From Begonia masoniana (Eukaryota > Streptophyta > Magnoliopsida > Cucurbitales > Begoniaceae), in assembly GCA_022432975.1 (NCBI GenBank), contig CM039509.1, forward strand, positions 22,785,432 to 22,849,431: DNA of 64,000 bases. Reading direction: 5' to 3'. The notes beneath the pieces are model-generated. The model was not told the DNA's origin and ran no database searches. It was given only the letters and a program-made list of their open reading frames with translations. The position numbers were made by a program, and so were the translations under genes. Positions 1 to 64,000 of the stretch are shown here, piece after piece (the stretch's first letter is position 1; each line of letters opens with the position of its first letter).

Positions 1-982
1 ACTGTAGTCTGTATGTATGTGTTGTAAGAGGTGAATGATTCATTATGCAATTGTGATTTCTTCTTGCTATCTGAAAACAGATTTTATGCCACTTGCTTGG
101 GAGATATCGAACATGTTTTTTAATTAACATCTTCTTGTGTTATGTGTTTTTTAATTTAATTTTGATCATTTCTGTCGCTCCAAACATATGTATAAGCTTG
201 TATTTTCTCAGAACCATGCTGCAAAGAGTCACAAGTCATTACTCTTCAACCACAAACAAAGAGATAAAGCATTGACAACTTTAGAAAAATGATGGTGTAG
301 TTTTCTTTGAATGATATTAAAAACTAATGATTTAGAGTCATTTCCACTCATTTAGCAGCTCAACGAAAAAGTTTTCTGCCCACCAATTCCAATTCCTCTT
401 TCCCCATTTTTTACTTCAAGCCTCATCTTGTCATGGGACCTACTTCCACCCTACTCAAACACAACTCATTTACATAATTTTATTTTCAGTTTAACATTCA
501 CATTATCAAAATAGAAACATATATTTCGGTTGAATAGTTTTTAACAACATTCACATAAAATGCACTTATGAAATAATCTCATTCATTAAGTTATTAATTA
601 AGTTAACTTTGTTAAAATAATTAATCTCGTTAACTATTTTAAAGTTAAAGTAATTAATCTCGTTGTTTAATTAAAATTAAATTAAAAAACACATAACTTA
701 TTTGTACGTTTCGCATTTATTAATGGCTTAAATTATAAAACTAACTTATTAATTTATAATAAAATATAAAATTAAAATTAAAAAAATGGGCAGAATTTTA
801 TTTGTTTTATGACTCCCCATAGCTATCTTCAAACAATTCCTGCATATGCAAATCACAAAAATATTTTTAACAGACAGATCCAGTACACAAATAAGTTAAA
901 ATAAGCTACAGAATAAAAATAAACTATACAAAATCGCCAAACATAAGAAGCACATTAAAACGAATATACAACATAAACTAAA
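1..982. other. AT-rich DNA, no gene seen
   Basis: I see no coding exon, terminal repeat or RNA gene here. The sequence is strongly AT-rich, with many stops in all frames and short poly-A/T runs. It lies just past the 3' end of the minus-strand ORF that ends at 983. Confidence 0.6.
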
Positions 983-2191
983 CTATGGTAAGGGTGGAGG
1001 TGGGGCATCGTCGCCCTCGCCGCCTCTGCCTTTACGCCAAACCTCGAAAGCAGCTTCGAGCCGAAGTTGAGACGATCTCACAATATCCAGCCTGTCATTC
1101 ATGGTCTCCCACCTCTGATCCCACGTGTCCAACTTCTTATCCCACATGTCCAACCTCCGGTTTACCTCAACAAAATGGTTAAGTATTTGCTCCGACGTAC
1201 TGGACTCGTGGGGGTGCAATGGCGGTGCGGTGAAGGTGGTGGTGGCGTCCTCGGTGGCAGTAAAGTCAGCATTCTCGGTCGTGGTGTTGTCCTCCATCAG
1301 AATATCTCGAGATGTAGAGGCTCCAGGATCTCCCTTGGGCATCCAAGACCCGTCAACTTCAACCAGACCCATCCGAGTAAGATGAAGCCTGTCAAATACA
1401 TCGCCCGATCTGTTTGATCTGATATGCTCTCCTCTGGGCAGACGAATCTGAGATCGCTCTACGATCTTCCAAATCAATGAACCAAACGGCAGACTCTTGT
1501 TTTTTGTTCGACCGACCTCCTGCATGTGACTTACAATCATAAATCCTGGGTCGAACGTCCTGCCGCTGTATAGCTTCTGCATAATATATAGATCCATCCA
1601 GCTGACCAGATCTCTGTGACCATCTCTCGGCAGAAGGGTGTGAGTGATCAGGTTGTGAACAACCCGAGCCTTGACGTTCAAGGCATTTGCTCTTGGCTTC
1701 ACAAAGCCTGCAATGTTCGAATTTAAATGAATTTGCCTTATAAACTCAATTCCGTCTGTGGTCCGGGCAAAAACACACTCTCGGGAATTGTGATAATATG
1801 TCTCCGCGTCTTCTTCGTAAAATCCGATTAATTCGTTGATGACGCTGGCAGAGAGAATAATATTCGTACCGAATAGGTACGACTCCATGCACCCCGCTCT
1901 CCCTGAAACAACCAAGTTCGCATAAAATAGACGAACTATTCTGTCACAGCTATCTCCTTGCATGTCGTACACCCCGTGCAAAGAGATATTGTCAAACAGC
2001 TCTTTAATCTCCAATGACTCCCAACCACAGAAATTGGCAGTCTTTTCATAAATAATCGAGCGGTTTGACGTATCCCGCTCGAATTGCTCCTCACACGCCC
2101 GATTTCGAAATTCCATTGACGACGACTGCGGCTCCTCCTCCCGGTTTGTCGTCCGGGGAACCTTTCGACCAACAAAAGTTCGGGGGGGCAT
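983..2191 (-). CDS. Intact 'putative plant transposon' (Transposase_32-like) ORF
   Basis: This open frame has 402 codons from the first ATG (2191) to the stop at 983; the frame stays open upstream to 2239 but without an ATG. Residues about 40-270 form a globular domain with the landmarks IKELFDNISLHGVYD, RIVRLFYANLVV, KARVVHNLITHTLLPRDGHRD and FDPGFMIVSHMQEV. The C-terminal 80 residues are a Trp/Asp/Arg-rich coiled coil (LDMWDKKLDTWDQRWETMNDRLD type) with a Pro-rich tail. The same domain order, with the same spacing of FYANL and ARxxHxxI, occurs in the third ORF of the copia element at 34309-36333, so I infer common ancestry. The family is usually labelled 'putative plant transposon protein' (Pfam Transposase_32, from memory); its biochemical activity is unknown to me and I see no transposase catalytic triad. 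No LTRs or TSD flank this copy. It could be a retroelement remnant or a free-standing gene. Confidence 0.6.
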   Translation of the reverse strand: MPPRTFVGRKVPRTTNREEEPQSSSMEFRNRACEEQFERDTSNRSIIYEKTANFCGWESLEIKELFDNISLHGVYDMQGDSCDRIVRLFYANLVVSGRAGCMESYLFGTNIILSASVINELIGFYEEDAETYYHNSRECVFARTTDGIEFIRQIHLNSNIAGFVKPRANALNVKARVVHNLITHTLLPRDGHRDLVSWMDLYIMQKLYSGRTFDPGFMIVSHMQEVGRTKNKSLPFGSLIWKIVERSQIRLPRGEHIRSNRSGDVFDRLHLTRMGLVEVDGSWMPKGDPGASTSRDILMEDNTTTENADFTATEDATTTFTAPPLHPHESSTSEQILNHFVEVNRRLDMWDKKLDTWDQRWETMNDRLDIVRSSQLRLEAAFEVWRKGRGGEGDDAPPPPLP

Positions 2192-3520
2192 TTTCGGGTC
2201 GGTTTGAAATAGTTCCTTCAAAACACCTACCACAAACAAATATAAATTTCAATTAACAACATTTCAACTTCAAAAATTGAGAATTTATCAACGATCAAAA
2301 ACATGAATAAAGAACACTTAATAAATCTACCTGTTAATACTATCACTTTAGCAAGAACTATCAGAACATGATGTCAGGACATATCACTACAATTATATTT
2401 CTCTTTGCTTTGAAAAATTGTATAAAATACAGGAAACTGGTTCAATCATAGCAACCAATCATATAAAATGCGAAGTTGACTATCACAGTCCAACCTTGTA
2501 TTTCTAATTCGATGGGTATTGCGCAACCACTGCTACCACCAGGAGCTGGCTGAAACAATCAAATAACCAAATTCATTAGAATCAAGGCTGGAAGCTTGTG
2601 ATAAGATCCTGAACACCTATGCAGGCATATTAATCAAATTCATATCCTGACATTTATTAAAAAACTAACAAGATCATTAAGACAGCCTTGTGGAAGACAA
2701 AGCCTCAATGCTTGAAGCATTGAAGATTATTATAGCTTCAGAGGAAATGGGTTCAGTAAAAGCATGTGAAATGACCAGATATTTTAAGCTATAATGGCCA
2801 CCTCACGAACTATGTTTAAATAAAGGGACACTGAGACTCATAGGATTTTGTATTGGTTTAGAATATTTTCCAATCTTATTAAAGGTCATGATCCAAAGGA
2901 CAATGGCAAAAGTAGAACTAAATCGAAACTCACCTGAGAGAAGATGATATCACAGCTTGTACAAGAAAACACCAAAAATCTGGAGGGAGGGAAGGCAGTC
3001 ACGTACGTTTATTGTTTTTGCTTGAGCAGATTATGGGTCAAGGCAAAATGCAGCAGATGAGTAAGGAGTGTACTTTGAACTACGGAAGTGTGGTTCTGAG
3101 TGCTTTTCGATCAGCCCCGAATACCTGAAATGGCAAGAAAATTAATGTCAATTCACCGGAAAGAGGAGGCGGGTATCGAATTGGAAAATAGATGAACTGA
3201 TATAGATGAAGAAACAAAGATACCCGAAGTCCTTCACGTACACATTTGTGAAGAGTTCGGCTATGCAAGTATTGAAGGGAATAATAAAAAATCAACATTT
3301 TCGACTAAAATTTTGAAGAAATACCTGTCGTGCGAACAGCGAGCCGGCGAGAGCGACTGGGAGAGACGGCGAAATATAGCTACGCACGGCGAGGGCGAGG
3401 GCGAGGAACCAGGGAAGCGACTGCGAGGGCGTGGTGGTGGTCGGGTTTAGGGGCGAGCTTCTGCGGCGAGGAGGGTAAAGATTTTAGGGATTTACAGACT
3501 TCGGGTTAAAAATGGCGAGT
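2192..3520 (-). other. Possible remnants of a spliced minus-strand host gene
   Basis: Reading the minus strand, a GC-rich segment at about 3500-3345 ends in a donor-like AG/GTATTT. Short exon-like stretches follow near 3272-3228 and 3125-3071 (the latter ends VFGADRKALRTTLP, stop). An acceptor-like tttcag precedes another open stretch near 2560-2430 (GGSSGCAIPIELEIQG). I do not recognise the protein, and the exons cannot be joined with confidence. It could equally be non-coding DNA. The rest of the interval shows nothing I can name. Confidence 0.18.
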
Positions 3521-3524
3521 CTCT

Positions 3525-3690
3525 GTGGCTGGGGCGGGTACCCGCCCCCTCACGCGGGTACCCGCCTCACGCGGGGGGTCGGCGGGTCCCCGCGTGACCC
3601 CCCTCGTGAGGCGGGTACCCGCGTGGGGGGGCGGGTACCCGCCTCACCCTCTGCGGGGGGTGATCGGTCCCCCGCAGAGCTTTATTTTGC
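3525..3690. repeat. GC-rich cluster of nested palindromes
   Basis: In an otherwise AT-rich region, about 165 bases are almost pure G/C and built from repeats of the palindrome GCGGGTACCCGC with flanking GTGAGG/CCTCAC and CCGCAGAG/CTCTGCGGG arms. Several overlapping foldbacks can form. It may be the hairpin part of a small mobile element or an LTR fragment, but I could not find terminal repeats or a TSD around it. Confidence 0.6.
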
Positions 3691-4046
3691 CTTTTTGAAA
3701 GTTGGAGCTTTTTTTTGCTCTTTTCTGATAGTTGGAGCTTTTTTACGCACTTAACCCTTTACCTGAATGGACATCTCCACCCATATTTGTATTGGATTGG
3801 CCCCACACTTTGTTTCCAAATCTTACGTTTGTCCAAGACATTCCACTTCATGCCCCTATTAAACGCCACGTGTCCTGAATGCATCGCGTCTGACGACTTT
3901 GACCATCCATTTCCTAACAAATTTCGCCTTTTTTTCTCCCTCTCCCTTAAATGCGCTTCCTTTCGGGCTTTCGGCCATTACCGACCAACATCGAAAATAT
4001 CCGCCTTTTCAATTCTCTGACGAAGCTCCTTGACTGTTCAATTAAA

Positions 4047-4310
4047 ATGGCCGATTTCAAGAACAATTTTGAATCCTTTAGAGAATGTGTGGTGGAGCAC
4101 AAACTTCGAACTGTTGGTAATTTTCTCCATCTATCGACATTTCTCTTTACTCTTCCATGATTTCCACGGGATCGTTTTATAAGCTTTTCTTTTTCTTTTT
4201 TCTCTTTGGGAAAAATAAAGGTTGTCTATGGCTTAGCGGAATAACAGGATCGATTGCGTACAACTGGTCTCAACCCAACATGAAAACCAGCGTCAAGATT
4301 ATTCACGCTA
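4047..4310 (+). pseudogene. Truncated HIG1-domain (hypoxia-responsive family) gene, exons 1-2 only
   Basis: Exon 1 (4047-4116) encodes an ATG-started MADFKNNFESFRECVVEHKL-type N-terminus and ends at donor TTG/GTAATT. Exon 2 (4221-4310) follows an acceptor and continues in phase with GCLWLSGITGSIAYNW then SQPNMKTSVKIIHA. This is the conserved core of the small plant mitochondrial HIG1/hypoxia-responsive proteins (about 80-95 residues, inner-membrane, respiratory-supercomplex associated in known members). The membrane segment GCLWLSGITGSIAY is present. I could not find the next exon, which should encode a second helix (LHAQALTLAALAG type), and the donor after exon 2 is weak (CTA/GTTCAG). I therefore call it a gene fragment. 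Family recognition is fairly secure; loss of function is inferred. Confidence 0.65.
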
Positions 4311-4312
4311 GT

Positions 4313-5842
4313 TCAGCTTTCTTTACCGGATTATTTCATCATCCCATTTTTTACTGGATTTTTTTATTGTTTCCTCAAGGCATTTGATCATTTGAAGAAT
4401 TTAGGTATGATTTTTTGAGAATAAAACGTTTGTTCTTCTGGGTATGCTGCTGCTGGTGTATAAAGTTTAATTAGGCATAGTAAATTCTTGTAATTTTGAC
4501 TATTGATTATGCTTTTTTTCTCATATTTTTCGAGGGAATTAGTCCCGATTAGGCTTTGCAATTATCCAAGTTATAATTCTAGTTGATAGGAACATGTTTA
4601 TTGTAAGCAGAAATCCTTCGAGAGCTGTGTTTTCTTGCTGAGGACCAACGAGTTGAAGTTTACTGTTTTGAGACTTCCCGAATCAAATCTGTTAGTCAAA
4701 TACTTTTTTTTTTTTTTTTTTTTTTCAGCCTAGTTGTTTCTCCTGTATTGTTGCTTACTCTGTTATATAGTCTCTTTATATCAATATGCATCTTTTTTAC
4801 CTATAGAAGGTGACCCTATGTTTGGACACATAGGGATATTCATATTAGATTATTTTAATATAGATTAATTCAGTATATGACAAAATATAGATTAATTCTT
4901 TACCCATTTATTATTCCAAGCGATATAAAGAATATTCATTTCAAAAACAGTGGAGTATTCTTTACCCATTTATAGTAATTGTAATATCCATTGACAGACA
5001 TAATATAATATGTCTGTCAATGGATATTAAATTACTTGCAACAAGAATATTCTCACTATATATAATCTTGTTGTGCTCTTGAATGCGAAGTTGGGCACGG
5101 AGTTAGGGATTTGTAGCCTCTACTCTTTGATTCAGTGATAAGATCTCTGGCAATTACTGACTTGGATTCGCAATCGAGAGGATGTCTCGGTGTTTTCCTT
5201 TTATGCCTCGCGGGTGTGTGAGAAAGGGGTGAATACCGGGGCGGCCTTGATCGAATCGATTAAGGTTTGTTGAACGATTTGGTTTTCGATGAGTGTGCTC
5301 AACTACTTCTCTTCAAATTCTCTTGATTGGCGAGGTTTTTATTCGAGGATTTTGGACGTGATGAATCTAGTTATTTTGGAATTTTCTCAATGAAAATAAA
5401 GTACTGCATAGGGTTTACTCGTCTTTTGAATAAACTGCAATCGTCTTTTGGGTGGCATGTTAATAGATCCAAATCGCATTATAATGGTGAACATTAGCTT
5501 TTCATGATTCCATGTAGCCTGAGCGTAGAACCAATGGAACATGATCAATTTTGGCATGTTCAATCTTAAGAGAGAAATTTTTATGATGAAAACAATTATC
5601 TTTTTTTACCACTCATCATGTGAGGAATATTTATTTCTTCAGATTTTTTGCGTTGAATTACGATAACCCTTTTCAAAATTTTAATTTAATTGTGTCTCCC
5701 TCATCGAAAATATAAATTGCACGTTTGATCAGGTCATGTGGGTAGTGGAAAGACCTAGGGTTTAGGATGGATGAGTTTGGTTTTACTCCTATCTGGTCTT
5801 TCCGAGTCCTTTGTTTCTGAAATTGTTATCGGATGCTTCTAA
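4313..5842. other. Non-coding DNA, no gene recognised
   Basis: This stretch holds a poly-T tract (about 4702-4728), the foldback at 4982-5029 listed separately, and a short duplicated phrase (attctttacccattta, near 4898 and 4960). No exon of the neighbouring gene fragments was found here. Confidence 0.5.
4982..5029. repeat. Perfect 21-bp foldback
   Basis: Arms 4982-5002 and 5009-5029 are exact reverse complements with a 6-base loop. Flanking sequence is AT-rich. The size and perfection fit a MITE remnant or a young foldback. A small-RNA hairpin is possible, but nothing else supports it. Confidence 0.7.
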
Positions 5843-5846
5843 ATAG

Positions 5847-6664
5847 CTCAAAAATGCGGAAAAGAAAACTCGCAAAGAAGAGAGAGAGAGGCTTGGAGAC
5901 ATTTGTGATGGAAAAGTGAAAAGTGTTGGCGACCAAAAGGCTCCCGAATATGAGAGAAGGAAGGCAGGGAATGAACAAGTGGAGAGAAGTGACCTTACTG
6001 AAGAACATGGGCAACCTCACTACTTATCAGATAGCACCCAGAGCAGTGACAAGGAAAAAATGACAGTACATTGCTCAATCATAGTGGTAAGAAATCCGTC
6101 CTGCACATTTTTCTTTTCAAATATGCCATTGCCCCTATTTTCGTCTGATAGAATTTTCGTGTTGTTGCAGATCATCCAGAAAAAAGGCGTGTTATTAGCA
6201 TCTGGGTAAACCCGGAGAAGCAAAGTGACCTGAAGAAGGAAACAGTAGAGAAGCAGAACAGTTCTTCTGCTAAACGGCCAGATGAAGCAGTTCACGAATC
6301 CAAACGAGGGGAACATTGCTCCGCCGTGTCAAAATCAGCAGCTGATTCCATCAATAAATGCAAAATAGAACTCTACCCGAGGTGATGACAAAGCCTGTAG
6401 CACTTCTACTAACAGAAACATATCTCATCAAAATGGGGTAGAAGCATTAGAATTACAGTACAAGAATTTAATTGACTGCTGGACTCCGCAGCGGCTTCAG
6501 TCCGTGGTGGATAATGTCGATGATGCAGACTGGCTATTTGGAACAACACATCCAGTTCAAACTCTCAAATTTAAAGCGACACAAAGCTACTACTACCATG
6601 GATCAAACTTGCAGGAGTGTAAGTTTGTGGCCACGAGCGCATTGCCTTATTTTCATTATGCATT
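5847..6664 (+). pseudogene. Fragment of an uncharacterised Lys/Glu-rich plant protein gene
   Basis: Exon-like segment 5847-6086 encodes a basic/acidic stretch (EKKTRKEERERLGD; RSDLTEEHGQPHYLSDST) and ends at donor GTG/GTAAG. A second segment starts after TTGCAG at 6171 (HPEKRRVISIWVNPEKQ) and runs through IELYPR into YKNLIDCWTPQRLQSVV, DDADWLFGTT and a C-terminal ALPY block. These landmarks match a family of uncharacterised plant proteins that I recall only by pattern; no function is assigned. Damage is visible: an in-frame TAG at 5844, a phase mismatch across the intron, a TGA at 6383 with a one-base frame change, and a broken C-terminus. It lies on the opposite strand to the WD40 fragment 100 bases away. 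Confidence 0.4.
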
Positions 6665-6767
6665 GCCTTATTGATTACACTCATACTTCATAGAATTTTA
6701 CTTTGCAACCTGAGAAAGTCTCTTTTTGTTCAGTTAAGATCTGGTGGGTTGTTAAAAATCAGAATAC

Positions 6768-6963
6768 CTTCTGAGCAAGAAGCAATAATTGTACTCCCGT
6801 CGGCACTGCCATAACTGGCCGTAGTTCCAAATAAAGTCACGATAGCTCTTCTGTGATGGACCTTGTGTTGCTCCCCCTTGATTTCTGGAAGAGGAAGTTT
6901 AAGTTGCGTCTTGTTTTCATTAGATAGTTTTTGGTTTTCTTCCGCATACATATACAAAGAACA
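6768..6963 (-). pseudogene. TBL2-type WD40 gene, 3' half of a split exon
   Basis: On the minus strand this segment reads CSLYMYAEENQKLSNENK, then KLPLPEIKGEQHKVHH, GTTASYGSADGSTIIASCSEG, and ends at donor GAAG/GTATTC. It joins seamlessly in frame to the segment at 18345-18449 (SSVIVASQTLSGCS) if the 11.4-kb insertion and one copy of the GAACA duplication are removed. The combined exon resembles plant transducin beta-like 2 WD40 proteins. No downstream exons are visible below 6768, where an unrelated plus-strand gene fragment lies. The locus was therefore truncated as well as interrupted. Confidence 0.6.
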
Positions 6964-8222
6964 TGACATGCCTCGGGTTACATTCAAAAGGAAAATTGGC
7001 AAAGTCTCAAACTTTATATCTTCGCTCTACTTATTACGTGTTTTTCTCTTGTAGGTATAATTCTTGAAAGGAATGCATATGGAGCACTTGGAGGAAGTCA
7101 CCAACTAGCCCGATGGGAATTTGTCATCCCGGGCCTTTATCTTTGTAATTTTTTTATTTTTGAACTTATTTGGCATACATTCACCTTTATTGTATGGATT
7201 ATATAATTGTATCATGCATTAGATTGTGTGGTTAGGGTTAGATGTATGTTGGTGGATTATGGGTTGAAGAAATTCAACTAATTATTTAAAGAAAAAATGC
7301 CTTCACAAGATCAAGCTCAAAGGAAGCCATGGCGCAAAGAAGAGCCTACATTTAAAAGTATGATTTTGCAGGTACAAGAGTTAGTGGCAACATGGATTGA
7401 TGATGTGGCAAGATTCCCTCCATTGATCCATTTGGGCATGACATTCATCTCTTCCCTAGGATGTGTCCTTGTTTGCCTTGATCTTAGCCATCCATCATTT
7501 TTCATTCAAGGGCCATCATTCATTCATCCTTATGGAAATCCTAATCCACCCTAGGATCTCTATAAAAGCATGGCATTGGTGAATGTTTTACAACTTTTGC
7601 CCAAATCAATACACTACTATTTCCCTAATATCCAAGGTGTTTCCTTTGGTGTTTTCCTTGGTTCTTTGAACCAAGTGCAGTAGCCCTCCATTATTAACTT
7701 AGCTTGGGTTGCTAAGTTAATTCTTACTCATTCACTCGCCTTCTCCATTGGGAGTTGGAGTTGAGGACGAAAATCCCGGCCTACGGTAGTTGTTTTTCCT
7801 ACGGAAAAATCGTTCACTCGAGAGCTTAAATCGTAAGATCGCTCTACGAGTCCGCCAAGGGTATTTCCTTTACTTTCTTGCCATTACATTTTCACACACA
7901 TCACCCTTTAATTTTCGGCCATCAAACTCACACACTCCACATTTATTTTATTGCATTTTTCTCTTCATTTTCATCTTGCATATCTTCACCATTTCACACA
8001 CCATCTCTTCATCTTTTCCTTATTTTTCTTTTATCTTTCTTACCCTCATTATCCACCATATATTCGGCCACTAGCGCACACACCACTCTCCTCATTTTTC
8101 TTTTGCATTTATTATTATATTTAGTCCATATTTTCGGCAATTTACACTACCACACAATCGAGCACTCTTCTTGAATATTTTGTGGGTTTGAACACAACCC
8201 TTTTCTAAGGGATATTGTATCA
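6964..8222 (+). repeat. 5' LTR of the gag-only element
   Basis: TG...CA termini, 1,259 bp. A TATA box (TATAAAAG, 7561-7568) sits in the middle. Upstream of it, an 85-codon ATG frame (7297-7554) occurs with an identical protein in the 3' LTR (15241-15498). Because the frame lies in U3, upstream of the TATA box, it is unlikely to be made from this promoter, so I do not call it a gene. T-rich and CAC-rich tracts follow the TATA box to the LTR end. Confidence 0.88.
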
Positions 8223-8224
8223 AA

Positions 8225-8237
8225 TAGTATCAAAGCC
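8225..8237 (+). promoter_or_regulatory. Primer-binding site (tRNA-iMet-like, degenerate)
   Basis: TAGTATCAAAGCC starts two bases after the 5' LTR and differs at two positions from the usual plant initiator-Met PBS. It would prime minus-strand DNA synthesis on the element RNA. Confidence 0.65.
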
Positions 8238-9538
8238 AAAAGGCTTCCCACGATGCGTTTTAGTTGGCATGACAATAGTCAAAAATCGACACAAAACGGG
8301 GATAGCGGCTCGCTTTATTTTCTAGCATTTTTCCTTACTAATATTGTGCTAACTTGTGCTATTTTATTTTTATTATTTGCTGCCATTATTATTGTCATTT
8401 AAATGCTTAAAATATTCTGAAAAATATGGTATGCAATGTGTTAGAAGATCGGCCAAGGTGAGCATTTCAAATCCCTCATTTTTCGTTTCGGTTTTATCTC
8501 CTTTATTCTTTGTTTTTTCCCTTGTTTTGTTGCCTCGGTTTTTCTATATTATTTGCTGTGTTTTGAGCCATGTTTTAGCACTTAAATATTGTCCATTAAC
8601 TATATAAAAATTCTGGAATTTTTGGTGTTTAAAAATCGGCCTAAAACTAATTCTAAAAACCGGTTGTTGAAGTGTTATTCTTCTCGGATTTTGTTAGACT
8701 TTTGCCTCGGTTTCATAGTTATTTTTGCCTTGATTTTTCTATGTTACTTTACTATGAATGAGTCACGAAATTTCATCTAAGATATGTGCTATTAACTTGT
8801 TTCAAAATCGGAATTAAAGGATGCATAAATTGACCCTAAAGTTTGAGCTATAAAATCGGTTCATTTATGTTACTTTTCTTCTCGGTTTTGCATGTTATTC
8901 CTCTGATTTTTCTTGGCATCTTTTGATTATAATTGAACCATGTTTTGCATCTAAATGTTGTTCCAATAACTAAAAATTAATTCTGAAATTTTGATGCATA
9001 AAAGTCGGCTCTAAATTTTTACTTAAAAATCGGATTCTACTTGTTGAATGCTTATTCGGTTTTTCGAGTATGTTCCTCTCGGATTTCCTTGTTAGTTTGC
9101 TGAATGTTTGCACTTGGATTTAGCTTATAATTCATCTATTAAATGCTGTAATTTAATTGCACAAAATTTGATTTACAAGGATGATTAATTTTCTAGCTAA
9201 AAATTGGCTATATTGAATATTATACACTTAGAAAATTCTGCTCAACTTGAAATTTCAGCATATTAACTATGATTAAATTCGTGATCTAATTGTATTAGTT
9301 GCTGTTTTTGAAGTTATTTAGTTGCTATTAATATTATTTTGAGTGATTCTAATTAAAAGTCGATAACTTGATTGAAATTGGTTAGACTTGTGATAATTGC
9401 ACGAATTGAAAATTTTATTTCTAAAACTAGTTATTGCTAAGTGATATTGAAACCTAAGTTGTTTATTGAATACCAATTTTTAAATATTGATTGTGAGCAT
9501 GATCCTTATTTTACTTTTATCTTAGCTAGGAAACATTC
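8238..9538. other. Non-coding leader of the gag-only element
   Basis: This is AT-rich DNA with a loose, degenerate phrase repeated several times (aaaatcgg, ctcggttttt, tgttacttt...). No open frame or known motif was found. It ends at the TSD of the nested solo LTR. Confidence 0.5.
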
Positions 9539-9543
9539 CTTAG

Positions 9544-11076
9544 TGTTGACTTAAATAGAGATTAAGTCTAAATATTGTTTTTGATGATGTATTTAATGAT
9601 AAATATATAATTTGATTATGTTTATAAAATGAGATTATTGAATTAAGCATTTGATTTTAATCCTTTGGAAATACCCTTGAAAAGGGTATTTTAGAGTTCT
9701 AATAATATTGGTTAAGTGTACAAGGCATGCATCTGCCGATAGAGTACAAGGCGTGCATCTGCCGATAGTTTTTCCAAGGCCTGCTTCTACCGATGGCATT
9801 CACTAAACGACAAAGAAGAGTTCCTTCTGCCGATCGCTAAACGACAAAGCATGCACCTGCCGATGGCATTTCAAGCTTCACATGCCGATAGCGTTAAAGC
9901 TTCACATGCCGTTAGCGTTAAAGCTTCACATACCGATAGCGGTTCAAGCTCTTTAGTGCAACACATGCCGATGGCGGTTTCAAGTTGGTTCTACCGATGA
10001 AGCTCAAGACTTGCATCTGCCGATGGCCTTTCAAGACTTGTTTCTGCCGATGGCCTTTCAAGACTTGCTTCTGCCGAAGGCCTTTCAAGATGCTTCTGCC
10101 GATGGCTTTTCAAGATCCTTCTGCTGATGGAATCTTAAGGTGCATCTGCCGATAACTTTCAAGCTTCACCTGCCGATAACTCTAATGGTACATCTGCCGA
10201 TGGAAGGTCAAGATACTCATGCCGACAGCATTACAAGTTACATCTACCGATAACTCAAAGCTTGCACATGCCGATGACTTATCATGTTGCTTCTACCGAT
10301 GTCGTTTGAAGATACTCATGCCGATAGCATTACAGCTTGTATCCACCGATGACGTTCCGATTGTTTAAAGTCTTCAACCGGTGATCTTCCGTCAGAATTC
10401 AAAATAGCCGCGAAGCTACAGTGACGTCGTTTTTAGTATTAACTCTAGAACTTTAATGGCGACGACGAACAACACTTTCCGGTGCAACGGATATCTGCTT
10501 CTGTACGGATGCTTCCCAACGGTAACAAAGTTTCTATTATTGGATAAGAAGCATTGAAGTCAAGAAGAATTAAATACAGAGTATTTAAGCTGAGGTTAGA
10601 GCTCGATGACCTAACTTTTGGCAATTTGAATCCCTGAGCCCTAACTTGCGAGATTATTCATACTCTGTAACTCTATCTACTCTGCTCTCAGATTCCAAAC
10701 TTGAGATTTATTCCTTGAGAGAGTTTAGACCTTGATATATTTTTTACTCATTCAAAATCTGTAAAGGCTGTGGATTATCGCCTGTGAAGTATAACCCTGA
10801 AGTGTAAAGGCAGTTGATCGGAGCCCGAAATTCCGATCTGGTTATTCTCGAGGAGAAGGTTAAGGATCTTCAAGGGGTAAACCTTGAAGCGTGGATGTAG
10901 GCTGGGTTGAGCCGAACCACGTTAAAACTCTTGTGTGAATTTTTCTCTCACTCTCTACTTTATTTGTTTGTTTGCTGTTAGCATTTAACCAATTCACGAG
11001 AGAAATTATCTAGGTTAATAAATTAGGTTTTAAAAAGTCTAATTCACCCCCCTCTTAGACAAATCTCGATCCTACA
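9544..11076 (+). mobile_element. Copia (Sirevirus-type) solo LTR, CTTAG TSD
   Basis: 1,533 bp, starting TGTTGACTTA and ending TCGATCCTACA, with the TSD CTTAG at 9539-9543 and 11077-11081. It is related to the LTRs of the complete Sirevirus at 27904. The U3 part (about 9718-10345) is a dense array of roughly 25-bp units built on CATCTGCCGATGG/CATGCCGATAGC, with CTAAACGACAAA at 9803-9814 and 9837-9848. A TATA-like TATTTAAG follows near 10583. No internal region is present, so this is an unequal-recombination product. Confidence 0.92.
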
Positions 11077-11189
11077 CTTAGTACCTAAAATTTTTCCTAA
11101 GACAATTAATCAAGATAATCACCTCACTAACTTTTGGGATAAAACAACTTAGTCAAGAACTTGAAATTTAAAAATTAAAATACTTAGAC

Positions 11190-11874
11190 ATGACTAATAG
11201 GAGTGGCTTTGCACGTAACACACCTCATAAAGAATCAAATCGTGCGAGGGGCACTCCCCCTCCCGAACCTACATGTCACGAAGGTGAGACTAGTGCTCAA
11301 GGAGGCATGCAAGGACAACTCGATGCCTTAACGAGTGTAGTTCATAACCTTGCCCAACAAGTCCAATCATTATTGAACAATCCTCCCCGAAAAGAATCCC
11401 AAGAACGAAATCCTTCACGAGAGACATCTTCTAGGGTTATTACTGAACGTCCTAGGCGTAGAAATCCTTTTTCACAACCCTTAGAAGAAGAAGAATGAGA
11501 TGAGCCCCAAAGAAGGAGATCCCGATATTTTGAATCGGAGGATGAGGATTGGACACACAATCAAGAACCAAACATTATCTCATTTAGTGGTCTCTATGGT
11601 AGTGATGAATATTCTATTTGGGTTAAAAGGTTAGAAAAGAGATTTGCTTATGGTGAAAGGACAAAAGTTAACTTAGCCTCTAAGAGTTTAACCAAGAAAG
11701 CTAAATCTTTGTGGGAAAGATTTGTAGCAAATTTAAGAAGAAATAAGGAAGAAGACTTGATTTCTTGGACAATAATGAAGAGGATATTAGAGAAGGAATT
11801 TGGCCCAAAACTACAAAAGGAAGAGCCCTATTTTAGGAACAAAATTTTTAAGGAAGATCACCCTATATGTTACT
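11190..11874 (+). pseudogene. Gag-like frame of the 11.4-kb element, 5' part
   Basis: From ATG 11190 the frame reads MTNRSGFARNTPHKE..., through an RERNPSRET/RPRRRNPF basic patch and an acidic EEE stretch to a TGA at 11496-11498. It then continues in the same frame: ISFSGLYGSDEYSIWVKRLE, ASKSLTKKAKSLWERFV, LISWTIMKRILEKEFGP. This is the layout of a Ty3/gypsy Gag capsid core (Retrotrans_gag: a D/W-containing N-part, an ...LWERF helix, a W..MK..LEKEF helix). No CCHC knuckle is visible. The frame is cut at 11874 by a solo LTR. The single internal stop and the insertion make it non-functional. Confidence 0.6.
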
Positions 11875-13331
11875 TGTTGACTTAGACAGTGTTTAAGTCT
11901 AAATATGTTTTTGATGATGTGTTTAGTAATGTAACTTGATTATGTTTATTAAATGAGAAAAATGAGTTTTGCATATGAAATTAATCGGTTGGAAATGCCC
12001 TTGGAAATGGTATTTTAGTTTTCTAACAATTGTGGTTGAGTGTACAGGGCTAAATAGTATAACAGGGCTGAAAAACTAATAAATAGAGTTACATCCACCG
12101 ATTGAAGAAGAAAAGAGTGGCATCCACCTCTCGCTAAACGACAAGAGCGGAGTTGTTCAAAGAGTAAATCATTCGATTGCTTACACCGATCGCTAAACGA
12201 CAAAAAGTGAAGTTGTTCAAAGACTACTTCATCCGATAGGAAAACGACAAAAGTAGAGAAGTTTAAAGCTAAATCATCCGATAGCAAAACGACAAAAGTG
12301 AAGTCATTCAAAGCCTAAGTCTTCCGCCAGCTAAACGACAAAGGCGGAGTACTTCAAAGTTCAACATCGTCCAGTAGCTAAACGACAAAAGTGAAGTCGT
12401 TCAAAGCCTAAGTCTTCCGCCAGCTAAACGACAAAAGTGAAGTCGTTCAAAGTCTAAGTCTTCCGCCAGCTAAACGACAAAGGCGGAGTACTTCAAGGAA
12501 CAACATCTTCCGCCAGCTTGTTAAAGCTACGTCTTCCGATAGCGGTTCAGCTTGTTATAGCTACATCTTCTGATAACGGTTCGGTTTTCTACGGTACAAG
12601 GTTTTAAAGCTGAATCCACCGATAGCGGTTCAAGCTCTTAAAGATACATCTACCTATGAACAGAGTCTTCTGCCAAATTTGAATATACCGCGAATCAATA
12701 GTGACCTTGCCCAGAGCTTTAACTTCTGACCATTAATGGCGAAGCACGATAGCAACTTCAGAATGCAACGACTATCTACTTTGTACGGATGCTTCTCCAA
12801 CGGTAAAATATTTCTATATCCAGAAGCAAGCATTCAATTTTGGAGACGATTCACAGACAGAGTATTTAAGAAGAAAAGATAGCTCGAAGAAATAACTTTT
12901 TTTTGCAAAAATCATTCATGAGCCCTAACGAGCGATATACTTCATACTCTGTATTTTTCTTCTACACCTCTTGATTTTAAACTTGAGAATTAATCCTTGT
13001 GAGAGGGTAGTTTGTGCTTGAAATTTACAAACTCAAAAATCTTTATAAGGCAGTGGATTGTCGTCCTTGAAGAACAATCCAAAATTGTAAAAGGCAGTAG
13101 ATCGGAGCCCGAAATTTTGATCTGTTTCTTTTTGTGAGGAGAAGGTTAAGGATCTTCAATGGGGAAACCTTGAAGCGTAGATGTAGGCAGTTTTTGGCCG
13201 AACCACGTAAAAACACTTGTGTCAATTTCTCTTACTCTCTCTTTTATATTTGCTGTTGTTTTGTTTGCTGTTAGTTTAAGAAAACTAAAAAGGTCTAATT
13301 CACCCCCCTCTTAGACAATCTCGATCCTACA
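11875..13331 (+). mobile_element. Copia solo LTR nested in the gag frame
   Basis: 1,457 bp, TGTTGACTTAG...CGATCCTACA, the same LTR superfamily as 9544-11076. The flanking pentamers TTACT/TTATC are not a clean TSD. The U3 region (12080-12560) carries repeats with CTAAACGACAAA at 12193, 12331, 12378, 12424 and 12470, alternating with CTTCCGCCAG and GAAGTCGTTCAAAG words. TATTTAAG lies near 12863. Confidence 0.85.
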
Positions 13332-14709
13332 TTATCCTATCTCCTCCAAATTTAAGAATCAAAATAGGCGTGAATATCCCTCCACTCATGGAAGAAATTT
13401 AAGGGATAAAAGGGGGATAAAGACTAGGATTAATCAACCACCAATTCTATCTTTCAAACCAATTATTGACGGAATTAAAATTACTAGCCACCTTTTGGAA
13501 AATTGGGTACAAGAAACTTCAAGGATACTTGTCAATTCATCAACTATTCTTGGATCACCACCTATTATGCCAAAAAAGATGAATGAATTCAATGAAGAAG
13601 TCTTAAGTAATGTAGAATTGCAAGAAATTTTAGAGAAAACATCAAGCTTAAGTAAAGAGGAAGAAGAGACATTAGAAGGAGCCAATTATTACTCCGAAGA
13701 AGTTCCTCTTGTTGAGATGGAAAATCAAAAGGAGGAAGACATTTTGAAGGAAGAGGAAAGTGAACGATTAAATGAGGAATTACCACAAGGTTTACCACCC
13801 ATGCATGGTAATGCTTACCAATTGGATGGAACAACCCTAGAGCACCTTCATTCAAGTGGAGTCATTTGGCATCATAATCCCCTTTATAATGAATCACCCA
13901 CCTCCCAACCCTTAAATTTACCCTTCTTCAAAACAAATCCCATTTGGGAAGAAATTGTGGAAGAGGAAAAGATGCTATGCCATTTGAAAGAAGAGTCAAC
14001 ATGGCGACAAGAAAAGATAGAGTTAAGTGAAGAGAGTATTTTTGGAATTTCTAATATGATCATTGGTTTACCACATTCCCTTCCGAATATTAAAGGAATA
14101 AACCCTTCTTCCCAACCATACCTAAGGAATAAATATGAGGAAATTTCCTTACCATCCCCCTCAATTAGGAAGATTACCTTCCCACATTGCACCATCAAGC
14201 CCAACAAATAAATAGAAATTTTACTTCCTTTGTGTTCCACAAACGTCCCATCTTATTAATGGGAGAATTACCAAACCCACGTATTCCATTTGGCTACCAC
14301 AAATTCTACCATAGAACTAGAGTTAAGGTTCAATTGGTTAGAAATTTTATCTTTGCGGTCTTAAGAGAAAAAAGATTATTTCTTTGGTCAAAGAACTTTA
14401 GCATTTCCACCTCACTACATGTCGGATTTGATTACTTTGGAAAATTTCGTCCCATCATTGAGCAATCGCCCTCCAAAGTAACTTTCGAATCCAATTTTAC
14501 CACCCTTAACAAAGAAAATTTTAGTAAGACCATCTAACCCCCTTGCCATTTACAGTATCATTTGGTGATAGATTTTCAAACGAAAGAACATACCCTCGTT
14601 GCATTCAAATTCGAGCCTTCAAAGAGTAGACAAGAAATCGTAGGAGACAATTTTGGGAAGAAGTCAACCAACGGATTTGAGGTCAAATCCTCAAATCACC
14701 CGAAGAGGA
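13332..14709 (+). pseudogene. Acidic frame and 3' leader of the gag-only element
   Basis: After the nested LTR, an open frame at 13495-14211 (no ATG at its left end; first internal Met codons near 13570) encodes about 238 residues rich in Glu/Ser/Asn (SLSKEEEETLEGANYYSEEV; EEVPLVEMENQKEED; EIVEEEKMLCHLKEES). I recognise no domain. Short broken frames continue to 14540. GAAGAGGA just before the 3' LTR (14702-14709) can serve as the polypurine tract. This could be a Gag C-terminus or an element-specific extra protein; polymerase motifs are absent throughout. Confidence 0.4.
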
Positions 14710-14942
14710 TGACATGCCTCGGGTTACATTCAAAAGGAAAATTGGCAAAGTCCCAAACTTTATATTTTCTCTCTACTTATTACGTGTTTTTCTCTTGTAA
14801 GTATAATTCTTGGAATGAATGCATATGGAGCACTTGGAGGAAGTCACCAACTAGCCCGATGAGAATTTGTCTTCCTCGGATCCTATCTTTGTAATTTTTT
14901 TATTTTTGAACTTATTTGGCATACATTCGCCTTTATTGTATA

Positions 14943-15338
14943 GATTATATAATTGCATCATGCATTAGATTGTGTGGTTAGGGTTAGATGTATGTTGGTG
15001 GATTATGGGTTGAAGAAATTCAACCAATTATTCAAATAAAAAAGGCCTTCACAAGATCAAGCCCAAAGGAATCCATGACCCAAAGAAGAGCCCACATTTA
15101 AAGGTATGATTTTGCAGGTACAAGAGTTAGTGGTAACATGGATTATATAATTGCATCATGCATTAGATTGTGTGGTTAGGGTTAGATGTATGTTGGTGGA
15201 TTATGGGTTGAAGAAATTCAACTAATTATTTAAAGAAAAAATGCCTTCACAAGATCAAGCTCAAAGGAAGCCATGGCGCAAAGAAGAGCCTACATTTAAA
15301 AGTATGATTTTGCAGGTACAAGAGTTAGTGGCAACATG
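14943..15338 (+). repeat. 198-bp tandem duplication confined to the 3' LTR
   Basis: Units start at 14943 and 15141 (both gattatataattgcatcatg...). The 5' LTR has only one unit, so the duplication arose after integration or in one strand-transfer product. The second unit carries the intact start of the 85-codon frame; the first unit has several substitutions. Confidence 0.8.
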
Positions 15339-16083
15339 GATTGATGATGTGGCAAGATTCCCTCCATTGATCCATTTGGGCATGACATTCATCTCTTCCC
15401 TAGGATGTGTCCTTGTTTGCCTTGATCTTAGCCATCCATCTTTTTTCATTCAAGGGCCATCATTCATTCATCCTTATGGAAATCCTAATCCACCCTAGGA
15501 TCTCTATAAAAGCATGACATTGGTGAATGTTTTACAATTTTTGCTCAAATCAATACACTACTATTTCCCTAATATCCAAGGTGTTTCCTTTGGTGTTTTC
15601 CTTGGTTCTTTGAACCAAGTGGAGTAACCCTCAATTATTAACTTAGCTTGGGTTGCTAAGTTAATTCTTACTGTAACGCCCCGAGTTTTCTGAACCCAGT
15701 TTGTTACTCGTAAACTCGGATATTACTAAAAAATAAACTTTGACCAAATTTAAAATCTTCGTTAAAATTTCAAAATTTGGACATTTGATAAAACATGAAA
15801 ACCTGCAGCGGAAAATCGTTTAAACAAAAATAAAATTAAACAAAAATCATGTTAAAATAATCGTTGGGAATGTTAAGAAAACAATCGGTTAAGGAGCAAA
15901 GATTTAACTCGTAAAAATACATTAAAGGTTGAAAAAGTCAAACTCATCGTTCGCTGAACAAAGTCAACTGGAAGGAACTGGCTTAGAAAATAGAAGGCCT
16001 TTCCTGATAACAAAAAAAAAATGACAAAGTTTCGGCTACATCATCCGGTCACAAAACGACAAAATACATCCTTCATCTACCAG

Positions 16084-16345
16084 TGACGTCAGCCGGATGA
16101 TTTCTTCATCCGATCGACTTTACTCTACATCCACTGGTGACGTCAGCTAGATGATTTCTTCATCCGATCGACTTTACTCTACATCCACCGGTGACGTCAG
16201 CCGGATGATTTCTTCATCCGATCGACCTTACTCTACATCCACCGGTGACGTCAGCCGGATGATTTCCTCATCCGATCGACTTTACTCTACATCCACCGGT
16301 GACGTCAGCCGGATGATTTCCTCATCCGATCGACTAAACGACAAT
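16084..16345. repeat. 54-bp tandem repeat with TGACGTCA in each unit
   Basis: Five perfect TGACGTCA palindromes lie exactly 54 bp apart at 16084, 16138, 16192, 16246 and 16300, each inside CCGGTGACGTCAGCCGGATG, followed by CATCCGATCGAC. The last unit runs into CTAAACGACAA (16334-16344). TGACGTCA is the classic high-affinity bZIP site, so a regulatory role is inferred. Confidence 0.9.
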
Positions 16346-16817
16346 TTCCAACCTATATCTTCCGATGGCTTCCACTGAAGATATCTTCCGATGGACAACA
16401 AAGTAACAACTCAATCTCTGCCGGTAGACTTCATCTACCGATAGAGAACAAAATCACATTTGGTCCACTCCATGGTTTACAATCACAACTCTAATCACAG
16501 AAAAGAGTTTACTCACTTCACTGAAACATTTAGAAATAATTCAAATCGTTGCATTTCTCAAAATCCAGCAAGTGCCATCGTCAAATCTCAGCAGAATACC
16601 ATTATCAGAAAAACTCAAAACATTTTCAAAACATTGAAACAATTACTGTCATGAGGGCTCAACCTATTCAAATCAAAACGTTGTCAACTTCACCTTTACT
16701 CCAACAGACACCAGTTAAACTGCCTCATCAAATACCAGGTCCGTGGCATAAGTGTGCTCCCCCAACCAGCCTATCCTTCAATGAACTCAGAAGGCTCACC
16801 TGCTGTAACTTCACCAC

Positions 16818-17303
16818 CTACATCACAAAACTCATCTATTAGCCTAATGCTAAGTAAGTAAAGTAGTAATGGACTGAAATGCTGAAACATAAATTCCTAA
16901 ACATGCAATTTCTACTTTCTCATCTCTGTTGCATTCACATACGTTCATAAGCTGATCTAATCCCTCGGTTCCCTTGGGAAGTGGATCAATTTTCTCAAGG
17001 TCATACATCCTTTACTCGATTAAGGGGCGGATTAGTTCCCTTAATAGCTGAACTGATCCCTCTGTTCCCTTGGGAGTGGGATCAATTCTCCCAATGTCAT
17101 ACATCCTCTACTCGATTAAGGGGCGGATTAGTTCCCTTAATAGTTTGTCTGTCACATACAGTTCATACTTCACTATTCTTACATGAAAATTCATTTTCGT
17201 AATCTTTCAAAAACATGATACGTGACATACAAAATCATTCTCAATATGCATAACCCTACTGTTTTGTGATGTAGGCCCGAAGGCACATGCATGCTTTACT
17301 TAC
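16818..17303 (-). other. Intron-like module in solo LTR 15672
   Basis: On the minus strand: donor CCAG/GTAAGT at 17303, GCC-TTCG-GGC hairpin, arm CCTACATCACAAAAC (from 17275), a duplicated ~105-bp segment, hairpin TTAGC-ATTAG-GCTAA (16839-16853), and acceptor GATGTAG at 16818. The acceptor-side GTTTTGTGATGTAGG is the exact complement of the donor-side arm. Confidence 0.6.
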
Positions 17304-18344
17304 CTGGTCTCCTGGAAATCGTTCGGTTTCAACTATTCTGGAAACCCTGCTCACCTATCGTCATAAGCAAAAATACCGATTAGATCACCACTAACCTTAT
17401 CCTAAATCATTCTGAAACCTAAGGGGCTCGTTTGAAATCTCTAATCATCATACACTCTCGGCTCAATACTAAAATCGAACTCAACTCACTCGCAGTATTA
17501 TCAAAATACGCGCATTACACTATCTCTGCTATCTAGCCACTAAAATCTCGAGAAATAAAATGGAAAACTCACTAGTTTGAGGAATGAGGATCGGAGAGGG
17601 AAATCGCCTGGAGCTCTGCTGTGCTTGAGCTGAATACCGAGAAGGAAAAATGAGGGAAACAGTGGCGGCTAAACCTCATTAAACCCTCCATTAAATACGT
17701 TATCCATTTATAAAATTGCTAATTACCCTTTTATCTTTACATAGTTATTAACTAACCTAATCACTTTTCTCCCTCAATTCTTCCATAAAATTAACACATT
17801 ATAATTGGCAATTAAATTTGATTTAATAGAGCCGGGTGCTACACTTACTCATTCCCTCGCCTTCTCCATTGGGAGTTAGAGTTGAGGACGAAAATCCCGG
17901 CCTACGGTGGTCGTTTTTCCTACGGGAAAATCGTTCACTCGAGAGCTTAAACCGTAAGATCGCTCTACGAGTCCGCCAAGGGTATTTCCTTTACTTTCTT
18001 GCCATCACATTTTCACACACATCACCCTTTAATTTTCGGCCATCAAACTTACACACTCCACGTTTATTTTATTGCATTTTTCTCTTCATTTTCATCTTGC
18101 ATATCTTCACCATTTCACACACCCTCTCTTCATCTTTTTCCTTATTTTTCTTTTATCTTTCTTACCCTCATTATCCACCATATATTCGGCCACTAGCACA
18201 CACACCACTCTCCTCATTTTTCTTTTGCATTTATTATCATATTTAATCCATATTTTCGGCTATTTACACTACCACACAACCGAGCACTCTTCTTGAATAT
18301 TTTGTGGGTTTGAACACAACCATTTTCTAAGAGATTTTGTGTCA

Positions 18345-19264
18345 GAACAGCCAGAAAGTGTTTGGGAAGCCACAATTACAGAACTTGCATTATTAGTAAA
18401 TGAGACAGCAGTGGGATGACCACCAGCAGGCACAGTAATTCTAAGGAACCTGGAATTAAATTAAACAACAATATAAATGAGTATGAGGTATGTGATATCC
18501 GGACAATTCCATCACTGCATGCTGGAAGCAAATATAAGAAAACAAAAATTAATGTTGTAAGCAGAATTAGTTAATATAAAACACATGGATTAGCACAAAT
18601 ATCAGCCTGTTAACTAAGCAGGTAGGAATGAAGGAGGTATGTAGATATTCTTTAGCATAAAAAACGTTCCATATAGGAAGATGAAAATTGATTTAAAAAA
18701 TTACCAGCATCATAACTGTTAATTAAATTGACTAAATATTACAAAAGTTCAAAATGAGCCATAACAAAATTAAGATGCCATGAAAACGGGACCTTTCATC
18801 TTAGCCATAAGGAAAATTATGATAAGCTTAAAAAAACATACTGAATGGACCAGTTTAAATTACGTTATTTACCATTGTGGCATCCCTAGGACACTGATAT
18901 GAGAAAGCATAAAGAATGTACAGAAATCAATAAAATACAAATTTCCACAAACAAATTGAAATGGTTTAGGTTGGCTTACTGAGGAACCTTCTACTACAAA
19001 ATTGAAATATTGCATTAAACATAAATGGGTAACAAGAATAGAAACCCTAATAATTATAAACATCGTAACAGAACAAAGAACATCAATTAGACATCCATTT
19101 TAAAAACGTAAAAATCCTTTAAATGTCTTATACAACACAATTAAACAGGCTATATTACCCGCGGCCAAACTCTGTCCATCAGAGGAGAAGCACAACCCTG
19201 TTACAGAGTCTTCATGACCTTTCAGGGTATTCAGATACAATGGATGATGCCGTTTGTTTTGCTC
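18345..19264 (-). pseudogene. TBL2-type WD40 gene, upstream exons and 5' half of the split exon
   Basis: Three minus-strand exons are readable. 19264-19159 (after acceptor ATGTAG) encodes HHPLYLNTLKGHEDSVTGLC then FSSDGQSLAA, a WD40 blade with the GH...SVTGLCFSSDG signature. 18521 downwards, after TTCCAG, gives CSDGIVRI; its expected continuation is degenerate and its end unclear (about 18486). 18449-18345, after TTCCAG, gives FLRITVPAGGHPTAVSF then ASSVIVASQTLSGCS and runs into the retrotransposon TSD. The order and text match plant transducin beta-like 2 proteins. The N-terminal membrane-anchor exon expected upstream was not found between 19265 and 20733. The gene is broken by an 11.4-kb insertion, an incomplete small exon and missing ends. 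Confidence 0.6.
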
Positions 19265-20733
19265 CTACATTTATGAAATCAAACCGCTAACTCAAGATTT
19301 AAAATACAACTAGATGCTACTACAACCAAGTGATATTTACTATTTTGCTCAAAACGGACTGTTCTTTCCTACTTCACCAAAAGTTTTATCTCATTGCGGA
19401 AGAGGTTTATAATGAAGATGTCCAAATATCAGTTATGGATGAAGGTAATCAACCAGTTGAACAACTTATCATTAGTAATCACCAGACATGTAGGGTTACA
19501 TTGGTGGTCTTTAAGGGGGATAGATGTAAAAGTTAGCAAGTTTACAGATTGCCAAGGGGCAAATCCGAGAAGAGAGAGATGGAATATTTTAACACACTTT
19601 TGAATTTATTCCAAAGCTTTGTTTTTAGCTAGTTGTAATCAGCCAGATAAAATTCTTCCTTCAAACGATGTCATTCAAGATAAACCATTGCCATTCAAAT
19701 AATTTACTTCAATTTCTTCTTTGAGAATCCTTCATTACCACTTATGTTCATTTAACCCCGTTTTTGTATTTTTTTCCATCAATATTAGCTAATAAAAAGG
19801 TTTTATTCCTTCATTGTTGGCTAGTAATTTGCACAATTTGTTTGGTTGGAGAAATCCTTAAACCATCACACAATTTTCAGAATTAAATTTACAAACCCAA
19901 GACATGGAAAACCAAGCAACCATTTCTATATCCTATTTTATCAAATTAAAGAGAAAAAACAATTTAAAAAATTCTCAAGTGTTACCTCTCCCACATACAA
20001 AACTGGGTGTTTTTTTTTTTCAATAAATGGAATGGAGAGATGTTTAAAGTGAAAATATTTACTCGATGGGCAAAAGAGGATTTAATGTTGAGGTTTATAT
20101 ATACCATGTTTTTTTTAGTCAGGTTTTCGGAGTTTTAGTCGGGTTTTGGACCGGTTTCGGATATGAGCCAATTTTTGGTCGTTTTAACCAGTTTTTAGAT
20201 CAAATATTTGATCCACGGTCCATTTCAGTTTTCGCAGTTCTCAAATATTTTACGTTATTTATTAATGTCAATGTAAGTTATTAATATGAATAAAATAGCG
20301 TAGATCGATTTAGTTATTTTAAACTAAATGAAAAAAAATTCTTATAGAATAGTTTATGGAGATCGATCGCCTAAGATCAACATAATGCTTTTAAATTACT
20401 TGTCGTAATGCCGCCTCGTAACATAAAATCAACAACTTGGATCAAATGTGTTATATGATAGATTCAAATATCCTAAAATAGACGATAACATGTGGTTGAT
20501 TTACGAGAAATTGGATAATTTGAATTGCAAAATGTTCGTATAGATATATCATTACCATAATATATCAGTGAGATTATTACCATAATAAGACTGTCATCTA
20601 CCTATATTAATAAACTTGTAAAGATTTTCATTTGTGAGATGTGAAAGACGAATAGTTTACTTTGATTGAACCTTGCCGAATAATTTTCTACTTAAAGAAA
20701 GCAATGAGAAGTTAAAATAGGACAGAGGAGTAT
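19265..20733. other. AT-rich DNA, no gene recognised
   Basis: I see no exon of the flanking genes and no terminal repeats. A segment near 20110-20180 has repeated GGTTTTCGG/GGTTTCGG phrases typical of decayed repeats. GATCGATCG occurs at 20361. Confidence 0.4.
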
Positions 20734-21300
20734 CTACTTATGGCTCCAAGAATCATCTCTTTTATCTCTGGTGGGGAAGGCCTCTAACAGGGTTCCATCC
20801 TTGTAGAAGTGGAAGAGAGGCACCGTCTGCAACAATGTCATTTCAAATCAAAGCATTCAACCCAAAAAAACAACTGGTAATTGAATAAACAAAACCTTGA
20901 TCCTTAGCCGCTCAGCAACCTCCGACTGTTCATCGTATTCATCAATAACCTGCATCCATGGAAGATTTAAAGTTTTTACAGCAATTTTTAAAATAAAGTT
21001 GATGGGAACAGGGTGATGTTTACTGACATTATGTATGAGAAAGATCACTGAAGCTTCTTGAGCCCCAGATCCCTAGCATAATTTTGCAAACCCTTGTTCT
21101 ATGTACTTGCAACTAACACAAGAAGTGTGAAAGAAGTCTACTACGACCAGAGATTATTTAGTTTCTTGCGCCTTTTCGATGATTTTGAGGAATTCTTCGT
21201 CTGTTTTGAATTCTCGGACGCATTCGACGGGACATAGATCTTCATCTTCATCAGTTACTTCCCCTCGAGTTTCATTAATAACCCCTGAATTGAAAACCAT
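20734..21300 (-). pseudogene. Thioredoxin-like (chloroplast TrxL type) pseudogene
   Basis: Three minus-strand exons with intact GT-AG junctions. Exon A runs 21300-21028 (MVFNSGVINETRGEVTDEDE...; VVVDFFHTSCVSCKYIEQGF; ...VIFLIHN). Exon B is 20949-20896 (VIDEYDEQSEVAERLRIK). Exon C is 20826-20734 (TVPLFHFYKDGTLLEAFPTR). The text matches a plant thioredoxin-like family predicted to be chloroplastic. The redox motif reads CVSC. Two in-frame stops break exon A: TAA at 21154-21156, just before the Trx strand, and TAG at 21073-21075. In exon C an extra A in an AAAA run shifts the frame after PTRDK and creates an early stop at 20734. No transit-peptide exon was found upstream of the ATG (in-frame TGA close by). 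Identification is good; function is lost. Confidence 0.72.
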
Positions 21301-22888
21301 TTTTGGACCTCAGAAAATTAACATAATTGATTTTCTCTATGGATTGAAGCTTGGATTTCGCAATAGAAAATCTAACACAGGGTCCACGTTATCTGGAAGA
21401 TGGTAAATTTTTACTGGCCTCCCACGAAGGTATCGGACACTCTCTACGATCCACACGAAAGTAAGAACGCAGTGGCGGTTTCGTGACAGAATCGAGTTTT
21501 TGGGATGATATTCTACTGCCGGCTGGTCTGCAACTATTTATCAAATGTTTTAGCTATCACTGTTAAGAGAATTTAATGCTAATCTCCTATAGTTTTCCAT
21601 CTTGCATATTGTAGTATTCCTTTCTGGTTCGTGATGGACTTCCATGGCCATCTTTGTTTGTATCTCTTTGTTAATGGCCGAACGTTGCAGCTAGTGCATT
21701 CTTTTGTTCCGTTAAAAATCTAACCTTTGTTATTGGAGAAGAGAATGGAGAAGACGAAATCAACTCTGTGCTCTGTTTGATTTGCTCAGATTGTTGTCTT
21801 TCTTCTTTCTCAACCTACCCTTCATTGGATTTGTGATCACTCATGGGTTGATCTTCTTTTTTGAATTTCTATAAAAACATTTTATCGAGAATGCAATGCA
21901 AGATTATGCAACTCAGAGTTACCAGTTGTATATTTGTCGACCTGAGAGACAACTTACGGGGCCGATGTGCAGACGTGCCCACGGCTAACGACGTTGTTGC
22001 GTTGATGATTCTGTCACGACTCTGAAAGAAAAGTAATTGTTGGATCTTCGAAAAGCCGTCATTGGTTATTTTTTAGCTAGTATAGAAATTTCACAAAGAT
22101 AAAAAAAAAAGATGTATATGTTGTATTGAAACCAAACATCTTAAAAGATATAGCTTACTTATTCACGTTAATATAACACATATTATACACGATACACTGA
22201 AAATCGTAGAAGATAATTTATCTTCTTTTAAATATAACACAGATATTATACAAGATGCAAACTTTCCTCTACTTTCATTGAAAAACATGACTTAATAGGT
22301 AGATTTCCAAGAACAACTAATGACCAATTTTGTTTTTCTTATGAAGTGTATACGTCATTGTCATTTGATTGTTAAAGATGATATGACATATATTTCGCAT
22401 GATGTTGAATTAATTAGATCTATAATTTATTACATTATTAAGTCTAATTTGAGACAACAAAACTATAAAGAATTTCATAAAGTAGCCTAAAAAAAAAAAA
22501 AAAAAATCAATTTAGATAATAGGTGGAAATAAACTAATTTAATGTTAAAGAATTTCGTAAAGTAGCCTAAAAAAATAAAAACCAATTTAGATAATAGGTG
22601 GAAATCAACTAATTTAATGTTGCAAAATTCTAGGTCATATTGACAAGTTACTTGTGCTTTTATTAATGAAAATACACAAAAATATTAATTTGATAAATCT
22701 AGTTTTGATTACGCTAATACATTTCTTGATTTTTTAATTTTTTTATGATGTTATGAATGAATGTTCTAGAAGTTATTATCTCACTCTCATTTGTTCTTCT
22801 AATTTTTGTTCCTTTAGTTATGATGAGTAGAAGACTAGAACAAAGAAGAGAAGAAGAGAAGTTATTGTACATGTGTCTCTATACTATT
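21301..22888. other. Non-coding DNA with an 80-bp tandem duplication
   Basis: Nothing coding was recognised. An 80-bp unit is tandemly duplicated (22467-22546 and 22547-22622), beginning aaagaatttc[a/g]taaagtagcc; the first copy has a longer poly-A. Confidence 0.5.
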
Positions 22889-22890
22889 TG

Positions 22891-23095
22891 TTAGGAACCT
22901 TCCATTCGTGTGTCATGCTCTTCATTTTGTTTACCATCATCAGCAGCATCCCCCAATATCCCCTTGCAAGCTGATTGGCAGAGAAAGGATTGCTTGGCAT
23001 GCAGAAGACAAAATTGCGACGTTGAGAGAGGCTTCATAAGACAATATGCAATTTGCTCAGTGGAGGGAACAAACCTTACAGTGAGCAGATTTTGA
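22891..23095 (-). pseudogene. Copia RNase H C-terminal fragment (minus)
   Basis: The minus strand encodes LLTVRFVPSTEQIAYCLMKP LSTSQF..., the C-terminal signature of Ty1/copia pol (V.FVPS..Q.AD..TKPLS in intact members), followed by a short tail and stop. It is bounded on the right by plus-strand LTR-like sequence. Only this end of a pol gene is present. Confidence 0.55.
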
Positions 23096-23099
23096 GACA

Positions 23100-23662
23100 C
23101 TCGTCCAGGTCTGTGAAATAAGTGAAAAACTCATATGTACTTTTGGAGAAAACGAGAGAGAAATCCATTGTCCCCTTCAAATACTTTAAAATTCTTGTTA
23201 CTATGTGCCAATGTAAATCACTATGCGAGTGCGTGTATTGTCAGACCTTATTAACAACAAAACATATGTTTGGTCTCGTGAAAGAACAATACTTGGGTGT
23301 GCCTACAATGCGTCTATAAAGTGAACCATCAACCAAAGGAACACTTGAATGAAGGTTTAATAGTGTGCCTGCAACCATTGGTATAGGTTAAAATTTAGTG
23401 TGATCTGAATTCTTGTATGGTCGAGTCAGGCTCGAATATCAATATTAGAGTTCTACGTTTTCTCTATATATTGACGCTTGAGTCGCAAAACTCATTGTAC
23501 CGAATTTGATATTAGTGATTCTTTCTTTTGCCCGTGATTTTTCCTTTCTAGGGTTTCCACGTAAAATTAGGTGTCTATTATTTTCTCGTTTTCTTTTTCG
23601 GTTTCTTAATCGTTGGTTACAGGTGGATTATGACGTTTAATCCTAACAACTGGTATCAGAGC
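23100..23662 (+). repeat. LTR end and PBS of a Tork/TNT1-like copia element
   Basis: The segment ends TTTAATCCTAACA at 23648, followed by ACTGGTATCAGAGC (PBS 23651-23662, initiator tRNA-Met). The left LTR boundary is uncertain. TGTTAGGA at 22889 would give an 8-bp inverted terminus, but it overlaps the minus-strand pol fragment. The leader then runs to the gag at 27143, broken by a solo LTR. Confidence 0.55.
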
Positions 23663-24485
23663 TTCAGGTTAAAAGTTTCGAAAAATCAGATTTTTTATTT
23701 TTCGGAGGTATCGAACGAATTTTTTGAGTTTGTAATTTCGATAGAAAATTACAATTTTTGTTGGAAAAAAAAATCAAGAAAATAAATAAAAAAAGGAAAA
23801 GAAAAAGTTTTTTCTTTTCCTTCTAGTTTGTCTTCTTCGATAGTGAAGAAGAACATGGGAAAATCAAAAGAATAGCAGTCCTTGGAGAGAGCCGCCCCCC
23901 TCGAAGAAGTCACCTCGCGAAGCGTCGAAAAGTCTGTGTGTGTGCATTGTGCCCTTTAGAGAGGAAGCAGTGAAGTTGGCCGCCGCCGTGTAAAGGAGAG
24001 ACTCCGACTATCCACAGCAAAGAACTAGCTGTGAACAGTGTGTGAAAAACAGAGAGCTTTCTTCAGAGGAAGAAAGCACGTTGCAAAAGGACAAGTGATC
24101 GTCCGCGAAGCAGAAGGCAGAGAGGAGAAGCTCCACCGCCATCCATCGCCGTTAAAGGGAAAATTGCCTTTCCACGTCACTGTTCTCTAAGGAAGAAGAG
24201 AAACTCATCTAGTCTTAGACACCGGTAATGTAACACCCCCGAACCCGTCTCGGCTCGGTGCGTTACTTTGCAAACAAATCCTGCGTTTAAAACGAAATTT
24301 AAAATAATTTTCGAAAATATTTCGGCTCGATTTTTGGGTTTTTTGGACCCTCGAAAATAGTTGGAAAACGTGCATGAAATACGTGTCAAACGTGTCAGAG
24401 AAGGTCGGGTTAAAATATATTTGAAAATAAAAAATTTAAAAAAAAACCCAGTCTGGTCGGCGCGCGCTACAGCGTGCCCGCATGC

Positions 24486-24520
24486 GCCGATCGATCGCCG
24501 CTAAGCGGCGATCGATCGGC
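24486..24520. repeat. Perfect 35-bp palindrome with two GATCGATC cores
   Basis: The 17-bp arms (24486-24502 and 24504-24520) are exact complements around a single central A. Each arm contains CGATCGATCG. A second small hairpin follows (GGGCGTT-GCG-AACGCCC near 24578). Confidence 0.9.
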
Positions 24521-25097
24521 ACCCTCTCGGGTGCGCGATCCCTGCAATAGGGCACCTGCCGAATGATCGGCGCTGCTGGGCGTTGCGAACGCCCACCGCG
24601 CGCGCCATTTTTGACCTCCTCTACTTTTCTTCAACTTTTTCCCAAACCAAACACTTCTAAATTTCCTAAAATTTTTACCATACATTCCCGGCATCCCCAA
24701 CTCAGTGCCCCGTAAAAATATTAGAAAACTGACTTAAAACGGTTAGCGAAAACATAGAGAAAAGTGAACCCACGTTGTTTGTTATAGGAAAAACAAAACG
24801 AGCAGCGTAACGACTAAACTTCTATAAACAAAAACCTGAAACCAAAACCGGAAATCAAATAGTTTCAAATCCCAAGCATTTACATACCAACTACCCAACA
24901 AAACAACCAAACTCACAACCATCCAAAATAGCTAGGAAAAATATTTACAAGACAAAATACCAAAACTCCCCACCAAATTACCCGAAGAACGTGGCAAGAC
25001 GCCCCGACAAGTGGCCGTACCGGCATACTCCATGCATCATCGACTGCTGCCTAATCTTGGGCTCCCTCATCAAGCTCACCTGAATAAAGATCGTCAC

Positions 25098-25706
25098 CTA
25101 CACCATAGAACACGAAAAGTAAGCCTAATGCTTAGTAAGTTGGGAATAACGAATGCACATAACACACAATGCAACCCAATCCTAATACATGCAGTTTCTA
25201 ACTCTCAGTTGTGCTCGTTACATGTTCGTTGCATTAATCTTATCATAAGCTGTGTGGATCAAGTAGGCACACATCTCATAATTGTCTAAGACGACTACGC
25301 CTTGATCCAACCAAGTAAAATCGGTTAGCACACATCCCATAACTGTCTAGGATGGCCAAGTACGATTTGCCTTACCCACATCGATTGTAGAACCCTATGA
25401 CTGTCTAGGAGTTCATACTCACGATGTCTTAAATCTTTTAGCCAAACCGCTCTCTCGTAAAAATCCCTTCGGGGTGCTACACTCCAGCACTTATTCCCGA
25501 CAAGGTCAATTTACTTGAGACCAGTTCTTACAATTCTTATTATCTTATTACAATTCATACTCGCACAATTCACAATGCACAAAACTAAAACGTGATGCAT
25601 GCCAGAAGAATACGCAACACAATACAACGTGAAACAAGAAACCAACCGTTTACCCTACCGTTCCATGGTGTAGGCCTAAAGCAACAAAAAGAATTCCTCT
25701 ACTTAC
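25098..25706 (-). other. Intron-like module in solo LTR 24229
   Basis: Minus strand: donor TTAG/GTAAGT at 25706, pairing arm CCTACACCATGGAAC from 25674, repeated phrases (CCTATGACTGTCTAGGA type, 25250-25420), hairpin TAAGC-ATTAG-GCTTA (25120-25134), acceptor TATGGTGTAG at 25098. The donor-side stem-loop of other copies is weak here. Confidence 0.55.
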
Positions 25707-27142
25707 CTAACTGCTCGGCACTTGCTTGATCACTTCGTCCCATAAAATTACTCGCTCGACAACCTAACAAATATAGGAAATAACATAGAATTTCTAACCA
25801 AAACTAACCAAAACTAACAATAATACAAACCAATGCAAATTCTAAACCCTAAACCCGATTTTTCCACCAAGTTTTAGTGTCCAACTTTGAACGGCCATAA
25901 CTTACTCGTTTTTCAACGGATTTTGACATGCCACCCAAATCCATAAACCTCTACACGTCTACTATCCATTAAAATACTCAAATTAACCAACCAATTACAA
26001 TGGCCAATTCGAAAATACCAAAACAGAACCGGTGCACCAAGTGTACAAAACCGATTTTTGTATAACTCACACCAAAACTCAAATCTAACCCTAAAAACAA
26101 CCTAAACTAATCCATCTAACCTTTAAAACACTAAAATTAGGAAGGAAACTAGCTAAGGCATGAAATTTTCGGACCTCACATCTTAGGGTTTCCAAATCCT
26201 AATCAATTCCAACAAAAACACCTTAAAATCTTTAAAAACCAACGCCTAATTGTATAAAACTCAAAACCCAATCAAAAGCTCACCTTAAACTCTTGAAAAG
26301 CTTGTTGAAAATGGAGGAGAGAAGGCTCTAGGGTTGCTGAAATTTTCGTGGGAGAAAGTGGGGAAGAAGAAGGAAATTGTTTTCTTAACCTTCAATTTCA
26401 CCTTTTATTTAAAACCAACTTTTTTCTTCTTTTAATTTTTTCCACAAAAGTTGTAAATTTTATAAAACAATCCCACCCTTCTTTTCATACCCCAAACCAA
26501 CGTGAAGGCCATTCTTCACTCTCCTTTCATTCATTTTAATTTTGTTTCTTTAATTAAATTTTCACTTAACACAATTTCTAACCCCTAACTCCTAGGGTTT
26601 CTATCAAATTCTTCCTTAAATTTCACTTCCTTCTCACAACTTAGTAAATCACTAGAGTTGTCTAACTAGGGCTTTACACGTGATAGGAAAAATTTTGGGT
26701 GTTACAGGTGAACTATCTCTGTGCACGTTCTCCGTCGAAGAACTGAGGGAGAAAAACTAAAGGGAGAGAGAGGTGAGTTGCCCAGGTGGAACACCAAGAG
26801 GATTAACAGAGAGAGAATTTCTCAGTGCAGCGTCTTTTTCAACAAGAAGAAAAAGATTTTTGTTTTATGAGTTTGCCTTGGGCCGCATGAAGGAAAATAC
26901 AAAGAAATGTGTGTTTTTTTTTTGTTTCTACCGTGCAGAAGATCTGTTCTTGGTGAACGGTGAAGAAATTCAATGTGAATATTTTGGTTGATTTTAAATA
27001 TTAGAAATATTTGGATTCTGATTTTGACTTGAGAATATTTCTAGGTTATCTTGAATTTCTGAATTTTTTGGACGAGTTTTATTGGTTCAGAATATTTTTT
27101 AAGATTTATTCTGATAGTTTGTGGAAGTTGTTTTTGGGGATC

Positions 27143-27672
27143 ATGGAAAGTAATCTGAGCAGGATGGTCACGTTTAACGGCTCCAACTATCATGTGTGGA
27201 AAGGGTTGATGGAAGGTCTTCTCTTTGTGAAAGACTATTATCTGCTCGTGTTTGCTGGTGCGAAACCAGCTGTTAAATCTGACATCGAATGAGAGTTGCG
27301 TCATCGTCAAGTGTGCAGTTACGTTCGATAGTGAGTAGATGATAATGTCCTCAACCATGTTAGTGAGGAAAAGAATGCTCAGAGCTTGTGGAAAAAGCTT
27401 GAGGAGTTGTACGCTCGGAAGACAGACGACAATAAATTATTTTTGATCAAGCAGCTTCTAGGGTTGCAGTACCAGAATGGGAAGGCAATGACCGATTACC
27501 TGAATACATTTAAGGGAATCATAAATCAGTTGGCTGGAAAGAAAATCAAGTTTGATGAAGAGGTTCAGGGATTGATGTTTCTTGGTACTTTACCAGACTC
27601 GTGGGAGACATTTAGAATGTCGTTGTCCAACTCTACCCAATATGGTGTTTTGGCTATGGATATAGTCAAGAG
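27143..27672 (+). pseudogene. Tork/TNT1-like copia Gag fragment
   Basis: From ATG 27143 it reads MESNLSRMVTFNGSNYHVWK, a signature of TNT1-like Gag (UBN2 family). After a TGA at 27290-27292 it resumes at 27386 (WKKLEELYARKTDDNKLFLI; FDEEVQGLMFLGTLPDSWET). The frame is cut at 27672, where an inverted Sirevirus LTR is inserted, so the CCHC knuckle and all of pol are missing. The PBS lies 3.5 kb upstream, 2.5 kb of which is the nested solo LTR. Confidence 0.75.
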
Positions 27673-27903
27673 TGTAGGATCGTGATTGCCTAAGAGGGAG
27701 GTGAATTAGATTTTTTAATATAATTTCTTAATCTAATCGTTTTCGACAATGCAAATTAGGTTTATTTTATCTTCTCTCTTTGTATGCAATTATTAAGATT
27801 ATAGCAGACAAGCAAACAGGTTAAAGTAAGAGAGAGAGTGAGAAATTGACACCGAATTTTTTAACGTGGTCAGGCCAATCTTGCCTACTTCCACACTCCA
27901 AGG
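27673..27903 (-). repeat. 3' LTR of the minus-strand Sirevirus, U5-end part
   Basis: Plus-strand TGTAGGATCGTGATTGCCTA is the reverse complement of the Sirevirus LTR terminus (...TCGATCCTACA). It continues to 27903 and resumes at 40827 beyond the nested complete element. Confidence 0.85.
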
Positions 27904-29237
27904 TGTTGACTTAATTAGTGTTTAAGTCTAACTAAGTTTTTGATTATGTATTTGGATGATAAATATGTAATTTGATCATGTTTGTTAAATGAGAATAATG
28001 AATTATGTGTGTGTTTTAATCTGTTGGAAATACCCTTAAAAAGGGTATTTTAGTTTTCTAACAATATTGGTTAAGTGTACAGGGCTGAAATTGTACAAAA
28101 TGTTCACATTTACCGATAGCTAAAAGACAAAGAAGACATCCACCGGTTGAAGAAAAGAATGGCATCCACTGATAGGAAAAACGACAAAAATAGTGGAGTT
28201 TTAAAGAACCACACATGCCGATCGCTAAACGACAAAAGGCAAAGCTACACCTGTCGATCGCTCGCTCAAACCGATGGTGTTTAAGGCTTGCATCTTCCGA
28301 TGGAACTACAACTTGCATCTGCCGATGGAGTTCAAGGCCTGCATCTGCCGATGGAGTACAGGGCTTGCATCTGCCGATGGAGTTCAAGGTCTGCATCTGC
28401 CGATGGCGTTTTCAAGCTGCTTCTGCTGATAGCGTTTTCAAGTTGCATCTGCCGATGGCGTTTGAAGATGCATCTGCCGATGGCGAGCTGAAATGTTGCA
28501 TCATCCGATGGCTTTTCAAGTTGCATCCACCGATGACGTTCCGATTGTTCAAAGCTGCTTCCACCAGTGAGCTTCCGCCAGAATTCAAAATAACCGCGAA
28601 ACTACAGTGACGTCGTTTTCAGCATTAACTCCAGAATGTTAATGGCGACGGCGAACAACAATATCAGATTCAAAATAATCTGCTTCAGTACGGATCCTTC
28701 CCAACGGTAACATTTTTCCATTTGAAGAAAGAAACATTCAATTCTGTGAAGCAAAAAATCAGACAGAGTATTTAAGCCGAGGTTAGAGCACGAAGACACA
28801 ACTTTTTGCAAATTTTATCTTGAGCCCTAATCTGCCAAATCGATCATACTCTGTATTTCTTCTACACCTCTCGATATTAACTTGAGATTTAATCCTTGTG
28901 AGAGTGTAGTATGAGCTTACAATTTACGAACTCAAAAATCTGTAAAACCTGAAAGGCTGTGGATTGACGCCCGTCAAGTTCAATCCAGATTTGTAAAAGG
29001 CAGTTGATCGGAGCCTGGAATTCCGATCTGTTTATTCTCGAGAGGAGAAGGTTAAGGATCTTCAAGGGGTGAACCTTGAAGCGTGGATGTAGGCAAGGTT
29101 TGGCCGAACCACGTAAAATATCTTGTGTTGGTTTTCTCTCTCTCTCTGTTATTTTTATTGGTGTGTTGATTCGCTGTTAGATTAATATTTTTAAAAAGCT
29201 CTAATTCACCCCCCTCTTAGACAATCTCGATCCTACA
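27904..29237 (+). repeat. 5' LTR of the complete Sirevirus
   Basis: 1,334 bp. The U3 contains GCTAAACGACAAAA (12-mer at 28225-28236) and an array (about 28265-28540) of roughly ten 24-27-bp units on CATCTGCCGATGG. TGACGTCG lies at 28608, TATA-like TATTTAAG at 28769-28776, and the conserved 3' part ends CACCCCCCTCTTAGACAATC TCGATCCTACA. Confidence 0.92.
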
Positions 29238-29239
29238 AT

Positions 29240-29252
29240 TGGTATCAGAGCA
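29240..29252 (+). promoter_or_regulatory. Primer-binding site, initiator tRNA-Met
   Basis: TGGTATCAGAGCA begins two bases after the LTR end, the standard PBS of plant copia elements. Confidence 0.9.
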
Positions 29253-29306
29253 AGGTTTGTCACTGTCTAAGTTGGGTTTAAACACTCTGTGAAATATATA
29301 TTTACA

Positions 29307-30875
29307 ATGACATTCAACACTAACTTCACACACGTAGAAGGTCAAGCTACAAATAGACCTCCTTTCTTTGATGGTAGTGATTATGTTTATTGGAAGGCTA
29401 GAATGAAAATATTCGTTCAAGCCATGGACTACGAGACTTGGTGTATTATAGAGAATGGTCCTTTTAAGGCCATGAAAACTGTAGATGGAAAAAGTATCCC
29501 TAAGGACTCTACTGAATTATCTGAGTCTGATAAGAGAAATCTGAGCCTTAATGCCAAGGCAGTAAACACTCTGTACTGTGCTCTGAATAGAGATGAATTT
29601 AATAGGGTACAAGGGTGTGAAAGTGCTCAAGAAATTTGACACCTATTAAAGGTCACACACGAAGGCACAAATCAAGTGAAAGAGAGTAAATTAAATATGC
29701 TCATACACGAGTATGAACTATTCTCAATGCCTAAGGATGAGTCAGTTTCTTTCATGTTTACAAGATTTACTAACATAACTAATGGTTTGAAAGCTCGTGG
29801 TAAATCTTATTCTAGTGAAGAACAGGTCAGGAAGATCCTCAGATGTCTTCCAAGAAGCTGGCAGCCAAAGGTGACTGCAATTCAGGAAGCAAAGGATCTC
29901 AAAGCTCTAAAGCTAGAAGAACTCATTGGATCTCTCATGACACATGAGATCACAATGAGGTCAAACGAGAAGTAAGATCTTAAGGAAAAAGAGACTACTA
30001 AAATAAAAAATATTGCTATGAAAGCCTCCTCAAGTAAACGTGAAGTCTCTGAGGATGAAGAAGAAGAAGTTGATGAGGACATTGCACTCATCACTAGGAG
30101 ATTCAGCAAGTTTCTTCGAAGGAAGAAGCTGTAAGGGAGAAGCTTTCCCAAGAATGAAAGGCAACCCAAAGACAAGGAGATTACTTGTTTTGGATGTGGA
30201 AAGCCTGGCCACATGAAGGCAGATTGTCCACAGGCCAAGAAGAATCTCAAGAAATTTAAGAAGAAGGCTATGAAGGCCACTTGGGATGATAGTGAAGGTG
30301 ACACATCCTCTTCGGAAGATGAGGAAGTGGCAAATCTGTGCTTCATGGCACACGATAATGAGGTTAGTATGTCTTTAAGTGACAGTGAAAGTGATAATGA
30401 TGATGGTGAGCTAATTGATGCATTTAACGATTTGGTTAAACAATTCGTCATGCTTAAGAATAAGTATAATTTGTTGAAAAGAGAAAATGTAGATCTTTTA
30501 GAAAAGCATACTAAAGAAGTGGAATTGCATGAAAAGGAGATCACTGAATTGAAAAAGAAAAATGAAACTTTAAATAATTTTGTTCAGAAATACACTTGTA
30601 GTAGTAATCAACTGAACATGCTGTTAAGTGATCAGATAATGCAATTTGATAAATCTGGCTTAGGATATGACAGGTTCAGTAAAAAGAAATCTTATAAGAA
30701 TTTCTTTGTTAAATATACTGTTTTCCATGCGTGTAATGAAGTAGGACATAAATCCTTTGTATGTTCTTTAAAAACAAACAGTAAGAAAACAAGTAACAAA
30801 TTACAGTGGGTTCCTAAAGGAACCAATACTAACGCTAGGACTCAAAAGATTTGGGTACCTAAGAAGACTACTTGA
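29307..30875 (+). pseudogene. Sirevirus gag with three nonsense codons
   Basis: The frame runs unbroken from ATG 29307 to TGA 30873-30875 (522 codons) apart from stops at 29637 (TGA), 29973 (TAA) and 30132 (TAA). The N-terminus is DUF4219/UBN2-like (NRPPFFDGSDYVYWKARMKI). The middle has VKESKLNMLIHEYELFSM and ILRCLPRSWQPKVTAI. A zinc knuckle CFGCGKPGHMKADC lies at about residues 296-309, followed by an acidic stretch and a long Leu/Lys coiled coil (NKYNLLKRENVDLLEKHTKE). A second, incomplete Cys/His cluster (CNEVGHKSFVC) precedes the end. At the 29637 stop, the related minus-strand copy near 53320 has Trp, consistent with a TGG to TGA change. Gag would package element RNA. Confidence 0.85.
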
Positions 30876-30916
30876 TCTCTGTTTTGCAGGTTGAGTGTTC
30901 TCCTGGAAAGAACTAG

Positions 30917-33900
30917 TGGTACCTCGACAGTGGATGCTCGAGGCATATGACAGGAGACTCAACCATATTTGCTGCTGTCAACAAAAAGAAAGGGAGTGTG
31001 ACTTTTGGTGGAAACCAAAAGGGAAAAATTGTTGGCATCGGCAATATAGGTAACAGTTTTAATCCTATTATTGAAAATGTGCTTTTAGTTGAGGGATTAA
31101 AGCATAATTTGTTTAGTATTAGCCAGTTATGTGATAAAGGATATGAGGTGATCTTTAAATCAAACTCTTGTATAATTAAAGATGCATCTAATGACAAAAC
31201 TCTGTTCACTGGCTATAGGAAAGATAATATCTACATTATTGACATGGATGCTATTGAGCATGCTGATGAAAAATGCTTTGCTGTTAATTCTTCCCATGAT
31301 TCTTGGATTTGGCATAGGAGATTAGGACATGTAGGGATGGATACTTCAGCTAAGATTACTAAGGAGAATTTAGTTAGAGGAATCCCTAAGATATCCTTTG
31401 AGAAGGATAAGGTCTGTGAAGCCTGCCAAATGGGTAAGCAGATCAAAAGCTCCTTTGCATCTAAGAATGCAATTTCTACTTCAAAGCCTCTCCAACTCCT
31501 TCATATGGACCTGTTCGGTCCCTCCAATATAGCCAGCTTAAGAGGCAAACTCTATGCCTTTGTTATTGTAGATGACTTCTCTAGGTTCACTTAGGTATAT
31601 TTTCTGAAGTCTAAGGATGAGACTTTTGATACCTTCTCTAGCTTTAGGAAAAGAGTTCAAAATGAAAAGGAGCTCACCATTGTTGCTATTTGTAGTGATC
31701 ATGGTGGAGAATTTGAAAATGAGAGATTTGAACTCTTGTGTCTCAAGCATGGAATTGAACACAATTTTTCCTCCCCTAGAACCCCTCAGCAAAATGGTGT
31801 TGTTGAGAGGAAAAATAGGTCTCTCCAAGAGCTAGCTCGGACTATGCTCAATGAGAATTCTCTTCCTAAATACTTCTGGGCTGAAGCTGTCTCTACAGCA
31901 TGCTATGTACTCAATCGGGTCTCCATAAGACCTATTCTTGAGAAAACTCCTTATGAGCTTTGGCATGAAAACACTCTTTCTGTTAAATATTTTAGAGCCT
32001 TTGGTAGCAAATATTTCATTTTAAATACTAAGGATAACTTAGGAAAATTCGATTCCAAATCTAACCTTGGAATTTTTCTTGGTTATTCACTTTCCAGTAA
32101 AGCATATAGAGTATTCAATAGGAGAACTCTAGTGGTAGAAGAATCAGTACATGTCAACTTTGATGAGTCCCCTCAGCTCACAATCAATGTGGATGAGGAT
32201 GATACTTTGGATAAACAACTGGATTCTTTTTCTTTAGAAAAGCCTAGTGATCCTCCTCAAGTAGAAAAATCTATAGAACCTTCTTCTACTTCTCTAGATA
32301 TTGTTCCTGTCAAGGATGAAAATCCTGCTCTTCCTAGAGATTGGAAGTTTGTCAAAGACCATCCAATAGATGAAATTTTAGGTGATCCTTCATTAGGAGT
32401 TAAGACTAAATCCTCTCTTAGGAATCTCTGTGCCAATGTGGCATTTATTTCTCAGATAGAGCCTAAGAAGTTTGAGGAAGCCGAATTGGATGAAAATTGG
32501 ATTTTAGCTATGCAAGAGGAGCTAAATCAATTTGAAAGGAGCAAGGTATGAGAACTTGTTCCACGGCCTAAGGATCATCCCATTATTGGAACTAAATGGG
32601 TTTACAAGAACAAATTAGATGAAAATGGGATTGTCGTTAGAAATAAGGCTAGACTAGTTGCTAAAGGTTACAATCAAGAAGAAGGAATAGATTTTGATGA
32701 AACCTTTGCACCTGTAGCTCGATTAGAATCCATTAGGATGCTCGTAGCTTATGCTTGCTACAAAAACTTCACACTCTTTCAAATGGATGTAAAGAGTACT
32801 TTCTTAAATGGTTATATTCAGGAAGAAGTCTATGTAGAGCAGCCCTTAGGATTTGAAGACTTTGCTAAACCTAATCATGTGTATAGACTTAAGAAAGCTC
32901 TTTATGGTCTTAAGCAGGCTCCTAGAGCTTGGTACGATAGATTGAAGAATTTTCTTGAAGAAAGAAATTTCAAAAAGGGAAATTCTGATTCAACTCTATT
33001 TACCATGGAAAAGGATAAAGACATTCTGTTAGTCCAAATCTATGTTGATGACATTATTTTTGGATCAACTAATGTCAACATGTGTAATGAGTTTTCCTCT
33101 CTCATGCAAAGTGAATTTGAAATGAGTATGATGGGGGAGTTAAAATTCTTCTTAGGTTTCCAGATCAGTCAATCTCCTGATGGCATTTTCTTTTGCCAAG
33201 AAAAATACATCAAGGAACTTCTAAAGAAGTTTGGTTTAGAATCTGTCAAGTCTTCCAAGACTCCCATGAGTACCACAACTAAATTGGATAAAGATGAAAA
33301 AGGAATTAGTGTTGATATTAAGAAATATCGTGGTATGATTGGCTCCTTGTTATATTTGACTGCAAGTAGGCCAGATATACTCTTTAGTGTTTGTTTGTGT
33401 GCTAGATTCCAAGCTGCCCCTAAAGAATCCCACTTAAATGCTGTCAAGAGAATATTCAAATATTTGAGTGGAACTTATGATCTTGGATTGTGGTATTCTA
33501 AAGGCACTTCCTTTGATCTGATTGGATATTCAGATTCTGACTATGCTGGTAGTTTAGTTGATAGGAAAAGCACCAGTGGAACATGTCAGTTCCTTGGTGA
33601 ATCTCTAGTCACCTGGTATTCTAAGAAACAGAATTCTGTTGCATTATCAACTGCTGAGAGTGAATATATTGCTGCAGGCAGTTGTTGTGCACAAATGCTT
33701 TGGATGAAACAGACTTTGGAAGATTATAATTTGTTTTATGATAGGATTCCTATTCGGTGTGATAACACCAGTGCTATCAACATCTCTAAAAATCCTATTC
33801 AACACTCTAGAACTAAGCATATTGATGTTAGATATCACTTCATCCGTGATCATGTTCAAAGAGGTGATATATCCTTAGAATTTGTAAATTCTGTAGATCA

Positions 33901-33991
33901 ATTAGCTGACATATTTAGAAAACCTTTGGATGAAAAGACCTTCAATAATATAAGAATTAGACTAGGTCTCATTCGGGTTGAGAAAATCTAA
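30917..33991 (+). pseudogene. Sirevirus pol (PR-IN-RT-RH) with two nonsense codons
   Basis: Pol lies in a different frame from gag and opens at WYLDSGCSRHMTGD, the copia protease site (DSG). Integrase has the HRRLGH...CEACQMGK zinc motif and the catalytic landmarks LHMDLFGP, SDHGGEFE and NGVVERKNR. RT has [25 protein letters not shown] and the catalytic YVDDIIFGS. RNase H has [27 protein letters not shown] and [16 protein letters not shown]. The frame ends at TAA 33989-33991. Stops at 31592 (TAG) and 32549 (TGA) both fall where copia proteins normally have Trp, pointing to G-to-A changes. An additional in-frame TAG (30914) sits just before the protease. Copia order (IN before RT) is clear. 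Catalytic residues are kept, but full-length Pol cannot be made. Confidence 0.92.
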
Positions 33992-34024
33992 GATTCATCT
34001 TCTGTTTTGAAAATTCCTAAGTGT

Positions 34025-34130
34025 TAGAGCATTTCTATTTGTGAAGGCATCGGTAGATGCATTGTTTTCAATAGGCATCGGAAGATGCATATCTCTCGAT
34101 AGGCACCGATTGATGTATTTTTAATCTGCC
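34025..34130 (+). repeat. LTR-like CATCGG modules between pol and ORF3
   Basis: Three spaced units, GGCATCGGTAGATGC, GGCATCGGAAGATGC and GGCACCGATTGATG, then CTGCCGACACGTGTGACCCA. They resemble (in reverse sense) the CATCNNCCGATG words of the LTR array but sit in the internal region, just before the ORF3 start, so they may belong to a promoter for ORF3. Confidence 0.5.
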
Positions 34131-34308
34131 GACACGTGTGACCCATCGGGCTGATCGGTTTTACACGTGTAACTTCCTCTCGTCGGGCGATGCCTTATTC
34201 CATTTAAACTCTCTCTTCTCAGAGATGCTTCACCTTTCGCGCTCTTTTTCAGAAGACCTTCTCTCGAATTGTTTTTCTCTCTAGGTTTTCCTTCTTCGAA
34301 TCGCACCA

Positions 34309-36333
34309 ATGGCTTCATCATCTTTCGCTGTTCCTCAACCAGCCAAGAAGAAGGCTAAAGTCTCTTCTCGTCCTCCACGGGAGATTCCTCGTGCTAAAGA
34401 GTGGCCATCTCTTTTTTTTTTTCTCTCTAAAGCAGCTAAGTTAAGGTAACATGAAGACTTTAAGTTCAAATCTTTAATTCCTAGTCGTGGGATTTACTTT
34501 GATGACTTAGCTGGAATAGACATTATAGAACTCTTGAAGGAACTCGGATTATTAGGACTATTTGATGTAGAATCGTACTACTTCCCGGAAGCCATCAGAA
34601 TGTTTTATGCCAATCTGAGCTTCACCTCTGATCTATCTATTATAAAGAGCTATGTGTATAACAAGCACATAGAGATTACTCCACAGTTCATTAATGCCCT
34701 TCTGGAGGTCTCCCATTTAGATAGCTGCCCCTACAAGTATGTGTCCGGCACTGAGCCTCCTTTCTTTGGAACCTCTGACGGTCAAAGTTTTCTCCAAGTT
34801 ATAGCTCTAGACCCAAATCATTCCACTGATCATCTTAAGGGCAAACACCTGACCGCAAGGGCCAGGTTATTTCATCAGATGATAGGGTACAATATTGTCC
34901 CTAAGGGTGGTCACCATGACGAAGTGAGTGCAATGGAGCTTTTTGTACTGTTTGCACTTTACTACAAGGTCCCCTTCAATCTTGGTTATGTTGTTGTTCG
35001 AAGGATGATTCAGGCAGTGTCATTTAGGGCTACCTCTTTTCCTTACAATCTGCTCCTCATGAAGGTATTTATGCAGCTTGAGGTTGCTTTTCCAGAGGAT
35101 GAAGACCCCTTTCGTCTTCAACCTTCCAGTTACTATTCCCAAACCACCCTAAAGAAAATGGGACTAAAGAGAACAAGAACAGGGGAGCTTGTTTTAGATG
35201 TTTCTAAGCAACGTATTGCTAAGGCAGCTGTTGTCAAAAAGGGGAAAAGACAACTTATCCTGCCAGAGGAGTCCATTGCTGAAGGAGGGGATGACTCTGA
35301 GATTCCTGCATTTGATAATTCCCCTTCTCAATCTCAGTCTCAGGCCTCTAGCTTCCAACCTCCTCCTCTAGTGCGAAGGCATCGTGCTCTTTCCTCAAGA
35401 GCACATGTTTCAGAGGCAATTTATGCTCCCTCAATTGTGCCCCTTTCCTTTCCAGAGAGTCCTCCATCTCCTCCACCTGCACTTCCTTTACCGGATCTGC
35501 TTCCTCCATCTCCTCCACCTGCACTTCCTTTACCTGCTCTGCTTCCTCCAGCTCCTCCATCTCCAGTCCAACAGGCTATGTCTCCTCCATCTCTTATCCA
35601 ACAAGCTCTACCTCCTCTTCCTCCAGTCCATCATGCTCCTCCAGTCCTAACAGCCCCACATGTCCAAGTCTCCTCACCAATTCCATTAATAACTCCTGCA
35701 ACTCCAAAGACATATCAAAGGAGATTTTTTATAAGTGAGGACCAGTACTCTGAACTGAAGTCTTCCATTGCCAGCCTTGGCACTGCACTCAGTTCCATTC
35801 AAAGTTAGCTTGACAAAACCCAAAAGGACATGGGAATCGTCTTAGATACCGGTCTTGGTTTGCTGTCTCAGAAGGTGGATGCTGATAGGCGCATGGTTGT
35901 CAGGGAACTTGAGTCTCTCCGATCTTCAGTTGACCCTTTGCATCCTGAACCTGAACCCGAACCATCTATTTCTGTCAGTGTTCCAGAGGCTTGCTTTGAA
36001 GATCTTTTTCTTCCCTTTTCCAAGCCTGCAGTTGCTGAAGATGTGCACTTACTGTCGTTGGATCTTCAGGAGGCTGAACTAGTATTCTCTCCTCCTGTTG
36101 CCTTTCATGCTGGTTCATCTGTCAAGCCTTCTCCATGTATGGACATGGTTGTGTACACAGAACCTTCTGCACCTCCGGCTCCCTGCCAGGCCATGGTGGT
36201 CTATCAACCTCCCATCCCTCATGATATTCACTCACTTCCAGAACTTGTAGATGTTTATTTCAATTCAAACTGTGAAGTGCCCGCTTGGATTAGCCAAGCT
36301 TTTTGGACACATTTTGTAGCTTTCTTTCAATAG
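34309..36333 (+). pseudogene. Sirevirus third ORF (env-position, Transposase_32-like) with two stops
   Basis: One frame of 675 codons from ATG 34309 to TAG 36331-36333, broken only by TAA 34447-34449 and TAG 35806-35808. The N-terminus (MASSSFAVPQPAKKKAKVSS) has a nuclear-localisation-like KKKAK. The domain (residues about 50-280: ELLKELGLLGLFDVESYYFP, RMFYANLSF, ARLFHQMIGYNIVPKGGHHD, PFNLGYVVVRRMI) is homologous to the free-standing ORF at 983-2191. A Ser/Pro/Leu-rich segment (PPSPPPALPLP repeats) follows, then a coiled coil (YSELKSSIASLGTALSSIQ...) and an acidic/Pro tail. I see no signal peptide and no clear membrane span, so 'envelope' describes position only. The role is unknown; the NLS-like start suggests a nuclear or capsid-associated function as much as any. 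Confidence 0.75.
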
Positions 36334-36459
36334 ATTTTTTGTTATATACACTTTTGTTGGAATACACATACCATTTATCTGATATTTACTTCTGAATCGC
36401 TTGTGCTGTTGAATGCATTGCTTCTGTTGTCTCTCTGATTGTTTTTTGATAATGTCAAT

Positions 36460-36687
36460 GGGGGAGAATATATTTGATTAATGATGGACATGGATGTGGA
36501 ATTAGTTATTATGATTGCATATTTTGGAACTCTGAAAATCTGGATATAGGCATGGTTTTGAAACTCTGGTATGCTCTGTGTTTGTTTTTGGAATATATGC
36601 ATTTGCAATGGGGGAGCTAAAATTATGGGGGAAAATAACAATTAATCAAATTTACATTAATATTTTGTCATCATAAAAAAGAGGGAG
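36460..36687 (+). promoter_or_regulatory. Multiple polypurine tracts
   Basis: GGGGGAG at 36460 and 36610, GGGGGAAAA at 36627 and AAAAAAGAGGGAG ending at 36687. Repeated PPTs upstream of the 3' LTR are typical of Sireviruses and prime plus-strand synthesis. The last one is separated from its LTR by the nested solo LTR. Confidence 0.75.
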
Positions 36688-37100
36688 TGTGACAGCCCAG
36701 ATCCGAACCCGATCAGAGTCCGGGATCGGAGCCATCACTCCGGGACAATGTACGGAAAACGGTGACTATTTTTTTTGAATAGATCGGTCAAAACAGTGGA
36801 CATTATACTTTTAAAATATTTACAGAGAAACAGAATTGAATGACAGTAAGCATGCACCGTCATCGCAAACCCTATAAACGCAACTTTACAGAGAGGGAGA
36901 AACTACAGTGAGTAACAGAAAACATTTACAGGGAGAGAGAGAGTTCTCGGGTGTAGAAATTTAAAACAGGTTTCAATAATGGATAACAGAACAGAAATTA
37001 GCATAAGGCTGGCAGAGGAGGAAACAGGAAACATTGGCGGAAGACTAAGGCGAATAACCGACAGAAGAATTAGTTTAAAGGAGCAGCGGAAGACTTTGAA

Positions 37101-37455
37101 TGACGTCAGCCGGAAGATGTAAATGCAAAGACAAAAACGGAGATGACGTCAGGCGGAAGATTAGAGCTATCGGTGGATTCAGATACGACAAAAGACGAAT
37201 AGTATTCAGCGGAAGAGGCTGAGTAAAACTGGGCAGAAGAGGTGGTGACGTCAGCCGGAGGATACAGACAATTGATGAAATCAGACGAGGTGATGACGTC
37301 AGCCGAAAGATGGATGACGTCAGCCGGAAGATACAGACAGAAACTGTGAATGAACTGGGCGGGGGAGATAAGCCGGCGGTGGATGTCGAATAAGACAAGA
37401 CAGATGACGTCACCGGAAGATGTAATTACACTGGCGGAAGACTTGGGTGACGTCA
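37101..37455. repeat. Seven TGACGTCA palindromes
   Basis: Perfect copies start at 37101, 37144, 37246, 37294, 37315, 37405 and 37448, mostly in TGACGTCAGCCGGAAGA. Spacing is irregular, unlike the strict 54-bp array at 16084. They alternate with GGGCGGAAGACTT words. Confidence 0.92.
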
Positions 37456-38258
37456 ACCGGAAGACGGGGTTTTAAACTGGGCGGAAGACTTATGCTGACA
37501 TCAGCCAGAAGACATATTTACACTGGGCGGATGACTTGGTTTTTAAGGCAGAAACTTGAAAAATTTTAACAGAAAGACATGCCAACAGAAAACTTCGAAA
37601 CAAAAAAAGCAATAAGGCTTCAAGCCTCCAAACCCGATTCCAAACACAGTTTTGAAGCATGACAGAAGCTAGAAAACCTAACAGAAATTCAGGAAAACAA
37701 CTGCATGGATTACTCCATAACCAGAGACAATCCATGCACAGATTTTCAGGGGATATCCCCAACGAATTCAGAATACTTCAGAACCCAATTTAACCGTCAA
37801 ATACAGTACAAACAGCAGGCATGAAAGTTATAGACCTTCAATACCCGATTCTAAACAAGGTTGTGGAACATACTTTGCAATTGACAGATTCAAAGAAATG
37901 GACTGCATGGATAGTTCCAAACTAGAAGCCAACCATGAACAAACTAATAAAAGGAAATCCCAGTAGTTTCAGAATAATTTCAATACATTCCAAGACATAA
38001 ATACAACTGTCAAATACAGAGGTTTTAGAATACACCAACAAAACCTATACATAAATCAGATTTCTAACAAAAATCTAGACAGAGTTTTGAAACAAAACAC
38101 CAAAGTTCAGTAAAACCTACAGACATAAACTTTACTTAAAAACTGAAACCTCAGAGCAGAAACATGTCTGACTGCAACAACCACCCTGTGAGCTCGATCC
38201 ACCATTTACCTCAGATCATCATTTTGAGGAACAAGGTCCTCGGTTTCAGGGTCAGTAC

Positions 38259-38826
38259 CTACACCAGAGAGTTCACCTATGAGTCTAAAACTCAGTAAGG
38301 ACATAATCAGAATGTAGTGATGCAAAATGCTATGCATTCAGTTTTTCAGAAATACGGTGACAGTACAGAGCATTAAGTTACAGTGGCAGTAGAATTAAGT
38401 GGAGCTTATAGGGGAACTGGCAAACAGTGGGGGAGGGGGAGGGTGCACTATCAGGCACATTCAGGGAAACAGTACAGTAAACAGTTCTGGGGCCAGTCCC
38501 CGTCTCGCACTTAACCTGGTACATTTCAGTCGGATTTTATCTTGTTTAGTTTCAAACAGTGTACAGAAAATATTTGCATGTCTTTCAGAGAAAACGTGTA
38601 TGCATGACATTCTCAGTGCCTGAACCTATAACAGAAGACGTCAGAAATAACAGGGCGTATTGTGAAGCAGAACACAGACAACTCAGAACATGAACTGAAC
38701 AGACAACTCAGAACACAAACTGAACAGAAGCTATAACATTTCTACCCGAAACTACCCAACAGAACAGGAACCCTAGTACCTCTGTGATGTAGGGCCTTAA
38801 GGGCCAACCTACGGTTATGAACTTAC
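38259..38826 (-). other. Intron-like module in solo LTR 36688
   Basis: Minus strand: donor ACAG/GTAAGT at 38826, GGCC...GGCC stem, arm CCTACATCACAGAG from 38793, hairpin TGAGT-TTTAG-ACTCA (38280-38294), acceptor CTGGTGTAG at 38259. The long-range pairing is imperfect here, with a two-base bulge and one mismatch. Confidence 0.55.
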
Positions 38827-39486
38827 CTGTTTACTGCGGTGTCAGATGCTCGAATGTCCCTGGAATGCTCGGATCTGTAGTATGCATGAAGAGGTATTAA
38901 ACAAGCTGCAAATGCTAACAAATAACTTGGAAGATTATGCAGTAAACTCCACTTCAGATTTGTAGATAACAACGAATGCGTTTTCATACAAAAACCGAGA
39001 GTTCTCTCCCAAATATCTTAACCTAAACTCCAGCAAAACACATAGTTTTTGCTTGTCCAATGTGTTAGCATTAGAAGATGTTTACCTTAGCGGAGGAGCA
39101 GGAAGGAAATCTGAGAAGATCGAAGTAACTTCGATATTTGTTTTGTCGACTGGAAGAGAGAATCTTGGGAGAAATACAGAGAAGGAAAAATGCATATGAA
39201 TGTTTACGTAGGAGGAAGGAGAATAGGTAGGTTCCTCAGCAAGTTATTGCCACTTGGCAATCATCCATTGGTTATCTCCCACCAACCTTAATTTCTTCCC
39301 AATTTACCCTTACATTGGCTTTTAACTAAGATTGACTTGTTTTGGTTAGTTGGTCATCAGATTGGTCCTCCCTTAAACATTCCATCATTCCAACCAAAAC
39401 ATACATTGTATTTAAATAATAGTAATCCCATTTATACAATTCGGGGAAACAATTACATGGCAAAAGGCCGGGTGTTACAGGGAGAT

Positions 39487-40821
39487 TGTTGACTTAATTA
39501 GTGTTTAAGTCTAACTAAGTTTTTGATAATGTATTTGGATGATAAATATGTAATTTGATCATGTTTGTTAAATGAGAATAATGAATTATGTGTGTGTTTT
39601 AATCTGTTGGAAATACTGTTAAAAAGGGTATTTTAGTTTTCTAACAATATTGGTTAAGTGTACAGGGCTGAAATTGTATAAAATGTTCACATTTACCGAT
39701 AGCTAAAAGACAAAGAAGACATCCACCGGTTGAAGAAAAGAATGGCATCCACCGATAGGAAAAACGACAAAAACAGTGGAGTTTTAAAGAACCACACATG
39801 CCGATCGCTAAACGACAAAAGACAAAGCTACACCTGTCGATCGCTCACTCAAACCGATGGCGTTTAAGGCTTGCATCTGCCGATGGAACTTCAACTTGCA
39901 TCTGCCGATGGAGTTGAAGGCCTGCATCTGCCGATGGAGTACAAGGCTTGTATCTGCCGATGGAGTTCAAGGTCTGCATCTGCCGATGGCATTTTCAAGC
40001 TGCTTCTGCCGATAGCGTTTTCAAGCTGCATCTACCGATGGCGTTTGAAGATGCATCTGCCGATGGCGAGCTGAAGTGTTGCATCTTCCGATGGCTTTTC
40101 AAGTTGCATCCACCGATGACGTTCCGATTGTTCAAAGCTGCTTCCACCAGTGAGCTTCCGCCAGAATTCAAAATAACCGCGAAGCTACAGTGACGTCATT
40201 TTCAGCATTAACTCCAGAATGTTAATGGCGACGGCGAACAACAATCTCAGATTCAAAATAATCTGCTTCAGTACGGATGCTTCCCAATGGTAACATTTTT
40301 CCATTTGAAGAAAGAAGCATTCAATTCTGTGAAGCAAAAAATCAGACAGAGTATTTAAGCCGAGGTTAGAGCACGAAGACACAACTTTTTGCAAATTTTA
40401 TCTGGAGCCCTAATCTGCCAATCGATCATACTCTGTATTTCTTCTACACCTCTCGATATTAACTTGAGATTTAATCCTTGTGAGAGTGTAGTCTGAGCTT
40501 ACAATTTACGAACTCAAAACTCTGCAAAACCTGAAAGGCTGTGGATTGACGCCCGTCAAGTTCAATCCAGATTTGTAAAAGGCAGTTCATCGGAGCCTGG
40601 AATTCCGATCTGTTTATTCTCGAGAGGAGAAGGTTAAGGATCTTCAAGGGGTGAACCTTGAAGCGTGGATGTTTGCAATGTTTGGCCGAACCACGTAAAA
40701 TATCTTAAGTTGGTTTTCTCTCTCTCTCTCTGTTATTTTTATTGGTGTGTTGATTCGCTGTTAGATTAATATTTTTAAAAAGGTCTAATTCACCCCCCTC
40801 TTAGACAATCTCGATCCTACA
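39487..40821 (+). repeat. 3' LTR of the complete Sirevirus
   Basis: 1,335 bp, about 97% identical by eye to 27904-29237. It has CTAAACGACAAA at 39808-39819, the CATCTGCCGATGG array at about 39870-40110, a perfect TGACGTCA at 40191-40198 (TGACGTCG in the 5' LTR) and TATTTAAG at 40352-40359. Confidence 0.92.
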
Positions 40822-40826
40822 CAAGG

Positions 40827-41579
40827 CTTCCCCTTGAAGATTCTTTCCTTCTCCTCACGAGAAATCTAGATTGAACTTCACGGGCGTCGATCTACTGCCT
40901 TTTACAATTCTGGATGGCTCTTCAGGGGCGTCAATCCACTGCCTTACAATTTTTACAAGTTGAAAATGATTTTAAGCACAAAGCTACACTATCTCAAATG
41001 CTAAATCTCAAGTTGTGATATGGAGAAGTGTAAACAACGATTATCGCGTAAGCTCGTAGGAGTTCTGAGTGACTGTTCAAAAGATTGGCAAAAAAAAGTT
41101 CTTCTTCTGAGCTTCATTTTTCTTTATATACTATTGTCTCTAATCCGCGTCTCATTCAGAAGGCTCATTGTTTTCGTACAAAAAATATGACTGTTGGAGA
41201 GCATTCGAATGCAGAAAAATAGCCGTTGAGATCTGGAGCGCTATCACTCGCGGTCTTTAATAGTTTGGTTGTTCCCACTTTGGACGAGTAAGTTTGGACG
41301 AGTGAATTTGGACGAGTGAGTTTGACTAATAACTTTAGACGACTGCGTCCGTCTTTAACTTTGGACGACTGCGTCTGACGAGTGACTCTGGATGAATATG
41401 TTGTTCTCTATTTGGACGAATGCATTGGACTAATAACACTTAACCAAAAATGTCAGAAACGTAATACCATTTTCAGATAAATGCAATAAACACAGTAATT
41501 CGATTATTCAGTTTATATATTTCATTTTAATCACAATCATAAAAAACATAGTTACACTTAAACACTAATTAAGTCAACA
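40827..41579 (-). repeat. 3' LTR of the minus-strand Sirevirus, U3 part
   Basis: It continues 27673-27903 after the nested element. On the minus strand it starts TGTTGACTTAATTAGTG at 41579. The U3 has an array of (CTCGTCCAAA) words (41280-41420), a family-specific counterpart of the CATCTGCCGATGG array. A TATATAAAG promoter motif is at 41130-41122. Confidence 0.82.
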
Positions 41580-43080
41580 ATCTCCCTCTTTTTGATGATG
41601 ACAAATATATGAACTGTTTCAAACATATTAAACTGCATTTAAGCTTAAACTTACATACTCCCCCATAATCTATGCAGTATTTCGTATCAATAAGTCTAAG
41701 TCTTAATTATGCATTCAGTGTAACCAAGAAAAATTCTAAGGTCTGATTTGAAATCGAATTTTTCCAAGTTTTCCTTGGTGTTTAGAATGAAACACTTACA
41801 ACCAAAGACTCTAAAGTATTTGACAGTAGAGATTTTTCCATTCCATAGCTCATAAGAAGTTTTTTTTTAGAATAGGTCTTATGGAGACCCGGTTTAACAC
41901 ATAGCAAGTTGTGGAAACAGCTTCTGCCTAGAAATACTTTGGAAGGGAGTTCTCATTGAGCATGGTCCGAGCCAGCTCTTCAAGAGACCAATTTTTCCTT
42001 TCAACAACTCCATTTTGTTGAGGGGTTCTAGGGGAGGAGAAATTGTACTCAATTCCATATTTGAGACACAAGAGTTCAAATTTTTCATTCTCAAATTCTC
42101 CACCATGATCGCTACGAATAGCAACAATGGTGAGCTCCTTTTCATTTTGAACTCTCTTCCTAAAGCTAGATAATGTGTCAAAAGTTTCATCATTTGACTT
42201 TAGAAAGAATACCTAAATGAATATAGAGAAATCATCTACAATGACAAAGACATAATATTTGCCTCTTAGACTAGCAGTATTTGAAGGACCGAAAAGGTCC
42301 ATGTGAAGCAGTTGTTAGACGATGTGACAAAATTCTTTAAGGCAAATGAACTTTTGATTTGCTTGTCCATTTGACAAGCATCACAAACTTTATCTTTGTC
42401 AAAAGATAGTTTTGGAAGTCCTCTAACTAGATTATTCTTGGAGATCTTAACTAAGGTATCCATACCTACATGCCCTAACCTTCTATGCTAAGACCAACTA
42501 TCACCAGAGGAGTTCACAGCAAAACACTTCTCATCAATATGTTCAAAATTATCTAAATCAATAATATAAACATTCTCTTTCCTATAACCTTTAAACAGAA
42601 TATTGCTATTTGAAACATCTTTAATCACAGATGCATTTGATTTAAATGTTACTTTATAACCCTTATCACACAGTTAACTAATACTTAACAAGTTATGCTT
42701 TAACCCTTCTACTAATAACACATTTTTGATAATAGGGTTGGCAGGATTACCTATATTGCTGATGCCAATAATCTTGCCCTTTTGATTTCCACCAAAAGTG
42801 ACATTCCCTTTCTTCTTGTTGACAAAGGCGAACTTTGTTAAGTCTCCCGTCATATGCCTTGAGCATCCACTATCGAGGTACCATTGATTTTTCCCGGGAG
42901 AGCAATCAACCTACAAAACAGTAATCAAGTTGTCTTCTTAGGCACCCAAATCTTTTGGGTCCTAGTGTTAGATTTGGTTCCTTTAGGAACCCATTGTAAT
43001 TCCCTGTCAGGTTTAATATTTCCTAATTTTAGAGGACATTCATAGGATTTATGTCCTACTTCATTACAAGCATGACAAGT
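41580..43080 (-). pseudogene. Minus-strand Sirevirus protease-integrase remnant; RT lost
   Basis: Minus strand: a protease start with the copia DSG-type site near 42885-42860, a GAG-pre-integrase region, a zinc motif ending CDACQMDKQIKSSF (42400-42350), then an integrase core with several frame changes (42266, 41894) down to an LGY motif near 41715. From there it passes straight into the 3' non-coding region (GATTATGGGGGAGTATG, AAAAAGAGGGAGAT purine tracts, 41670-41580). The whole RT-RNase H part is missing, so a deletion removed about half of pol. Confidence 0.75.
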
Positions 43081-43948
43081 TGTAACACCCGAGAAATTTC
43101 GTTTTAAGAAATTGAGCTTTAAGTTTCAAATACTAAGTATTTTAAGCATAATAGAATTCTAAATTCGTAGAAATATTAAATTAAGTCCAAATAATCAACG
43201 GGAAGTTTCGTTAGAGCCCTAAGAATAGATAGGAATATTTGGAGGAATAAAGGAATTTTGGAGAAGTTAAATTAATAGACGGAATGAGGATTTAAGCTAA
43301 GGAAATATCAAAAGGGCATTTTGGTAAATTTTGAAGTCAAGTTTTTAATTAAAAAGGGATCTCTCTCTCTCTCCCTTTCCTCATTTCCTCCTCCACGCAC
43401 GCGAGCTCCCTTTTCTCTCTATTTTGGCGATTTCCTCTTTTCTCATCGCCATCTCCACAGCTCGTTCTCCCCTCCGTTTCCGGCGTTTTCTTACTCAAGT
43501 TTCCTCCCCAAATCGATCTCTTAGGTAAGCTCTATGTTTTGGTTAAGTTTATTTAGGGTTTGGAGTGATTTTCGAGTTAGGGTTTGTAAAGAAAAATTAG
43601 GGTTTTTGTTAGAAATAGTTAGGGTTGTTTAATTGTTACTCATTGATGACGTATTTATGGTTTTTGAAGTTATTGGAGTAGAGTGATAATGTTTGATGAT
43701 GTTAATGTGAGATCTAGGTTGTTGGAAAGGTGGTTGAAAGACATTAATGGAGTTTTGAAGCTTGTGAACACCAAGTGTTTGATGAAATGCCTAAAGGAAA
43801 AAGATTGGAGTGTATAGAAGGATTTGTCCTAGCAAGAGAAGTCGATTGTTTAGATTCGATGCTTGAAAATCGATATTAATGATGTGATGTTAAATGCTCT
43901 AGGTAACCAAAGCTCAACGGACGGTGCTCGGCATATTTAGGACGCTAG

Positions 43949-44480
43949 GTAAGTGAGCGTTAGACTTTCCGGCCACTAAGGCCCTACGTCATAACGATGT
44001 TGAATATGTTTATTGCGACGAGGTTAGTTAGTTACATAGGTCGATGGTAAGAAGGGTAGTTAAGTAGTGCCTTAGCGAAGTTTAGTGATCGTTCGATAGA
44101 TGTTTCTAAGTATGTTTCATCACGTGTCATGTTTTCTTAAAGTGCATATGAGAATGTTTTTATGAGATGTCAAAGTAATGAATGATTATGAAGTTCTGAC
44201 TGACGTATGTTTCTCACGGGTCTGACGGTAAGTTCTCACGGTTCTGACTGTATGTTTCCTATGGTCCTGACTGTATATTTCTCACGTTTCTGACTGTATG
44301 GTTCTCACGGGGCAAGATGTATGTTTCTCACGGGGCAAGACGTATGTTTCTCACGGGGCAAGGAAATGGTTTAATAAAATGAAATGAAACTGTTTTAAAA
44401 ATGTCATGTATATATGTTGTGTTATGTTTAGTACGCTCCTTACTAAGCATTAGGCTTAATGTAGTTATCGTATGATGTAG
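43949..44480 (+). other. Intron-like module in solo LTR 43081
   Basis: Donor CTAG/GTAAGT at 43949, GGCC-ACTAA-GGCC stem-loop, arm CCTACGTCATAACGA (43983-43997), tandem TCTCACGGG repeats, hairpin TAAGC-ATTAG-GCTTA (44444-44458), acceptor GATGTAG ending at 44480. The acceptor-side TCGTATGATGTAGG pairs with the arm with one G-U and one bulged A. Confidence 0.58.
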
Positions 44481-45217
44481 GTGACGAGAAAGAAGGTGAG
44501 GAACCACCTTATGATGATCAAGTGTAGCGGTCGATGGGCGGGGCTCGTGGTGGCGGCTTGTGTTTTGGCAAGGCGGAGCTACTCATGGTTGGAGGTTTTT
44601 GAGGGTCTTTAATGACGTTTTGAGTTAATAATAAATTGTATAGATTTTGTAAATGTTTAGATATGTTATTAGGATGTTTGGAAATTGTATGGATAACGTA
44701 AAATGTTTTGTGGATGTTTTTGATGTTTAAAAACAGGTAGGATTGTTAAACTTTTAAATGGAACCATGCGGTTCGTTTTTATGAAAAATCAATTTCGTTT
44801 TAAAGTTATTTGTGTTGGTTATGAGTTTTGGGTAAATTTAGTGTGAAAGTGTTATGTGAGAAGTAAGTGATGATTATGTGAAGAAAAAAAAAAGAGAATG
44901 AAGAGTTGATAGTGTTATGTGTTTATGGGTTAAAGGTGAGGGGTAGGACGTGTGAAGGAAGGAGGAAAACAAAGAAGAAAGAGGGGGCAGAGCGCAGTGG
45001 GCGCGCAGGGCGCGCCTGAATGTGCCTTCACGATCGATCGTGCTTGAGCCGCGATCGATCGTAATCGAAGTTTGATTTCAATCAGGAGACCCGAGAGGGC
45101 CCGATCGGTCGGGCTTAAGGCGCGATCGATCGTGAACAAGTTTTCGTTTGATCACGAGGCGAGCAGTCGCCTCTCTTGGCGAATCGCTGGGCACTCTCTG
45201 GAGAAATCCAGAGAGAG

Positions 45218-45329
45218 TGTGGCGCCCAGGCGCCACAATTGTGGCGCCCAGTCGCCACAAATTGTGGCGCCCAGTCGCCACAATTTGTGGCGCCCAGTCG
45301 CCACAAGTTGTGGCGACCAGGCGCCACCA
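45218..45329. repeat. Tandem GTGGCGCCCAGTCGCCAC hairpins
   Basis: About five 24-bp units, each a small foldback (GTGGCG...CGCCAC), joined by ACAATTTGT-like linkers that are themselves palindromic. The region is GC-rich within AT-rich DNA. Confidence 0.88.
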
Positions 45330-45559
45330 GTTCTGTATTAAAAAAAAAAATGTTTTATTTAAATTGTTTTCTTTATTAGTTAATTGTTTTAATTATTTAA
45401 GTTTATTGTTTTAGTAATTGTTTTAAATGGTTTACCAAACGAACTCCGATTTCTATTTCGATTTCGATTTTAATCAAGGTTTCCGCTTAAGTATAGTTAA
45501 AGTTAAAGAATGTTATAAAAAAAAAATGTGACATCACGGGTACGGGTCGCGACACAAGT

Positions 45560-46192
45560 GGACGATCTAACAAAGAAATTTTTATAGACTTTCTTTTTAT
45601 TAGATTTTTCATATCCTAACACTGCCTTGTCAAATGTAACTCTCTGACTGCCTAACAGCATATTTAAGTTCTTGCTACCGTTAGTAAATTTAAGAACTAT
45701 GTTATTCAAGTTCTCATTTCTACTCTTAAGATCATTTATTTCCTTTTCCTGCAAATTACATTTCTTAGTATGCTTTTTAACCAAGTTTGCATTTTCCTTC
45801 TTTAAAGAGTTGTATTTAGATTTAAGCATACTATATTGTTTAACTAAATCATTGAAAGCACCAATTAAGTCACCCTCATCATTTTCACTGTCACAAGAGG
45901 AATGACTAACCTCATCTTCATGTACCATGAAGCACAGGATGACAACTTCCTTGTCTTCTGAAGAAGTATCACTTTCACTGTCATCCCAAGTGGCCTTCAT
46001 TGCTCTCTTCTTGAATTTCTTGGGGCCTTTATTTGCTTGTGGACAATCAGCCTTGATGTGTCCTAGCTTCCCGCATTCAAAACAGGTAATTTCCTTATCC
46101 TTTTGAAATTTATCTCCCTTTGAGAATTTCCTCTCATTCATTCTTTTTCGTTGGAGGAATTTGCTAAACCTCCTCGCGATGAGAGCGATATT
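45560..46192 (-). pseudogene. Minus-strand Sirevirus gag, C-terminal part
   Basis: The minus strand (from about 46141) encodes a zinc knuckle CFECGKLGHIKADC, an acidic stretch, and a coiled coil (YNSLKKENANLVKKHTKKCN), ending at KKVYKNFF. It corresponds to the second half of the gag at 29307-30875. It is cut off on the 5' side by the Athila-like element and on the 3' side by the solo LTR. Confidence 0.82.
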
Positions 46193-47452
46193 TGATAAGT
46201 GTGTATTTTACACACTTTATTGTACTTTTTAATATTTGAATTGATAAGTTTTACTCAAGTATATGAAAGATTCTGATATGTTTGGTGTATGTGTGTAAAA
46301 AAATTGGAGAAATACAGGTTTTGAAAGCAAACCAGAGCAGAAGAGTTGTCGATCGATCGGCTACTTTAGGCGATCAATCGGCTATTTTTAATCCCAACCG
46401 TTCGGCTATTTTAATTGATGGAGGTGTTTGAATCTGGACCGTTGAAGCTGAACCATTAAAGTTTGTTTTAATCTCAGCCGTTGAAGATAATTGTGGGCTT
46501 CAGATTTGTGGGCTTCAGATTAATTAAAAAATTAGGTTAACTAACTAGAAGACAGAGCAGCCCCATTCAGACATTCAGACGGAAGAGGCGAGATAGAGAA
46601 ATTCATTTAGAGCAGCCCTAACGAGAGTCAAAGAAAGAGGCAAGCGAGAAGGAGACCGGAACCGAGCGAGAGCTTCTGGAACTGGATTTCAACATAGTTT
46701 TTCTTTCCTTTTCTTCTTTGCAACTATGAACCCCTTTATTATTATTATTTCTCTTTACTCTAGTATGAACTAATTTTCTTTTCTAGGGCTACGATGTAGC
46801 CGGATTATGAATATTTAGTATTTTCTTCAATTCAAGTTGTTGATTTTCTGTTTCAATATTGTGTTGAGTATTTTATTCTACTCTTAATGCTTGCTATTGC
46901 CTGATCAACAATAGCATGTTCGTAGGATTGTTTTGAGACCGAGAGGTGATAAATAATCGAGCACTGAATAATTTACCAGGAAAATGATCTTAGGCTAGAG
47001 ATAGCTAAGGCGTTCATGTGGTAGTATAATTTCTCATTCTTAATGTATTCAATTAATTTTTAGGATTTGAGACCGAGAAGTGATAACCCGTTAGTTGGAT
47101 AAGTTTGTCATTGCTCGAGAGAGATTGATAAATATTTTTGTGAAATTGCCATCAACACATAGAAATAGATATTAATGATTTGGATTAGGAAAACTAAATA
47201 GGATTAATTTAGGTGAAATTGGAAACCCTAGAGCTTTCTTATTATATTATTAAACTCGTTTAATTTCTGCTATTTAATTAAATTACTTTATTTTGTTATT
47301 TTAAATTCAAACTTATCAAAATCTCATATTTATTATAAACTAGAATTAATTTAGTTTAATCATTAATTAAAAAGTCCTCGTAGGTTCGACACTCTATTTA
47401 TCACTTTATTATTTGTTGCGACTCGTACACTTGTGAACTATTTTTCACAACA
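46193..47452 (+). repeat. 5' LTR of the Athila-like element
   Basis: 1,260 bp. It contains CGATCGATCGGC at about 46350 (the 3' LTR has the perfect palindrome GCCGATCGATCGGC at 51792-51805 and a further GCGATCGATCGGC). No obvious TATA box was identified by eye. Confidence 0.88.
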
Positions 47453-47565
47453 AGTTTTTGGCGCCGTTGCCGGTGACTTTATTATTAATATCGAATTAAT
47501 TATTTTTAGTTTTATTTTGAATTTATTTTATTTTATTTCTTTATTTTCGTGTTATTTTTAGGTGC

Positions 47566-49961
47566 ATGCGTAAAGAAAGAAACATTAATCTTCTCCCGCT
47601 TAATCTTGAGATTGAACGTATGTGTCGACAACATCATAAAGAGAGAAGAGAATTTATTCAACCAGCGCGTGCCATTATGGAGATAACGGGGAAGATAATA
47701 CTGAGAACCAGACCTTGCTGGATTATATTATACCTACTGTATCCGGAGTGCATTCAGCTATTCGGAAACCAGCCATCGCTACTAATTTTGAAATTAAGTC
47801 GGGCATCTTGCATATGATTCAACAATATCAGTTTAGTGGATTACCTTCTAAGGACCCCAAAGAACATATTGCAAATTTTTTGGAAGTATGCGACACTTTC
47901 AGATACCACAACGTGGGGGATGATGCTTTTAGGCTGCGTTTCTTTCCGTTCTCATTACGGGACCGTGCGAAGAGTTGGCTTAACTCTCTGCCAGCCAATT
48001 CTATTACTACATGGGAAGAATTATGCCAGAAGTTCCTTTCTAAATTTTTTTCCTTCGAGAAGACTGCTAAGCTCTGAAACAATATAATCAATTTCAGTCA
48101 ATTCGATGGGGAAACTCTATATGAGGCATGGACGAGATTCAAGGAGATGCTAAGAAAGTGTCCAAACCATGGCCTACCGATGTGGATGCATATTCAAACT
48201 TTCTATATGGGATTGTCAGCATCTACTAAAACTCTGGTAAATGCAGCTGCAGGTGGTGCTTTAATGAGAAAAACTGAAGAAGCTGCATATGATCTATTGG
48301 AGGAATTGTCACTTAATAATGACCAATGCCCTGTGGAAAGCACAATTATGAAGCGTACAACTAGTACCCCAGAGCTTGAAGCTATGAAAGCCTTAACACT
48401 ACAAGTTGCCTCATTGGCTAAACAGTTACAAGAATCTCATATGACGGCTAGTGTGGGGAAAGCGCCAATGGTTAATTGTCAATGGTGTCAGGGACCACAT
48501 CAAAGTGAAGAATGCCAAGTGGGAAATCCTATGTCGAATAAATCTGCAGAACAAGTTAACTACATGGGAAATTGTAATTGGCAAGCAAATCCTAACTCAA
48601 ATACTTATAATCCAGGGTGGCGACAACATCCTAATTTCTCATGAAGCAATTCCCAAAATGTTATGCCTATGCCTCACACATCGTAATCAGGTCCATCTCA
48701 ACAAGCTGAAAAGAAAAATGATCTCGAAGCAGCCCTTATGCAATTTATGACCGAAACCCATACAACGATGCAGAATCAATTGGCCCAAATTCGAAGTCTT
48801 GAGAATCAACTTGGCCAATTTTCTAGTATCATTAATGAAAGATCTCATGGTACACTACCTAACAATACTGAAGTAAATCCGAAAGAGTATTGTAATGAAA
48901 TTACAACTCAAAATGGAATAGTGATTGAGCCAGTGCAAACAGAGCCAAGTGTGCCTAAATTGGATAACGGGGGTTCAAGTGAAAATGAAGCTCAAAGGTC
49001 TCTACCATCTCATCCTTCGCCAATACAAGCAATTCCACCTCAAGTGCCGTTTCCACAAAGACTAAAGAATGTGAAGCTTGATAATCAGTTTTCTAAATCC
49101 CTTGATATCTTCAAAAAGCTTCACATCAACATTCCATTCGCCGAGGCCCTCGAGCAAATGCCTAAATATGCCAAATTTTTGAAAGATATTGTGTCTTATA
49201 AGCGTAAGATCGAAGACGGCAGTATGATTGCTTTGACGGAGGAATGCAGTGCTATTATTCAACAAAAGCTTCGACAAAAGTTGCAGGACCCAGGAAGTTT
49301 CACTATTCCATGTGAAATTGAGAAGACAATTTCTGAGCGGGCATTATGTGATTTGGGTGCTAGTATAAATTTAATGCCACTATCTATTTTTCAAAAACTT
49401 GGTCTTGGTGAAGCAAAGCCCACAAGTGTATTTCTACAGATGGTTGATCGCTCTATAAAACATTCGTAAGGGGTGATTGAAGATGTCCTTGTCAAAGTTG
49501 ACAAGTTTATTTTCCCCACTGATTTCTTGATTCTCGATATGGAGGAAGATAGTGGCATCCCAATAATATTAGGTCGACCATTCTTAGAAACAGGAGGAGC
49601 TGTAATTGATCTTAGAAAAGGGGAGCTCAAATTACAGGTACAAGATAAAGAAGTCACGTTCAAGGTGTATAAATCAATGGAGTTCCAAATACCTAGTGAG
49701 GACATATTTTGGGTGGAACTCCCTAACACTGTATCAAGGGAAGCTTCACGTCAACCAAGCGACTCTCTTGAGCTGAATGGGATGCAATACGTTGAAAATT
49801 TGGGGGAGTCGACATTACAGGTCATACCACCTATTAAGAAACCACCCGACTACAAAAAGCTTATGGCAAATGACAAGTTGGTAAATGGGCTACGATTGAC
49901 ACCATATTGGGACGATACAGTTGAAAATGCAAAGCCCATCATATATCTCGACCCAACATGA
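47566..49961 (+). pseudogene. Athila-like gag-protease frame with four nonsense codons
   Basis: The main frame runs from about 47670 to TGA 49959-49961. It carries Retrotrans_gag landmarks ([60 protein letters not shown]), a Cys/His cluster (CQWCQGPHQSEEC), long Gln-rich coils, and a protease region (ALCDLGASINLMPLSIFQKL; DSGIPIILGRPFLETGGAVI). The upstream piece from ATG 47566 is in another frame, so a frame change lies near 47680. In-frame stops are at 48075 (TGA), 48642 (TGA), 48684 (TAA) and 49467 (TAA). The product type is Gag plus aspartic protease; no polymerase follows. Confidence 0.85.
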
Positions 49962-51636
49962 AGAAGAATGATGTCGGGCTGTCGACAATAAATACAAGCG
50001 CTTGGTGGGAGGTAACCCTCCCAAGTATCCTTTTTAGTTTGTTATTTCAATTTTTGTGTGCATTAGTTTTGGTTATTTTTATTTTTATTTTATTTCATTT
50101 CATTATTATTATTATTATTATTTTTTTAGAATTAAAAAAAAAAGCTTCTTGATAGATTGCTCCTTCGATCGAAGCTCCACAACGCTGACAACCAGCCCGA
50201 GACGTTATTAGGTACGCTACTTTTACCCTATTTTTTTTTTACGTTGAGGACAATTTTTGTTTTAAGTTTGGGAGTGATTTTAGCGTATCTTAGTACTGTG
50301 CTATATTTTGGTATTGCAATCTGAAATTTTGTTTAGGTGTTAATGATTGAAATTCTGAATAAATTCATGCTTTAGCTTCTTGAAAAATGCTGAGTAAAAG
50401 ATTGGTTTGTATTAGTTTACATTGACTTGAGCTTACAAAGTTAGACTCAGCAACCATGAGCACATTTTTATTCTTGTTTGATTTGTTCTGTTGGTGTCAC
50501 ATTCATGTAGTCTACATATATCGAAGCCCAAACACAGTAAAGGAGTAAACGAGTGTAAACACGGGAGGGAGTAGCTCCAGAAAAACTTAACGAGTGCTAG
50601 TAAGTAAAATCCTTCTTGGTTTTGCCTAACATCCACGAATGCGAATTGAAATTTTTCAGAACTAAGAGAATGACTTAGGCCATCATTGGACCGTTTGAGC
50701 CTTTTTAGCTTACCATATTGTGTCATTTAATGACATCCATAGTCACCCTTTTGAGCCTATTATTTACCATTTAATTGTGTCTATTTTACCCTAACCACAT
50801 ATATTTGTCTACCTTTTCTAAAGAGCACAGGGTTTATTGATATATTTGAAGGAGAGTAGGAGAATGTAGCGGTGAGGATGAAAAAAAAACTCCTTTGTCA
50901 TTTGTTAATTTATTTTTAAGTTGCTTTGTTATTATTAGTCTGAGTTGCAAAAAAAAAAAAAATGGAAGTTAAGTTTTATTTTCAAGCTTATTGTATTTAT
51001 GTTATGACAAATGAGTTTATCTGAGTGGTATTGAACGAACCAAATTTGGGGGTGAGAGATCAAAAGAAAGCTTGAGCGAGTTCAATGAGTGAGCGAGTGC
51101 TAAGAAGAAAATATTGAGTTGGTGACATAAGGAAGGATGGGGTGTGCTCTGATTACTAGTTTGTATCCATAAAATTCCTACCATTTTAACCCAGCCTTAC
51201 ATTACAAGCTTTTAAAGACCTATTGACTCTCGTTTTGATTTATGGAGATTAGCTATTAGTTGGATAGTGGGCAAAGCCGATAAACGATTAAAGTGAATGG
51301 AGTGATCCCAAGTGAGCTAAGAGTGTATTCATTTCCCGTAGCTATGTTAGTTGGTCTAGCAGTTAGAGAAAAATAAGAATGAACACACACATGCGAGGAT
51401 TTCTAAGTAAGCGAATGTCAATGCGCTGATATAAGTTAATTCTTTTGCAAAGTGTTAATCTTGATGGCTTTAGTATGAATTGTTCAAACTAAGACGAAGT
51501 ACCAAAAACTTTGATGAGGATTGCTTTACCATTATATTGTATTGTGCATATTATATGAGGTTGGATTATATATCTGTTGAAATTTTTGCTTAGTTTTGGT
51601 TGCTTGAGGACAAGCTTACATTCAAATTTGGGGGTG
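49962..51636. other. Non-coding 3' region of the Athila-like element
   Basis: No RT or integrase motif in any frame. It contains an (ATT)n tract (50104-50125), poly-A runs, phrases such as AAGTTTGGGAGTG and CAAATTTGGGGGTG that typically flank the 3' end of Athila/Tat elements, and the terminal PPT before 51637. Confidence 0.7.
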
Positions 51637-52881
51637 TGATAAGTGTGTATTTTACACACTTTATTCTACTTTTTAATACTTGAATTAATAAGTTTTACTC
51701 AAGTATATGAAAGATTCTGATATGTTTGGTGCAAGTGTGTAGAAAAATTGGAGAAATACAGGTTTTGAAAACAAACCAGAGCAGAATAGTTGCCGATCGA
51801 TCGGCTACTTTAGGCGATCGATCGGCTATTTTTAATCCTAACCATTCGACTATTTTAATTGATGGAGGTGTTTGAATCTGGACCGTTGAAGCTGAACCAT
51901 TAAAGTTTGTTTTAATCTCAGCCGTTGAAGATAATTGTGGGCTTCAGATTAATTAAAAAATTAGGTTAACTAACTAGAAGACAGAGCAGCCCGATTCAGA
52001 TATTCAGACGGAAGAGGCGAGATAGAGAGATTCATTCAGAGCAGCCCTAGCGAGAGACAAAGAAGGAGGCAAGCGAGATGGAGACCGGAACCGAGCGAGA
52101 GCTTCTGGAACTGGATTTCAGCATAGTTTTTCTTTCCCTTTCTTCTTTGCAACTATGAACCCCTTTATTATTATTGTTTCTCTTTACTCTAGTATGAACT
52201 AATTTTCTTTTCTAGGGCTACGATGTAACCAGATTATGAATATTTAGTATTTTTTTCAATTCAAGTTGTTGATTTTCTGTTTTAATATTGTGTTGAGTAT
52301 TTTATTCTACTCTTAATGTTTGCTTTTGCCTGATCAACAATAGCATGTTCGTAGGATTGTTTTGAGACCGAGAGGTGATAAATAATCGAGCACTAAATAA
52401 TTTACCAGGAAAATGATCTTAGGCTAGAGATAGCTAAGGCGTTCATGTGGTAGTATAATTTCTCATTCTTAATGTATTCAATTAATTTTTAGGGTTTGAG
52501 ACCGATAGGTGATAACCCGTTAGTTGGATAAGTTTGTCATTGCTAGAGAGAGATTGATAAATATTTTTGTAAAGTTGCCATCAACACATAGAAATTGAAA
52601 TTAATGATTTGGATTAGGAAAATTAAATAGAATTAATTTAGGTGAAATCGGAAACCCTAGAGCTTTCTTATTATATTATTAAACACGTTTAATTTCTGTT
52701 ATTTAATTAAATTACTTTATTTTATTATTTTAAATTCAAACTTATCAAAATCTCGTATTCATTATAAACTAGAATTAATTTAGTTTGATCATTAATTAAA
52801 AAGTCCTTGTGGGTTTGACAGTATATTTGTCACTTTATTACTTGTTGCGACTCATACACTTGCGAACTATTTTTCACAATA
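51637..52881 (+). repeat. 3' LTR of the Athila-like element
   Basis: 1,245 bp, aligned to 46193-47452 with scattered substitutions and a small deletion of the repeated phrase GTGGGCTTCAGATT. Confidence 0.88.
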
Positions 52882-52886
52882 ATATT

Positions 52887-53328
52887 CTCATCATCAACTT
52901 CTTCCTCGGATTCATCTTGCTTGCTTGATGAGATTTTGAGAGCAATATCTCTTCTTTTGGAGGTTTCTTTTTCTTTGAGATACTCTTTCTCGTTAGCTCT
53001 CATTGTGATCTCATGCGTCATGAGAGATTCGATGAGTTCTTCAAGCTTCATCACTTTGAGATCTTTTGCTTCTTGGATGACTGTCACCTTGGGTTGCCAT
53101 CCTCTTGGTAGACACCTCAGAATCTTCCTAACTAACTCTTCATTTGAATAAACTTTACTAAGAACTTTTAAACTATTAGTAACGTTAGTAAAACGAGTAA
53201 ACATAGAAGAAATAAACTCATCATTTTCTATTGAAAATAATTCATATTCATGCACAAACATACTCAATTTACTTTCTTTTACTTGATTTGTTCCCTCGTG
53301 TGTAATTTCAAGTAAATGCCATATTTCT
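52887..53328 (-). pseudogene. Minus-strand Sirevirus gag, middle part
   Basis: The minus strand encodes EIWHLLEITHEGTNQVKESK, LVRKILRCLPRGWQPKVTVI, MKLEELIESLMTHEITMRAN and an acidic run. It matches residues about 110-260 of the plus-strand gag and keeps Trp where that copy has a stop. It is interrupted at 53328 by an LTR. Confidence 0.82.
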
Positions 53329-53667
53329 TGTAATACCTGGATTTTTGGGACTATGGATTTCATTTAGGGATCTCTAATTTTATCGTATAGTGTTTCTAAT
53401 TCGTAGAATTAATAAGTTTAGCCCAATTGGCAAGCGAAAAATTTTATTGGGACCCCGAGGATTTTTGAGAAATTTTAGAGATTTAATAATATTTTGGGAG
53501 AAATCAAATCATAGCTTAATTAATGGGGTTATGTAAATAAATATTAGGGAGGGTGTTCTGGTAATTTTCACAAGGAAATTAATTAAAAACCTAAAACTCA
53601 CAATTTTCCCTCATTTCTCCCCCATGATTTCTCCTTCCTTGGCGGCTCTCTCCCTCCTTCCCTCGAC
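53329..53667 (+). repeat. LTR start of a gypsy element, cut by another insertion
   Basis: Begins TGTAATACCTGGATTTTTGG inside the Sirevirus gag; the left flanking pentamer is TTTCT. Only 339 bp are visible before the next LTR starts at 53668. The rest should lie beyond the right edge of the window. Confidence 0.6.
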
Positions 53668-53872
53668 TGTAACACCCGAGATTAAATTTAAAAGAATAAT
53701 AAAATATGTTGTTTTAAGTAATTGAGTTTTAATTAATTGGAATGTAAAGTAAATAAATTTGATTGAAATTAAGCCGAGGGTTAGGTTAAATTAATAACGA
53801 GATTTAACGAAATTCAAAATGGTCGAAAACACGGGAGGTTAAAACGGTAAATGAAGATTTAATTAATGGTTA

Positions 53873-53873
53873 G

Positions 53874-53912
<39 letters not shown>
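53873..53912. repeat. (ATT)n microsatellite
   Basis: About a dozen TTA/ATT units ending in AATAATAATTA. Confidence 0.9.
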
Positions 53913-54835
53913 AATAATTATAAAACATAAAACAACAGAATGGCCGAAGCCATTCTGTTGCTCGATTTCCCGAGCGCGAGGGCAGGGCAGGGGAGAGGGC
54001 GAGGCGCGAGCGACGAAGGCGACGGCCGATCACTGCCGTGGTTCCGGCCAGACAACGTCGACGGCGTCTAGGGCTGCTATTTTCGCCGACGCCGCGCACA
54101 AATCGATCGGTATGCATAATTTTTCCCTCTGTTTTTGCTCTGTTCGTGGCCGAGGGTGAGGAGCGAGTTTGTGCTCCGATCACCGGCCAATTTTGGGAGC
54201 TCTCGGCATGGGTTTGCCGACCCTTGGACCAGCAATGGTCGCCGAGTTGTGGGAAGCTCAATTTGAGCGTAAAACAGTGAAGCCCTCTTTAGGGCATTTT
54301 GGGTTTTTGCTTGTAGTTTGAGATTTTTGGTTAGTTTATGCTAATTGAGGGTATAGGTGGTTGATTGGTGAGGAATTGAGTGAGAATTGATGGAAAATCA
54401 GAAAGGGGAATTTTTCGGGTGAAGGGGCAGTTTGAGTTTTCTGATTTTTGACCTAGCTAGGGTCGTTTGTTTTCAAATTCCTTTTGGCAGGTTAAAATAG
54501 GTTATTAGAGGAGTACGTGGCCGCTTGAATCGTTCGATTCCGATATCCGACGCAAAAGTTACGCGCGTTTGAAGTTCGGGTTGGTTTTTACCGAAATCAA
54601 ATTGGTGGCCCATTTAGTTAGGCTTTCATTGGATTAGGTTAAAAATAATAGTTTGAGAGTAAGTTGGTGTATGTAGGCTTAATTTTAAAGAAGTTTGAAT
54701 CGTTGTAGTTAGAGTTAGTTTAAATATTCTTTAGAAGTGAATAGTGATGCTTAAGTGAATTTTTGTGAATGTGATAGGTTATCGAGTTGGGAAATGTACA
54801 TAGCCAAAGCGAGTAAGTGCGGTGCCAGAGTTCAG

Positions 54836-55854
54836 GTAAGTAGAGGACGTTATGTTTTGCCTTCGGGTCTACACCACGGAACGGTAGGGAATTGTTGTTG
54901 GTTGATTTCTTTGCTTTGTTTGAATTGTTAGTTGGTTGCTTTACTTGGTTTGGTTGTATGGTGGCCCTGTATTGTTCTGGTTGTGTGGTTGACCTGTATT
55001 GTTTGATAGTTGTGTTGTTTTGTATTACGTAGTGTGGAACTGACATTCTTGGCTGTTGTTTGGTGTTTGAGTGTTGTGTTATTGTTTGGAGTTTGTTTGG
55101 GTGTTTGAGTTTTGAGTGTTGTGTGAGTAGCATGAAATGTATAAGAAAAGCACTAGAGAGTGAACGCCTCGTCGTTAAAGTGCAAGAGCACCAGAGGGTT
55201 TAACGTCTCGTCGTTAACGGGCTGAGAGTATGCACTACGGGAGTTGAACGCCCTCGTCGTTAAAGTGCAAGAGCGCCAGAGGGTTTAACGTCTCGTCGTT
55301 AAACGTGCTAGAGAGTATGCACTAGGGAGTTGAACGCCTCGTCGTTAAAGTCCAAGAGCACCAGAGGGTTTAACGTCTCGTCGTTAAGGTGCTAGAGAGT
55401 ATGCACTAGGGAGTTGAACGCCTCGTCGTTAAAGTGCAAGAGCACCAGAGGGTTTAACGTCTCGTCGTTAACGTGCTAGAGAGTATGCACTAGGGAGTTG
55501 AACGCCTCGTCGTTAAAGTGCAAGAGCACTAGAGGGTTTAACGTCTCGTCGTTAACGTGCATGAGTAAGAAAGCAGCAGAGTGAGTAGAATTGGCATGTG
55601 TGAGGGGGTTGTGCTGGTGTTTTTGAGTTGAGTTGTCGTGTTATGTTGCATGGGTTGGGATTGTAGTCGGTTAAAGAGTAAGGCATCCTTTTTGGGTGCG
55701 GGAAATTGTGTTGTGCTGTTGTGGGGTTGCGTTGTGTCGTTGTGTTGTTTGATTGTTTTGTTCAGTGTTGTGTGTAGCTTGTATTTTATCTAGTCGTATT
55801 TGTTAATCCCTATTTGCTAAGCGTAAGCTTACGTGTGTGTGTTCTATGGTGTAG
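54836..55854 (+). other. Intron-like module in LTR 53668
   Basis: Donor TTCAG/GTAAGT-like (GTAAGTAGAGG) at 54836, GCC-TTCG-GGT stem-loop (54859-54868), arm CTACACCACGGAAC (54869-54882), the 84-bp minisatellite, hairpin TAAGC-GTAA-GCTTA (55818-55831, a GNRA-type loop), acceptor TATGGTGTAG ending at 55854. Confidence 0.58.
55140..55565 (+). repeat. 84-bp minisatellite, about five copies
   Basis: GAGTTGAACGCC starts at 55241, 55327, 55411 and 55495 (spacing 84-86), with a partial unit before. Each unit has two CTCGTCGTTAA words, one after GAACGC and one after TTTAACGT. Confidence 0.9.
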
Positions 55855-56013
55855 GTAACGACGCGGGTACAGGTGAGCTATGTGAGTCAGCCAAGACTTG
55901 GGAAAAGTCGGAGATGCACGGGGCGTGCCGGTGCGGGCAGTTGTCGGGGCGACTCCACCATGGTCTTTGGGGAATGTGGGCTTTGTCCTTTGGTAGTTTG
56001 TTGTAAATGTCTG

Positions 56014-58157
56014 TGTAACACCTGGTTTCAATATAAATCAAAATAAGTTATTAAACGGAGGTATATAATCTTATGGTTTAAAATTGAGTGAAATGTTGAT
56101 TAGGTTATTAAGTGACTAGGCAGGGGCAAGATGGTAATTGCGAATTTATATTGTGGATAACGTATTTAAGGGAAGTGTTAATGAGGTAGCCGCCACTGTT
56201 TCATTTCATTTCCTCTTCCACTCTCAGCTCCTCAGCTTAGCAGAGCGCGATAGGAGACCCTCTTCGATCCCTCCAGTGATTTCCTCAGAACTAGGTGAGT
56301 TTTGCTTCTATTTCTTGCTACATTGTAACTGTCGAGGGTTGATAAATGAAGTTTTGAGAATGCGGTATGTGAGTGCTAGTTTCGGTTTATGAGTTGAATC
56401 GGGAATGCACTACGATTAGGGCTTCCAAACTAATTTCCTTAGCTTTCTGGATAGCTAGAAGGAAGTTTGACGAGAGTTTAAATTAATGTTCGATTTGTGG
56501 AACTAGGTTTGAGCAAACTCCCGAGGGAGAGGTTTTAACAAGCTTCCCAGGAGACCAGGTAAGTGAAGTTTGCTTGTGCCTTCGGGCCTACATCACAAAA
56601 CGTTAGGATTATGATTACTTGTGTGAATCTGTATTCTATGCATCATGTTTTAAAACATACGAAAATGAATTTGAATGCATGATTGGCATGGTAAGGATTG
56701 AACATATTGAAACAGTCATGAGAATCAGTTTCACTGTTAAGGGAATTAATCCACCCCTTAATGAGACAGGGATGTATGTACTTTGGAAGAGCTGATCCAA
56801 CTTCCAATTTAACAGGGGGATCTGAACAGGAGAATCAGTTTCACTGTTAAGGGAATTAATCCACCCCTTAATGAGACATGGATGTATGTACTTTGGGAGA
56901 GTTGATCCAACTCCCAATTTCACATGGGGATCTGAACAGAAACGAAGCATGAGCAACTGAGTTGAGAAAGTAGAAATTGCATATTAGGAATTTATATTTC
57001 GTTGTTTCATTTCTTGTTGGCTTTACTTACTTAGCATTAGGCTAATAGATGAGTTTTGTGATGTAGGTGTTGAGGACACTGCAGGTGAGTTTCCTGAGTG
57101 CACAGATGATTGATGTGGTTGGAGGAGTACATCCATGTCTCGGCTTGGTAAACTGATGAGGCGGGTTAACTGGTGTCAGCAGTTGTTGAGGTTTAGTAGA
57201 TAACGATTTAGTCTAAGTATGTTGAGTTTTCATGACATTAGAAATTTTAGCATTTTGAATACGTTTTGAGATCTACTGATACTAGTAATCTGTTGACTTT
57301 TAAACGTTGATTTTTACTGGATTTGACTAATGCTATGGTTGAGTTGTTTCTGAATGGTTTTTGAGAAGCAAGCAAATTCCTTTCTGTAGATAGTGTTGTG
57401 TTTTATGTCTATCGGATGATGTCGAGTGTTTTAGTCATCCGGTGATGTCGAGTGTTTTGGCTCGTCGGATGATATAAGTGTTCTGTTTGTCGTCTAGTGA
57501 CCGGGCGATGCGCGTACTATTTGGTCGACTAGTGCTCGGATGAGGGAGATCATCCACCTGACGTCACCGGTGGATGTAGAGTAAAGTTTATCGGATGAAG
57601 GAGATCATCCGGCTGTCGTCACCGGTAGATGAAGGATGTATTTCGTCGTTTAGTGACCGGATGACAAATCTTATGTTTTGTCGTTTAGTGACCGGATGAC
57701 AAATCTTATGTGTTGTCGTTTAGTGACCGATGACAAATCCTTACGTTTGTCGTTTAGTGACCGGATGACAAATCTTATGTTTTGTCGTTTAGTGACCGGA
57801 TGACAAATCTTATGTTTTGTCGTTTAGTGACCGGTGGATGTCTTCAAATAGGCTTTCCATCCCCTTTTCGTTTGACTTTGTTCAGCGGACGATGAATTTG
57901 ACTTTGCAACCATTTAAAGTATTTTCACGAGTTAACCTTTGCTTCTTAACCGATTGTTTCTTAACGTTTCCCACGATTATTTCGACATGGTTTTGTTTAA
58001 TTTTATTTTTGTTTAAAACGATTTCCGCTGCAAGTTTTCATGTTTTATCAAATGTCCAAATTTTGAATTTGAACGAAGTTTAAATTTGGTCCACGTTTTT
58101 ATAGAAATATTCGGATTTATGAGTACAAACCGGGTTCAGTAACTCGGGGGCTTTACA
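56014..58157 (+). repeat. 5' LTR of the Tekay-type element
   Basis: 2,144 bp, TGTAACACCTGG...GGGGGCTTTACA. It has TATTTAAG at 56163-56170, the intron-like module at 56559-57066, a ~110-bp duplication (starts 56721 and 56831), one TGACGTCA (57559), and a ~40-bp repeat (about 57630-57840) of TTTGTCGTTTAGTGACCGG with ATGACAAATCTTATG linkers. In 1,174 bases comparable with the 3' LTR I count 9 substitutions and 2 one-base indels. Confidence 0.92.
56559..57066 (+). other. Intron-like module in the Tekay 5' LTR (type example)
   Basis: Donor ACCAG/GTAAGT at 56559; GCC-TTCG-GGC stem-loop 56578-56587; arm CCTACATCACAAAAC 56587-56601; hairpin TTAGC-ATTAG-GCTAA 57031-57045, whose right arm plus one base is the branch-point-like CTAAT; acceptor TGATGTAG ending 57066. 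GTTTTGTGATGTAGG (57053-57067) is the exact complement of the arm. It starts about 390 bases downstream of the TATTTAAG box, where a 5'-leader intron would be expected. Splicing itself is inferred. Confidence 0.62.
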
Positions 58158-58160
58158 GTA

Positions 58161-58173
58161 TGGTATCAGAGAC
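58161..58173 (+). promoter_or_regulatory. Primer-binding site, initiator tRNA-Met type
   Basis: TGGTATCAGAGAC lies three bases after the LTR end, with one or two differences from the usual initiator-Met complement. Confidence 0.85.
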
Positions 58174-58312
58174 ATTCAGTTAAACCGTTCAAAAGATTAC
58201 TCATCAATGCACGGTCGTTGCATGGAAGTACTGCAACAACTGTAAGTGTTACATTACCCTTAGTTGATAGATACTTAAGAGTGTGACTAACCCTGTACAG
58301 GAATTTAGTATA

Positions 58313-61300
58313 ATGGCCAGACGCCCAGGGAGACCTAGAGTGCCTAGAGAAGTGCCAAATGTGAGAGGCGAGGAGGAGCCTAGTGTGATTAGGCAGCTGA
58401 CAGAATTGATGTGTCAGCAGACTGATATAGTGCGTCAACAGTCTGATCAATTAGGAGTGTTGTTGAACCGAGAAGCACAAGGAAGTGCCAACTCGGGTTC
58501 TAGCAGTGAACATTCTGGAGATAGATTCCGGAGACTAAGACCAACCACGTTTGATGGTCAGTCATCTGATCCTGTTGTTGCTGAAGGATGGCTTAGAAAG
58601 ATCGAAAGTATGTTTAGGTGTGCCAACATAGGAGAAGAAGACAAGGTCACGCTGGCAACCTTTCATCTAGCTGGTGAAGCTCAACTCTGGTGGGAAACAA
58701 TAGAGACCACCACAGATGTTTTGTCAATGCCTTGGTCACAATTCAAGGATATTTTCTATGGAAAATATTTCAACAGCACTGTCCAAACCGCAAAGAAGTT
58801 GGAATTTCTGAATTTGAAGCAGACAGGGTCGGTGGCAGAGTATAGTAGGCAATTTGAGTCCTTGTCCAGGTTTGCTGGACATTTTGCTCATAAGGACGAG
58901 GATAAGGTGTTCAAATTCGTGGATGGACTGAAGCCAGAGATTTATCGAGGAGTCAAATTCTGTGGCATTAAAGGTTTAACGTTCAGTGAAGTTGTGTCCA
59001 CTGCTCTGGAAGTGGAAGAAGCTGAAGGGAAGTGTGCTAAACCAAAGGAGGTCTCACAAAGGTTTAACCAGCCACACCAGCAAAGGGGAACGAAGAGGCC
59101 AAGTGAAGGCCAAAATAGCCAAGGATCAGGGGGAAAGGTGCAGAACGTCAGGAAATTTCCCCAATGTCCTAAGTGTCTGAAGTACCACCCGGGAGAATGC
59201 AGACTGGGCTTGGGAAAGTGTTTCAACTGTGAGGAGGTTGGACACACTGTCAAGGAGTGCTCGAAGCCTAGAATCACCAGGTGCTATAATTGTAACAAAG
59301 TCGGCCATATTAGCAGAGACTGTCCAGTTCCTAAGAATGGCCCTGCTATGATCAAACCAAGAATATTCTCCATGACGGAGTCGGGTGAAGAACAGCCTGC
59401 TGTAGTGTCAGGTACTATACTGATCAACTCTGTGCCTGCTTTTACTTTGATAGATTCTGGTGCAACGCATTCATTTATAGCATCTGCATTTGCTGTTAAG
59501 TTAGATGTGCCGTTTACCCCTTCCCTGCATGTGTTTAATGTTGCATTGCCTTCTGGTGAACGCATGCACTCTGACCAAGTGATGCTTGACAGCGATGTGC
59601 TATTAGGAAGCGTGAGTCTGCCTGCTGATCTCATTATTATGGATATAATGGGATTTAACGTAATCCTAGGAATGGATTGGTTGTTTAAGCATTATGCCAC
59701 AATAGATTGTAGGACTGGAATTGTTAGTTTTCAATCCCCTGGAGGTTTAAACCATACTTTCCAAGCTCTGAAGAAGAGTAAGGAAATGACTGTAATGACT
59801 TCTGTCAATTGTAGACCCTCCCCATGCAAAGAGTATTTGTGCTTTTTGGCCAGTGTTTTAGACACACAACTAGTAGAAAAATCAAGTCCCAAGAATGTCT
59901 TAGTTGTCCAGGACTTCCCTGAAGTATTCCTAGATGACCTTCCTGGCTTGCCACCAGATAGGGAAATTGAATTTGTGGTAGATGTTTACCCCGGTGCCGA
60001 GCCTGTGTCCAAAAATCCATATAGACTAGCACCAACAGAACTTAAAGAATTGAAGAAACAGTTAGAGGATTTGTTGGAGAAGGGGTTCATACGCCCTAGC
60101 TTTTCACCTTGGGGAGCACCTGTTCTTTTTGTCAAAAAGAAAGATGGATCAATGCGTATGTGCATTGATTATAGAGAATTGAATAAGTTAACTGTCAAAA
60201 ACAAATACCCTTTGCCGAGGATTGATGACTTATTTGACCAACTCAGGGGTGCAAGGGTTTTCTCTAAGATTGACCTTAGGTCCGGTTATTACCAGTTGAA
60301 GGTTAAATCTGAAGATATCCCAAAGACTGCCTTTCGCACAAGATATGGACATTATGAGTTTTTGGTTATGTCTTTTGGTTTGACAAACGCACCAGCAGCC
60401 TTCATGGATCTCATGAATAGGGTGTTTCACGAGTATTTGGACAAGTTTGTTATTGTATTCATAGATGACATCCTAATCTATTCTAGCACTAAGGATGAGC
60501 ATGCAAAACATTTAAGTTTAGTGTTAGAAGTATTGAGAAGGCACCAACTTTATGCCAAATTTTCTAAGTGTGAGTTCTGGTTGGACCAAGTTCACTTTTT
60601 AGGACATGTCATCTCTGGGGACGGCATATCTGTTGATCCAGCAAAAGTTCAAGCAGTTAAGGAGTGGCCCCAACCGAAGAGTGCTACTGATATTCGAAGT
60701 TTTCTTGGACTAGCAGGGTATTATAGGAAATTCATCGAGGGATTTTCAAAGATTGCCACACCCCTTACTAGGTTAACAAGGAAAAATGTGAAGTACATAT
60801 GGACTGATGAATGTGAACATAGTTTCATAACCTTGAAACAGAAACTGACCAATGCTCCAATTCTGACCTTCCTGTCGATAATGGTAAGTTTAGCATTTAC
60901 TGTTATGCTTCCAAGATTGGTCTTGGATGTGTGTTAATGCAAGATGGTAAAGTAATAGCTTATGCCTCTAGACAGTTGAAAACGCATGAGAAGAACTACC
61001 CTACCCATGACTTAGAATTAGCTGCAGTTGTATTTGCACTTAAGATTTGGAGGCATTACTTGTATGGACAATCCTGTGAGATATTCTCAGATCATAAAAG
61101 CCTGAAGTATATCTTCACATAGAAGGAATTAAACATGAGGCAACGTCGATGGTTGGAATTTGTCAAAGACTATGATTTTGAGATCAAGTACCACCCTGGC
61201 AAGGCGTATGTAGTGGCAGATGCTTTGAGTAGAGTGACTCCTTTAGTTTCTGCTTTGACTCTAGACATACCGATAGCTTTAGAGACGGAATTCCAAAGAT

Positions 61301-62791
61301 TTAACTTGGAAGCTGTGCCAAGTGTGTCAGCCATGCTTTCGGCCATGTCTTTGAGGCCAACTATTTTGGAGAAAATAAAGGAGGTCCAAATGAATGACAC
61401 TGAGTGTAATAAGTATAGGTTGTGCATAGATTCCACTGATAAGTCGGATTTCAACTGCTCAGCCACGGAATTCTCAAGTTTCGAAATAGATGGTTGGTTC
61501 CGGCCGATACTGAGCTTAGGAAGGAGATCCTATCTGAGGCACATTCCTCCAGATTCTCAGTTCACCCTGGAAGTACAAAGATGTAAAGAAACCTTAAGCA
61601 ACATTATTGGTGGCCAGGTATGAAGAGAAGTGTGGCGGAGTATGTGGAGTCATGTCTGGTCCTGCCAGCAAGTCAAGGCTGAACATCAAAGACCCTCAGG
61701 GACATTGCAACCTTTACCAGTTCCTGAATGGAAATGGGAACAAATAACAATGGATTTTGTCGTTGGACTACCTAGGACAGCAAAGGGACATGATGCAATC
61801 TGGGTTATAGTTGACCGTTTAACCAAATCTGCTCATTTTCTGCCAATTAGATAACTTACTCAATGGATCAGCTTGCTGAATTGTACATGCAAGAGATTGT
61901 CAGATTGCATGGAGTTCCAAGTTCAATAGTTTCAGACCGAGACTCCAGATTTACATCTAAGTTTTGGAAAAGTCTGCACAAGGCTATGGGAACACAGCTT
62001 AATTTTAGCACAGCCTTCCACCCTCAAACGGATGGACAATCCGAGAGGACTATTCAGACCTTAGAAGATATGCTCCGAGCATGCGTATTGGATTTTGAAG
62101 GATCTTGGAGTAGATATTTACCATTGGTCGAGTTCTCTTACAATAACAGTTTTCAAGCAACAATAGGAATGGCACCGTATGAAGCCTTATATGGACGAAA
62201 ATGCAGATCTCCTTTGTACTGGGATGAAGTTGGTGAAGCACAATTGCTTGGTCCTAATATTGTGCAACAAACTGTGGAGAAGGTTGCCCTCATCCGACAG
62301 AGAATTTTGACAGCTCAAAGCCGCCAGAAGAGTTATGCTAATAAAAGACGAAGAGAATTAGAGTTTGAAGTAGGTGATGAAGTTTTCCTTAAAGTATCAC
62401 CATTTAAAGGAGTTGTCAGATTCGGTAAGAAAGGCAAGTTAAACCCCAGATTTATTGGACCGTTCACTAGTCTGAAAAGAGTTGGGAGAGCAGCCTATCT
62501 GTTGCAGCTACCAGCTTCTATGGAAGGAATACATGACGTATTCCATGTTTCTATGTTGAAAAAAGTGCATAGGGATCCCAACCAAATCATGGAACAGCAA
62601 GACCTCGAAATTTGTCCTACCCTTGCCTATGAAGAGAAACCAGTAAAGATCTTGGATTACGCAGTGAAGGTATTACGCAACAAAGAGGTCCCACTAGTGA
62701 AAGTCTATGGCACAACCAGAATGTAGAGGAGACGACCTGGGAGCGTCAGCAGGACATGATGGACCAACATCCAGAATTATTCAGGTATTGA
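58313..62791 (+). pseudogene. Tekay-type gag-pol with several frameshifts
   Basis: From ATG 58313 ([16 protein letters not shown]). Gag core: [35 protein letters not shown]. Two zinc knuckles: [14 protein letters not shown] and [14 protein letters not shown]. Protease [59 protein letters not shown]. RNase H from 60950. Integrase [38 protein letters not shown]-terminal GPFTSLKRVGRAAYLLQLP and DVFHVSMLKK, then a chromodomain-like LRNKEVPLVKV. Breaks: frame change near 60870; TAG 61120-61122; frame changes near 61500, 61640-61670 and 61855; frame change near 62705 inside the chromodomain, after which the frame runs to TGA 62789-62791. Gag, protease and RT are uninterrupted up to 60870. Confidence 0.9.
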
Positions 62792-62804
62792 ATTTTGAGG
62801 ACAA

Positions 62805-62826
62805 AATTCTTTTAAGGAGGGTAGAT
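62805..62826 (+). promoter_or_regulatory. Polypurine tract of the Tekay element
   Basis: TTTTAAGGAGGGTAGAT immediately precedes the 3' LTR; AAGGAGGG is the likely plus-strand primer. Confidence 0.7.
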
Positions 62827-64000
62827 TGTAACACCTGGTTTCAATATAAATCAAAATAAGTTATTAAACAGAGGTATATAATCTTATGGTTTAAAATTGA
62901 GTGAAATGTTGATTAGGTTATTAAGTGACTAGGCAGGGGCAAGATGGTAATTGCGAATTTATATTGTGGATAACGTATTTAAGGGAAGTGTTAATGAGGT
63001 AGCCGCCACTGTTTCATTTCATTTCCTCTTCCACTCTCAGCTCCTCAGCTTAGCAGAGCGCGATAGGAGACCCTCTTCGATCCCTCCAGCGATTTCCTCA
63101 GAACTAGGTGAGTTTGCTTCTATTTCTTGCTACATTGTAACTGTCGAGGGTTGATAAATGAAGTTTTGAGAATGCGGTATGTGAGTGCTAGTTTCGGTTT
63201 ATGAGTTGAATCGGAATGCACTACGATTAGGGCTTCCAAACTAATTTCCTTAGCTTTCTGGATAGCTAGAAGGAAGTTTGACGAGAGTTTAAATTAATGT
63301 TCGATTTGTGGAACTAGGTTTGAGCAAACTCCAGAGGAAGAGGTTTTAACAAGCTTCCCAGGAGACCAGGTAAGTGAAGTTTGCTTGTGCCTTCGGGCCT
63401 ACATCACAAAACGTTAGGATTATGATTACTTGTGTGAATCTGTATTCTATGCATCATGTTTTAAAACATACGAAAATGAATTTGAATGCATGATTGGCAT
63501 TGTAAGGATTGAACATATTGAAACAGTCATGAGAATCAGTTTCACTGTTAAGGGAATTAATCCACCCCTTAATGAGACAGGGATGTATGTACTTTGGAAG
63601 AGCTGATCCAACTTCCAATTTAACAGGGGGATCTGAACAGGAGAATCAGTTTCACTGTTAAGGGAATTAATCCACCCCTTAATGAGACAGGGATGTATGT
63701 ACTTTGGGAGAGTTGATCCAACTCCCAATTTCACAGGGGGATCTGAACAGAAACGAAGCATGAGCAACTGAGTTGAGAAAGTAGAAATTGCATATTAGGA
63801 ATTTATATTTCGTTGTTTCATTTCTTGTTGGCTTTACTTACTTAGCATTAGGCTAATAGATGAGTTTTGTGATGTAGGTATTGAGGACACTGCAGGTGAG
63901 TTTCCTGAGTGCACAGATGATTGATGTGGTTGGAGGAGTACATCCATGTCTCGGCTTGGTAAACTGATGAGGTGGGTTACCTGGTGTCAGCAGTTGTTGA
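62827..64000 (+). repeat. 3' LTR of the Tekay-type element, partial
   Basis: The first 1,174 bases match 56014 onwards at about 99% by eye. It includes the whole intron-like module (donor 63370, hairpin 63842-63856, acceptor 63877) and TATTTAAG at 62976-62983. It is cut by the window end. Confidence 0.92.

Follow-up and report, generated by a model that had tools for sequence, protein, structure and literature searches.

The 64-kb window analysed here (the whole stretch of 64,000 nucleotides from Begonia masoniana), which occupies C8:22785432-22849431 and is plant-like judging by its elements, contains a long terminal repeat (LTR) retrotransposon, element A, on its plus strand. The 5′ LTR of this element (56014..58157, +) has the ends TGTAACACC ... 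CTTTACA and is 98.98% identical, over 1176 aligned bases, to positions 62827-64000, indicating a recent insertion; the 3′ LTR begins at 62827 (+) and continues past the window end. A site resembling a primer-binding site (PBS), TGGTATCAGAGA, is found at 58161 (+) and has one mismatch to the plant tRNA-Met primer site. The gag-pol ORFs follow at 58283-62726, with the gag ATG at 58313. A TATA-like stretch within the 5′ LTR, ACGTATTTAAG (56160..56170, +), may be a promoter; 10 of its 11 positions are identical in LTR F, a second LTR of the window. Protein domains were found in the order expected of Ty3-type elements, with gag, RVP_2 and RVT_1 in the first ORF and SH3_Tf2-1 downstream, together with an integrase core match (rve, E 0.045) that falls under its cut-off and a Chromo match (15.4 bits, E 0.018) that lies under the curated cut-off, in a region split between frames. 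Element A is of Ty3 type and likely has a chromodomain remnant. The narrower label of the original prediction, 'Tekay-type', is likely and, with a chromodomain score this low, weakly tested.

Inside the LTR of element A lies the proposed intron (56559..57066, +), which runs from an AG/GTAAGT donor to a TAG/GT acceptor. Along it are found a small hairpin, GCC-UUCG-GGC (56578..56587, +), arm 1 (CCTACATCACAAAAC, 56587..56601, +), a CTTAC box that is a possible branch point (57026..57030, +), the acceptor hairpin TTAGC-ATTAG-GCTAA (57031..57045, +) and arm 2, which spans the acceptor TAG/G (57053..57067, +). Branch points are expected ~15-40 nt before the acceptor. The same module occurs in the 3′ LTR of element A (63370..63877, +) and in five further LTRs of the window. 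Module B (54836..55854, +) lies in an LTR that begins at 53668 and is interrupted by element A at 56014; module C (43949..44480, +) in LTR 43081-45554, which by eye looks solo from the CAAGT repeat on its flanks; and module D (38259..38826, minus strand) in an LTR that begins at 39479 on the same strand. The LTR of module E (25098..25706, minus; LTR 26706-24229) is probably also solo, with no PBS at its end and flanks, TCACC/TTACC, that differ. Module F (16818..17303, minus) sits in a solo LTR (17843-15672) whose empty site is present in a twin repeat near 7723-7728; the related repeats 7194-8222 and 15138-18344 form an empty/filled site pair, the latter carrying solo LTR F. The LTRs hosting modules B to F begin with TGTAACACC or TGTAGCACC. 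The middle of the intron has tandem repeats that differ by family (56720-56939 in A, 55150-55560 in B, 44200-44372 in C and 16950-17143 in F).

The original prediction had placed all seven copies correctly: each starts with GTAAGT after AG and ends with TAG followed by GT, arm 1 begins 28-34 nt past the donor in the window copies, and both the arm complementary to the acceptor region and the 5-bp-stem hairpin are present in all six insertions. It had further described six independent LTRs, too diverged to align end to end. The seven copies do represent six LTR insertions, but since A (56559) and F (17303) fall within a single LTR group (67% identity over the whole length, 69% in the longest BLAST piece), these amount to about five independent lineages. 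To the parts then described, we add the small hairpin that precedes arm 1, the CTTAC box, an exon-like block upstream and an intron-like stretch between the PBS and gag.

All seven occurrences of AGGTAAGT in the 64-kb window are module donors, compared with a chance mean of 1.75. In the six insertions arm 1 pairs with the 3′-terminal ~14 nt of the intron and the first exonic G; in a hand alignment of the arms, from which one bulged base of module C was left out, 87 of 90 cells are paired and 6 of the 15 pairs show a double compensatory change, whilst for the 5-bp hairpin these values are 30/30 cells and two of five pairs. An unadjusted MAFFT alignment had 93.0% of cells paired versus 84.5% in shuffles, with none of 500 shuffles as high, and the summed arm energy of the true partners was equalled by 4 of 720 permutations, including the identity and the A/F swap. 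A strict descriptor (12/13 pairs plus hairpin) returned six matches in the window, all of them modules (C was missed), against three in total over 20 shuffled windows; relaxed to 11/13 pairs, it returned nine, of which seven were modules, where each shuffle gave 0-5. Omitting the hairpin raised this to 19 matches versus 5-15 per shuffle, so that the arms alone are weak evidence. When the whole window was compared with Rfam at the gathering threshold, the module matched no family, self-splicing introns and hammerhead ribozymes included; the sole match was to snoR71 (plant snoRNA R71; 48069-48175, minus, 50.1 bits), which overlaps the start of a plus-strand ORF at 48147-48644.

The 795-Mb genome (308 contigs) contains 24,174 exact matches (12,166 + 12,008) to the hairpin/acceptor motif and none to its reversed control. 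In a blind sample of 20 pieces of 10 kb (200 kb), a descriptor gave 12 matches versus 0-2 in five shuffles, of which 10 were accepted, the two without the hairpin consensus being judged chance and left out; at a stricter level there were seven matches and none in five shuffles. All 10 accepted modules have AG/GTAAGT, although the descriptor permitted GTGAG and a final C. Additionally, 29 loci were chosen for diverse motif sequences from 100 matches listed, all on one contig (C1), and 22 of these (17/20 + 5/9) show the same order of parts. The seven that were dropped (3/20 + 4/9) had no AGGTAAGT 250-1500 nt upstream, with just ~700-780 nt of upstream sequence inspected for the 4/9; where several donors were eligible, that with the best arm was chosen. 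Over a set of 38 modules, the donor and arm 1 (its CTAC word) are 28-36 nt apart in 37, the exception, L056, having CTTAC at the CTAC position, and intron length ranges from 486 to 1021 nt. The small hairpin before arm 1 reads GGCC-CTTAA-GGCC in other families (by eye, L035 has GGTC/GACC and L046 has GGCT/AGCC) and is 67% paired in the register tested over the 38 modules. Neither two module patterns nor an RT protein were found in a collection of viral contigs, nor was one pattern in prokaryote genome contigs; given what these collections hold, the result has no bearing on other plants.

For 24 pairs in the 38 modules, tested against 500 null alignments simulated along the same tree, the structure as a whole had a covariation of 0.352 (null maximum 0.219-0.242) and the arm helix one of 0.336 (null maximum 0.261-0.315), a value that none of the 500 nulls attained; cells here count copies, not events. 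As 16 of the 38 modules were found through pairing, the 22 motif-picked loci were tested alone, and arm covariation was again high (0.327 vs 0.193; 0/500 as high). The acceptor hairpin by itself scored 0.310, equalled by 16/500 and 2/500 nulls, and pairs changed on both sides numbered 12, not above the mean of 12.3 in the freer null. Among the first 100 matches listed, hairpin pair 2, which is free in the pattern, is A-T in 41, T-A in 35, G-C in 22, G-U in one and mismatched in one; pair 5 is C-G in 78, T-A in 15, T-G in one and mismatched in six. An all-against-all scan of the 38 sequences was weak, with 5:52-3:44 the only one of the proposed pairs near the top (E 0.17) and a top pair (E 0.017) that is not a base pair; the covariation argument is carried by the set tests. 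The word CCTAC facing GTAG/G is nearly invariant (36-38/38 per pair). A CTTAC or CTTAT box is present in 36/38 modules, 22 of which were selected for CTTAC; in the other 16 it is present in 14, B and L012 being without the A. The CTTAC box of element A could pair with the donor GTAAG, to which it is complementary, and might so form a pseudoknot with the arm helix. This donor-box pairing was set aside as evidence: all four variant boxes among the 38 retain it through wobble pairs, which are too few changes to count.

LTRs A and F, with 67% identity overall, are identical at 8/8 positions of the donor, 26/27 of the small hairpin and arm 1, and 46/46 from the CTTAC box through hairpin and arm 2 to the acceptor, compared with 29/59 in the block ending at the donor. 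Judged from these two LTRs, the exon-like block adjoining the module is the part free to change. Conservation extends to other stretches, chiefly the terminal ~250 nt of the LTR (77-92%), and the module is therefore one of several conserved LTR islands. Between more distant copies the 46-nt acceptor part is identical at 22 positions (E vs B) or 35 (E vs C). A and F do not share a conserved donor for the putative first exon (5/10 identical), and elsewhere this donor was judged by eye.

The contexts AG/GTAAGT and TAG/GT, present in 7/7 window copies, are those of U2-type donors and acceptors. This consensus is also stated for plants (PMC3735527). Upstream of the donor, exon-like block 2 of element A (56507..56558, +) extends from an acceptor-like CTAG to the GTAAGT donor; an acceptor-like YAG lies 45-58 nt before the donor in 32/35 modules versus 14% by chance, and across the block border mean T content falls from 0.43 to 0.19 whilst purine content rises from 0.44 to 0.61. 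Plant introns are described as U-richer than exons (PMC3735527), and T content is 0.34 in the intron body compared with 0.19 and 0.23 in the exon-like blocks. The block after the acceptor is purine-rich (0.61); in element A, exon-like block 3 starts at 57067..57084 (+) and is followed by a second donor-like site, CAG/GTGAG. AG/GT[GA]AG occurs within the first 40 nt of this exon in 26/38 modules versus 0.15% of random 40-nt intron-body stretches, at +15 (19 modules), +18 (six) or +27 (one), always a multiple of three; this site (57067-57090 and equivalents) could be a third donor, a dual-use site or an exonic enhancer. A short third intron is proposed between the PBS and the gag ATG (58242..58300, +; donor CT/GTAAGT). 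A GTAAGT is found 76-86 nt past the PBS start at 11/18 PBS-like sites, or 11/14 after this type of LTR end, judged by eye, and the four such elements inspected in detail (A, L059, L060 and L062) have an AG shortly upstream of the gag ATG; L061 has no PBS within 2.6 kb. By their sequence, these elements look built for splicing.

Equilibrium folding predicted the arm helix in 20/38 introns, and some families would thus need a protein or co-transcriptional folding. With 60-nt flanks the helix was near certain in A, E and F and formed in part in C, and B and D had none; without flanks it reached 0.79 in D. The idea of the whole intron as a structured RNA was dropped, the introns being not consistently more folded than shuffles (z -3.1 to +1.2). 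The intron-less junction of family A occurred zero times in the genome at ≤1 mismatch, versus 6,927 intact LTR-intron donors; the spliced junction of the short third intron of element A likewise occurred zero times in the genome at ≤3 mismatches. Reporter introns inserted in such elements are reported to be spliced out in new copies (PMC12786077). Three readings follow: the sites may be idle, spliced RNA may never act as a template, or something may shield the replicated RNA from splicing; put differently, the replicated RNA would retain the intron, or the intron is never spliced. The original prediction is borne out in part: a leader intron with paired ends agrees with these data and gains from the upstream exon-like block and the intron-like stretch before gag, but its splicing would be putative, with a zero count of intron-less family A junctions.

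The signals of the LTR intron, their order, spacing, covariation and copy number can be taken as established at the level of sequence. As an explanation we favour, with a probability of roughly 0.55, a leader intron whose fold would hide its own acceptor and leave part of the RNA unspliced. Transcription would start from a promoter near the LTR start, and the leader would consist of a putative first exon, an intron, an exon of ~45-58 nt, an intron of ~500-1000 nt and a purine-rich exon, with a further ~60-nt intron between the PBS and gag. Near the start of the long intron stand the small hairpin and the arm, the latter pairing with the final ~14 nt, acceptor AG included, plus the next G, and a second conserved hairpin lies between the CTTAC box and arm 2. 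Were the spliceosome to use these sites, the helix would hide the acceptor and make splicing slow or conditional; the unspliced share of the RNA would then exit the nucleus and serve as genome, the spliced share being the Gag-Pol mRNA. Recruitment of U1 and protection of the long RNA are further possible roles of the strong donor. That RNA pairing brings the intron ends together had been proposed in the original prediction; covariation speaks for the pairing, and the bringing together is one of two effects it might have, of which we think acceptor hiding the more likely. Hiding is favoured because the helix contains the acceptor AG/G itself, because CCTAC opposite GTAG/G is near-invariant though splicing alone would not require it, and because intron-less junctions are lacking for family A while reporter introns do get removed, according to PMC12786077.

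The main rival holds that the intron is spliced and that the pairing helps, the helix setting donor and acceptor ~30 nt apart and so defining a long intron. We consider this unlikely: it would fit the near-constant distance between arm 1 and the donor over introns of such varied length, and has a precedent in zebrafish (PMC9198270), yet the helix swallows the acceptor AG/G needed by the second splicing step, and efficient splicing predicts intron-less copies, none of which was found for family A, unless spliced RNA is never reverse transcribed. Slightly less probable again is that nothing is spliced, the fold being a signal of the genomic RNA for packaging, dimerisation or the export of RNA that stays unspliced, and the motifs that resemble splice sites serving otherwise, for example through U1 holding off early polyadenylation. 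The lack of intron-less junctions for both the LTR intron of family A and the third intron of A agrees with such a role, as do the structured export elements of mouse IAP and MusD (PMC12786077); the consensus donor and acceptor, however, resemble splicing signals when taken with the purine-rich blocks, the U-rich stretch that precedes exon 2 and the donor before gag. Very improbable, finally, is an inverted repeat acting at the DNA level (a small-transposon remnant or protein-binding sites) that lies near splice-like words, or chance. Inverted repeats covary in DNA too, and the intron middle has family-specific tandem repeats in several copies, but here two separate helices vary together at a fixed distance from donor and acceptor, LTRs that can barely be aligned share one order of parts, and no target duplication was seen by eye beside the arms.

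Retroviral leaders with a splice donor in R occur, for example, in HTLV and foamy viruses, and they resemble the proposed arrangement in having a donor in an LTR-derived leader and in that unspliced RNA must be kept; here donor and acceptor would both lie in the LTR. Plant LTR elements are generally without introns, according to a 2025 review (PMC12786077). Splicing is described for Ogre, EVADE, BARE1, CRR and Bagy2 env (PMC3735527; PMC12786077), where, as proposed here, part of the transcripts is spliced and mRNA exists beside full-length RNA, and the BARE1 intron is likewise U-rich. The introns of those elements, however, are located in or between coding regions, whereas the proposed intron is wholly in the LTR, before the PBS at 58161 and the gag ATG at 58313, and is doubled (both LTRs), with a covarying fold over the acceptor. 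In zebrafish, introns that bear complementary repeats at their two ends splice without U2AF2 (PMC9198270) and share the pairing of intron start with intron end; those are dinucleotide repeats in genes, compared with a conserved, covarying module over the acceptor AG. Hairpin-masked splice sites such as that of MAPT exon 10 (PMC9198270) are alike in placing RNA structure on a splice site, there a local hairpin in a host gene and here a predicted long-range acceptor helix across 500-1000 nt, in a retroelement. Among the papers listed by a literature search, judged by title and abstract start and with most subscription papers outside its scope, neither an intron inside a plant LTR nor such a module was found. 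Benachenhou and co-authors were unable to model the LTRs of plant Metaviridae owing to their length variation (PMC3601003), and for this reason the module may have been overlooked.

How retrotransposon RNA is shared between translation and replication has been posed as a question (PMC3735527). The structure described here bears on it: compact and covarying, it sits on the acceptor of a proposed intron that both LTRs carry, and it recurs thousands of times across several families. Tentatively, and with somewhat less than even confidence, we suggest that the self-masking LTR intron would be an RNA switch, deciding for each transcript between spliced mRNA and replicable unspliced genome in a major plant retrotransposon lineage; with >24,000 copies, it may rank among the most abundant conserved RNA structures of the genome. 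If true, the annotation of LTRs would change, given that plant LTR elements are held to be generally intron-free in the review (PMC12786077). Furthermore, genes in the neighbourhood could acquire promoters, exons and splice sites from solo LTRs that have an exon-intron structure.
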